Positions 1 to 39,224 of a stretch of DNA of 39,224 nt are shown here, piece after piece (position 1 is the first letter of the stretch; the number at the start of each line of letters is the position of its first letter). Location: the IMG/VR virus record IMGVR_UViG_3300048055_000070, positions 1 to 39,224 of that record, one strand, 5' to 3'. The notes beneath the pieces are model-generated. The model made no database searches and was not told the DNA's origin. It saw only the letters and a list, made by a program, of their open reading frames with translations. Made by a program: the position numbers and the translations under genes. Source of the stretch: a virus.

Positions 1-76
1 GAACAGTTGTTCAAGGATCCGACACTATCTAAGCTGGAGCTTTTCTCCAGACGGGACCTACCTGGATGGGACCACT

Positions 77-295
77 ATGGCAACGAACCCGCATGTGATT
101 GACCCTGCCGACTTAGAGTTCTTGCGTTTCGCCAGGAAGCAGCTACACTGGGATGCTAAGAAGCACGCCAAGAGGGGTTACAGTTCCGACATCTGGGAGA
201 CCAACGCTAGGGCCTGTTACCCTGCGTACGTGGCTGTAATGGGCGACAAGGAGATTACAGCTTTGATGCATATGGTATTTGGAGATTTTGTATGA
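77..295 (+). CDS. Small hypothetical phage protein, 72 aa
   Basis: A 72-residue protein I do not recognise. It is mildly charged and rich in aromatic residues, with no signal peptide, membrane segment or cysteine motif. The ATG is preceded by a purine-rich GGATGGGA stretch that could act as a weak ribosome binding site. Its TGA overlaps the ATG of the next small gene by an ATGA junction, which suggests translational coupling and supports both being real. It sits upstream of a tRNA cluster, a usual place for small accessory phage genes. Function is unknown. Confidence 0.6.
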   Translation: MATNPHVIDPADLEFLRFARKQLHWDAKKHAKRGYSSDIWETNARACYPAYVAVMGDKEITALMHMVFGDFV

Positions 296-441
296 CTGGC
301 CTAGCGGGGTGTACAAGACCCCCTCCCACAACGTGGGTAGGTAAATGGTGGTTACGGTTTAAACTCGACCACTTTGACGACGATAACTGTTTTGTTTGTA
401 AGAACTGCGGTGCAACAACTTGGTTGTTTGGGGCAGACTAG
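292..441 (+). CDS. Very small protein with a CxxC zinc-type knuckle, 49 aa
   Basis: A 49-residue open frame that starts inside the stop codon of the preceding gene (ATGA overlap) and ends just before the tRNA-Ser gene. The visible feature is C-F-V-C-K-N-C-G near residues 36-41, half of a zinc ribbon, followed by an aromatic tail. The N-terminal half is rich in proline and tryptophan. No second cysteine pair is present, so zinc binding would need dimerisation or may not occur. Coupling to the upstream gene and tight packing against the tRNA argue that it is expressed. Function is unknown. Confidence 0.45.
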   Translation: MTGLAGCTRPPPTTWVGKWWLRFKLDHFDDDNCFVCKNCGATTWLFGAD

Positions 442-457
442 CAGACGTAGCGAATAT

Positions 458-546
458 GGAGAGTGACTGGACAGACGAAGAACTGAGCTTGAACCTCAGC
501 GCACGTTAAAAGCGTGTCAAGGGTGCGAACCCCTTACTCTCCTCCA
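458..546 (+). tRNA. tRNA-Ser(UGA)
   Basis: The acceptor stem GGAGAGT pairs with ACTCTCC over 7 bp and the CCA end is encoded. The anticodon stem is CTGAG/CTCAG with loop CTTGAAC, giving anticodon TGA at 490-492. A long variable arm with a 5-bp stem (GCACG with CGTGT, one G-U wobble) marks it as a class II serine tRNA. The T-stem is AAGGG/CCCTT with loop TGCGAAC. The discriminator base is T rather than the usual G of serine tRNAs, and the D-arm is weak. It would read UCA codons. Confidence 0.85.
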
Positions 547-558
547 AGTAGGACCAAC

Positions 559-978
559 ATGCACAACAAAATCAAAGTGGTAGTCGCAGCCATTAGGGAC
601 CATTCTGGCAGGGTTTTCTTACAACAACGCACGAATGATAACCCGGTGTTCCCAGGACACTGGGAGTGCCCTGGCGGGAAAGTTGATAAAGGGGAAACTG
701 AGATACAAGCATTGAAAAGGGAACTTGAAGAAGAACTGGGTCTTACCAGTATTACAGTAGAGTACCAGCCGTTCCTAACTATGGGGTTTACACACCTACA
801 ACCACCCTGCGTTATTCTTTGCTACTTTGTCCACATAAACAGAAACGAACCAATGAAGTTAAACGCAGCACAGGAATCAGGCTGGTTTGACCTAGATAAA
901 GTCAAAACATTAAACAAAAGAGCACCAAGTACTGATATAATAGTGGAGTATCTTAGAAACATCAATTTGGAAAGCTAA
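559..978 (+). CDS. Nudix hydrolase (MutT-like)
   Basis: A 139-residue Nudix protein. The Nudix box is complete: G40, E46, R54-E55, E58-E59 and G61 fit GX5EX7REUXEEXGU. The family hydrolyses nucleoside diphosphates linked to another group with a divalent metal held by the box glutamates. The pattern VVAAIRDHSGRVFLQQR before the box and the length resemble MutT-type nucleotide sanitising enzymes, so a role in cleaning damaged or unusual (d)NTPs is plausible but inferred. I chose the ATG at 559 over an earlier in-frame start at 514 because that start lies inside the tRNA-Ser gene and AAGTAGGA lies just upstream of 559. The gene sits between two tRNA genes as an accessory cargo gene. Confidence 0.9.
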   Translation: MHNKIKVVVAAIRDHSGRVFLQQRTNDNPVFPGHWECPGGKVDKGETEIQALKRELEEELGLTSITVEYQPFLTMGFTHLQPPCVILCYFVHINRNEPMKLNAAQESGWFDLDKVKTLNKRAPSTDIIVEYLRNINLES

Positions 979-1063
979 CCAGAAAAGCTCTGGCGTACTT
1001 TGCTAAAGTAATGGTTCGTGCTAAGACCACGGATGGGAGGCAGTATCTCAGTTTTCCGCAAAT

Positions 1064-1138
1064 GGCCCCATCGTCTAATGGGAGGATAAACCGCTTTCAA
1101 CGGTTCAACGGAGGGTTCGATTCCCCCTGGGGTCACCA
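1064..1138 (+). tRNA. tRNA-Glu(UUC)
   Basis: The acceptor stem GGCCCCA pairs with TGGGGTC (one G-U), followed by A and an encoded CCA. The anticodon stem is AACCG/CGGTT with loop CTTTCAA, giving anticodon TTC. The T-loop is the canonical TTCGATT. The T-stem GAGGG/CCCCC carries one A-C mismatch. The following protein gene starts four bases after the CCA end. Confidence 0.9.
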
Positions 1139-1141
1139 AAA

Positions 1142-1381
1142 ATGTCATTCGATAAAAACTATCCAAAGCGCAAGGACTGGCGAAAGCCTTACAGAGGAAG
1201 TAAGCGTTTCGACGCTTCCTGTAGACCGGGAGGTGATTGTCCGCACTGTATCGGGTCTCGGCAGCATCAAGCGAAAAAAGAGGATGAAAGAACCCGAAGT
1301 AGGTTGTATGTGCACCCACAGGCAGCAGTACTGTTTGGTTGTCCCCACGAACTGTGGTATGATTGGTACGACGATTTGTAG
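1142..1381 (+). CDS. Small basic cysteine-containing protein, 79 aa
   Basis: A 79-residue protein with a very basic N-terminus (repeated Lys/Arg/Tyr in residues 6-22) followed by cysteines in the pattern C-x5-C-x2-C (CRPGGDCPHC, about residues 27-36), suggesting a small metal or nucleic-acid binding fold. I do not recognise the family. It begins immediately downstream of tRNA-Glu and ends eight bases before the split tRNA-Gly gene. No strong Shine-Dalgarno is visible because the tRNA occupies the upstream bases. A longer overlapping frame starting at 1011 would read through the tRNA and was not preferred. Confidence 0.55.
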   Translation: MSFDKNYPKRKDWRKPYRGSKRFDASCRPGGDCPHCIGSRQHQAKKEDERTRSRLYVHPQAAVLFGCPHELWYDWYDDL

Positions 1382-1388
1382 GTAGCAC

Positions 1389-1439
1389 GCAGGTATGGTA
1401 TAAAGATTGTGCCCTAGCCTTCCAAGTTAGAGATTTGTT
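1389..1439 (+). tRNA. tRNA-Gly(UCC), 5' part of a split gene
   Basis: These 51 bases fold as the first two thirds of a glycine tRNA: acceptor 5' strand GCAGGTA, D-arm GTAT/GTGC with a 7-base loop, anticodon stem CTAGC/GTTAG with loop CTTCCAA (anticodon TCC), variable loop AGAT and T-stem 5' strand TTGTT. It aligns base for base with the layout of E. coli tRNA-Gly(UCC) as I know it. The T-loop, T-stem 3' strand and acceptor 3' strand do not follow. They are found about 680 bases further on at 2123-2145, beyond a homing endonuclease gene. Confidence 0.75.
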
Positions 1440-2100
1440 CGTTAATTATATTAACTATAATGTCTAGGTACTTTTGTGATGTTTTTGGTTTCACGTACTT
1501 ATGTTGACTGCAATCAATGAGGCATAAAGAAATACCAGCTTCAATACAAGCTGCAAACTTTCTACGATCATTGTTCTTTATAGAAGCAAGTTTTTCTTCA
1601 CCAAAAATGGGTTCGTAATGAAAAATGCCATTTAGTTCAAAGGCTATCTTTAGTGAAGGGATGTAAATATCTAGTTCACTATTAATTGCTTCCCTACTGT
1701 TGTAATAAACAACCAAATTAGGGTATATTGTGGTTAGTTGTTCTTCTACCCATTCTTCTAATTTAGATCTCCTGTTTCCCTTAGTTTTGTTGGCTTGTCC
1801 GTGGGTAGCTGCACAAGAATGATTGCAGAAATTGTTTTTTGATATTTGACTAGGCGCTCTTACAACAGTAGAACCACATTGTGCGCAGTTTACCTCACGC
1901 TTTTTTCTTTTGGATAATCCGAGGCACCGTATGCTACAATAGTCACATTTATTTCGTTTAGCGTGTATTTTTCTTGACAGAATTTCTTTCTTACTTTTTA
2001 AGAAGGTACTACTGCAAAATTCACATGACAACTCAAACAAAGCCTTCGTATTACTTGCGTTGAACAAGCCCTCATCGTATAATCTCTTCATAAGAGCCAT
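1414..2100 (-). CDS. Homing endonuclease, zinc fingers plus Vsr-like (EDxHD) nuclease domain
   Basis: A 228-residue minus-strand protein. Residues 22-100 carry cysteine pairs C26/C29, C52/C55/C59, C72/C75 and C92/C96, a row of zinc knuckles suited to DNA recognition. Residues 105-200 resemble the Vsr-like EDxHD homing endonucleases: ELDIYIP at 142-148, a hydrophobic strand with E155-L-N-G, H161, and the lysine/arginine-rich helix around 175-181. Such enzymes cut an allele lacking the gene and spread by repair. Low GC content and opposite orientation mark it as a recent arrival. The TAG stop begins exactly at the first base of the tRNA-Gly anticodon stem, and the last eight codons are antisense to that stem, its loop and the T-stem. 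No Shine-Dalgarno is visible before the ATG at 2100. Confidence 0.85.
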   Translation of the reverse strand: MALMKRLYDEGLFNASNTKALFELSCEFCSSTFLKSKKEILSRKIHAKRNKCDYCSIRCLGLSKRKKREVNCAQCGSTVVRAPSQISKNNFCNHSCAATHGQANKTKGNRRSKLEEWVEEQLTTIYPNLVVYYNSREAINSELDIYIPSLKIAFELNGIFHYEPIFGEEKLASIKNNDRRKFAACIEAGISLCLIDCSQHKYVKPKTSQKYLDIIVNIINEQISNLEG

Positions 2101-2122
2101 CGTATCAAATTAAAACCCATTA
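1440..2122. mobile_element. Homing endonuclease insertion inside the tRNA-Gly gene
   Basis: About 683 bases separate the two parts of the tRNA-Gly gene, with the junction at or next to the border of T-stem and T-loop. The insert is clearly more AT-rich than its surroundings and is almost filled by a minus-strand endonuclease gene whose last codons lie in the 5' tRNA part. Only about 22 bases of insert lie outside the gene, so there is no room for a group I intron core. I read this as a mobile homing endonuclease gene that landed in a tRNA gene. The junction could be off by a few bases because TTC occurs on both sides. Confidence 0.7.
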
Positions 2123-2145
2123 TTCAATAAGCAAGACCTGCTCCA
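2123..2145 (+). tRNA. tRNA-Gly(UCC), 3' part of a split gene
   Basis: These 23 bases complete the glycine tRNA: T-loop TTCAATA, T-stem 3' strand AGCAA, acceptor 3' strand GACCTGC, discriminator T and encoded CCA. AGCAA pairs with TTGTT of the 5' part (one G-U), and six of seven acceptor positions pair with GCAGGTA, with A7-G66 mismatched. The T discriminator matches bacterial glycine tRNAs. The next tRNA starts only two bases later. Whether a functional tRNA is ever made from the two parts is unknown. Simple inactivation by insertion is the plainest reading. Confidence 0.7.
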
Positions 2146-2147
2146 AC

Positions 2148-2221
2148 GCCCTTTTCGTATAAAAGTATTACTTCACCTTTGTAACGTGAAAAAGTCGGGG
2201 CAGTACCGACAAAGGGCTCCA
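2148..2221 (+). tRNA. tRNA-Thr(UGU), degenerate
   Basis: The acceptor stem GCCCTTT pairs perfectly with AAAGGGC and is followed by T and an encoded CCA. The anticodon arm TCACC/CGTGA encloses loop TTTGTAA, giving anticodon TGT, but the pair closing the loop is C-C. The variable loop is AAAA and the T-stem GTCGG/CCGAC is perfect. The T-loop reads GGCAGTA and lacks the invariant TTC, so standard T-loop/D-loop contacts could not form as usual. The D-arm (GTAT...TTAC) resembles that of the split tRNA-Gly. It lies two bases after tRNA-Gly. Confidence 0.65.
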
Positions 2222-2227
2222 GTTTTT

Positions 2228-2301
2228 CCGCGCATCCATCGGTTTATGGCGATCCGGCTTTGACCCGGATTTTAGTGGTTCGATTCCACTTGCGTGGTCC
2301 A
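2228..2301 (+). tRNA. tRNA-Gln(UUG)
   Basis: The acceptor stem CCGCGCA pairs with TGCGTGG (one G-U), followed by T and an encoded CCA. The anticodon stem TCCGG/CCGGA with loop CTTTGAC gives anticodon TTG. The variable loop is TTTT, the T-stem AGTGG/CCACT is perfect and the T-loop is the canonical TTCGATT. The D-arm pairs as ATCG/CGAT around a GG-containing loop. The first base pair is C-G instead of the weak U-A pair typical of bacterial glutamine tRNAs. Confidence 0.8.
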
Positions 2302-2316
2302 GATTCCGTACTACAC

Positions 2317-2387
2317 TCTCGTAACCACTGGGTGGGAACAACGCTCTGAACGTTGTTTAGCTGGATCGTAACCAGCTACGAGATCCA
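2317..2387 (+). tRNA. tRNA-Gln(CUG)
   Basis: The acceptor stem TCTCGTA pairs perfectly with TACGAGA, followed by T and an encoded CCA. The anticodon stem CAACG/CGTTG with loop CTCTGAA gives anticodon CTG. The T-stem GCTGG/CCAGC is perfect with loop ATCGTAA. The first pair is T-A, as in bacterial glutamine tRNAs. The D-arm is unusually short: only 15 bases lie between acceptor and anticodon stems. It is the last member of the tRNA cluster and lies 17 bases upstream of the methyltransferase start. Confidence 0.7.
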
Positions 2388-2404
2388 ATTTAGAGGGAGA
2401 GCAA

Positions 2405-3442
2405 GTGACCACCCCGACCACCCCCACCGCAGAAGTCACCGACCTATTCGTTGGCGATTGCCTGGACATCCTCAAGGGCTACCCCGACAATCACTTTGAC
2501 AGCGTTGTCACCGATCCGCCATACGGCCTGTCGATCATGCGATCTCGGTGGGATTACGACGTTCCTAGTGAGGACACATGGCGCGAGTGTCTCCGGGTGC
2601 TCAAGCCAGGTGGTCACCTGCTGGCCTTCGCTGGGACACGCACGCAGCACCGGATGGGGGTGAGAATCGAGGACGCGGGGTTTGAGATCCGTGACATTCT
2701 GATGTGGGCGCACTCGCAGGGATTCCCAAAAAGTTTGGACGTGGGCAAGGCGATCAAAAAGGTGGCGGGTGCGGAGCGGGCTAAACAGTGGGACGGCTGG
2801 GGGACAGCATTAAAGCCTGCGCTTGAACCAATCACGATGGCGCGCAAGGTGTTGACCAAGGGCACCACCGTCGCCGCGAACGTACTGGAGTGGGGGACGG
2901 GCGGGATCAACATTGACGCCTGCCGGGTACCAGCTAGTGAAGCGCTAGTGCGTCCGTCTATAGATCGACAGGACAACGCGGTGCTAGGCAAGGGGCTGGG
3001 TGCAGGCGTTCAAGTCGAGCCATCCGGAAGATGGCCGAGTAATTTTACCCACGATGGCAGTGATGAGGTGCTGGGGCTGTTCCCGGAGTCGAAGAGTACA
3101 AAAGGAAATGGGAAAAGTAAGATCAACACGTTTGTTGCTGGTGGTCCGGTATGGAACGACAGCAACACTTACGCCGACTCTGGTTCTGCCGCCAGGTTCT
3201 TTTACTGTGCGAAAGCGAGCAAATCAGAACGGGGCGAAGGCAACACTCACAGCACCGTGAAGCCTATCGCCCTCATGCGCTACTTATGCCGCCTCGTCAC
3301 GCCACCTGGCGGGCTCGTACTGGATCCGTTCATGGGCTCAGGCACAACAGGGTGCGCAGCCGTTGCCGAGGGCTTTAGATTCGTTGGGATTGACCTGTCA
3401 GCCGAATACGTCGAGATCGCACGCAAACGCATACAAGCATAG
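2405..3442 (+). CDS. DNA methyltransferase, beta class (N4-cytosine or N6-adenine)
   Basis: A 345-residue DNA amino-methyltransferase of the N6/N4 family. The catalytic motif DPPY is at residues 37-40 and the S-adenosylmethionine motif DPFMGSGTTG lies near the C-terminus at 307-316, followed by GIDLSAEYVEIA. Motif IV before motif I is the beta-class order, and the stretch between them (about 120-280) would hold the target recognition region. Such phage enzymes usually work alone and protect phage DNA from host restriction. The target sequence cannot be read from the protein. The start is GTG, with GAGGGAGAG seven or so bases upstream. No partner restriction enzyme is seen nearby. Confidence 0.92.
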   Translation: MTTPTTPTAEVTDLFVGDCLDILKGYPDNHFDSVVTDPPYGLSIMRSRWDYDVPSEDTWRECLRVLKPGGHLLAFAGTRTQHRMGVRIEDAGFEIRDILMWAHSQGFPKSLDVGKAIKKVAGAERAKQWDGWGTALKPALEPITMARKVLTKGTTVAANVLEWGTGGINIDACRVPASEALVRPSIDRQDNAVLGKGLGAGVQVEPSGRWPSNFTHDGSDEVLGLFPESKSTKGNGKSKINTFVAGGPVWNDSNTYADSGSAARFFYCAKASKSERGEGNTHSTVKPIALMRYLCRLVTPPGGLVLDPFMGSGTTGCAAVAEGFRFVGIDLSAEYVEIARKRIQA

Positions 3443-3467
3443 ACCAGGGGTTTTTGTGAGGATTGAA

Positions 3468-4556
3468 ATGACTACAACACTATACAAACTAACAAGCACA
3501 GGTAAAACACAAGAGTGGAAACAAGAACTAGAGGGTGACAAGTACCGGACCATTTCGGGGCAAAAGGACGGGAAGAAGGTAACCTCTGCGTGGACTGTTT
3601 GTTTACCCAAGAACGTGGGTAAGTCCAACGAAGTTACTGCTGAGGAGCAGGCTGTCAAGGAGGTTGAGGCCAACTACACCCTAAAGCGTAAGGGAGGCTA
3701 CAAGGACTCAGAAGGCGCGATTGCAGACAAGCCGTTCCAGCCTATGCTTGCCAAGAACTATGGCAACTACGAGAACGTGTTCCCCCTGTACAGCCAGCCG
3801 AAATTGGACGGGATCAGGTGTATTGCTAAGGCAGACGGCCTGTGGTCAAGAAAGAACACACCAATCACTGCGGTGCCTCACATTTGGGAAGCACTAAAGC
3901 CCCTGTTCCAAAAGGACCCCACGTTGATCTTAGACGGCGAGTTGTACAACCACGTCTTGAATGCCGACTTCAACTCAATCGTTTCGATGGTGAGGAAGCA
4001 TGCACCTACAGAGAGTGAGCTAATGGTAGCGAAGGCACTAGTCCAGTACCACGTCTACGACCTGCCTAGCTCATCAGGTAGCTTCAGCCAACGGAACAAA
4101 GAACTACTCAGTTTACTAAGTGCCTCACCAAGCTGTATTGTCCTTGTCCACACAGACAAGGCCAGCAATCAAGCAGACCTGGACGCACAGTATGACCATT
4201 ACCTTAGTAATAGTTACGAGGGCCAAATGGTTCGTGTAGACGCCAAGTATGAACTGAAGCGCTCCAAGACGCTCCTGAAGCGCAAGGAGTCCCAGGACAA
4301 CGAGTACACCGTCCTAGACATCGTAGAAGGGACTGGTAATCGTGCTGGCATGGTCGGCCATGTTGTGGTAGACCTTGGGGGCGGTAAGACGTGTAACCCC
4401 AATCCAAAGGGGACACGGGAGTTCCTTCGTGAGGTATTGGCCAACAAAGCGAAGTACATCGGAAAGCAGGCCACGGTGGAGTTCTTTGGTTTCACCCCCG
4501 ACAAGAACCTCCGATTCCCTAGGGTTAAGGCGTTTCACTTGAACGGTAGGATTTAA
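3468..4556 (+). CDS. ATP-dependent DNA ligase with WGR-like N-terminal region
   Basis: A 362-residue DNA ligase. The adenylation lysine K112 lies in KLDGIR (112-117). Further nucleotidyltransferase motifs follow: LDGELYN with E158, EGQMVR at 251-256 and KTLLKRK at 267-273. The C-terminal 80 residues (VLDIVEGTG...GFTPDK) fit the OB-fold domain. Residues 1-80, with KTQEWKQELEGDKYRTISGQ and NVGKSNEVTAEEQAVKE, resemble the WGR-type domain seen at the N-terminus of some phage ligases. The enzyme seals nicks in phage DNA during replication and repair. I chose the ATG at 3468 (TGAGGATTGAA upstream) because the longer frame from 3363 runs back into the methyltransferase gene. Confidence 0.93.
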   Translation: MTTTLYKLTSTGKTQEWKQELEGDKYRTISGQKDGKKVTSAWTVCLPKNVGKSNEVTAEEQAVKEVEANYTLKRKGGYKDSEGAIADKPFQPMLAKNYGNYENVFPLYSQPKLDGIRCIAKADGLWSRKNTPITAVPHIWEALKPLFQKDPTLILDGELYNHVLNADFNSIVSMVRKHAPTESELMVAKALVQYHVYDLPSSSGSFSQRNKELLSLLSASPSCIVLVHTDKASNQADLDAQYDHYLSNSYEGQMVRVDAKYELKRSKTLLKRKESQDNEYTVLDIVEGTGNRAGMVGHVVVDLGGGKTCNPNPKGTREFLREVLANKAKYIGKQATVEFFGFTPDKNLRFPRVKAFHLNGRI

Positions 4557-4557
4557 C

Positions 4558-4866
4558 ATGACTGACCCAAGATTGACACCGGAGCGAATCGACTACCTAC
4601 GCCGCTGGATGCCCCTAGCTTACCCAGAAGCCGAAACCATCCTTGCCCTGATCGAGGAGCGGGAGGCGATGCGCGCGGCTGTGGCAACACACCTGCAAGT
4701 GTCGATGCAAAACCTGATTGACCGTCCGGAGATCGCCAAACTCACCGCTGAGAACGAGAAGCTGAGGGCAGTGGCGGTAGCTGCGGAGAAGCTGTTGCGC
4801 GTCAACGCTAGATACGATCGCGTGGGGCTGTCCAACGCGCTCGACGCATGGAAGGCGGGCACATGA
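4558..4866 (+). CDS. Paralogue 1 of a tandem DPRLTPE family, 102 aa
   Basis: A 102-residue protein starting MTDPRLTPERI, with an ALIEERE helix around residue 30 and a predicted coiled coil (KLTAENEKLRAVAVAAEKLL, 61-80). The next two genes begin with almost the same residues and carry the same LIEER helix, so the three arose by duplication. The family is unknown to me in function. Composition is richer in GC than in the ligase gene before it. It starts two bases after the ligase stop and ends in an ATGA overlap with the next paralogue, so the three are co-translated. Confidence 0.75.
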   Translation: MTDPRLTPERIDYLRRWMPLAYPEAETILALIEEREAMRAAVATHLQVSMQNLIDRPEIAKLTAENEKLRAVAVAAEKLLRVNARYDRVGLSNALDAWKAGT

Positions 4867-5147
4867 CCGACCCAAGACTGACACCGGAAACGTTGGCAGC
4901 GGTGGCCTCGGAAGCGCGGGCCACGCTGGCCGACGAGCCGCATGGCAACGCGCTTCTGTCTTGCCTGCTCGCGCTTATCGAGGAGCGGGATGCGTTACTC
5001 GCGCCCAAACAGAAGCCGCGCATGGTGACCGTGCATCCGCAAATGTGGGAGCAGACACAGGAGCGCCTTGCCGAGTTGCGCGCAGAGAACGAGCTGCTGC
5101 GCGCGGAACTTGCGGAAATGCCGCCCCCGGAATGGCACGATGATTAG
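4863..5147 (+). CDS. Paralogue 2 of a tandem DPRLTPE family, 94 aa
   Basis: A 94-residue protein beginning MTDPRLTPETL, followed by an ALIEERDALL helix (about 37-46) and a C-terminal coiled coil of repeated Glu/Leu/Arg (ERLAELRAENELLRAELAEM). I chose ATG 4863, which overlaps the previous stop as ATGA, over ATG 4848. The 3' part shows high GC and runs of gcgc. The middle segment PKQKPRMVTVHPQMWEQT has no counterpart in the paralogues. Function is unknown. The repeated N-terminus suggests a shared binding partner or fold rather than an enzyme. Confidence 0.72.
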   Translation: MTDPRLTPETLAAVASEARATLADEPHGNALLSCLLALIEERDALLAPKQKPRMVTVHPQMWEQTQERLAELRAENELLRAELAEMPPPEWHDD

Positions 5148-5163
5148 TAGAAAGGAGCGCGAA

Positions 5164-5763
5164 ATGGCTGACCCCAGACTGACACCGGAGCGGATTGCTG
5201 ACGTGCGCCGCGTCGCGGACGCCGTCGTACTGTCTGTGCCGCGCCACATAGTGCCGCTAGACGACGCCCGGGCTGTACGCGAAACCATCATCGCCCTGAT
5301 CGAGGAGAACGCACTGCTTGCTCTCGATCTCAGCTACGAGCGTGCAAAGACCCGCGCGTGCGACGCGACGGGTGTCGAGTGGCGGCGGGCCTTCATCCGA
5401 ACTCTCGCGATAGAGAGTGACGTAGGCACACCGGAGGAGATGGAGTACCACATGGAACGCCTGATCGAGAAGCTACACACGGCACAGCCCGACCCCATGG
5501 GCGACTGCCATCACGGGTGCCACGCGAGCAGTTGCAAACAGTGCGCCGCCGTGCGACACATAGAGGCGCTAGAGGATCGGCTTGTCGTGATGGCCAGGGA
5601 ACACGAAGACGAGATCGCGGCGCTGACTGCGGAGCGTGACGCGCTGCCGACGCCTGAACTGAGCGACGAGTTTGTCGCGAGTCGCGGCGATCATTCGATG
5701 GCGCGAGCGTTAGCCGACGACCTGCTTGCTGACGGGTGGGCGATCGTGCGGGTGAAGCCATGA
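5164..5763 (+). CDS. Paralogue 3 of a tandem DPRLTPE family, 199 aa
   Basis: A 199-residue protein starting MADPRLTPERI with the ALIEENALL helix, so it belongs to the same family as the two genes before it but is about twice as long. Residues 100-150 include a helix pair and a cysteine/histidine cluster (GDCHHGCHASSCKQCAAV, about 116-133) that looks like a metal site absent from the paralogues. A second coiled segment (IEALEDRLVVMAREHEDEI) follows. AAAGGAG at 5151-5157 is a strong ribosome site for the ATG at 5164. The C-terminus GWAIVRVKP resembles the end of the next small protein. Confidence 0.75.
   Translation: MADPRLTPERIADVRRVADAVVLSVPRHIVPLDDARAVRETIIALIEENALLALDLSYERAKTRACDATGVEWRRAFIRTLAIESDVGTPEEMEYHMERLIEKLHTAQPDPMGDCHHGCHASSCKQCAAVRHIEALEDRLVVMAREHEDEIAALTAERDALPTPELSDEFVASRGDHSMARALADDLLADGWAIVRVKP
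5748..5763 (+). repeat. 16-bp direct repeat at a gene junction, copy 1
   Basis: The 16 bases GCGGGTGAAGCCATGA contain the ribosome-site region, the ATG of the next gene and the overlapping TGA of the previous one. An identical copy stands at the next gene junction (5912-5927). Confidence 0.8.
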
Positions 5764-5927
5764 CGTTGGAGAGCTTTCACGATCTGCTGTGCGGGTGCCT
5801 GCATGCCAAATCGCGTCACGAGTGGCGTAGAAATGACCTGGGGCGGCTCTTGTTTTGCGAAGCGGTGGTCCCACTTGGCCCAGCGACAAACTGCATTCGT
5901 GGCCCTGGATGGCGGGTGAAGCCATGA
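5760..5927 (+). CDS. Small hypothetical protein, 55 aa
   Basis: A 55-residue protein starting in an ATGA overlap with the gene before and ending in the same kind of overlap with the gene after. It has two cysteines in LLCGCLHAKSRHEW and ends GPGWRVKP, which echoes the end of paralogue 3. The nucleotide sequence around its start and its stop is an identical 16-base repeat, so the gene may have arisen by duplication of a junction. I do not recognise a family. An earlier in-frame ATG at 5736 was not used because the coupling start fits better. Confidence 0.55.
   Translation: MTLESFHDLLCGCLHAKSRHEWRRNDLGRLLFCEAVVPLGPATNCIRGPGWRVKP
5912..5927 (+). repeat. 16-bp direct repeat at a gene junction, copy 2
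   Basis: Identical to positions 5748-5763, again with the start codon of the downstream gene overlapping the stop codon of the upstream gene. Confidence 0.8.
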
Positions 5928-6235
5928 GCCGATCGCTAAACAAGAGCCGGTGTGGCCGCGACTGTGGCGTGTGCTCGGCTGCCCTTAGTGACCTCCCCAA
6001 GATTCGGGCGCGTGTTGCTGCTGACGACCTAACGGCGACGCTTGCAGTCTATATTGCCCCGAACCACGACGGCTACTACGACGAGTGCGATTGCATCCGC
6101 TGCGACCCAGAGGCACACGAAGACGCCATGTGGTTGGCCATCGGCCGCGACATCGAACCCGCCGATTGCGAAGCGGACGATACCCGCGCCGAACCCCTCC
6201 GCGTCCCGCTGGCCGAGATCGCAAGACCAACGTAA
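5924..6235 (+). CDS. Cysteine-rich hypothetical protein, 103 aa
   Basis: A 103-residue acidic protein with cysteines in two groups: CGRDCGVC near the N-terminus (about 10-17) and CDCIRC in the middle (about 54-59), the spacing of a zinc-binding fold. The C-terminal third is acidic. I do not recognise the family. The start at 5924 overlaps the previous stop (ATGA) and lies in the second copy of the 16-base repeat. The stop TAA shares its last base with the ATG of the next gene. Confidence 0.62.
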   Translation: MSRSLNKSRCGRDCGVCSAALSDLPKIRARVAADDLTATLAVYIAPNHDGYYDECDCIRCDPEAHEDAMWLAIGRDIEPADCEADDTRAEPLRVPLAEIARPT

Positions 6236-6489
6236 TGTTCAGTTGGATTACGGCAGTCATTCTGTTCTTCATCTATGGTGTGATAGACGCTTTGTACACG
6301 TTGTGGGTAATAAACGTAGTAAAGCTTAATCCGTTCAAATCCGCCGCATACGCTGCCATCATGCACGTACTGTCCTGCGTGGGGATCCTATTTGTGATCA
6401 ACAACCCATTGTACGTGATTCCTGTGGCCCTGGGTTCGTTTTGTTTCACTTATGGATTAATTATCATTAAACGTGGTAAAATACAATAA
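6235..6489 (+). CDS. Small three-helix membrane protein, 84 aa
   Basis: An 84-residue, strongly hydrophobic protein with probable membrane segments at about 4-27, 36-56 and 59-78 and a basic end (KRGKIQ). The first helix carries polar GVIDALYTLW, and NPF separates helices 1 and 2, a pattern I know from small phage membrane proteins without known function. It starts in a TAATG overlap and ends in another. Holin function is possible for any small phage membrane protein, but no lysis gene is near, so I do not claim it. Confidence 0.72.
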   Translation: MFSWITAVILFFIYGVIDALYTLWVINVVKLNPFKSAAYAAIMHVLSCVGILFVINNPLYVIPVALGSFCFTYGLIIIKRGKIQ

Positions 6490-6791
6490 TGATTGTGCAG
6501 TGGCCTTCCCGGGTGGACAAACAAGCCAACATCTGGCGCGTACTAGATTTGAGTGGCATGACCAAGAGCGTCCGGGATTCCCGCAATTTTATGAAGGCTG
6601 GATTCGTTTGGATCAATGGTAACAGTGTACTTTCACTCAAGGACATGGTAGAAGTAGGCACTACCTTCACGCTAGAGCTGCGCTTCCCTAGCGGTAAAAT
6701 CGTATCCCGCGACATCTACCTGTCTAGTCGAGACTTCAGGTCAGGTGGTTTTCGTGGTACCGGTCCCCGTGTTCTGAACTATCGAGGTTAA
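6489..6791 (+). CDS. S4-domain-like RNA-binding protein, 100 aa
   Basis: A 100-residue protein whose first 65 residues look like an S4 RNA-binding fold: an N-terminal DKQANIWRVLDLSGMTKSVRDSRNFM helix pair, then AGFVWINGNSVLSLKDMVEVGT, the usual G-x-V-x-V-N-G turn and strand. S4 domains bind structured RNA in ribosomal proteins, pseudouridine synthases and Hsp15. No catalytic domain is attached. The C-terminal 35 residues are basic and glycine rich. It could act on rRNA, tRNA or a phage RNA. The start overlaps the previous stop (TAATG). The assignment rests on the motif only. Confidence 0.65.
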   Translation: MIVQWPSRVDKQANIWRVLDLSGMTKSVRDSRNFMKAGFVWINGNSVLSLKDMVEVGTTFTLELRFPSGKIVSRDIYLSSRDFRSGGFRGTGPRVLNYRG

Positions 6792-6792
6792 T

Positions 6793-6957
6793 TTGTTCGT
6801 ACCTAGGTTTAACTGTCCCCACTGCGATCAGCCCATGCCCGTCTTCCTAGAAGACGCGGAGCATGGAATGCTGGAAGCCTGCGGTTGTAGTAAGTCACAG
6901 AGTAAGTGGTTGGATGTGTACAGAGAAGAACGAGAGAGAAAGCGATCTAAGAGATAA
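6793..6957 (+). CDS. Small zinc-finger-like protein with TTG start, 54 aa
   Basis: A 54-residue frame starting with TTG at 6793, just after the previous stop, with CGAGG six bases upstream as ribosome site. It has CPHC at residues 8-11 and CGC at about 30-32, then a basic, charged tail (REERERKRSKR), which fits a small zinc knuckle that may bind nucleic acid. The stop TAA shares a base with the ATG of the next gene. This frame fills what would otherwise be an odd gap in a fully coupled operon, which supports it. Confidence 0.55.
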   Translation: MFVPRFNCPHCDQPMPVFLEDAEHGMLEACGCSKSQSKWLDVYREERERKRSKR

Positions 6958-7466
6958 TGAAGTACCTAATATACCTATTCACCCTACCGTCTGACCTGTT
7001 TAACCTTGTGCTGGGCACCGTAATCCGCCTTTTCTTTGGAAAAGTGTGGTACATGGAGGGAATGGCGCTGGCTGTGGTACTGCATAGGGAGTCAGCCGTG
7101 TACCGCTGGGCTAGCACAACGCTCCCCGGTTGGGCTGCTATCACACTAGGCCACTTAATCGTCTACGCACCCAGGACACGGCAAAGAGTTGCTGTGCATG
7201 AGCACGTACACGTAGCACAGTTCCAAGCAGCACAGATATTCGCTTTTATCATTGGGTTGCTCGTTTACGTATTTACTGCTAAAATAGCCCTTTCATACTT
7301 TATCTGGTCAACCGGGTTTCTTGTTTATATGTTAGCTAGCGTAATACTGGCGTTGTTAAAGGGAAAACCAGCGTATATGGGCCTCCACACAGAAGAACAT
7401 GCTTACGCTGTTGCAGCGTTGTCAGAGCAGGGTAAAACAACAAACGAAGACTATTTGAACTACTAG
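6957..7466 (+). CDS. Membrane protein with HExxH metallopeptidase-like motif, 169 aa
   Basis: A 169-residue protein with hydrophobic segments at about 1-27, 92-112 and 115-135. Just before the second lies HEHVHVAQFQ (81-90), which fits the zinc-peptidase HExxH motif, and near the end EEHAYAVA (146-153) could give the third zinc ligand, as in proteins with an HExxH...ExxAY layout. This suggests a membrane-bound zinc peptidase or a remnant of one. The substrate is unknown. Modifying the host envelope during infection is a guess. Start and stop lie in a tightly packed operon (TAATG overlap before, five bases to the next ribosome site after). Confidence 0.65.
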   Translation: MKYLIYLFTLPSDLFNLVLGTVIRLFFGKVWYMEGMALAVVLHRESAVYRWASTTLPGWAAITLGHLIVYAPRTRQRVAVHEHVHVAQFQAAQIFAFIIGLLVYVFTAKIALSYFIWSTGFLVYMLASVILALLKGKPAYMGLHTEEHAYAVAALSEQGKTTNEDYLNY

Positions 7467-7476
7467 AGGGGTGAAT

Positions 7477-8115
7477 ATGGGATTACAAAACACAAGACGT
7501 AGAGCGCCACAAGTCTCACCTAGAGACATCAAGAAGCACAGTGACATCGTACGAGAGGTTGGAGCTAAGCTAATCATTGAAGGGACCAAGATCCCCACGG
7601 AAACAGGGTACATAATCCCTGGCCATGCAGGCGTTAGGCTAGAGACATACTTTGAACGGTTCCTTCCAGGCGCCTCCGGGCCACTTGTATGCCACGATAA
7701 GAAGGACAGAGTGGTACGAGTCCTCGCAGGGGCTGGTTTCCTTGTCTGCAACGACGATACCAAGCGCCTACAGCAGGGTGACGAGGTCATTCTACCAGCA
7801 AACTCTACGTATCGTTTCTCTGCTACGAGTAATACCGAGTTGGACTTGCACATCGCACAGGAAAGCAAGTACACGTTTGCTCTTAGAGTAGTAGAAGAAG
7901 CCGGATCCAAGGTGGAACCAACGTCCGAGCAGCTACTTTCTGACTCAAACTCGTCCGGCGATGTTATCCTACATACACGTACAGGCAGCAAGGCTAAGCA
8001 GCAGCTTAGTCGTCAACGGGATCAGGCACGTCCTGGTGAGAAGGCCTCCGCTCCATTGCCCTCAATGCACCACGTTGCTAATGTCCGCGCAGTAACGCCA
8101 ACAGAACATGATTAA
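7477..8115 (+). CDS. Cupin-like beta-barrel protein, 212 aa
   Basis: A 212-residue protein with a central cupin-like stretch (about residues 58-135): ERFLPGASGPLV, a strand VRVLAGAGFLVCNDD, then LQQGDEVILPANSTYRFSA, matching the G-x-G and P-x-G-x-x-H type layout of cupins but without the metal-binding histidines, so it is likely structural rather than enzymatic. The last 60 residues are polar and low complexity (KQQLSRQRDQARPGEK). The ATG at 7477 follows AGAGGGG closely; an earlier GTG at 7471 overlaps that site. The stop shares a base with the start of the 904-residue gene. A virion role is plausible from position. Confidence 0.6.
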   Translation: MGLQNTRRRAPQVSPRDIKKHSDIVREVGAKLIIEGTKIPTETGYIIPGHAGVRLETYFERFLPGASGPLVCHDKKDRVVRVLAGAGFLVCNDDTKRLQQGDEVILPANSTYRFSATSNTELDLHIAQESKYTFALRVVEEAGSKVEPTSEQLLSDSNSSGDVILHTRTGSKAKQQLSRQRDQARPGEKASAPLPSMHHVANVRAVTPTEHD

Positions 8116-10829
8116 TGCGTCTATACCTCGACCTACATAAGGCGTCTCCCGCCCCTCCCAAGCAGCCCGCCCCTCCAGGCGGTGCTGCTGCCCCTGCTGC
8201 TGCCCCTCCGGGCGGCGCAGGAGGTGGTGGTGGAGGTGGCGTAGAGTACGACCGCTACGCAGCAGCCGGGACACCGGAGGCTATAGCGGCCCAGGGTAAG
8301 CCTGGGTGGGGGGCTTCCCCGTCAGGGGGTATGCGCCACGAGAAGGGTGTAACCGGCCCTAAGGCGTCTTCCCTGGATGAGTACAACGCAGACGCTCCTG
8401 CCAAAGCTGATCCGTTTTCGTCTAACGCAGAGGATTTTGCTGCCACTACCCCGGCAGATCACTACCAGCACATCAACACCCATGAGGAGACACCGGGCAC
8501 AGATCCTGAACTCACAGAGATGCACCGTCTGCACCTGAAGGAAAAGACTGCACACTTCACAGCAAATGACCACGGGGAATTGGCATCCGAGTTAGAAGAT
8601 AACGGGCTATTCTACGCCGCCACAGAACATAGGGCGATTTCGGATACTGCCAAAGCCAAGGAGGCAATGGGAGGTTCCCAATCAGCAGAAGAAGGTGCAG
8701 AAGAAGGCGCAGAAGAAGGCGCAGAACCAGCACAGAGCGCCCAGCACAAAGCACATACAGAAGCGCACGAAGAAGCTCACCAGGGGTTCAACGCAGCCAC
8801 GCGAGAAGAGGACCAAGCGTACGAGGCACACAACGCAGCCAAAGAAAACGTAAGTGCCGCTGAAAAAGGCATTGCTGACGCGGAACGGGATGCTGTACAG
8901 GATGAAGAGAATGATTACGTAAGCCGCACTACTTCAGCTGCCACGGCTAATAAGAGCGCCAAGAAAGCAGGAAAAGCAGCTGAAGACAAGAGAGACGCGG
9001 CCCATGGTAAGCTGAAGAAGCTAACGAAAGAGCACGACACAAGCGAAGGTAACATCGCTAAGATGTCCCAACGCAAGCTGGCTATTGATAAGGAACTGTC
9101 CGAGTTACAAGAATCCGCACCGCAGTCCAGTGGTTTCGTAGACAACGATCAGAAAAAGGCACAAAGAGCCGAGACTTCACAGAAGTCTGAAAAGGCCGCG
9201 AGTAAAGCAAGAGACAAAAAGGATTTTACCAAGGCGAACTTAGTTGCCCGTGAGAGTGAACATGACACCAGTGCGGGTGAGCTAGATAAGATGTCCAAAC
9301 GTAAGCTTGAGGTGGACCGTGAGCTATCCGAGTTGGAATCAAACGCCCCACCATCCGGTGGAGTTGCAGAGACTGCCCAGCAGACATCCGAAAGAGCTAC
9401 GAAGGTCAGCCAATCCGAAGCGGCTGTGAAGACTGCATCCACCCAAAAGAAGGCGGCTAAGAAGCGGCTAGACACTAGCACGAGTAAACACAACGCAAGC
9501 GAAGCTGCACTGGCTAAGATGGCCCGTAAAAGGCTATCTGTGGACCGTAAGATATCTGAGTTGGAGGGGTCTGCTCCACAGCACGGGGATTTCGCTGACA
9601 GCGACAAGCACGCAGACGCCAGTGCCCGTCACGATAAAAAGACGGAAAAGCTTAAGAAGGATCGTAATGATCTAAAGCACGATCAAGCGGCTGCCAAACT
9701 GAAGCACAAAGAGCTTACGGCTGCCCACGGGAAAGTCACGAAGGTACACGCAGCAGCGGCGAAGGTACACGCAGCAGCGGAGAAGGCACACGCCAAGGTT
9801 ACTGCTGAGAACAAGGCGGCTGAGGCTAGCGGACAACTCGCAGCTGGAGGCGCTGGCCATGCTGCCAAGGTTGAAAAGCTTCAGAAGGAACAGGAGACAC
9901 TAAAGCACGACTACGCGGCTGCCGAACCAAAGCACAAAGAGCTTAAGGCTGCCCATGGGGAGGCCAAGAAGGAACATGCAGCAGCAGAGAAGGCGCACGC
10001 AACAGCAGAGAAGGCACACGCCAAGGTTACTGCTGAGAACAAGGCGGCGGATGCTGCGGGTCGTCTAAACGCGGGGAGTAACAGCCATGCTTCTAAGGTT
10101 GCGAAGCTTAAGAAGGAACAGGATACGCTTAAGCACGACCACGCGGCTGCCCAACTGAAGCACAAAGAGCTTAAGGCTGCCCATGGGGAGGCCAAGAAGG
10201 AACATGCAGTAGCGGAGAAGGCGCACGTAAACGCAGCCAAAGCAGCCAAGGATGCTGACACGGCTCACACCAATGTTAGGGCAGAGCACGCAGAGGCAAG
10301 CAAGGCAACGTCCCGCCCCAATCACCCCAAGGTTAAGGCCGCTCAGGAGGCACACAAGGAAGCAACCCAGGCCCACAAGAAAACAGAAGCCGCAGCAGCC
10401 AAGTCCACCAAGAAGGTGGAATCCACCCATGAGAAGCGTTCTAAGTCTGAAAAGCGGGTGGAAGCGACCGAGGCTAAGGACAAGGCCAAGGCCGAAGCAG
10501 CTGCTGCCAAGTTGAAGGCGCTTAAGGATAAGAATGATAAGAAGCCAAAACCGGGTGAATCTAGTAGCTCTAGTAGCTCTAGCAAACGGTCGCAGATGGC
10601 ACAAGGGTGGAACGCCGGTAAGGCCGTAGGCTCCCGCCTGGCCCACGCCGCTACCGCGGATTCCGCTGGTGAAACGGCCTCAACTGTGGTATCGTACAGT
10701 ACGCAAGGTGTCGCTGGAGCGGGGCATTTCCTCCTTAGACCACGGGGCGGTGACGAGAAGAAGAAGGAAACTGCACCTTCCAAAGAGAGCAAAGATGACA
10801 AAGCTGTTTCTAAACCTAAACCTACGTAA
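8115..10829 (+). CDS. Giant repetitive coiled-coil protein with shared 44-aa module, 904 aa
   Basis: A 904-residue protein of unknown function. Residues 10-42 are Pro/Ala/Gly rich. Residues 42-85 form a module (GVEYD...GKPGW...SGG...KGVTGPKAS) also present in the kinase-like protein at 14846. Residues 190-205 are Glu/Gly/Ala repeats. Residues 302-496 hold three copies of a unit with EHDTS, KMSxRKL and SELE, about 78 residues apart. Residues 512-715 hold three copies of a unit with LKHD, KHKEL and EKAHAKVTAENKAA, about 76 apart. All are Ala/Lys/Glu/His rich and should form long coiled coil. The C-terminus has a serine run and a charged tail. Position beside the portal suggests a head-internal or ejected protein, which is inference. 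It starts in a TAATG overlap. Confidence 0.8.
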   Translation: MRLYLDLHKASPAPPKQPAPPGGAAAPAAAPPGGAGGGGGGGVEYDRYAAAGTPEAIAAQGKPGWGASPSGGMRHEKGVTGPKASSLDEYNADAPAKADPFSSNAEDFAATTPADHYQHINTHEETPGTDPELTEMHRLHLKEKTAHFTANDHGELASELEDNGLFYAATEHRAISDTAKAKEAMGGSQSAEEGAEEGAEEGAEPAQSAQHKAHTEAHEEAHQGFNAATREEDQAYEAHNAAKENVSAAEKGIADAERDAVQDEENDYVSRTTSAATANKSAKKAGKAAEDKRDAAHGKLKKLTKEHDTSEGNIAKMSQRKLAIDKELSELQESAPQSSGFVDNDQKKAQRAETSQKSEKAASKARDKKDFTKANLVARESEHDTSAGELDKMSKRKLEVDRELSELESNAPPSGGVAETAQQTSERATKVSQSEAAVKTASTQKKAAKKRLDTSTSKHNASEAALAKMARKRLSVDRKISELEGSAPQHGDFADSDKHADASARHDKKTEKLKKDRNDLKHDQAAAKLKHKELTAAHGKVTKVHAAAAKVHAAAEKAHAKVTAENKAAEASGQLAAGGAGHAAKVEKLQKEQETLKHDYAAAEPKHKELKAAHGEAKKEHAAAEKAHATAEKAHAKVTAENKAADAAGRLNAGSNSHASKVAKLKKEQDTLKHDHAAAQLKHKELKAAHGEAKKEHAVAEKAHVNAAKAAKDADTAHTNVRAEHAEASKATSRPNHPKVKAAQEAHKEATQAHKKTEAAAAKSTKKVESTHEKRSKSEKRVEATEAKDKAKAEAAAAKLKALKDKNDKKPKPGESSSSSSSSKRSQMAQGWNAGKAVGSRLAHAATADSAGETASTVVSYSTQGVAGAGHFLLRPRGGDEKKKETAPSKESKDDKAVSKPKPT
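8238..8369 (+). repeat. 44-aa GVEYD...KGVTGPKAS module, copy 1
   Basis: Codes for residues 42-85 of the 904-residue protein. It is 34/44 identical without gaps to residues 289-332 of the kinase-like protein (15710-15841). The bases coding KGVTGPK are nearly unchanged between copies, so the copies are related by duplication or exchange and not by chance. Confidence 0.85.
9018..10259 (+). repeat. Six tandem coiled-coil repeats of about 76-78 codons in two families
   Basis: Three units of family A (9018-9602) are followed by three of family B (9648-10259) inside the 904-residue gene. The family B units share long identical DNA stretches, for example around AAGCACAAAGAGCTTAAGGC, which points to recent expansion. 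Both families have nearly the same period, which suggests a common origin or a constraint on repeat length. Confidence 0.8.
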
Positions 10830-11259
10830 AGCAGCAGGTACCCCCAGTGCAGGAATCCTACCTAAAGAGGATGGACAGGCACAGCAGGCGTACAAAGAGT
10901 CTTTCAAGGAGCGTAACTCTGGCGTAGCCAACGAAGCCGGTGGTTTGTACGAAAACACAAATAAGGCTAAACAAGCCAAAGAGGCCAAAGAGGAAGAAGA
11001 AGCTGAAGAAGAGCCAGAGCTACAGAAAGCGATGGACTTTAGCTCATTCGACCTGCTGAAGTCTTTCAATGCCACTGTGGCCGCTGTGGTTAATAAGAAC
11101 CGCCTAACCGGACAGGAAATCCGATTCTTCAAGAGCAAAGGGTACTCAGACCAGGACATCAGTTCCATGAGAATAAACGTTACCCAGCGAGATAAGAAGG
11201 AATTCAACAAGTTCCTATCAAACGAGTTCTACAAATCCTTAGGGGACCTAAATGGTTAA
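10795..11259 (+). CDS. Acidic-helix hypothetical protein upstream of portal, 154 aa
   Basis: A 154-residue protein that starts inside the end of the 904-residue gene (35-base overlap in another frame) and overlaps the portal start by eight bases. An N-terminal LFLNLNLRKAAG stretch is followed by a Glu/Lys/Ala helix (NTNKAKQAKEAKEEEEAEEEPELQ) and a C-terminal globular-looking part (FFKSKGYSDQDISSMRINVTQRDKKEFNKFL). I do not recognise the family. Purine-rich AGAGAG lies about six bases before the ATG. It may assist portal or head assembly, judged only from position. Confidence 0.7.
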   Translation: MTKLFLNLNLRKAAGTPSAGILPKEDGQAQQAYKESFKERNSGVANEAGGLYENTNKAKQAKEAKEEEEAEEEPELQKAMDFSSFDLLKSFNATVAAVVNKNRLTGQEIRFFKSKGYSDQDISSMRINVTQRDKKEFNKFLSNEFYKSLGDLNG

Positions 11260-12958
11260 CCCGTGGCTCGACCAACTAGGTCAGTGGGGCACGGGAGTGC
11301 CTGACCTCAACAATCGGCAGGACTTGTTTAAAAGCAAGCCAGAGATTGGCGAGCCTGCTCGCGGATTGAAGACGTACCTCACCGATCCCCTGCAAGTACA
11401 GTACGCAATGGGGTACAAGGACAGGTCGTATTCCATTAGCTACGATGTTTGTCGGAGAGTTTCACAGCAACTAGCATTAGTGGCTGGGATCCTGCAAGTC
11501 CGCTGTAACCAAGTGGCTGCGTTCTCCGTGCCATTTAGTTCCTCCAAGTCGGTGGGATACCAGGTCCGGCATATTGACCCGGCCCACGAGACAACTAAGG
11601 GTGAGCTAGAATACATTAAGCACCTAGAGCGCTTCATCTACAACTGCGGTGCGAAGGAGCCGAACCCACATAACAAATTCAAGCGTGACGACTTTGAAAC
11701 CTTGTTGAAGAAGTTGGTAAGAGATAGTATTACGTTCGACCAGGCAGTATTGGAAATCGTTCCGGACAAGTCAGGAAAGCCCTATGAATTCATGGCGGTA
11801 GACGCTGCTACGATCCGTATTGCTTCTCCTTACGGCGTGCAGTCGTTCGATGAAAACTACCACAAGCGTGAGTCCCCCATTTCAAACGAAGCCCTGCTCC
11901 GCAACTGGGAGCAACGCACCCCGTTCCGCTCGCTACAGCTACTTGACCAGACACGCAACGGAGAGCGCCCTGACTACGTCCAGATAATCAATGGACAGGT
12001 ACAGAACGTCTACTTCCGGGATGAGCTATCCTTTGGTATACGAAATCCTCGTACTGACCTCAAGATTGCTGGCTACGGCTACTCCGAGATTGAGATGTTG
12101 ATCAGCACCATTACATCCCACTTGTATGCAGAGGAGTACAACCGCAGGTTCTTCATGCAGGGCTCGGCTCCTAAGGGCCTCTTGAACCTGAAGGGAGAGA
12201 ACTTTTCTCCTGAGATGTTGGAAGGGTTCAAGCGCCAGTGGAAAGCTAACCTAGAAGGGGTTAATAACAGCTGGAAGACGCCAATCCTACAGTTGGAACA
12301 AGGCGTAGAATGGATTGATTTACATCCCAGTAACCGTGAGATGGAATACGGCCAGTGGATGGAGTACCTAATTAAAATTACTTGTGGTGCGTTCCTAATT
12401 GACCCTGCTGAGCTTAACTTCGACTTGCACGGTGGTGTAACCCAGACTCCTCTGTTTGAGTCTTCCCAGGAATGGAAGTTGAAGGCGTCGCGTGACCGTG
12501 GACTAAAACCCCTACTACGCTTCATTGCTAAGCAGATTAATGAGCACATCATCCAAAAGTTGGACGACCGCTTTGTTTTTGACTTCGTAGGTCTCGACGA
12601 GCTTACAGAGCAAGAGAAGCACGAGTTGTACCAGGAGCAAGTAGGATCCTACAAGACGTTGAATGAAATCCGTCGCGCCCAGGATCTCCCTGACGTGCCC
12701 GGTGGTGACATGGTGTTGAACCCGACGTATATCCAAGGGTTGACCATGCAGCAACAGCAGGAACAACAGGCTCAGGTAGCACAGCAGGCCCAGCAGGGTG
12801 CTGACTCTGCGGGAGAAGCCCCACCTACGCCGAACCAGTCTGCCTCGTCACAGTCGAAGCAGCAATCCCCCGCGCCAAAGTACTCCGACTCATTCAACAA
12901 AGCAGAAGATGCTGTAACGCTGGATTTGGATCTCTTCAAGAGTATTACTAGGGGGTAA
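11252..12958 (+). CDS. Phage portal protein, 568 aa
   Basis: A 568-residue protein with the layout of a portal subunit, the dodecameric ring at the head vertex through which DNA passes. Recognisable stretches are the N-terminal clip/wing part (about 60-130), SYDVCRRV...VAGILQVRCNQVAAF, then YADEEYNRRFFMQGSAPKG-like sequence around 290-310 and EWIDLHPSNREMEYGQWMEYLIKITCGAF (about 350-380), typical of portals where the enzyme-like core meets the stem. The last 60 residues are Gln-rich and low complexity. It overlaps the preceding gene. Family-level confidence is good; the exact subfamily is not determined. Confidence 0.9.
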   Translation: MVNPWLDQLGQWGTGVPDLNNRQDLFKSKPEIGEPARGLKTYLTDPLQVQYAMGYKDRSYSISYDVCRRVSQQLALVAGILQVRCNQVAAFSVPFSSSKSVGYQVRHIDPAHETTKGELEYIKHLERFIYNCGAKEPNPHNKFKRDDFETLLKKLVRDSITFDQAVLEIVPDKSGKPYEFMAVDAATIRIASPYGVQSFDENYHKRESPISNEALLRNWEQRTPFRSLQLLDQTRNGERPDYVQIINGQVQNVYFRDELSFGIRNPRTDLKIAGYGYSEIEMLISTITSHLYAEEYNRRFFMQGSAPKGLLNLKGENFSPEMLEGFKRQWKANLEGVNNSWKTPILQLEQGVEWIDLHPSNREMEYGQWMEYLIKITCGAFLIDPAELNFDLHGGVTQTPLFESSQEWKLKASRDRGLKPLLRFIAKQINEHIIQKLDDRFVFDFVGLDELTEQEKHELYQEQVGSYKTLNEIRRAQDLPDVPGGDMVLNPTYIQGLTMQQQQEQQAQVAQQAQQGADSAGEAPPTPNQSASSQSKQQSPAPKYSDSFNKAEDAVTLDLDLFKSITRG

Positions 12959-12960
12959 TA

Positions 12961-13440
12961 GTGCCTGCGTACATGGACAAGTTTAAGGCCAAACTAGTGG
13001 AGCTAAAAGGTGCGTTACTTAAAAGCAGCTTGCTTACAGGTAATAACCCTGGTAAAATGAACGGGAGTAATATGACCACAAAAGCGTGTGAAGAACTAGA
13101 CAACATGTCAAAAGCCCTCTCAGGCGCTGTTGCATCCTCAATGGCAAAGCAGCTAAGGCTACAGAGCGTTGTCCATGAGTACAACGAAGCAGTGTTCAAG
13201 GCGGGGGTAGCAGACGAGCAGCCCACGTTTGGTACTACTCGACAGCAGGATATGAACGAACCGCCGCTGGTTCCCACCAGGAAAGTTACACCGGAGCAAA
13301 GCACTGCGATCAGTGCCTCAGAGGTTTACAAGTCCTGCACCGGGTGCAAGAAGATGAACAAGTCAACATCCGCTTCTTGCACGCGCTGTGACAGTAACCA
13401 GCGAGCCAGCTATGAAGCTCCTCCTTTCTGGAAGCGATAA
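12961..13440 (+). CDS. Hypothetical protein with C-terminal zinc ribbon, 159 aa
   Basis: A 159-residue protein starting with GTG two bases after the portal stop, with AGGGGG upstream as ribosome site. The N-terminal 80 residues look helical (KFKAKLVELKGALLKS, EELDNMSKALSGAVASSMAKQL). The C-terminus holds C126-x2-C129 and C140-x2-C143, a compact zinc ribbon, followed by a short aromatic tail PPFWKR. No family is recognised. It belongs to the block of unusual genes between portal and prohead protease. Confidence 0.65.
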   Translation: MPAYMDKFKAKLVELKGALLKSSLLTGNNPGKMNGSNMTTKACEELDNMSKALSGAVASSMAKQLRLQSVVHEYNEAVFKAGVADEQPTFGTTRQQDMNEPPLVPTRKVTPEQSTAISASEVYKSCTGCKKMNKSTSASCTRCDSNQRASYEAPPFWKR

Positions 13441-13444
13441 TACC

Positions 13445-13837
13445 ATGAGTATCTACCTACACAGCTGCTTGCTAGAGAAGGCCAATCGACCTGACCTGGG
13501 GGCCACCCACTCTGGAAGCGACTACTTTCACCGTGAAGTTAGCGGTTACCGCAAGGACGGTAAGCCGTCATACAGGTACTTTGACACCAAGAAGGAGTGG
13601 GAGGCTTACCAGTCGAAGAATAAGGATAGTAAGGATAAGGGCGATAAGGGTCCTGAAGGCAATCAGCGATCTAAGAAGCCTGATAGCAGCCCCTCTGAGC
13701 GGGTTGAAGCTAGGACAAAAAGGGAACACAGCAGGAGCACTCAGAAGGTCAAGGAAAAAACCAGGGACTCCCTTTTCATCAAGAGCGACTCAGCTATCAA
13801 GAAGAGTGTCTACTTGTTCATCGAGGTAAATAAGTAA
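13445..13837 (+). CDS. Basic hypothetical protein, 130 aa
   Basis: A 130-residue highly charged protein. Residues 13-50 (DLGATHSGSDYFHREVSGYRKDGKPSYRYFDTKKEWEAY in substance) look like a small module with aromatic residues and a K-D-G-K-P turn, loosely similar in character to the 44-residue module of the neighbouring large proteins, though I cannot align them. The middle is Lys/Asp/Ser low complexity, the end (SDSAIKKSVYLFIEVNK) is hydrophobic. I took the ATG at 13445 after GGAAGCGATAAT; an earlier in-frame start lies within the previous gene. Function is unknown. Confidence 0.6.
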   Translation: MSIYLHSCLLEKANRPDLGATHSGSDYFHREVSGYRKDGKPSYRYFDTKKEWEAYQSKNKDSKDKGDKGPEGNQRSKKPDSSPSERVEARTKREHSRSTQKVKEKTRDSLFIKSDSAIKKSVYLFIEVNK

Positions 13838-13838
13838 T

Positions 13839-14360
13839 ATGAACTACAACGGACCAAGAATCCCCGTACACCTGAATCCCAATAACCGCGAGTTATTGTC
13901 CAAGTCCCTCTACGGAGAAGACGTAAAGGACGTTACGGACATCAACAGCTTCACAGTAAAGGAAATCGTTCCTACTGGTAGCATGTACACAAGTGCCCCC
14001 GCGTTCCCGGCAGACCGAGAGAACGGTAACGTATTTTTCCGTAGGTACCCTAACGGGAGCCTTGACTACGACTACGCACGTGATAAGGTAGTGGACATGG
14101 TGCACAAGTTCAAGGTTGGCTCAGTTCCGCTGGGCCACGAGGAAATGTTGTGTATGCAGGTGCTGTTCCCTCATTCCTTTGGTGACGCTGGTGGTATGGG
14201 CATGGCTGCCTCTATTGCGGTTGTAAGCCTCCGCGTTTCAGAGGCAGAACAAGAAATCGTTCGTAGGATGGTGGCAGGCCACCTTCTTGAAGAAGAAAAC
14301 TGGAATGCAGGTAATGGTGGTGGAAGCGTCCCCGGGCGTCACAGCACATACCAGCCGTAA
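13839..14360 (+). CDS. Hypothetical head-region protein, 173 aa
   Basis: A 173-residue globular protein with no cysteine motif, signal or membrane segment. It contains NVFFRRYPNGSLDYDYARDKVVDMVHKF and a long C-terminal helix region (SLRVSEAEQEIVRRMVAGHLLEEENW), ending in a glycine/serine tail. It begins one base after the previous stop. I do not recognise a family. Co-occurrence in the portal-to-protease block suggests a minor virion or assembly role. Confidence 0.65.
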   Translation: MNYNGPRIPVHLNPNNRELLSKSLYGEDVKDVTDINSFTVKEIVPTGSMYTSAPAFPADRENGNVFFRRYPNGSLDYDYARDKVVDMVHKFKVGSVPLGHEEMLCMQVLFPHSFGDAGGMGMAASIAVVSLRVSEAEQEIVRRMVAGHLLEEENWNAGNGGGSVPGRHSTYQP

Positions 14361-14363
14361 TAA

Positions 14364-14570
14364 ATGAAGCTAAGTATAGATCACATAGGAGTGGATGACC
14401 TCCCTTCTATTTCGTTAGGTTTGCAGTGTACAGAGAAGGCGCAGTTGTGTAAGGGGATTCAACCTGCCAACTCTGTAGAATATACGATTACTGAGGTGGC
14501 TAACATCCACTTTAGGCAGTATTTGGAAACACTAATAAACGCATCCAAAAGAATAGTGGAGGTAGATTAA
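14364..14570 (+). CDS. Small hypothetical protein, 68 aa
   Basis: A 68-residue protein with two cysteines (LQCTEKAQLCKG) and a C-terminal helix (NIHFRQYLETLINASKRIVEV). It starts three bases after the previous stop without a clear ribosome site and is followed by GGAGGTAG for the next gene. No family is recognised. Confidence 0.6.
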   Translation: MKLSIDHIGVDDLPSISLGLQCTEKAQLCKGIQPANSVEYTITEVANIHFRQYLETLINASKRIVEVD

Positions 14571-14571
14571 T

Positions 14572-14853
14572 ATGACACAATGGTCTCCTAAACCCCTGCG
14601 CCCAGCTACACAGGACGCTATATTCGCGATGTCGGAGGAGTATACGGTAGAGAAATCCTACCGTACTCCTATCCAACGACAACGAGACTTGGATGGTACG
14701 CCCTTTACAAAGGGTAACTACACCGGCTTGGGTCCTAGTGTAAACCTTTATCTTGGGGAAGATAGGCTTAGCAAGGGATCTGCTTCTGACGAACCGAAGA
14801 AGCAGATCGATCCTGACGCTATTATGAAAGCCTACTTGTCAGGTAATGGCTAA
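14572..14853 (+). CDS. Small hypothetical protein, 93 aa
   Basis: A 93-residue protein with no recognised family. It has a proline-rich start (WSPKPLRPAT), a central basic stretch (KSYRTPIQRQRDLDGTPFTKG) and a hydrophilic end. GGAGGTAG lies about eight bases upstream of the ATG, a strong ribosome site. Its last eight bases overlap the start of the kinase-like gene, so translation of the two is probably coupled, which suggests that the products act together or are needed in fixed ratio. Confidence 0.65.
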   Translation: MTQWSPKPLRPATQDAIFAMSEEYTVEKSYRTPIQRQRDLDGTPFTKGNYTGLGPSVNLYLGEDRLSKGSASDEPKKQIDPDAIMKAYLSGNG

Positions 14854-17413
14854 TGCGCAGTCTATCTCTGAGTTCCGCCGAGTAGCACGACTTAACGAGA
14901 GCCGGCTTCTCTATTCCATTGTCGGATACAAAGTACTATCACCTGAGGACCACTCAGATGTACTTTTGTCCAAGGGTGCAAGGCGCCCTCTAGGCATAGT
15001 TGCCTCTTCCTATTTGCTTGGGAAGCAGTTAGCGCACCTGTCTACTGAGATGTACAAATCCGTGGGGTATGCAGACTTGTCTGCGCTACAGGCGTACGAC
15101 CTCCCCCACGTAGATAAGCTGAACATAAGGGCTGCTACTGAGATCCGGAAGTTTTGTAGGCAGGTAGAAGAGTCCTTTGAAGCCAAGATCCTGAACTCCG
15201 GGGTCCATAAGTCGTTCTTCACAGACCCTTCTAGCCCAGAGTGGGCTCAGTTTTCTACACTGTTCGACACGTTCTACAACAACGTGATCTTGGACATCTT
15301 AACCGTGTCTAAGAACCTGGGACAGCTTGTAGCTATCCAAGAAGGTGAAGGCATCTACGCAGAGGCTGCCAACAGCAAAGTGGTGGTGCTCAAAGGCACA
15401 ACCGTGCTTGGCACATGCACTGTAACCGACATACTTAACAAGAGCCTCTCTGGGGTAAGCGTACAATACGTACCGCCCGGTAGTACCTTCGTAGATGGTG
15501 CACTGCGGGTGACCGACCGGCAGCTGTTTGTAGAGGCCCTCGCAAAGGCCAGCTCAGGCGTCTCAGGGGGCATCTCTCCTACAGTTAAGCCTGCAGGTCC
15601 TCCGAAGGAGAGCAAGCCCGCGAACCCCGGCTCCGTGGCTGGCGTGCCTGCTCCAAACCAACCAGTTGGCCCGGGTAGGGGCGAGAACACAGCTAACGCG
15701 CCTAAGGCGGGAGTAGAGTACGACAACCACGCAGCACCCGGGACACCGGAGTACGCGGCTGCCCAGGGTAAGCCTGGATGGGAAGAGTCCCAATCCGGTG
15801 GGCTGCGTCACCGGAAGGGTGTAACCGGCCCTAAAGCCTCCGCAGAAGAAGAAGAAGGAGAAGAGCCAGGGACAGAAGCGACGCTGACCCCAAAGGCAGC
15901 GCGAGCAACCGCTGAGGCGCGTGGTGGCGCTGGGGGAGGAGAACCAGTTGAGAGACACAACTGGAATACGGATGCAAAGGAGGGAGAAAGCACAGGCGCA
16001 GTAGACGAGACAGCACCAGAGCACGGGTTACCTCCAGAGCAGGATCTGTCCTCCCTGAACCAAGGAGCTATTGAGTACGGTGGACGCACTGACGTAGCGG
16101 CAAAGGTGGCACTAAACCACTTGACACAAGGTACGATTGCCTCAATCAAGCAGCTGGGTGATGAAGAGGCCGCGGGCATTCAAACGTCTTTCCGTGTAGC
16201 TATCGAGGAGAATGGCAGGGCGTTGATGAAGCCTACTGTTACGCACGATCCGACAGCCAAACCAGATCATAGTACGGGGATAGGGTCTGTTCCACGAAAC
16301 AGCGGGCACAACCACGAGGTTGCTGCGTACAACGTGTATACTATGCTGGGTTCGGATCTTGTTCCACCAACAGCAACGAGGTCGCACAAGGGCGTCCCCC
16401 AATCCATGCAAAAGTGGATGGAGGAGCACGCTGTAGGAGGGGTATACGCCAAGGGTATCAAACGGGGGCCTGGACGAAACACGACACGTGACATTATACG
16501 GTCCATGCCTGGAGATAAGCAGGAAGAACTAATAGAGCGTATGCACAGCATGATCACGGTGGACTTGGTCATCAACCACAATGATCGACACCGCAACAAC
16601 GCCCTTTTCAATGAAAAAGGCACCATGTACGCTATAGATAACACAGATGCCTTTGGTACCGGAATGAAGGGGACACGCAACACCTTCCACTACGACCTAC
16701 AGCGGAGTGGTGGGGTAGTTACGATACCTGAGACGCTCAAAACCAACTTAAAAAACAAGTCCTTGGGTGACTATAAGCGAGGACTAGGCGACAACCTACC
16801 GGATTGGCAGGTAGGCCAGACGTACTTAAGAGGTCAGTATGTTCTACACCTACAAGAAACAGAAGGCCACCTCGACGTAAACAAGTTCCTTCCAACGTTG
16901 GATGCTGCTGCGGGCGGCGATGAACAGGCGTTCCATGACCTTGTCCATCTAATCAAGGGGGAGGCACCACAAAAAGTCCCCGTACCTCAGTGGAGGTCCA
17001 AAACTAACATAAATTCTTTTGAGGAGTTTGACAAACGTAAAGCTGACAAAACGCTACCCAACGACCTCTTTGAGGCGTTTTCCAAGAAGTGGATTGACGA
17101 CAACAAGAGCAATCCTGCAAGCGCTAACCACGAAACGGCCAAGGAACTGGACGAGATGGGGGTATTTATGCCTGCGGCAGCTATGATGGACCCTTCTGCG
17201 TACCGCAAGACAGGGAAGCACCGTGAGTACGAAAATACTATAACCGGGGCTAACCCAAAGGCGGACATAGGTCACCTAGCGAGGCACAACAAGCCTGCAC
17301 AATCTTCACAAACTGCGTTGCCTGACCCCCAGAGTAGTGCTAGTGTCCAGCAGCAGTCGGAACCCGACCAGGAAGGGACTAACCCTGGTTTTAAAAAACG
17401 TAAAAGGACATAA
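14846..17413 (+). CDS. Kinase-like virion-region protein: structural N-terminus, 44-aa module, PI3/4K- or HipA-like kinase domain
   Basis: An 855-residue fusion. Residues 1-240 are a helical then beta-rich part of no known family. Residues 245-400 are a low-complexity linker with the 44-residue module (289-332) shared with the 904-residue protein. Residues 440-720 look like a kinase of the PI3/4-kinase/HipA-like fold: K462 in ALMKP as candidate ATP lysine, E491 in NHEVAAYNVYTMLG as candidate helix-C partner followed by LVPPT, catalytic loop DLVINHNDRHRNNAL with D580 and N585, and IDNTDAFG with D598 as metal ligand. The tail (780-855) is polar. All core residues seem present, so activity is plausible. 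Its place in the head gene block suggests packaging and delivery into the host (inference). Substrate unknown. Confidence 0.75.
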   Translation: MANAQSISEFRRVARLNESRLLYSIVGYKVLSPEDHSDVLLSKGARRPLGIVASSYLLGKQLAHLSTEMYKSVGYADLSALQAYDLPHVDKLNIRAATEIRKFCRQVEESFEAKILNSGVHKSFFTDPSSPEWAQFSTLFDTFYNNVILDILTVSKNLGQLVAIQEGEGIYAEAANSKVVVLKGTTVLGTCTVTDILNKSLSGVSVQYVPPGSTFVDGALRVTDRQLFVEALAKASSGVSGGISPTVKPAGPPKESKPANPGSVAGVPAPNQPVGPGRGENTANAPKAGVEYDNHAAPGTPEYAAAQGKPGWEESQSGGLRHRKGVTGPKASAEEEEGEEPGTEATLTPKAARATAEARGGAGGGEPVERHNWNTDAKEGESTGAVDETAPEHGLPPEQDLSSLNQGAIEYGGRTDVAAKVALNHLTQGTIASIKQLGDEEAAGIQTSFRVAIEENGRALMKPTVTHDPTAKPDHSTGIGSVPRNSGHNHEVAAYNVYTMLGSDLVPPTATRSHKGVPQSMQKWMEEHAVGGVYAKGIKRGPGRNTTRDIIRSMPGDKQEELIERMHSMITVDLVINHNDRHRNNALFNEKGTMYAIDNTDAFGTGMKGTRNTFHYDLQRSGGVVTIPETLKTNLKNKSLGDYKRGLGDNLPDWQVGQTYLRGQYVLHLQETEGHLDVNKFLPTLDAAAGGDEQAFHDLVHLIKGEAPQKVPVPQWRSKTNINSFEEFDKRKADKTLPNDLFEAFSKKWIDDNKSNPASANHETAKELDEMGVFMPAAAMMDPSAYRKTGKHREYENTITGANPKADIGHLARHNKPAQSSQTALPDPQSSASVQQQSEPDQEGTNPGFKKRKRT
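15710..15841 (+). repeat. 44-aa GVEYD...KGVTGPKAS module, copy 2
   Basis: Codes for residues 289-332 of the kinase-like protein, in the linker between its N-terminal part and the kinase domain. It matches 8238-8369 at 34 of 44 residues. Confidence 0.85.
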
Positions 17414-17416
17414 AAC

Positions 17417-17650
17417 ATGAAAAACGACACAGTACAATACGAGATCATATCAGCAGGTGACAAGGTTCTTGGCAAGGTCTGGTGGGACGAGGAAGCCTCC
17501 AAGATCGACACAGATAACCCACAACTCCTGGATTTTTTGAAGGATGAGCGCTACAATGGGATAACGTTTCGCGACGGTGAGAAGTTTCTACAGAGCCTAG
17601 GTAAGATATTTACCAATGGTTATGTCTCTGTCAAAAAAGTAAAGAAGTAA
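17417..17650 (+). CDS. Small protein directly downstream of the kinase-like gene, 77 aa
   Basis: A 77-residue protein with two tryptophans in VLGKVWWDEEASKIDTDNP and the segment GITFRDGEKFLQSLGKIFTNGYV. I recall small phage proteins of this general kind (VLG-x-VWWD, DNPQLL, DGE-x-FL) encoded near head morphogenesis genes, but no function is known to me. It starts three bases after the kinase-like gene with AAAGGA as ribosome site. It could be a partner, chaperone or inhibitor of the kinase-like protein, or an unrelated head protein. Confidence 0.65.
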   Translation: MKNDTVQYEIISAGDKVLGKVWWDEEASKIDTDNPQLLDFLKDERYNGITFRDGEKFLQSLGKIFTNGYVSVKKVKK

Positions 17651-17651
17651 C

Positions 17652-18194
17652 ATGGCCATATTCACACCAGACAAGCTCAAGCCTGTAGGAGACACGGTAA
17701 CGCCCATACAGAAGGGTATGCGCCGCGTCTCGTTGGACTTGTCCTCTACGTCTTCCGAGGACACTGTCATACCTTTGCTACAGACGGAGATTTCGCGTAT
17801 AATTACCCCCTCCAGTTTCTTGTTCAAATCGTTGTACGATTTTGACATAGAGAGTAATGAAGGAGTAACTAATCTACTACACCTGCTGCCTATCCTAGAT
17901 CCAGACATTATCAAGCTACTTGTGGTAGAGATTTGGCCGGGATACCCAACAGACCGAGAACTGTTTAATATTGACCACACAAGGTCAGAAATCAAAGGCT
18001 ATTTGCTGGACTTAGTAGAAGGGGGCATGATTGAAGAAGGACAAGAAGGAGAAGAAGGAGAAGAGGCAACAGGAGGAGGAGACTTCCCCCTCGTTGACGA
18101 GGACCCAGCAGAAGGCCTTGGTGAGCCTGAGGATGTTCCCGACGCCCCTGGGGCAGTTCAACGCCCTGGAGATGGCGATGTTCCGCCGACTTAG
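17652..18194 (+). CDS. Hypothetical protein with acidic repetitive tail, 180 aa
   Basis: A 180-residue protein. Residues 1-120 look globular (PLLQTEISRIITPSSFLFKSLYDFDIES, LLHLLPILDPDIIKLLVVEIWPGYPTDREL). From residue 125 it turns into Glu/Gly repeats and an acidic, proline-rich tail. The last 74 bases are also read in the +1 frame as the start of the next small gene. Either the two are ordinary overlapping genes or a shift of frame joins them; see findings. Function is unknown. Confidence 0.65.
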   Translation: MAIFTPDKLKPVGDTVTPIQKGMRRVSLDLSSTSSEDTVIPLLQTEISRIITPSSFLFKSLYDFDIESNEGVTNLLHLLPILDPDIIKLLVVEIWPGYPTDRELFNIDHTRSEIKGYLLDLVEGGMIEEGQEGEEGEEATGGGDFPLVDEDPAEGLGEPEDVPDAPGAVQRPGDGDVPPT

Positions 18195-18342
18195 AAACAT
18201 GGAGCCATTCACCCGGGGAGACATTGAGTCCTTCGGTTTTAACCTTGCAAAAGTAAAGCTGTTCTTCAACTCAGGCATCTTCGTTAAGAACCCCCACCAC
18301 ACGCAGACACAGTACAAAGTAAATGAAGAAATATTCAAATAG
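18121..18342 (+). CDS. Small protein overlapping two neighbours, 73 aa (start uncertain)
   Basis: The +1 frame relative to the previous gene codes for a protein-like sequence ending MFRRLRNMEPFTRGDIESFGFNLAKVKLFFNSGIFVKN and so on. I chose GTG 18121 because GAAGG lies five bases before it; ATG 18133 and ATG 18172 are other options. The frame stays open back to 18031, where it reads Lys/Glu repeats, so a frameshift product from the upstream gene is also possible. It overlaps the next gene by 20 bases. No family is recognised. Confidence 0.55.
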   Translation: MSLRMFPTPLGQFNALEMAMFRRLRNMEPFTRGDIESFGFNLAKVKLFFNSGIFVKNPHHTQTQYKVNEEIFK

Positions 18343-19624
18343 CGTTTCTAAGGCACTAGGGTTTGGGCACGGCCCAGATCCAGAGCACGTTTACGTTTAC
18401 TGTACTGGCTTTGGTGCAGTAAAGAAGTATTTTTGGAAGGACAGGGGAGGAAACTACTTCCTGTACTCCAACGCTGCTCCCGATAGTGACGACTACAAGC
18501 CAGTGTTGGGTGTGCCTAACATTGATCCGAACCAGCCAATGCCTCAAACAGACCCGGAGTACTTCACAGAAGACGGGTTTAAGCGCAACCAAGCAGTGGA
18601 TGACGGGGTTATAACCGAGCGTAATCCTACGTACGACCCCCAGAATGCCCGCAACATCTGGTTTGAGGTAGTTCACAACGGTGAAATGACCCGGTACATC
18701 TACAAGGACTCGGATGTGCGGGAACAGTTGTACCTGTGGGTACAGCACCAGCTTAGGCTGGCAGACTCTAGCCTCACGAGCTACCGGCACTACTCTTACG
18801 ACCTGTTCCAGAGTGACCACCCGAAGGACAAGGTAACTGGCGCCATCCTGCTGCTGATTGAGCAGGGGCACTTTATGCCTGAGGAGCTTGTTAACGCGTT
18901 GGTTAGCGACGTAGAATACATTGAAGACACCGTAAAGCTCTTGGGGCGGAAGATCCACTGTGACACGGTGTTGCTAGACTTCTTCACCAGCATCACAGGG
19001 AGCAGGGAGCCGTCTGATCCCTTGTTCATCATCCAGACCGCACACGGCAAGAACCCGGTAGGTATCAACTACTTGCACTCTGTACTGTCTTCCATAGGCA
19101 CCAACCACCTCTGGTTGTTTGCTTGGCACGCCAACCACATCTATTCCAAGATCATGCACAGGCTCTCAGCCTTCGGCCTGAGCTACAAGGAAGCGGACGC
19201 ACAAGCTCTAATGGAACTATCCTCTGCGATGTCTATCAGGGATAACCCCGAGGCCTTTATCGACAAGAAGGTGCGGGCCACGCTTGAAGCTAACTACGGC
19301 GCGGCAGTAGAGGGAGAAGAAGTTGACGAGGAAACCAAGAAGTCCCTCAGTTTCGTAGATCAGGACTCCTTTGGTATCATCGAAGTAAGTTCCGCTCAGA
19401 TTGAGCGTACTACTGACGAAGTTCAGTTTTCTATCTGGCTGCACGCAGAACCGCTGCACGACCTAACGCCGGAGGAAGAAGCCGCGATACAAGAGGCTAT
19501 GGCCTCACTGTTGGGTGACCAACAGGACGAGGAAGACGAGGCAGGGGAATCGGGCGCTACGGGGGATGCAGACGATGCCGCTCCCCAAGAACAGTCAGGA
19601 GACCCTAATGCAAAACCCGTCTAA
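18323..19624 (+). CDS. Hypothetical structural-block protein, 433 aa
   Basis: A 433-residue protein with no family I can name. The N-terminal half is rich in aromatic residues (HVYVYCTGFGAVKKYFWKDRGGNYFLY) and the middle is helical (VREQLYLWVQHQLRLADSS, ILLLIEQGHFMPEELVNALV, HLWLFAWHANHIYSKIMHRLSAFGLSYKEADAQ). The last 45 residues are acidic and low complexity (GDQQDEEDEAGESGATGDADDAA). It starts within the end of the previous small gene and its end overlaps the next start by 17 bases. Size and position suggest a minor head or portal-vertex component, without direct proof. Confidence 0.68.
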   Translation: MKKYSNSVSKALGFGHGPDPEHVYVYCTGFGAVKKYFWKDRGGNYFLYSNAAPDSDDYKPVLGVPNIDPNQPMPQTDPEYFTEDGFKRNQAVDDGVITERNPTYDPQNARNIWFEVVHNGEMTRYIYKDSDVREQLYLWVQHQLRLADSSLTSYRHYSYDLFQSDHPKDKVTGAILLLIEQGHFMPEELVNALVSDVEYIEDTVKLLGRKIHCDTVLLDFFTSITGSREPSDPLFIIQTAHGKNPVGINYLHSVLSSIGTNHLWLFAWHANHIYSKIMHRLSAFGLSYKEADAQALMELSSAMSIRDNPEAFIDKKVRATLEANYGAAVEGEEVDEETKKSLSFVDQDSFGIIEVSSAQIERTTDEVQFSIWLHAEPLHDLTPEEEAAIQEAMASLLGDQQDEEDEAGESGATGDADDAAPQEQSGDPNAKPV

Positions 19625-20681
19625 CTACTTTGACGCGTGGGAGGAGCTATACAAGGCGCGCAAGGCCAAAGGTTTGGCCAAGTGGGGGCGCCTACAGAAG
19701 ATCACGCACAAGCTGGGAGCCAAGCAAAGCAAAGACATCACGTTTACTTGCTGCCACCCCAAGCACGGAGCATCTGGAGATACCCACAATTTGGGATCTT
19801 CTGAGGGCAACCTGCACTTCCTGCTAGGATACGTTAATCCTGGGTTTGCCCTGGCTCCGTACCACTGGCACATCATCTACCCTGACCTGAGCGAGGACGA
19901 GCTACGTGACGTTACCCAAGGCAGGCGGCACCCAGCACAGCCCGTGCTTTGGGCTACGAGCAAGCTACCAGTGGAGATGGAGGGGGACGACACAGAAGGC
20001 ACCGTCCACCCGTTTGCATTCATCGCCAAGAAGCGCAAGGACGTAGACCTACGCAGCATCAAGGTGGACGGCTACGTGGCCGACCCCAAGGAACGGGTTG
20101 TTTACGACCAGAAGAACAACGCCGTGTACAAGTGGGAGCTAATCCAGGATTCACTCTTTGCAGGAACTAACCCTGAGATAGCTGAGGCTATGAGCGTGGA
20201 CCTTGAAGAGGCATCTGCACCTGAAGTACCGGAGATCGTTAAGCATTTGGTTACACCAGGCCTGTGGGCAAGCGATGTGTACCCTCTAGTAAAGTCGTTG
20301 TTCCCTGTACCAGGGTCAGTGATTTCCATTCCAGTACAAAACGAAACTGTATATGCACTAGTTAAGTCCAACGAGCTTTCTTTCGTAGATGCAGTGGGCC
20401 AACAGGTCAGTGTTGAAATCTATGACACATGGACAACCTCACTTTCGTTGACCCCTGACGTTCTTTTTCCAACAGTAATATTCGATTTTGGTGTAAAGTA
20501 CCTTGGAATCGACCCGACACTGGCGAAGAGTACTCCCACCCCCGTTGAGACGTTACCGAGCGTAGTTAGTGGCTTCTCAAGTCCTGGGTTTGATAACGTA
20601 CCCGCGTGTTACACAGAAAATATGCACAAGTCAGTAGTTAGAGACGGGCATACCTCTAGACTGGTAGTAACCACAAAATAA
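19608..20681 (+). CDS. Hypothetical structural-block protein, 357 aa
   Basis: A 357-residue protein of unknown family. The first 120 residues hold CCHPKHGASG and FALAPYHWHIIYPDLSEDEL; the middle (130-200) has VLWATSKLPVEMEGDDTEGTVHPFAFIAKKRKDVD and looks beta-rich. The C-terminal third is beta-rich and hydrophobic. AGGAG eight bases before ATG 19608 decides the start; an earlier in-frame ATG at 19515 would overlap the previous gene by more than 100 bases. The stop overlaps the next gene (TAATG). Confidence 0.68.
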   Translation: MQNPSNYFDAWEELYKARKAKGLAKWGRLQKITHKLGAKQSKDITFTCCHPKHGASGDTHNLGSSEGNLHFLLGYVNPGFALAPYHWHIIYPDLSEDELRDVTQGRRHPAQPVLWATSKLPVEMEGDDTEGTVHPFAFIAKKRKDVDLRSIKVDGYVADPKERVVYDQKNNAVYKWELIQDSLFAGTNPEIAEAMSVDLEEASAPEVPEIVKHLVTPGLWASDVYPLVKSLFPVPGSVISIPVQNETVYALVKSNELSFVDAVGQQVSVEIYDTWTTSLSLTPDVLFPTVIFDFGVKYLGIDPTLAKSTPTPVETLPSVVSGFSSPGFDNVPACYTENMHKSVVRDGHTSRLVVTTK

Positions 20682-20902
20682 TGGACCAATACCTACTAAA
20701 TTGTCCGAAGTGTCACGAAGTCATCTTGAAGTCAAATGAGACCGAGGCCAAAGTTAGAGGGAAGTGCATTGTGTTGAAGAAGGGACAGGCGTTCTCTGTG
20801 TGTAAGCGCTGCGATACAGAGGTCCAGATACCGCTGATGTTAGACGATGTTCTGGTGAAATCACTAAAAAGAGAAAAAACGGCACGATTGTATCTAAAGT
20901 AG
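20681..20902 (+). CDS. Com-like zinc-ribbon protein, 73 aa
   Basis: A 73-residue protein with C8-P-K-C11 and C41-K-R-C44, two cysteine pairs separated by a beta-rich segment (KVRGKCIVLKKGQAFSVCKRC), the layout of a zinc ribbon similar in style to the Com translational regulator of phage Mu. The C-terminus is charged. Its role could be nucleic-acid binding. It is the last gene before the promoter and terminator upstream of the prohead protease. The start shares a base with the previous stop. Confidence 0.6.
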   Translation: MDQYLLNCPKCHEVILKSNETEAKVRGKCIVLKKGQAFSVCKRCDTEVQIPLMLDDVLVKSLKREKTARLYLK

Positions 20903-20931
20903 TTGACACCCGCCTAAAAACCCGTTAGTAT
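20903..20931 (+). promoter_or_regulatory. Sigma70-type promoter upstream of the head gene block
   Basis: A perfect -35 box TTGACA (20903-20908), a 17-base spacer and -10 box TAGTAT (20926-20931), with transcription expected near 20938. It overlaps the stop codon region of the zinc-ribbon gene and lies about 25 bases before a strong terminator. It would serve the prohead protease-capsid block only if transcripts pass the terminator. Confidence 0.7.
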
Positions 20932-20960
20932 TATTCTACTAATCTTAGTTGTTACTCATA

Positions 20961-20998
20961 AAGGAGTCACACGCACCAAGCGTGTACTCCTTTTTTTT
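20961..20998 (+). terminator. Rho-independent terminator before the prohead protease gene
   Basis: AAGGAGT-C-ACACGC pairs with GCGTGTACTCCTT around the short loop ACCAA with a single bulged C, and is followed by eight T. It would end transcription of the genes upstream. It also lies just downstream of a promoter, so a transcript of about 60 bases could result. Confidence 0.85.
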
Positions 20999-21013
20999 GT
21001 TTTAAGGACTTCA

Positions 21014-21754
21014 ATGAACCAAGGCTGGAAAGACGCTGAAACCTTTGAATGCTGGCTACCTGCTCGCGCTGTCCTCGTAAAGGGCGGCACGAAGGGTGCT
21101 GATAAGACAGGAAAGCGTTGGATATCCGGGATTGCCTCCACAGATGCCAAGGACTTGCAGGGCGAGATTGTGGACCAGCAGGGAATCAACTTTGATTACT
21201 TCCTCAAGCACGGCTGGTTTAACAACGACCACAAGCCTGGTTTCGAGAACAAGGTCGGCCAACCCACTGAGTGCAAGGTCACCAAGCAGGGTCTATTCGT
21301 AAAGGGCTACCTATTTGAGAAGCATCAGGTCGCTGACTCCATCTGGGATCTAATGAGTTCCCTGGACAACACACAGGCTGACCGAAAAGTAGGATTTTCA
21401 ATCCAAGGCAAAGTCACCCGCAGAGACGGCAACAAAATCAAGGAATGTTGGATTTCTGAGATCGCGATTACTGCCTGCCCGGTGAATCACACAACTTGGT
21501 GTGATATCGCCAAATCACTTTCATCCCAACCATGGGATTTGAATAAAGACAACGATAAAAACGAAACAAAAAACAAAGCCCTTTCAGCTGGTTCCGTCGT
21601 GGTTCCAGAAAGTCTGGAAGGCAAGGCAACTGACACGACAACGTCGAAGTCGCTTTCGTATGATGAGGCAGTCGAATTGGTTATGAAATCCAAGGGAATC
21701 CCTGAGGACGCTGCCAAATCAGTAGTCAACGTAATTTTTAGTGTGTACAGCTAA
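21014..21754 (+). CDS. Prohead protease, 246 aa
   Basis: A 246-residue protein of the HK97-type prohead protease family, which cleaves scaffold and capsid proteins inside the prohead. Visible marks are ISGIASTDAKDLQGEIVD near residue 37, the candidate catalytic histidine H73 in NNDHKPG, the candidate serine S129 in VGFSIQGKV, and the downstream KECWISEIAITACPVN strand with E149. The C-terminal 80 residues (from about 170) are charged and low complexity, as expected of a self-cleaved delivery tail, then end in a short helix. AAGGACT precedes the ATG. It is followed by the scaffold-like and capsid genes, the canonical order. Confidence 0.9.
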   Translation: MNQGWKDAETFECWLPARAVLVKGGTKGADKTGKRWISGIASTDAKDLQGEIVDQQGINFDYFLKHGWFNNDHKPGFENKVGQPTECKVTKQGLFVKGYLFEKHQVADSIWDLMSSLDNTQADRKVGFSIQGKVTRRDGNKIKECWISEIAITACPVNHTTWCDIAKSLSSQPWDLNKDNDKNETKNKALSAGSVVVPESLEGKATDTTTSKSLSYDEAVELVMKSKGIPEDAAKSVVNVIFSVYS

Positions 21755-21765
21755 CGGAGTTAATA

Positions 21766-22737
21766 ATGTCAGAAAAGAAAGTAAGCGCACAAGACCTTAA
21801 TAAGGCATTGTCGGTCTTTGAAGACCTGGCGAAGGGGCACAGCAGCAAGGGTACGCCCGCTACTGCTGTAGAATCCATGACAAGTCAGGGTGGGCCTACG
21901 CAGGTATTCCACACCCCATCCAACTCGGATCCCGGCAGTTGGGCCGGTTCTGTAGCACGGGATGTTCCAGAAAACGGTGCTTCCGATTCGATCGATGCCA
22001 ACGGCACCGATTACAACGGCGGTGCCAAGATGGCCAAGTCCATCCTATCCAAGATGTCGAAGGGCCAGACGCTCAGCGCGCACGAAGTAGATTTCGTGTC
22101 GAAGGGTGGGATGGATTACCTCAAGGACAAGAAGGACGTAGAAAAGGGTGTGAATCCTTTCGCCAAGAAGGACGACGATGAGGACGGCGACAAGGACGCA
22201 AAGATGAATAAGGGTGAAAATCCTTTCGCCAAGAAGGACGACGACGATGAGGATGAAAAGGTAGCGAAGTCGCTCCTTGACATCACCCAGGACTCAGACG
22301 AAATCCAAAAGGGTTTTGAAATGAGCACGTTCCTGGTGGACTTCGTCGAGTCAGTCCAGAAGTCGTTGGAGAACATGGAACAGCGTATTAATCGTAATAC
22401 GCGTGCCACTGTTGCCCAACACGCCGCAGAGCAGGCCCAGTTCCAGAAGTCGTTTGCTGGATCCATGAGTGCTCTTGGTGCTTGGTTGACCCAGACTGAC
22501 CAGCGTGTGGAAAGCGTCGAAAGCGCTCCTGCTCGTGGTCCAAAGAGCGTAACACATATCGAGAAGTCGTTCGGTGAAGACGCTGAACAGCTTTCAAAGA
22601 GTCAGGTTGCTGACACTCTCGTTGACCTCGTGGTCAAGGGACAGGCTACTCGTGAAGACGTGTTGCGCTTTGACTCGTCAAACAGGATTTCCCCCGACCT
22701 TATGAACAAGGTCCGCAGTTTCCGCAGCGGAAAGTAA
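21766..22737 (+). CDS. Scaffold-like protein, 323 aa
   Basis: A 323-residue acidic, largely helical protein between protease and capsid genes, where scaffolding proteins are found. It contains two copies of a NPFAKKDDD motif (from residues 130 and 152), each followed by Asp/Glu/Lys runs, then a helical C-terminal half (STFLVDFVESVQKSLENMEQRINRN, HAAEQAQFQKSFAGSMSALGAWL) ending in a basic tail. Scaffold proteins guide capsid assembly and are removed by the protease. Position and composition are the basis; no conserved family motif is claimed. CGGAG precedes the ATG. Confidence 0.72.
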   Translation: MSEKKVSAQDLNKALSVFEDLAKGHSSKGTPATAVESMTSQGGPTQVFHTPSNSDPGSWAGSVARDVPENGASDSIDANGTDYNGGAKMAKSILSKMSKGQTLSAHEVDFVSKGGMDYLKDKKDVEKGVNPFAKKDDDEDGDKDAKMNKGENPFAKKDDDDEDEKVAKSLLDITQDSDEIQKGFEMSTFLVDFVESVQKSLENMEQRINRNTRATVAQHAAEQAQFQKSFAGSMSALGAWLTQTDQRVESVESAPARGPKSVTHIEKSFGEDAEQLSKSQVADTLVDLVVKGQATREDVLRFDSSNRISPDLMNKVRSFRSGK

Positions 22738-22752
22738 TAGAAGGAGAATACG

Positions 22753-24201
22753 ATGTCAGGTTTAAGATCAGTACAAACAGCAGGCGGGTACGACGGATAC
22801 AGTGTCGGATCTCAGCAAGAGGTTCAAGAGCTTAACAAGGCCCTTGAAGCAGGTTATCAAATCGGTGCAGGACAGACGGGTGGATCCGCGTTGCGAGTTC
22901 AGAGCTTGGAAGCAAGCTTGAAGGTGACTACCTACACGGCCTCACATATCAAGTTCTGGAAGAAGATTCCTAAGAGCCCTGCATATAGCACGGTTGAGGA
23001 ATACAATGAGCTTTCTAGTTACGGTGGCGACGCGAGTCCCTTCGTACAGGAAGGTGAACTGCCCCAGTCCAGCGACAGCAGCTACACACGTAGAATGCAG
23101 CTGGTTAAGTTCCTCGGAACTGTGCGTGAAGTGACGCACCCAGCCACTGTTGTGCATCCTGCACACGGTGACCTGGTCGCTCTGGAGAACCAGAACGGTA
23201 TCTTGTGGCTCCTGCAAACGATTGAAAAGTCGTTGTTCACAGGTGACTCAAGCTTGGCCGCTGACGGTGAGTCAGAGCAGTGGGACGGTTTGGACTCGTT
23301 GATCGACCCAACCTCAGTTATCGACCTTGAAGGTGGAGTAATCCAAGAAGCCGACATGGAAGAGGCCACTAACACAATCCTTGAAGCACACGGATTCGCG
23401 ACAGACTTCTTCAGTAACACGAAGACGATGAGCGACTTCGTCAAGACGCTGTACCCACGTCAGCGTGTTGAGATGCCTGCTCCAGTCAACGGTCGCGTAG
23501 GTATGAGCGTAAGCTCTTTCGCAACGCAGGCTGGTGAAATCGAAGCCAATCCGAATATCTTTATTCGTAAGGCTCCAACGCCCCCAGCTGCTGCAACGAG
23601 CGCTTATGCTCCTGCAACCCCTGCGTCGATCGCCAACGGTGCCGTAACTGGTACCAGTGGTGACCACAACAAGGGTGCTGCCACGGGTACGACCAACCTC
23701 AACTACTTGGTTACCGCGTGTAACCGATTCGGTGAGTCGGCTCCTACGGCTGTACAGGGTGCTGTGTTGGCCTTCTCGCAGGCCAACAAGGACTTGGGAG
23801 TTTACGCTCCTCTGACCATCACCAATCCAGCGGTAATCGGTGCGTACCCTCCGGAGTTCTTCAAGATCTACCGCTCACGTGCAACCACAGCGGCGGGTGT
23901 TCCTGCTGCGTCGAGTTCATACTCGTTGATTGCACAGGTTCCAGCCGGCTCACAGGCTGCTGGTGGTACGGTGGTGTACAACGACGAGAACCTGTACCTT
24001 CCGTTTACGTCCAAGGCGTACGTTGGGGAAATGTCTCCATCGGTCCTTACGTTCCGTCAACTCCTGCCGATGATGAAGATGGACCTGGCGGTAATGGGTC
24101 CCTCGATGCGCTGGATGATCCTCCTGTACGGCACACCTATCATGTTTGCCCGTAAGAAGTGGCTCCGCTTCATCAACATCGGTGATCTCACTGTCCGATA
24201 A
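22753..24201 (+). CDS. Major capsid protein with fibronectin-III-like insertion, 482 aa
   Basis: A 482-residue HK97-fold capsid protein. The N-terminal arm is at 1-60, followed by SHIKFWKKIPKSPAYSTVEEYNELSSYGG (E-loop region), REVTHPATVVHPAHGDLVALENQNGI, and WDGLDSLIDPTSVIDLEGG. Between about 273 and 412 sits a segment rich in Ala/Pro/Thr that reads like a fibronectin-III domain (NYLVTACNRFGESAPTAV, then EFFKIYRSRAT). The HK97 C-terminal part resumes around 413 (PFTSKAYVGEMSPSV to the end). A strong ribosome site AAGGAG and a terminator after the gene fit high expression. It forms the head shell. Confidence 0.9.
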   Translation: MSGLRSVQTAGGYDGYSVGSQQEVQELNKALEAGYQIGAGQTGGSALRVQSLEASLKVTTYTASHIKFWKKIPKSPAYSTVEEYNELSSYGGDASPFVQEGELPQSSDSSYTRRMQLVKFLGTVREVTHPATVVHPAHGDLVALENQNGILWLLQTIEKSLFTGDSSLAADGESEQWDGLDSLIDPTSVIDLEGGVIQEADMEEATNTILEAHGFATDFFSNTKTMSDFVKTLYPRQRVEMPAPVNGRVGMSVSSFATQAGEIEANPNIFIRKAPTPPAAATSAYAPATPASIANGAVTGTSGDHNKGAATGTTNLNYLVTACNRFGESAPTAVQGAVLAFSQANKDLGVYAPLTITNPAVIGAYPPEFFKIYRSRATTAAGVPAASSSYSLIAQVPAGSQAAGGTVVYNDENLYLPFTSKAYVGEMSPSVLTFRQLLPMMKMDLAVMGPSMRWMILLYGTPIMFARKKWLRFINIGDLTVR

Positions 24202-24244
24202 CATCGAGGATTTTAGCTAATCCCAAAAAGTAGTTGCATAGCGT

Positions 24245-24292
24245 AAAAAACGTGCTAAGGTATCCCGAAAGACTCCTTAGCACGTTTTTTTT
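24245..24292 (+). terminator. Strong terminator after the major capsid gene
   Basis: ACGTGCTAAGG (24250-24260) pairs perfectly with CCTTAGCACGT (24275-24285) over 11 bp, flanked by an A run on the 5' side and followed by eight T. The symmetric A and T runs could let it work in both directions. Upstream, AAAGTAGTTG at 24227-24236 repeats the ten bases at the start of the 20903 promoter, so a second promoter may overlap the hairpin. Confidence 0.9.
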
Positions 24293-24315
24293 AAAACAGG
24301 ACTACACGAGCAATA

Positions 24316-24960
24316 ATGGCAGATGAATATGAAGATGTTGGGCCTGTAGTACGACCCGACCAACTGGATTTGTCTCACCTAGAATCCAAGGAAGAAGAAC
24401 CTACGAAGGCCCGGTCTGGTCAAGTAGTACAGGAAGGTGAAGTAGGAAAAGACTGGCTGACGCAGAAGGATAGCAGCCACAAAGGCAAATCTGTACTACA
24501 GGTTTCTAGCAGCCTTTTTGAAGCCAGCAAAGCAACAAGCCCTTATGTGGGGGTTAAACCACGGGGAGGATCCAACATGATTAGATTAAAGAGCAACTCA
24601 CTCAGAGGCCGGAACGAGATTTTTGAGGGCATGGTAATGTCATTCGATGGGGACGGAATCGCAAAAATCCCGGACCATCACCTAGCCAAAATCCAGCAGT
24701 TGCAGCGGCTCAGGCCCAACCGATTTACCATCCTAGAAAACGCGGTATTACAGGAGGCACCTGTTCCTGTGGCGGTTAAACAAGAAGTGGCTACAGCAAT
24801 GCCAGAGACAAAGCAAGCAGAACCTGTTACAATGGACACGAGCATATTTTCTTCATTAGATGATGAAGAGGTAGACTTCATTGACTTTGAAGAAGAACAA
24901 TCCAAGACTAAAGTAAAGCCCCCCGTAAAAAAGGGTGCCGTAGTTAAGCAGAAAAGCTAA
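24316..24960 (+). CDS. Hypothetical head-block protein, 214 aa
   Basis: A 214-residue charged protein. The first 90 residues look disordered (acidic then polar). Residues 85-150 look folded (GSNMIRLKSNSLRGRNEIFEGMVMSFDGDGIAKIPDHHLAKIQQLQRL), and the rest is acidic with a basic tail (KPPVKKGAVVKQK). The family is unknown. It sits between the capsid terminator and the neck genes. No strong Shine-Dalgarno is visible. A decoration or head-completion role is only a guess from position. Confidence 0.62.
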   Translation: MADEYEDVGPVVRPDQLDLSHLESKEEEPTKARSGQVVQEGEVGKDWLTQKDSSHKGKSVLQVSSSLFEASKATSPYVGVKPRGGSNMIRLKSNSLRGRNEIFEGMVMSFDGDGIAKIPDHHLAKIQQLQRLRPNRFTILENAVLQEAPVPVAVKQEVATAMPETKQAEPVTMDTSIFSSLDDEEVDFIDFEEEQSKTKVKPPVKKGAVVKQKS

Positions 24961-24976
24961 GAAAGAGGAATAAGAC

Positions 24977-25288
24977 ATGAAAGGCAAAAGAGTACTAGCA
25001 GACATCAATTCAGCAGAGGTTGACGAGCTTCGCAAGTCACACCACCGGCTGATGTTGGTCCTTCGTAATTTGTGTTCGTTGGGCGCGGCAGCAGCTGACC
25101 TTGCTGAACTTCAGGCAGTTCTACTCGCAGTTGCAGACAACTTCGACAGCGGCGTTGATGCAGATGGTACCGGGTACACCGGGACTAACTTGCCTCTCGC
25201 GGGTGTCGTACCTACTCCTAAGAGTCCAGCGAAGCCCGATGGTTTTTCTAGCTCCCAGACGGTGGTACTGGCAGAAGCAGACCTGTAA
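24977..25288 (+). CDS. Small hypothetical protein, 103 aa
   Basis: A 103-residue protein with an N-terminal helical part (DINSAEVDELRKSHHRLMLVLRNLCSLGAAAADLAELQAVLLAV) and a flexible C-terminus. AGAGGA before the ATG is a good ribosome site. It lies sixteen bases after the previous gene and is followed by a terminator, so it closes a short unit. Function is unknown. Confidence 0.65.
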   Translation: MKGKRVLADINSAEVDELRKSHHRLMLVLRNLCSLGAAAADLAELQAVLLAVADNFDSGVDADGTGYTGTNLPLAGVVPTPKSPAKPDGFSSSQTVVLAEADL

Positions 25289-25311
25289 TAACACCGCAGT
25301 TAATCAAAGAG

Positions 25312-25359
25312 AAATCCCGCAGCCTTTGCTTTGTCTTAGGTTGTTCGGGATTTTTCGTT
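25312..25359 (+). terminator. Terminator after the 24977 gene
   Basis: AAATCCCG (25312-25319) pairs with CGGGATTT (25346-25353). The stem continues inward as CAGCCT/AGGTTG (one G-U), with loop TTGCTTTGTCTT. TTTTTCGTTTTT follows. It ends the unit that starts after the capsid terminator. Confidence 0.8.
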
Positions 25360-25366
25360 TTTAGTA

Positions 25367-25375
25367 TGGTACAAT
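25367..25375 (+). promoter_or_regulatory. Extended -10 promoter before the neck/tail block
   Basis: TG at 25367-25368, one base, then TACAAT at 25370-25375: an extended -10 element, no good -35 box. Transcription would start near 25382, just before AGGAG (25388-25392) and the ATG at 25396. It lies directly after a terminator, where a new transcript is expected. Confidence 0.6.
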
Positions 25376-25395
25376 AATCCTTACTTAGGAGTCAG

Positions 25396-26004
25396 ATGAC
25401 TACATTCATACAAGGGTCCGCGGGGTCGTTTCTAGTCTACTTAGAGGATAGCGCCACTGCATTACCTGCCACTGGTGTACTATTCTCCGGAGTTACTGCC
25501 TCATTGAAGAAGGAGGGCGGCGCCTTTGCCGCCCTTGTCCTGTCTGGGACCAACTTCACAGAGCTTAGCGGCGGGTATTACGAGATTGACGTAGACGTAG
25601 CAGACACTGACACGCTGGGTAACCTGTACCTCAGTGTAGCTGGGGCTACTGTACGTACCATCCTAGTGTCCGGGTACGTGTACGATAACGTTGCTACGAC
25701 GCCTCCGAGTGTGACTGCGCCTCCAGTCGTTAACGTCTTTGGGTATGTCTACGGTGTCAACGCTGCCCCCATCGCAGGAGCTAGCGTGTCTTGCAAGGTA
25801 CTTGGCGCACCCGCTGTGCTGTTCCCGGGGACAGACGGCATTGTCCTTGGACAGACACTAATCACAACAGAAACTGACTCCTTTGGGTTCTTCTCCTTAA
25901 ACCTAATACCTGGCACCACTGTGGACTTCTTCATCCCAGCTGCCCGGTACCGTCGCACCTTCCTAGTACCCAGCACATCTTCAAGCGTCTTTGAGATCCC
26001 ATAA
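25396..26004 (+). CDS. Beta-sandwich virion protein with carboxypeptidase-regulatory-like domain, 202 aa
   Basis: A 202-residue beta-rich protein. The N-terminal part (about 10-100) holds GGYYEIDVDVADTDTLGNLYLSVAG, a typical phage beta-sandwich segment. The C-terminal part (115-200), VFGYVYGVNAAPIAGASVSCKV, TETDSFGFFSLNLIPG and DFFIPAARYRRTFLVP, matches a carboxypeptidase-regulatory-like (CarboxypepD-type) beta domain. Such domains decorate heads or tails. It starts a new transcript unit after a promoter and overlaps the next gene (TAATG). Location on the virion is not decided by sequence. Confidence 0.7.
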   Translation: MTTFIQGSAGSFLVYLEDSATALPATGVLFSGVTASLKKEGGAFAALVLSGTNFTELSGGYYEIDVDVADTDTLGNLYLSVAGATVRTILVSGYVYDNVATTPPSVTAPPVVNVFGYVYGVNAAPIAGASVSCKVLGAPAVLFPGTDGIVLGQTLITTETDSFGFFSLNLIPGTTVDFFIPAARYRRTFLVPSTSSSVFEIP

Positions 26005-27806
26005 TGGCCGCTCCTGCAACAATCGAAGTGTCGGTAAACGGGACGGAGTTTTGTAGGTATGAAACTTCGTATGATACCATCGTGGTCACTGTGGTGGCTG
26101 CTGGTGGGGCGATCTACGCCGCCGAGGACGTTCTTGTTGAGCTTGTAAAGGCTCGCAGGAGCCGTGACGCTGCGGTCGCCACAGACACCATTACGTTTAA
26201 CGGGGTGGCGGATCCACAAGAAGGCTCTGTAGAGTTCTATTTGCCTGACATTGTTGACCAGGACTTGATTAGCCTGGTGCGCCACGGGAAGTACTTCGTC
26301 CGTGCCACCAGCCTCACAGATGACAGCATCATAGGAGAGTCGGCAGACTTTGACATACGAGTCATCACCACGCAGAAGATCAAGGACGACTACCTATTCG
26401 GTCTTCCGCTGACTGCTACGGAGGTCAAGAGGCCTAAGTTTCAACCACAGAGTATCACAGGTGTGGAAATAACAGAGACATCCACTGCGCATCCTCTGGG
26501 ATTCCATGTACTACAGTACAACTACCACCAGACCAACACAGCAAACGCTACCGCTGCCATTGGCTCTGGTGCCGACGGAGTGGTCACTGTGACTGCTGCT
26601 GGGACACAGTTGGGGGCCACCGGCAACATCAATGCCATAGTAGTCAACATCCCCATTGGCACGTCACCCCTAAGCGTTTCCTACGTATCAAACGTAATCA
26701 CGGTCAATCTATCTGTGTCCTCTGGTGCTCTCGTGGCGCTGGATAACACCGCTACGTTGGTAGCGGCTGCCATTGACGGGCTAACCGACTTCACCGCAGT
26801 GGCATCAGGAACAGGAGCGACAGCACTCACCATTGCAGCGACTGTGCTGTTTACTGGCGGATTAACCAACACCATTCGGGAGCTTTCTTGGAATGGCGGA
26901 ACCCTGACCCCGATTACAGGTGCGGGCACCTTCCTGGTCCGTAGAGGCGAAACAGGCCCCAAGGCGGGGATCATCAGCAACGCGACGGGTGACTACATCA
27001 CCGTCCGGATTGCAAGCGCTACGCTTCTGCCTACGTTGAACACCACTGAACAGATTCTAATTGAACGCAGTAAGCTAGACGATTCGTCCATTGCCAACTA
27101 CATCAACCAGGCAATAGCTTGGCTAGAGAATCAAGTTATCCACACGTACGTTGAACCAACCAACGTCGTGACCGACCGTGACCCGACCACTGTCCAGTAC
27201 GCTGCCGGTGTGCAGGCGCCTACACCTATATTCACGGACTCAGACTACGACAAGTTAGTGGAGCCCCTTACCTACTTTGTGAACAAGAGTGGTGGTTGGC
27301 TGAACATTCAAACACCCCACCCACAAGTCCTACGTATCGACAACCTGTACGGAGCCATTGCCAACACCAGAGTGATCGACATCGACTTAGAGTGGATTGA
27401 GGTAACCCAGCAGGGCGGGCTGCTTCAGCTTGTGCCATTCAACCAGGAAATCGCATTCGACTTCATTGGATTAATGTGGGTAAACGCAATCAATGGAACA
27501 GTAGAAATACCTAACTTCTGGCGGTACAACGCCATTGTGGGTTTGAGAGACGCTACACCTGACCTCATTTCAGCGATTGGGAGAAAAGCAGCGATAGACG
27601 CGCTCACAGCCGCCTCCCTGGCGTTGCGCCCAGGGGTTGGATCCTTGTCCCTATCCAGAGACGGTGTCTCTGAGAGCATCTCCTACGGCACTACAATGCA
27701 GTACGGGCTATTCACAGGTGCAATCAACGTCCACAAGGAGTGGCTAAAGGATAACTTGAAGTTAATCAAGGGCGCTTACAAGGGTGTTGGATTGATTGTG
27801 GTGTAA
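26004..27806 (+). CDS. Structural protein of the neck or connector region, 600 aa
   Basis: A 600-residue beta-rich protein. Residues 1-120 resemble the beta-sandwich of the preceding protein. Residues 190-285 look like an inserted repeat-type domain with VVTVTAAGTQLGATGNINAIVV and VTVNLSVSSGALVALDNTATLVAAAIDGL, a kind seen in phage sheath and fibre proteins. Residues 308-355 hold a short beta module (FLVRRGETGPKAGIISNATGDYI). Residues 400-600 are a separate domain (LEWIEVTQQGGLLQLVPFNQE, HKEWLKDNLKLIKGAYKGVG). Exact role is unknown; its place between capsid and tail genes points to the neck. Confidence 0.68.
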   Translation: MAAPATIEVSVNGTEFCRYETSYDTIVVTVVAAGGAIYAAEDVLVELVKARRSRDAAVATDTITFNGVADPQEGSVEFYLPDIVDQDLISLVRHGKYFVRATSLTDDSIIGESADFDIRVITTQKIKDDYLFGLPLTATEVKRPKFQPQSITGVEITETSTAHPLGFHVLQYNYHQTNTANATAAIGSGADGVVTVTAAGTQLGATGNINAIVVNIPIGTSPLSVSYVSNVITVNLSVSSGALVALDNTATLVAAAIDGLTDFTAVASGTGATALTIAATVLFTGGLTNTIRELSWNGGTLTPITGAGTFLVRRGETGPKAGIISNATGDYITVRIASATLLPTLNTTEQILIERSKLDDSSIANYINQAIAWLENQVIHTYVEPTNVVTDRDPTTVQYAAGVQAPTPIFTDSDYDKLVEPLTYFVNKSGGWLNIQTPHPQVLRIDNLYGAIANTRVIDIDLEWIEVTQQGGLLQLVPFNQEIAFDFIGLMWVNAINGTVEIPNFWRYNAIVGLRDATPDLISAIGRKAAIDALTAASLALRPGVGSLSLSRDGVSESISYGTTMQYGLFTGAINVHKEWLKDNLKLIKGAYKGVGLIVV

Positions 27807-27809
27807 CCT

Positions 27810-28598
27810 ATGACATTACCCGACTGGCATTTTACCTCGCTGGAGGACTTAATCCAGTCCCGTGGTGACGAAGTGATCCTAGAAACAGGAGTTGCTTGTA
27901 CCTGCCGTAGAGAGGACGCCACCGCAGGGCTGCTAAGCCGCGAGAATGCTCCCGCAACCCTTAGAGAGATCCATTGCCAGCGTTGCACAGGTGAAGGGTT
28001 CCTGTACAGAAACGCCCGGGTAATCAAGGGACTAGTTACTTCCATCCAGTCTGCCCCTAACAGGCGGCTGTTGGAAGGGGGATATGGTACCGTGGGAGAC
28101 GCCGTGTTCTCTCCGTCCATCATCGAGGCCCCTCTAGGAGACTCGGATAAAATCACATTCCTACACGCTAGCTTGGTCAACGACGGCCAAGTCATCATGC
28201 GTAACGCTGCCAACTACGGGGATAACAAAAGTAAGCCGCTGGGTGTCACCAACGCTGAAGACCGTCTTTGGTACAACGCGGAGTGTGCCATTTGGTGTGA
28301 AGACCAAAAGGGTGTCGTGTACGAACAAGGCACCGACTTCCTTCTGGTTGACCATACGATCAAGTGGATAGGCAACACCCCCCGAGATGGTCTCTTCTAT
28401 ACACTGAAATACCGTGCGTATTTGGAGTGGATTGTATATAATACTCCATTGTTCCGCATCGACGGCGGGAACCAGCTAGGACAAAAAGTACTAATCCGTA
28501 AGAAGCACGTAGCCTACCACTCAGGTAACATCGCCCTGGACACCCCTGCAAAGAGGCAGGAAGACCAGGAGAACTTCACAATAAGGACTCGATTCTAG
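27810..28598 (+). CDS. Neck-region protein with zinc ribbon, 262 aa
   Basis: A 262-residue protein with C30-x-C32 and C56-x2-C59 (CQRCTGEGF), a zinc ribbon near the N-terminus, followed by a beta-rich globular part (VIKGLVTSIQSAPNRRLLEGG, ITFLHASLVNDGQVIMRN, YEQGTDFLLVDHTIKWIGNTP). I do not recognise the family with certainty. Genes in this place in contractile-tail phages make the head-tail connector. It begins four bases after the previous gene and overlaps the next start by one base. Confidence 0.65.
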   Translation: MTLPDWHFTSLEDLIQSRGDEVILETGVACTCRREDATAGLLSRENAPATLREIHCQRCTGEGFLYRNARVIKGLVTSIQSAPNRRLLEGGYGTVGDAVFSPSIIEAPLGDSDKITFLHASLVNDGQVIMRNAANYGDNKSKPLGVTNAEDRLWYNAECAIWCEDQKGVVYEQGTDFLLVDHTIKWIGNTPRDGLFYTLKYRAYLEWIVYNTPLFRIDGGNQLGQKVLIRKKHVAYHSGNIALDTPAKRQEDQENFTIRTRF

Positions 28599-29116
28599 TG
28601 CGTATATTAGTCCAAAATTTGACAAGGCTACTAGCATCCTCACCAGGAGAGCTATTGGAGGATGACTTCCCAGACAGCGCGGAGGCTGAGGCACTCGTTT
28701 CTGGCTACGCATACGAAGCTGCGAAAGAGGCGAAAGATTTCTGGAGTGAAGAAGCTGGTAGAAACTTAAACACTACGAGAGAGCGGTACCAGGCACAGAT
28801 TAGTATATACGAGGACTACGGCGACAACAGTGTTGCAGTCGTACTAAACGAGGAGAACGACCGGCTAGTGGGCGGACTAGAGAGCGGCAGCAAGCCTTAC
28901 GACATGAAGGCAGGGCTACTGGACGGTAGACAAAAGCGTATAGTTAACATGGGGGGTCCAGGGATTACCAAGTTCAAGACAGTGACTCAAGCCCCACAAA
29001 ACGCCAAATGGCAGCACCCAGGCTTCCCTGGATTAAAACTCGTTGACATAGTAGAAGACGAATTAGACAATGCGATTATCCCTAAGTATACGGAGAAGTT
29101 GTTTAAGGACCTATAG
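28598..29116 (+). CDS. HK97 gp10-like head-tail joining / tail completion protein, 172 aa
   Basis: A 172-residue protein, about the size of HK97 gp10-like proteins, with a helical N-terminus and the W138-Q-H-P-G motif inside PQNAKWQHPGFPGLKLVDIV, a feature of that family. Before it, NMGGPGITKFKTV is a conserved-looking beta turn. These proteins seal the junction between head and tail. The GTG start shares the last base of the previous TAG, and the stop overlaps the next GTG. The family call rests on the motif and gene order. Confidence 0.7.
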   Translation: MRILVQNLTRLLASSPGELLEDDFPDSAEAEALVSGYAYEAAKEAKDFWSEEAGRNLNTTRERYQAQISIYEDYGDNSVAVVLNEENDRLVGGLESGSKPYDMKAGLLDGRQKRIVNMGGPGITKFKTVTQAPQNAKWQHPGFPGLKLVDIVEDELDNAIIPKYTEKLFKDL

Positions 29117-30120
29117 TGGTAGTACTACCTGAAATTATCATTCAGAAAGCGTTGGCTGAGGGTTTCCGCTCGATAAAGCAGGACTCACGGCTTATCGACG
29201 TATTGTACAAGAACGTACCGCAGAAGACCCTGGAACAAATCAGAACGTACTTGATGAACGTTCAGGTGGACTGCTGCTTTAACTACCCCAGGAAAGACCT
29301 ACAGGTCCCTGCTATCGTAATACTTCTCAAGGCTGAATCCGAGGCGGAACAGTTCCTGGGAGACTACATGGGTGACGACGTAGACCAGGACATGATCTAC
29401 GACACAGCAGATGGCCACGGTGGCTCTGTGAGCGACCTGGACGGCCTCCAGGCGGCTGTCCTACAGGAGATAGCCACCGAGGGCTCTAGCGCCTCAGAGG
29501 TCTTTATAGACGTTGATTCCCTGGAAGAGTACTTAGAAGTTTTCCCAGAGCTTGTGCAGGGGGGCCACTACCAGCTGTACGTGACGAAGGGCACAGGGGC
29601 AGGTCAAGTAAGAGATATTGCTTCATTCACTGCTAATAGTATTGACATTACAGAAGATTTTGCTGTACTATTAGATTCATCCAGTTTTGTTGATATTCGC
29701 AAAACGGGTGAAGTACTCACAGAAGGAGAACCTTCACGGGTATTTGCAACGAACAACTTCTACGAACGTAGGGGTGTACACTACAAAGTACAGTACCAGC
29801 TGCAAATAATCGCTGGTCATCAAGATGAGGTAATCTACCTCTATTCCATAGTAAAGGCTTTGTTACTTTCACAGAGACCTTTCTTAGAAGGACAGGGCCT
29901 AATGGTCTTTGAGCTTGCCGGATCCGACTTGGCTCCGAAAAGCGAATACCTCCCGTCAGACGTATTTATGCGTGTCCTCAACATGTCTTTCACGTACCCA
30001 TTCTCTTACATCAACGTACTGTCCACGCCGTCAACCATACAAGTAAATGCACAGATAGACGAACTAGGGTCACCGGGCGCAGGGGAAATAGTCAGTGTCG
30101 CAACTTTCACATTAGGATAA
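29116..30120 (+). CDS. Neck / tail-terminator-like protein with beta module, 334 aa
   Basis: A 334-residue protein starting with GTG. Residues 1-75 (LPEIIIQKALAEGFRSIK, TLEQIRTYLMNVQVDCCFNYPRKDLQVPAIVILLKAESEAEQFLGDY) and 225-330 (YKVQYQLQIIAGHQDEVIYLYSIVKALLLSQRPFLE, SYINVLSTPSTIQVNAQID) look like one tail-terminator type domain. Residues 122-197 interrupt it with a beta module (YQLYVTKGTGAGQVRDIASFT) of a kind repeated in neighbouring tail proteins. The protein would cap the tail or join it to the neck. Call by fold impression and gene order. Confidence 0.65.
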   Translation: MVVLPEIIIQKALAEGFRSIKQDSRLIDVLYKNVPQKTLEQIRTYLMNVQVDCCFNYPRKDLQVPAIVILLKAESEAEQFLGDYMGDDVDQDMIYDTADGHGGSVSDLDGLQAAVLQEIATEGSSASEVFIDVDSLEEYLEVFPELVQGGHYQLYVTKGTGAGQVRDIASFTANSIDITEDFAVLLDSSSFVDIRKTGEVLTEGEPSRVFATNNFYERRGVHYKVQYQLQIIAGHQDEVIYLYSIVKALLLSQRPFLEGQGLMVFELAGSDLAPKSEYLPSDVFMRVLNMSFTYPFSYINVLSTPSTIQVNAQIDELGSPGAGEIVSVATFTLG

Positions 30121-30123
30121 AAG

Positions 30124-30396
30124 ATGAGCAAAGAAAAGCAAAATAGGCAATACGAGGAAAAGTCGCTTCCTGCCGCTAAACCTGCTGAAGAGGCTGCGGT
30201 CGCTGCGGTCAGTGTGGCCAAGGTTGTTGTTCCTCGTCAAGCAGCTGAGGTGGCTCTGCCTAGAATCGTTTTTGACAAGTATGTGGTGCGCAAGGGAGTA
30301 AAGGCTTCTCACGTGGCGGGTATGCGGGCTTTTGCCGCCAATGTTAACATTAAGCGAACTTTCCCAGAGTGGGAAAAGTTCTTTGAAAAATACTAG
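30124..30396 (+). CDS. Small basic protein upstream of the sheath, 90 aa
   Basis: A 90-residue protein with a charged N-terminus, an Ala/Val-rich middle (EEAAVAAVSVAKVVVPRQAAEVAL) and a C-terminal part (FDKYVVRKGVKASHVAGMRAFAANVNIKRTFPEWEKFFEKY) that looks folded and reminds me of a small phage protein family, unnamed here. It lies three bases after the previous gene and eleven before the sheath gene. Function is unknown. Confidence 0.65.
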   Translation: MSKEKQNRQYEEKSLPAAKPAEEAAVAAVSVAKVVVPRQAAEVALPRIVFDKYVVRKGVKASHVAGMRAFAANVNIKRTFPEWEKFFEKY

Positions 30397-30407
30397 GAGT
30401 AATATAA

Positions 30408-32963
30408 ATGGCATCATTCGTAACTTTTAACGGAGTCACAAAGTACCGTCCAGGTGGTATTACTCGTGTACGTGCGTCCTCGCTTGAACAAATCACCCCC
30501 TCCGAGAATGGCATCATCGCCCTGATTGGCGAATCCGAGGGTGGTGCTCCTGGTTTAACGACCGGGTTGGTAACACACAACGACCCAACACGCGCTATCT
30601 CTGAGTTCCGCTCTGGTGCTCTTGTTGACGCTGCCCGTCTGGCATTCCAGTCATCAAACGACCCCGATGTCCCGGGAGGCGCGAGTGCGGTGCTGCTGTA
30701 CAAGACCAACCAGTCCACACAAGCAACCCTGACGCTGCCAACAGAAGAAGCTTCTTTCGTCGCAGGTACACTCGACACCCCACTTACCGCAACAGGCGGT
30801 TCCGTCACCACAGTAATTGACACCACAGACATCGGTACCCTTTTTGCGGACGATGAATTGAATGGCAAGTTCCTGGTACTGCGCCCGTTCACAGGCACTG
30901 TGGAGGTACGACCGATTACTGACTTTGTGAGTTCTACAGATACCATCACAGTCGATCCTGCTTTTTCTGGTGCGGCAATCGCTGCGGACGAGTACCTTAT
31001 CCTAGAAAACGAAGTTTACAATGTAAGTGCAGCAACCGCCACAGGTACCACAGTAACTTGGGTAAACGGCGGACTTACGGCCGATGCTGAGATTGGTCGC
31101 TGGTTGCACATCCAAGTAGACGAAACGACTACATATCTTCGTAGAATCACTGACAACGAAGTAGGTACAATTACGGTAGACCCGGCGTTGCCTACAATTG
31201 CTGCTGGGGCCTATGCTCAGATTCTACCAAACGCGGTGGACCTTACTACCCGAGACTACGGGGCACACACAAACAATGTGAACATCGACTTGGACGACGG
31301 GGCATCGCCCACCAACTCCTTAGTGGCTGCGGTGGAGTTTGAGGGCCTTGATGAAACGTCACAGACCATTGGCGGCGTTCCTTTCTTGAAGGTTCTTTAT
31401 AAGGGTGGGGCCAATGTGCCGACTGTTGAGGGACCTGTCGCCTCAGGTACAACCGCGTCCACCATCGAATTCACAGGGGGTCAGACGGTAGACGCTCACG
31501 TTGGAGAGCAGTTTTACAGCGAAGAACTCAATGAATTCAGTACTGTCATAAGCAACACTGCTTCAGCAGTCACAATTTCACCTGCGTTCTCTGCAGTGCC
31601 TACTTTAGGTACAACAGTTGCAGTGCGAACAGTAACAGAAGGCACCATGACAGTAGTGGGCTCCGCAGGAGTCGCCACGAGCCTAACCACAACCATCACA
31701 GGCGTTACAGGGGACAACCTAAACGTCGCCTTCACCGCAGGTATGACTGTGCGCCAGTTGGCCACCGCCATCAACGCCAACACAAACTACGTTGCCACTA
31801 TACCAAACGGTATCAATGGGGACGTGTTGCTAGCGGCGGACTTTGACTTCGGACCCAACTCGGTTTCTACCGTACTGAATTCCCCGAACATCGCCACAAC
31901 CGGATTGATGCAGAACAACGTAGCGCTTGTTAACTACTTTGAGAACATCTCAGAACTAGTTACAGCAGTCCGTTCTACCGGAGGAGCGCTGGATGGACGA
32001 GGTGCCCCTAAGGCAACTGCCCTACCTGTGTCCTTCACAGGGGGCACACGCGGAATCTCAGCAAACAGCAACTTCCAGGCAGGCTTTGATGCGTTGCTAC
32101 TTGCTCGCGCAAACTCCGTAATCCCCCTCATTGACGAGGATCTAGTAAACGAAGGTAACAGTTCAACTGCTACCTGGGCCGCAGTGGCCGCCCAGCTGGG
32201 TGCCCACGTGGCTGCTGCTCGCGGCGCTTCACAGGAAGCCGCAGGTGAGCGTGGAGGCTTCATTGGATTCCGAGGAACCAGGACAGCCATCGTTAGTGCT
32301 GCAAACTCCATCAATAATATGGACATTGCAATCACAGTGCAGAATCCAACAACCCTAAACTCCGCTGGAGATCTGGAAGAGTTTGGACCTCGTATCTACG
32401 CCACCATGGCTGCGTCCATGCGTGCAGGTGGAGAAGAGATTGGTACTCCATTGACTCACAAGTACATTCGTGTAAGCGAAGTAACACAGGACGCGTCGTG
32501 GGAACCACAGGATACTACAGACTCGACTGCTCTAATCCAGGCGGGTGTTCTGTTCTCCGAGACAGTAGACGGCAAGGGCACTCGTTGGGTCCGGGATTTG
32601 ACCACACACGTGCAGGACGACAACCTGGCCCACACAGAAGGTAGCGTCCGTGACTGTGTCCGTTCGTACGCATACGGCCTACGCACCAACCTTGTAGACA
32701 AGTTCATTGGTAAGAAGGCGAAGCCTGCCACAATCTCTAACGTAAAGGACGTAGTGCTCAACTACTCTGAACGTCGTAGAAGTGAGGGTGTAATCGTGGA
32801 TTCGACTGACCTCACCACAGGAGCAACTATCCGGGCGTACCATAACATAACTGTTACGGCCACGGCTGATAGGGTCACAGTTAACGTAGGTATTTTCCCG
32901 GTCCCAGGTATCAATTTTATCCTAAACGATATCTTCGTAAGGATTCCAAGCCAGTCGGCCTAG
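30408..32963 (+). CDS. Tail sheath protein, 851 aa
   Basis: An 851-residue contractile tail sheath protein, larger than common because of insertions. The N-terminal part has FVTFNGVTKYRPGGITRVRASS and IIALIGESEGGAPG, typical of sheath proteins. The C-terminal part (about 560-851) contains RGFIGFRGTRTAIVSAANSINN, EEFGPRIYATMAASMRAGGEEIGTPLTHKYIRV and an end FPVPGINFILNDIFVRIPS, the conserved sheath core. The middle holds three short beta modules at about 121-203, 204-275 and 340-408 and an inserted domain at about 411-480. AGGAG precedes the ATG. Contraction of this protein drives the tube through the envelope. Confidence 0.9.
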   Translation: MASFVTFNGVTKYRPGGITRVRASSLEQITPSENGIIALIGESEGGAPGLTTGLVTHNDPTRAISEFRSGALVDAARLAFQSSNDPDVPGGASAVLLYKTNQSTQATLTLPTEEASFVAGTLDTPLTATGGSVTTVIDTTDIGTLFADDELNGKFLVLRPFTGTVEVRPITDFVSSTDTITVDPAFSGAAIAADEYLILENEVYNVSAATATGTTVTWVNGGLTADAEIGRWLHIQVDETTTYLRRITDNEVGTITVDPALPTIAAGAYAQILPNAVDLTTRDYGAHTNNVNIDLDDGASPTNSLVAAVEFEGLDETSQTIGGVPFLKVLYKGGANVPTVEGPVASGTTASTIEFTGGQTVDAHVGEQFYSEELNEFSTVISNTASAVTISPAFSAVPTLGTTVAVRTVTEGTMTVVGSAGVATSLTTTITGVTGDNLNVAFTAGMTVRQLATAINANTNYVATIPNGINGDVLLAADFDFGPNSVSTVLNSPNIATTGLMQNNVALVNYFENISELVTAVRSTGGALDGRGAPKATALPVSFTGGTRGISANSNFQAGFDALLLARANSVIPLIDEDLVNEGNSSTATWAAVAAQLGAHVAAARGASQEAAGERGGFIGFRGTRTAIVSAANSINNMDIAITVQNPTTLNSAGDLEEFGPRIYATMAASMRAGGEEIGTPLTHKYIRVSEVTQDASWEPQDTTDSTALIQAGVLFSETVDGKGTRWVRDLTTHVQDDNLAHTEGSVRDCVRSYAYGLRTNLVDKFIGKKAKPATISNVKDVVLNYSERRRSEGVIVDSTDLTTGATIRAYHNITVTATADRVTVNVGIFPVPGINFILNDIFVRIPSQSA

Positions 32964-32992
32964 CACTAAGATAATTTAAGGAGATATATTTC

Positions 32993-33910
32993 ATGCCAGC
33001 ATTAGCAACAGTAGTCACAGATTTTCTCACCGCAGTAAAGTCTGGCCTTAGTACAGGGTCGGATCTAGCCACTCCAGGAAGTGGTAACATTAGAGGAGCA
33101 GCGAAGAACTTCATTCGGTCGCAAGACATGTCTGCCGTTCTTGAGCTTCTTACCGGCGCCATGGACACGGGTACGTTGACTGCAACGGGCGGTACCGCTT
33201 CTACTCTTGTAGACGGTGCTAGTACGTTTGTGCCTAACAGCAGCCAGGTCGGCAATACCCTTACATTCGCAGCCGGCACCACAACCGTGGCACTCCGTGG
33301 GTTGTCTTATGTAATCCAGGATAACACTGGTACGACATTGACGTTCACCACAGCCCTGGCAGGCACACCAGTATCAGGAGATACGTATACCATTGAAGCC
33401 ACAATGGTGGACGCTGCCATTAGCGCCCTACGGGGCACTGGCAGGGGCCTGGCAGACGCTCCCGCAGGCAGCCAGTTTGCCGAGGCTAGAATCGTCGCAG
33501 ACGCACTCACACGCCTGACCGTGTCAACCGGGGGGACAATCACAGAGCGCAACATGGGTGCTCCTGGTTTGCTAACAGCTGCGGGTTCCACGACCACTGT
33601 GGTTAACTTGGCCACTACGCGTGGTACCTACCGGATCGACGAGCTTCGTGGTCTCAAGGTAACTGTTGACACAGAAGCCCCGCGTACAATCATTTCTAAT
33701 AGCGAGTCTGCATTCACAGTAGGACACGCCTACGGCAGCGCTCCAGGCGCAGCAGAGGCGGTATCCATCACGGTAGCGGACAACAGCGCTCACAATACCG
33801 CCCCATCCATCAACTACCTTGCAGGAAGCCAGCCAGGGGATAACGGCCACTTGTCAGCGCAGATTGCAGCAGCACAGGCGGCAGTAGTAGCTTTCGTACT
33901 ACCCACCTAA
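32993..33910 (+). CDS. Beta-module tail protein between sheath and tube, 305 aa
   Basis: A 305-residue Thr/Ala/Gly-rich protein. It contains two beta modules (about 60-135 and 192-260) with the pattern TATGGTASTLVDG...LTFAAGTTT...GTTLTFTTALAG, like those in the sheath. Residues 135-190 look helical (MVDAAISALRGTGRGLAD, QFAEARIVADALTRL). The last 30 residues hold a helix AQIAAAQAAVVAF. The gene lies between sheath and tube, so a tail component or sheath accessory is likely. AAGGAG precedes the ATG. A terminator follows. Confidence 0.7.
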   Translation: MPALATVVTDFLTAVKSGLSTGSDLATPGSGNIRGAAKNFIRSQDMSAVLELLTGAMDTGTLTATGGTASTLVDGASTFVPNSSQVGNTLTFAAGTTTVALRGLSYVIQDNTGTTLTFTTALAGTPVSGDTYTIEATMVDAAISALRGTGRGLADAPAGSQFAEARIVADALTRLTVSTGGTITERNMGAPGLLTAAGSTTTVVNLATTRGTYRIDELRGLKVTVDTEAPRTIISNSESAFTVGHAYGSAPGAAEAVSITVADNSAHNTAPSINYLAGSQPGDNGHLSAQIAAAQAAVVAFVLPT

Positions 33911-33920
33911 CATACAATTT

Positions 33921-33969
33921 GGGGGCAGGCAGAGCGTATCCCCTCTGCTCGTAAGCCCTGCCCCTGATT
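33921..33969 (+). terminator. Probable terminator before the tube gene
   Basis: GGGGCAGG (33922-33929) pairs with CCTGCCCC (33957-33964), and an inner CAGAG/CTCTG hairpin could form instead. The run after it is T-rich but broken (TGATTCTTTCTT), so termination may be partial, which would let sheath and tube be expressed at different levels. Confidence 0.55.
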
Positions 33970-33974
33970 CTTTC

Positions 33975-34003
33975 TTGCGTAAAACGTCAATAGATTATAG
34001 AAT
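33975..34003 (+). promoter_or_regulatory. Sigma70-type promoter for the tail tube gene
   Basis: The -35 box TTGCGT (33975-33980), 17-base spacer and -10 box TAGAAT (33998-34003) are followed by a predicted start near 34010. A 6-bp hairpin GTACGA/TCGTAC (34005-34023) would lie at the 5' end of the message, just before AAGGAG and the ATG at 34036. Separate promotion of the tube gene fits its need for high copy number. Confidence 0.7.
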
Positions 34004-34035
34004 AGTACGAGTACTTATCGTACAAGGAGTTTAAG

Positions 34036-34494
34036 ATGGCAAACACATTTTCAGGCGCACGATCAGTTTTCTTTGTGGACAACGGTGGGGGACCCGTGCC
34101 CGTAGGCTTTGCCGCCGGCGTTTCAGGGGAAGAACTACTGAACATGGAACCGGTAGAAACCCTGGGATTGCTAGAAGTTAGAGAGCACGTAGAGGTCGGG
34201 TACACCTGCTCGCTCAGTGCTCAAATCTTCCGCGTGGTTGGAGAATCCATCAAGCAACAGGGAATCATGCCACGCCAGGAGGACATGCTGGTTAACGGCG
34301 AAATGGAGTGCATGATCAAAGACTCCGGTATTGCCCAGCACGGCAGGAACTCACAGTTGAGTAACACCACAGTACAGCTGTTCCAAGGCGTAAAATGTTC
34401 AGGACATAGCTTTGACATTTCTGCTCGTGGTGTGGTACAAGAGAACGTAACGTTCGTTGCAATCCGCACGATCGATGAGCTAGAATCAGTTTAA
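34036..34494 (+). CDS. Tail tube protein, 152 aa
   Basis: A 152-residue tail tube protein of the contractile-tail type. FSGARSVFFVDNGGGPVPVGFAAGVSGEELLNMEPVETLGLLEVREHVEVGYTCSLSA and RVVGESIKQQGIMP match what I know of such tubes. It assembles inside the sheath and passes DNA. Strong ribosome site AAGGAG and its own promoter fit its abundance. It is the gene after the sheath unit, as in other contractile-tail phages. Confidence 0.88.
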   Translation: MANTFSGARSVFFVDNGGGPVPVGFAAGVSGEELLNMEPVETLGLLEVREHVEVGYTCSLSAQIFRVVGESIKQQGIMPRQEDMLVNGEMECMIKDSGIAQHGRNSQLSNTTVQLFQGVKCSGHSFDISARGVVQENVTFVAIRTIDELESV

Positions 34495-34514
34495 TAACTA
34501 AATGAGGGGAAAGA

Positions 34515-34973
34515 ATGGCAAAAGCAGCAAAAGCAACACACATTTTCAATTTTTCACACCAGTCTAAAGAGGACGGTAAAACTTACGCAGGCACGTTCTC
34601 GTGCAAGCGTCTGTCCATTGCAGACATGCAGCGAGTCCGCGTTCACCAAGCACAGCTAAACGGTGGGATGCACTATGACGATGAAACACCTGGGTACGGC
34701 GTAGACGCATATACCAACGGTATTAGCCTCGTCATTTCTAGACTTAAGACTGCATTGGTAACGACACCAGAGTGGTGGGACTTGGAAGAAATCACCGACA
34801 TGGAACTTGTCCTGGAGGTGCATACAAAGCTTATCGAGTACTACGATACCTTTCGACCAAAGTCTAACGAAACGGTGTCAGGAAGCAGCCAAGAAAGCAA
34901 TACGGTCACCGACGCTGGAGCAAAGACTCCGGGCATGGTGGGAGGAAAGGTACTCGACGCCCTCGCGCCATAA
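34515..34973 (+). CDS. Tail assembly chaperone, short product, 152 aa
   Basis: A 152-residue protein right after the tube gene and two genes before the tape measure, where tail assembly chaperones lie. The sequence has SIADMQRVRVHQAQLNGGMHYDDE, then a helical part LEEITDMELVLEVHTKLIEYYDTFRP and a polar C-terminus. Chaperones coat the tape measure protein until the tube is built. A GAGGGGA site precedes the ATG. The +1 frame of its 3' end codes for a second product without a good start codon of its own, so a programmed frameshift is probable, as in the lambda G/GT pair. Confidence 0.8.
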   Translation: MAKAAKATHIFNFSHQSKEDGKTYAGTFSCKRLSIADMQRVRVHQAQLNGGMHYDDETPGYGVDAYTNGISLVISRLKTALVTTPEWWDLEEITDMELVLEVHTKLIEYYDTFRPKSNETVSGSSQESNTVTDAGAKTPGMVGGKVLDALAP

Positions 34974-35328
34974 TCCCCTATTTGAGGATTGTACGATAGA
35001 CGAGCTTCTTACTGATTTCTACGCGGACGCGTACAGAAAAAACCCGATGGAAGTTCACCGTAATGAAGACGGTGAAATACAGCTTACGAATACAGGAGAC
35101 CCCTACGTAGACAAATGGGAAGCTGAAATTGCGTCTGGGTTGGCCCCCAACATGACAGAGGCGTTCACGGCAGACGAGATGGACTGGTTCAAGCGTACCA
35201 GGTTAAGAAGTGTAGACCGCGTAGGGTACCAGCAGGCCGTGCAGGAGTTTGAAGAACGACGAGCACCAAAGAAAGAAGCTCCCCCAAAATACAGCAGCCC
35301 CTTTATGACCTTCGGAGATGATGACTAA
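34807..35328 (+). CDS. Tail assembly chaperone, frameshift extension (T-like part)
   Basis: A frame in +1 relation to the short chaperone that overlaps its last 167 bases. The overlap part (LEQRLRAWWEERYSTPSRHNPLF) reads like protein, then CTIDELLTDFYADAYRKNPMEVH. No ATG occurs before 35049 and the only early start is a TTG without ribosome site, so I infer it is made as a fusion by a +1 or -2 shift somewhere in 34807-34973. It ends by overlap with the tape measure start (TAATG). I do not identify the slippery site. Confidence 0.7.
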   Translation: MSWRCIQSLSSTTIPFDQSLTKRCQEAAKKAIRSPTLEQRLRAWWEERYSTPSRHNPLFEDCTIDELLTDFYADAYRKNPMEVHRNEDGEIQLTNTGDPYVDKWEAEIASGLAPNMTEAFTADEMDWFKRTRLRSVDRVGYQQAVQEFEERRAPKKEAPPKYSSPFMTFGDDD

Positions 35329-37265
35329 TGACCATTACTAAGCCTATTGATAAGCGCATTAGAGCGGTCGTAAAGGACATTGGCAAAATCTTCACCCGCA
35401 GCACCAAGGAGGAGCGTGAGTCAAAACGCACCCAGAGGGACGCTACCGCACAGCTTAAGGCCCAAAACAAGATTATTCGGGCGCGTGTAGTCCTCACAGA
35501 GAAGGAAGCGAAGATAAAAAAGAGGGTGCGTGAAGAGGAGCGCAGGGCTAACCCAGAGGGCGGTAGCGGTGGCAGTGGTGGTGGTGGTGGTGGTGGCCGT
35601 AGCGGGCGCGACAAGAGCGCTTTTTCCACTGATTTAAAGAACATCGCCAAGCGGACACTAGCAGCCGTCCCCGCCGCTGTAGTGACTGCGGCGGCTTTCT
35701 ACGCTAGATCTGCTATAGCCAAGTACACAGGCAACCTCAAGGTACAGCGGGGCATGATGGGAATGCTCGGCAAACGTGCCCGGGACATGAATCCATTTAT
35801 AGATGCCACCCAAACGTACACGACAGATGAGACGTTCGGTGCGATGCGGAGCATCGGGCGAGCTACAGGTAACGTAACCCCTGCACATCTACGTGCTGCG
35901 GAGAACGCGGAACTACAGCACGGTTTGTCTGCTGACGAATCGGCTAACTCGATGGGCTCGTTCCGTCGTGCTGGGTACCGCAATGGCGCAGAGGTTAAGG
36001 CGTTTGAGAAGACGCTAGCGAGCGGTTTTGCGACCGGGTTAGAGCGCCAGCGAATAGGCGAGCACTTGTCCAATGTGGACGCAGGCATTGCTGCTGTAGG
36101 GGAAAATACCACAGGACTGGTGGATGCTGACGGGATTAACAAAGCCCTGGTAGCCATCGGCGGTATCAAGGGTATGCAGGGTGCCCGTGGGGGCGCAGTA
36201 CACCAGAAACTACAAGGGTTCTTCCAGTCAGCCGCCTCCGGGGGAATGGATGACGAGCGGCAAGCTCTGGCCCTACAGGCTATGGGATTTGGTGGCCCTG
36301 GTAGCCAGGTAGACTACTTTACTGCCCTAAAGAAGTTGGACAAGGGCGCTAACATAGAGAACGTAAGGGCAATAATCGACGGGGCGAGGGGTCGCCACAG
36401 TGGCGACAACGCGATGACTGCCCACGAAGTATCAAGAATGACCGGCATATCTCAGACAGTGTCAGAGGAACTGGTGAGCGCCGCGGCTAGTGGTGGAATG
36501 GATGATAGTACCCTAGACGCTAAAATACAGGAAGCCATCAACTCAAGCAAACCTGTAGATGAGCAAATACTTTCTGAGCTTAAGAAAATAGCGAACAACG
36601 ACCGAACGGAGCAAAAGGGAGGTAAAACACTAATAGATGAAGCGCTAAAGTTGCAAACAACGATAAACGAAAACATCGCTAAACTGATGCCGCTAGTTAA
36701 CGACCTCTTAACAATGGTGAACGATGTCTTGGCAGACGCTGAGGAAGCTAGGAAAGAATCCTCATTTTGGAGCGCAATCATGCCCGACCCAGAGATGGGT
36801 AAGTTTGGTAGACTAGTAAAGGATACTGCCGACCCAGAGGCGCAGGCAGACGCGTTAGCACGACTGCGCGCACAAGAAGCAAAGGTGGCCGCCGCCGAGG
36901 CGGAATTGGTCGCCTACGGCCCGTCCCGTAATAACGGAAATGGACGACAAGGACAGGTGGGATACGACCCCGATAGAGGCGTGCTGATGGAGAAGGTTGC
37001 TGATGAAAAAGAGACACTGGAGGATATGAACCTGCTCGTCACGCGCCAGCAAGCACGGCAACAAAAGGAGAACGAAGCAGAAAGGAAGGCTGGCCGGCCT
37101 GTCTCAACATCCCCTATGGCTCTCACAGGCGTCACAGCGGCAGCCGAAGCCGACGCTACCACGAGGTTGGCAGAGCAACTCGCTGGCAGCCTTCGGACTG
37201 CGCACGCCACCGCCGGTGCGCCCCCGCCCGAACCATCCGGTACCTCCGGAGGGACCTCCCAGTAA
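35328..37265 (+). CDS. Tail tape measure protein, 645 aa
   Basis: A 645-residue tape measure protein, rather short, so the tail should be short for a myovirus. The N-terminus is basic and helical (RIRAVVKDIGKIFTR), then a glycine/serine stretch (EGGSGGSGGGGGGG), a hydrophobic stretch KRTLAAVPAAVVTAAAFYARSAIA (about 109-129) that may insert in the membrane, a large helical part rich in Gly-Met-Asp, and Ala/Glu coiled coil to the C-terminus. It sets tail length and is ejected. It follows the chaperone by one-base overlap and precedes the hub gene. Confidence 0.85.
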   Translation: MTITKPIDKRIRAVVKDIGKIFTRSTKEERESKRTQRDATAQLKAQNKIIRARVVLTEKEAKIKKRVREEERRANPEGGSGGSGGGGGGGRSGRDKSAFSTDLKNIAKRTLAAVPAAVVTAAAFYARSAIAKYTGNLKVQRGMMGMLGKRARDMNPFIDATQTYTTDETFGAMRSIGRATGNVTPAHLRAAENAELQHGLSADESANSMGSFRRAGYRNGAEVKAFEKTLASGFATGLERQRIGEHLSNVDAGIAAVGENTTGLVDADGINKALVAIGGIKGMQGARGGAVHQKLQGFFQSAASGGMDDERQALALQAMGFGGPGSQVDYFTALKKLDKGANIENVRAIIDGARGRHSGDNAMTAHEVSRMTGISQTVSEELVSAAASGGMDDSTLDAKIQEAINSSKPVDEQILSELKKIANNDRTEQKGGKTLIDEALKLQTTINENIAKLMPLVNDLLTMVNDVLADAEEARKESSFWSAIMPDPEMGKFGRLVKDTADPEAQADALARLRAQEAKVAAAEAELVAYGPSRNNGNGRQGQVGYDPDRGVLMEKVADEKETLEDMNLLVTRQQARQQKENEAERKAGRPVSTSPMALTGVTAAAEADATTRLAEQLAGSLRTAHATAGAPPPEPSGTSGGTSQ

Positions 37266-39224
37266 TGTCTGCAATAACACAGAGGAACGGCGCGTTGGGG
37301 CCAGACGGAGTACACCGTTATCTTACAAAGTGTAAGGTGATTGTGCATAGCCACGTGGCTGGCACGTTCGACATATCTCAAGATGTACAAACCATAGGCA
37401 CGTCCAAGAACCTCAAGGGAATCGGCCAGGCGCACATAAGCTTAACTGCGTCCTACAATTTCCTACAGTTCATATTCCCTAACGACTACATCAATATCTA
37501 CCTAGACATCGGTGACGGGGAGGGATTAACCCGTATCTTCTTTGGATACGTAGACCAGATAACAGAGAACTGGACCGTGTCAGACACAGGGGAGAACAAC
37601 ACCTCCTACGTAGTCAACTGCTCGGATTGGCAAAAAGCACTAGAAAAGACATCCATCTACCAAAACCCCCACATCGCACAACGAAAGGATATTGGAGGAA
37701 AGCAGTTTGGTACCGTCAATATAGGTGGGCTAACTCTGATGGCTCGGGGAGTTACTGCGAGTGGCTCCCCCTCTGACGTGGTACAGAACCTGCTGAGCAT
37801 GTTGCTAGGCTACGGTACGCAGTTCATGCTACCCGACCAGTTCGGTGCAGACAAGAACGTAGTGACCAACAACCGGACTAGACGGAAGCAGGCCCTTGCA
37901 GGAGCACTAGGCCCTGTCGCACGGCAGCTAGCCCTACACCCTGAGATGTACACCCGCTTCCAGGCAGACGTAGAGGCTAAGTCAAACGCCGCAATAACAG
38001 AGTTGCAGTCTCTCTCCGACGCAGATAAGTACGCCTTCTTGCAGGAGAAGTACTTCTTGGACGCCAGCACAGTAAGCAAGAGTAACGCCCTACACGATGT
38101 CAACAAAATGCGCCAGCTGCTTAACGAACGCGACTTCAGAATCCGCGTAGGAAGCCACGGCATGGGTGCAGACCAACGTCCAATGGACAAGGACTTGTTG
38201 GAGCAAATACACTCAATAGACAACAACGCTATTTACTCGTTGTTGGACATAGTTGACACGCACTCCTACGTGGAGTCAGGCGCTATCGACGGCTGGATAA
38301 CCAGTACAGGTATATGGCAGGGGATCGGGTCAGTCAACCAACTGCTGAACAACTACGCAAACTCTGACATAAATGAGTTGTTCTACGACCTGCGTCCGAT
38401 GACAGACGTGGAGCATTTCAATCCTACAGATTACCTGCATACCCCTGACGAGATCAACGGCAACGTTGACCACACCCACCAGTCACCGGATGGTATCCGG
38501 TACGTGCCTTGCGTGGTCATGCGGGAGTACCCGTACAGCACTATCCCTAGTATTGAAGGTAAAGACATCCGGGTTAGACTACAGGCGGACAACCAGAGCA
38601 CTACCGCATTGGTGGGTACAATCCCAATTGGTGCAATATTCTCCGACCAGCCCAACCTACCTGGGAGGCACGAAGTTCCAATTAAGGCCTACGCGGTGGA
38701 GACGATCGTGTCAGGTACTCCTAAGATCGCCAAGAAGATAATGGATGTTGCTGTAATAACAACCAGGGAGATACGAAGCTCCAACTTCAGCAGAAGCGAC
38801 GCTGACCATTTCAATCTGTTTGAACTCACGAGCGGGTCAGCCCAGCTGACCTCGATGAAGTACCTCACTTCAGACATCCTACCAATCATAACACCTATCC
38901 ATATAATGCGGCACGGCCTGCGTACCAAGATGGTAACCTCCCTCTTTGCCAACTTCAGCTTCGGGGGCACCGTCCAACGTGATAGCGAGGGTGTTGCAAC
39001 GACAGCATCTGTTGCGTCTGACGCGTCTGTAGAGGAATCAGCGTTTAGCGTAACGATGACAACAAGTGTTGTTATCCCTATTGAAGAGGGCGCGAACAAC
39101 CAAGGACAGGTAAGCTCTGTGTACGGATACCGTCCTAGGCGGGCTGGCGGTGCTGTGACGAACACCCCCCAAGACGGAGGTAACTGGGTGTTCCACAACG
39201 GAGTAGACATCCGCGCCGCCGTAG
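37265..39224 (+). CDS. Baseplate hub / tail protein with C-terminal M23 peptidase domain (partial at window end)
   Basis: At least 653 residues, cut by the window end. The first half (VIVHSHVAGTFDISQDVQTIGTSKN, FNFLQFIFPNDYINIYLDIGDGEG, FFGYVDQITENW) has the beta-rich style of phage baseplate hub proteins. Near the end QVSSVYGYRPRRAGG followed by H644-N-G-V-D648 matches the first motif (HxxxD) of M23 endopeptidases, which cut peptidoglycan cross-bridges with zinc. The second zinc motif (HxH) would lie beyond the window. This combination would let the hub open the cell wall. It begins one base inside the tape measure stop. Confidence 0.75.
   Translation, partial: MSAITQRNGALGPDGVHRYLTKCKVIVHSHVAGTFDISQDVQTIGTSKNLKGIGQAHISLTASYNFLQFIFPNDYINIYLDIGDGEGLTRIFFGYVDQITENWTVSDTGENNTSYVVNCSDWQKALEKTSIYQNPHIAQRKDIGGKQFGTVNIGGLTLMARGVTASGSPSDVVQNLLSMLLGYGTQFMLPDQFGADKNVVTNNRTRRKQALAGALGPVARQLALHPEMYTRFQADVEAKSNAAITELQSLSDADKYAFLQEKYFLDASTVSKSNALHDVNKMRQLLNERDFRIRVGSHGMGADQRPMDKDLLEQIHSIDNNAIYSLLDIVDTHSYVESGAIDGWITSTGIWQGIGSVNQLLNNYANSDINELFYDLRPMTDVEHFNPTDYLHTPDEINGNVDHTHQSPDGIRYVPCVVMREYPYSTIPSIEGKDIRVRLQADNQSTTALVGTIPIGAIFSDQPNLPGRHEVPIKAYAVETIVSGTPKIAKKIMDVAVITTREIRSSNFSRSDADHFNLFELTSGSAQLTSMKYLTSDILPIITPIHIMRHGLRTKMVTSLFANFSFGGTVQRDSEGVATTASVASDASVEESAFSVTMTTSVVIPIEEGANNQGQVSSVYGYRPRRAGGAVTNTPQDGGNWVFHNGVDIRAAV

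Follow-up and report, generated by a model that had tools for sequence, protein, structure and literature searches.

A phage tRNA-Gly(UCC) gene split in its T-arm by an antisense EDxHD-type homing endonuclease gene of a family found at tRNA genes

What becomes of a tRNA gene that has a homing endonuclease gene lying inside it, and how did the one come to sit in the other? The question is raised by the window analyzed here, a 39 kb stretch of DNA (52% GC) that makes up a virus record whose capsid, portal, and tail genes are SPO1-like. Near its start the original prediction, made from the sequence letters, had placed a tRNA-Gly(UCC) gene split in its T-arm, with T-stem strands that pair across the gap and six of seven acceptor pairs, and had supposed that a tRNA still made from these pieces would need a new way of joining. 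The features of the locus are collected in Table 1.

The two stretches are the halves of one tRNA-Gly(UCC), parted between tRNA nucleotides 53 and 54 (window positions 1439 and 2123) by an insert of 683 nt. When the halves are joined, 20 of the 21 cloverleaf pairs form, with 5/5 in the T-stem and 6/7 in the acceptor stem; the UCC anticodon stands in a seven-nucleotide loop (CTTCCAA), the T-loop reads TTCAATA, and the main defects are the acceptor mismatch A7.G66 and the change of G19 to A. There are 132 T-loop motifs on both strands of the window, and only the one at 2123 pairs with the 5′ half at 9 or more of 12 positions, reaching 11. All candidate halves were also ranked by a tRNA-Gly pair-and-letter score of our own, a stand-in for that of Infernal with nine other tRNAs as its training set: of 78,404 candidate 3′ halves the one at 2123 came top (64.1; next 52.4), and of about 78,000 candidate 5′ halves the one at 1389 did (64.1; next 5.3), while the contiguous stretch 1389-1462 scored 15.0. 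Positions 1-53 of the Rfam tRNA model align exactly on the 5′ half and are cut at its 3′ end, in a weak match (13.8 bits, E 0.79), and the joined halves align without a gap to phage tRNA-Gly genes, with identities of 41/51 and 15/23 to that of Xanthomonas phage X1. ARAGORN made no call on the joined sequence, and exact searches of viral contigs for either half returned no match, so that the window contig is the single known copy of the locus. A whole tRNA at 1389-1459, proposed by a covariance model (29.2 bits), was rejected for the acceptor and T-stem mismatches in its 3′ part; its score stems from the 5′ half, and the true 3′ half lies at 2123. The pair T53-A61 in place of G53-C61 was weighed as a sign of decay, and the same pair is present in the intact tRNAs of loci L120 and L007.

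Table 1. Features of the split tRNA-Gly(UCC) locus and its neighbors, in window coordinates
Feature	Coordinates	Strand	Remarks
tRNA-Glu(UUC), intact, upstream neighbor of the split tRNA-Gly	1064..1138	+	
tRNA-Gly(UCC) 5′ part, nucleotides 1-53, acceptor 5′ strand to T-stem 5′ strand	1389..1439	+	Rfam model end, gapless alignment, best-scoring 5′ half
EDxHD/Vsr-like (by model) homing endonuclease gene, 228 aa	1414..2100	-	Start possibly 2091
Last endonuclease codons (QISNLEG) and stop, antisense to the tRNA segment that opens with the first anticodon-stem base and extends to the T-stem	1414..1439	-	
Inserted element of 683 nt (GC 35%; contig GC 52%)	1440..2122		Junction at tRNA nucleotides 53/54, as in relatives
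tRNA-Gly 3′ part: T-loop, T-stem 3′ strand, acceptor 3′ strand, TCCA	2123..2145	+	T-loop pairing scan, half-ranking score
tRNA-Thr(UGU), downstream neighbor	2148..2221	+	Rfam 34.2 bits; order as in L207

The split gene belongs to a cluster at the window start in which tRNA-Ser(UGA), at about 458-546, is followed by tRNA-Glu(UUC), the split tRNA-Gly(UCC), tRNA-Thr(UGU), and two tRNA-Gln genes at 2228 and 2317. A related phage (L207, portal 57% identical) shares the tRNA order Ser-Glu-Gly-Thr-Gln, and at the same place it has an intact tRNA-Gly(UCC) gene at 4444-4514 (64.3 bits), the very finding that had been set beforehand as a test. The predicted split of the gene in its T-arm is thus confirmed by the coordinates, the 11/12 pairing, the ranking of the halves, and the gapless phage alignments, and the pairing across the gap is as described, the one missing acceptor pair being A7.G66. 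Within the cluster, the tRNA-Ser(UGA), which has a long variable arm, was seen by eye and missed by ARAGORN and Rfam, and its place matches L207; the tRNA-Thr(UGU) was missed by ARAGORN and has a C-C mismatch at the base of the anticodon loop. Elsewhere in the window, a 904-aa ORF adjoining the portal gene (8115-10829) has no Pfam or PHROGs match.

Apart from 22 non-coding nucleotides, the insert is taken up by the endonuclease ORF, and its codon usage is foreign (GC3 of 32% against 57%). The ORF is intact, with a Cys-rich zinc-finger region at the N-terminus and a nuclease domain at the C-terminus, at about residues 109-223. Pfam returned no match for the window protein, and an FCS-type zinc finger in 9 of 22 family members; the PHROGs matches are to homing/HNH endonucleases, and the nearest known phage proteins are Staphylococcus SPbeta-like fragments only. 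In a comparison of the predicted structure (pLDDT 87), the top rows over residues 109-224 are E. coli Vsr (1cw0, Z 10.7) and I-Bth0305I (3r3p, Z 10.3, 22% identity), and four candidate catalytic residues, E115, D144, H161, and D178, matched by position to the letters of the EDxHD motif, are invariant in 22 family sequences. By its modeled fold, then, the window endonuclease is of the EDxHD (Vsr-like) type. Although it resembles I-Bth0305I in the fold of the catalytic domain and in the candidate E-D-H-D residues, the window family differs in being free-standing and antisense in tRNA genes, in its zinc-finger-like N-terminus, and in taking C-terminal codons from the tRNA. The stop codon occupies 1414-1416, with the anticodon stem beginning at 1414, and the relatives likewise have tails antisense to tRNA (SGIRTHAPV, PGVEPGS, AGLEPATN), with their tRNAs restored. 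The AT-rich insert with its minus-strand gene, the enzyme type, and the antisense final codons therefore all stand as they were first described.

Scans of viral contigs and genomes brought together a family of 102 distinct loci, the window and 101 further members that for the most part adjoin tRNA genes, and all family counts rest on loci picked by their endonuclease. At the standard ARAGORN threshold, a complete tRNA was called in 59 of the 102 with its 3′ end at the C-terminal end of the endonuclease (calls at 75% included false tRNAs and were disregarded), and these tRNAs are diverse: Met, Leu, Ser, Pro, Gly, His, Trp, Ile, Lys, and others. On the far side of the endonuclease, many loci hold a tRNA remnant that starts at T54. 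An element of 661-793 nt is flanked in 14 loci by identical or nearly identical direct repeats of 17-22 nt; these begin at T54 (T-loop TTC) in 13 of the 14, most end at N73, and the tRNA stays complete, with the duplicate 3′ end left beyond the endonuclease. Loci with T54-N73 repeats of about 20 nt, in many tRNA types, include L129, L005, L289, L306, L170, L159, L027, L165, L330, L024, L315, and L352. Among 37 loci whose tRNA is clearly complete, the remnant agrees with the resident tRNA at 13 or more of 19 positions in 13, whereas mismatched loci reach this level in 5.8%. The duplication was probably made at insertion, since the copies agree with their resident tRNA across many different tRNAs and the endonuclease tree does not track tRNA type. 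A systematic search for further splits, in which halves were paired to remnants, gave 13 of 80 loci against 63 of 960 cross pairs; these proved to be remnants paired to complete tRNAs, or chance AT-rich matches, the window excepted, and the window copy is the only clear split found.

The family also has its outliers. Some loci lie away from tRNA genes (for example, L001, L015, and L132), and in L016 the endonuclease is on the same strand as the nearby tRNAs and abuts a tRNA 5′ end. In L013 the restored serine tRNA at the C-terminal end of the endonuclease has a seemingly odd T-loop, GGCGGTA instead of TTCGA, which might be an escape from cutting. The endonucleases of L188, L190, and L191 lie within cyanobacterial tRNA arrays and share a similar structured-looking stretch (TATTAGGT.TTAAACCTAAAT...) between a tRNA-Leu and the endonuclease, for which L191 gave no Rfam match.

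In 25 of the 102 loci a second structure separates the endonuclease from the completed tRNA. It is an HDV/theta-like element of about 70-77 nt, placed directly after the tRNA 3′ end, with P1, P2, P3, and P4 in the HDV order, a J4/2 of the CUAAR type in most copies, and the catalytic C present in the relatives. Over 16 aligned sequences, 93.2% of cells are paired and 20 of 23 pairs have changes on both sides; the covariation is 0.715 against 0.272 when shuffled, and sliding the partners destroys the signal. From its double-pseudoknot pairing, covariation, and catalytic C, the element is probably a theta (HDV-like) ribozyme, predicted to be self-cleaving. A loose HDV descriptor was dropped, as it gave 89/400 hits in shuffled sequence, and an alignment-based model, R1, was used instead; an Rfam search of L003 up to E 1 did not detect the ribozyme. 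R1 found seven more matches at the same place in loci outside its building set. Over 498 kb of other phage sequence (41 loci) it found none, a weak control in that the 14 of these loci that were checked hold no tRNA genes. Since both R1 and the loci were chosen through the endonuclease, the link of ribozyme to endonuclease is measured from the endonuclease side only. In 28 whole records picked for the endonuclease, most strong R1 matches adjoin a family endonuclease; four do not (two in the record of L111, one in that of L006, and one in that of L155), which means that the ribozyme is found by itself as well, and at L111 itself a weak, degenerate copy adjoins the endonuclease. Loci in which a ribozyme lies between a complete tRNA and an antisense EDxHD-type gene include L003, L004, L005, L024, L112, L115, L116, L119, L129, L137, L143, L149, L161, L165, L170, L181, L289, L296, L306, L315, L319, L345, and L352. 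Theta-like ribozymes with no adjoining family endonuclease are seen in L266 (tRNA-Leu), L268, L267, and at 3883-3955 of L111; a few hundred bases downstream of the one in L266 is a stretch like a tRNA 3′ end, perhaps a scar.

The window locus agrees with its family in insertion site, antisense orientation, enzyme, and tRNA-derived C-terminal codons. Set against these relatives, it lacks a second copy of T54-N73, and a search of the window with R1 up to E 1 gave no match. Its endonuclease body ends where the bodies of the relatives meet the restored tRNA end, and the window thus looks like a plain insertion. The explanation we favor, and consider probable, is that the tRNA-Gly(UCC) gene was entered antisense, between nucleotides 53 and 54, by an EDxHD-type homing endonuclease gene whose family targets tRNA genes, the insertion itself being shown by comparison. 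The enzyme probably cleaves tRNA genes at their conserved T-loop, and its gene would be copied in as the break is repaired. Related elements with a clear scar have left a second copy of T54-N73, by which the invaded tRNA gene stays complete, and the theta-like ribozyme found in a quarter of the family would release the 3′ end of the tRNA. The window copy, with neither, may never have had them or may have lost them; its tRNA-Gly(UCC) is most likely inactive, and the glycine codons would be read by host tRNAs. Since the window has no second T54-N73 copy and no ribozyme, an inactivated tRNA is the simplest reading. Against it stands the good keeping of the halves (20/21 pairs), which a dead gene does not need; a recent insertion accounts for it equally well.

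How the window copy came to be unrepaired can be told in a second way, in which a repair copy of T54-N73, perhaps with a ribozyme, was once present and was later deleted, the tRNA being dead either way. The tree neighbors nearest to the window enzyme, L112 and L116, both have a ribozyme and a repaired tRNA, and the element of L116 sits in a tRNA-Gly(UCC), so that the repair copy may equally have been lost or never have been present. The support for this grouping is moderate, however (93/85, below the strict mark), and a random deletion would seldom leave a junction that, like this one, falls precisely at nucleotide 53 and where endonuclease bodies usually end; we regard a later deletion as possible but rather doubtful.

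Under either history the gene is inactive, and a third account would have it work in pieces, with RNAs of 51 and 23 nt pairing through the acceptor and T stems around a nick at 53/54, or being ligated. The halves do cofold to near a cloverleaf at -19.5 kcal/mol (2.7% of shuffled 3′ halves do as well), 20 of the 21 pairs are kept, and split genes made by endonucleases are known in phages (PMC2988022). The 3′ piece, however, would require its own transcript start or cleavage at T54, the ends of the insert (40-nt flanks) pair no better than shuffles, 24% of which are as good, the window shows no complementary leader and trailer of the archaeal split-tRNA type, the only ligase that Pfam finds in the window is a DNA ligase, and the relatives repair the gene instead. 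A tRNA working in pieces is very unlikely, and the new joining mechanism that had been supposed finds nothing in its support, there being no intron signal and no pairing of the insert ends, and other solutions in the relatives. An assembly artefact of the metagenomic contig might be suspected, as this is a single contig with no second copy found, yet the position of the junction, the orientation, and the element type agree with many independent loci, and the collapse of a 20-nt repeat would delete the endonuclease, not one copy of the repeat, which makes an artefact highly improbable. Group I introns of tRNA genes usually lie in the anticodon loop and end in G. That the insert is a self-splicing intron or the like, removed from the tRNA transcript, is hardly credible, for although group I introns often carry homing endonucleases (PMC3943268), the EDxHD type being among the families known from them, Rfam intron families gave no match on either strand up to E 1 over 1-6000 or up to E 5 over 1380-2230, no group I intron core was recognized in the insert, the ORF covers all but 22 nt of it, and it ends in A outside the anticodon loop.

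Returning to the unrepaired insertion that we favor, parts of it have counterparts among known systems. The mobE gene of Aeromonas phage Aeh1 is a free-standing homing endonuclease gene that splits nrdA (PMC2988022). As in the window, a phage gene is divided in two by such a gene; there it is a protein gene, and the enzyme is of the HNH type. The two halves of Aeh1 nrdA reportedly keep their function, as two proteins. Phages and islands that integrate into tRNA genes, and the Allomyces atp6 element, are insertions that restore the invaded gene with a duplicate 3′ end; the window family differs in having no integrase, and the window copy did not restore its gene. T4 SegB and other endonucleases occur in phage tRNA clusters (PMC2988022), and SegB is likewise a homing endonuclease in a phage tRNA region, but of the GIY-YIG type and between tRNA genes, whereas the window endonuclease is inside one. 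Theta ribozymes were described by Kienbeck et al. 2024 (PMC10879173), whose main text mentions neither endonucleases nor homing. As there, an HDV-like ribozyme lies right after the tRNA 3′ end in the 25 family loci, though not in the window, and in the family it is tied to an antisense homing endonuclease and to the T54-N73 duplication; we found no report of a link between theta ribozymes and endonucleases in the open-access papers searched.

We tentatively put forward, as quite possible, that the window is an unrepaired member of a specialized family, so far little described, that invades tRNA genes of any kind at the T-loop, that insertion normally duplicates T54-N73, and that the theta ribozyme is often cargo that frees the restored 3′ end. 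If so, theta ribozymes beside phage tRNAs would arise in part as by-products of such elements, not as recoding switches, a testable alternative for their place there. Judged from sequence, every state is to be found in nature within the family: the split tRNA, the repaired one, and the repaired one accompanied by a ribozyme that probably cleaves itself. The family counsels caution as well, as tRNA fragments and antisense ORFs in phage tRNA clusters may be insertion scars, and it shows that even one of biology's most constrained genes can house a selfish one.
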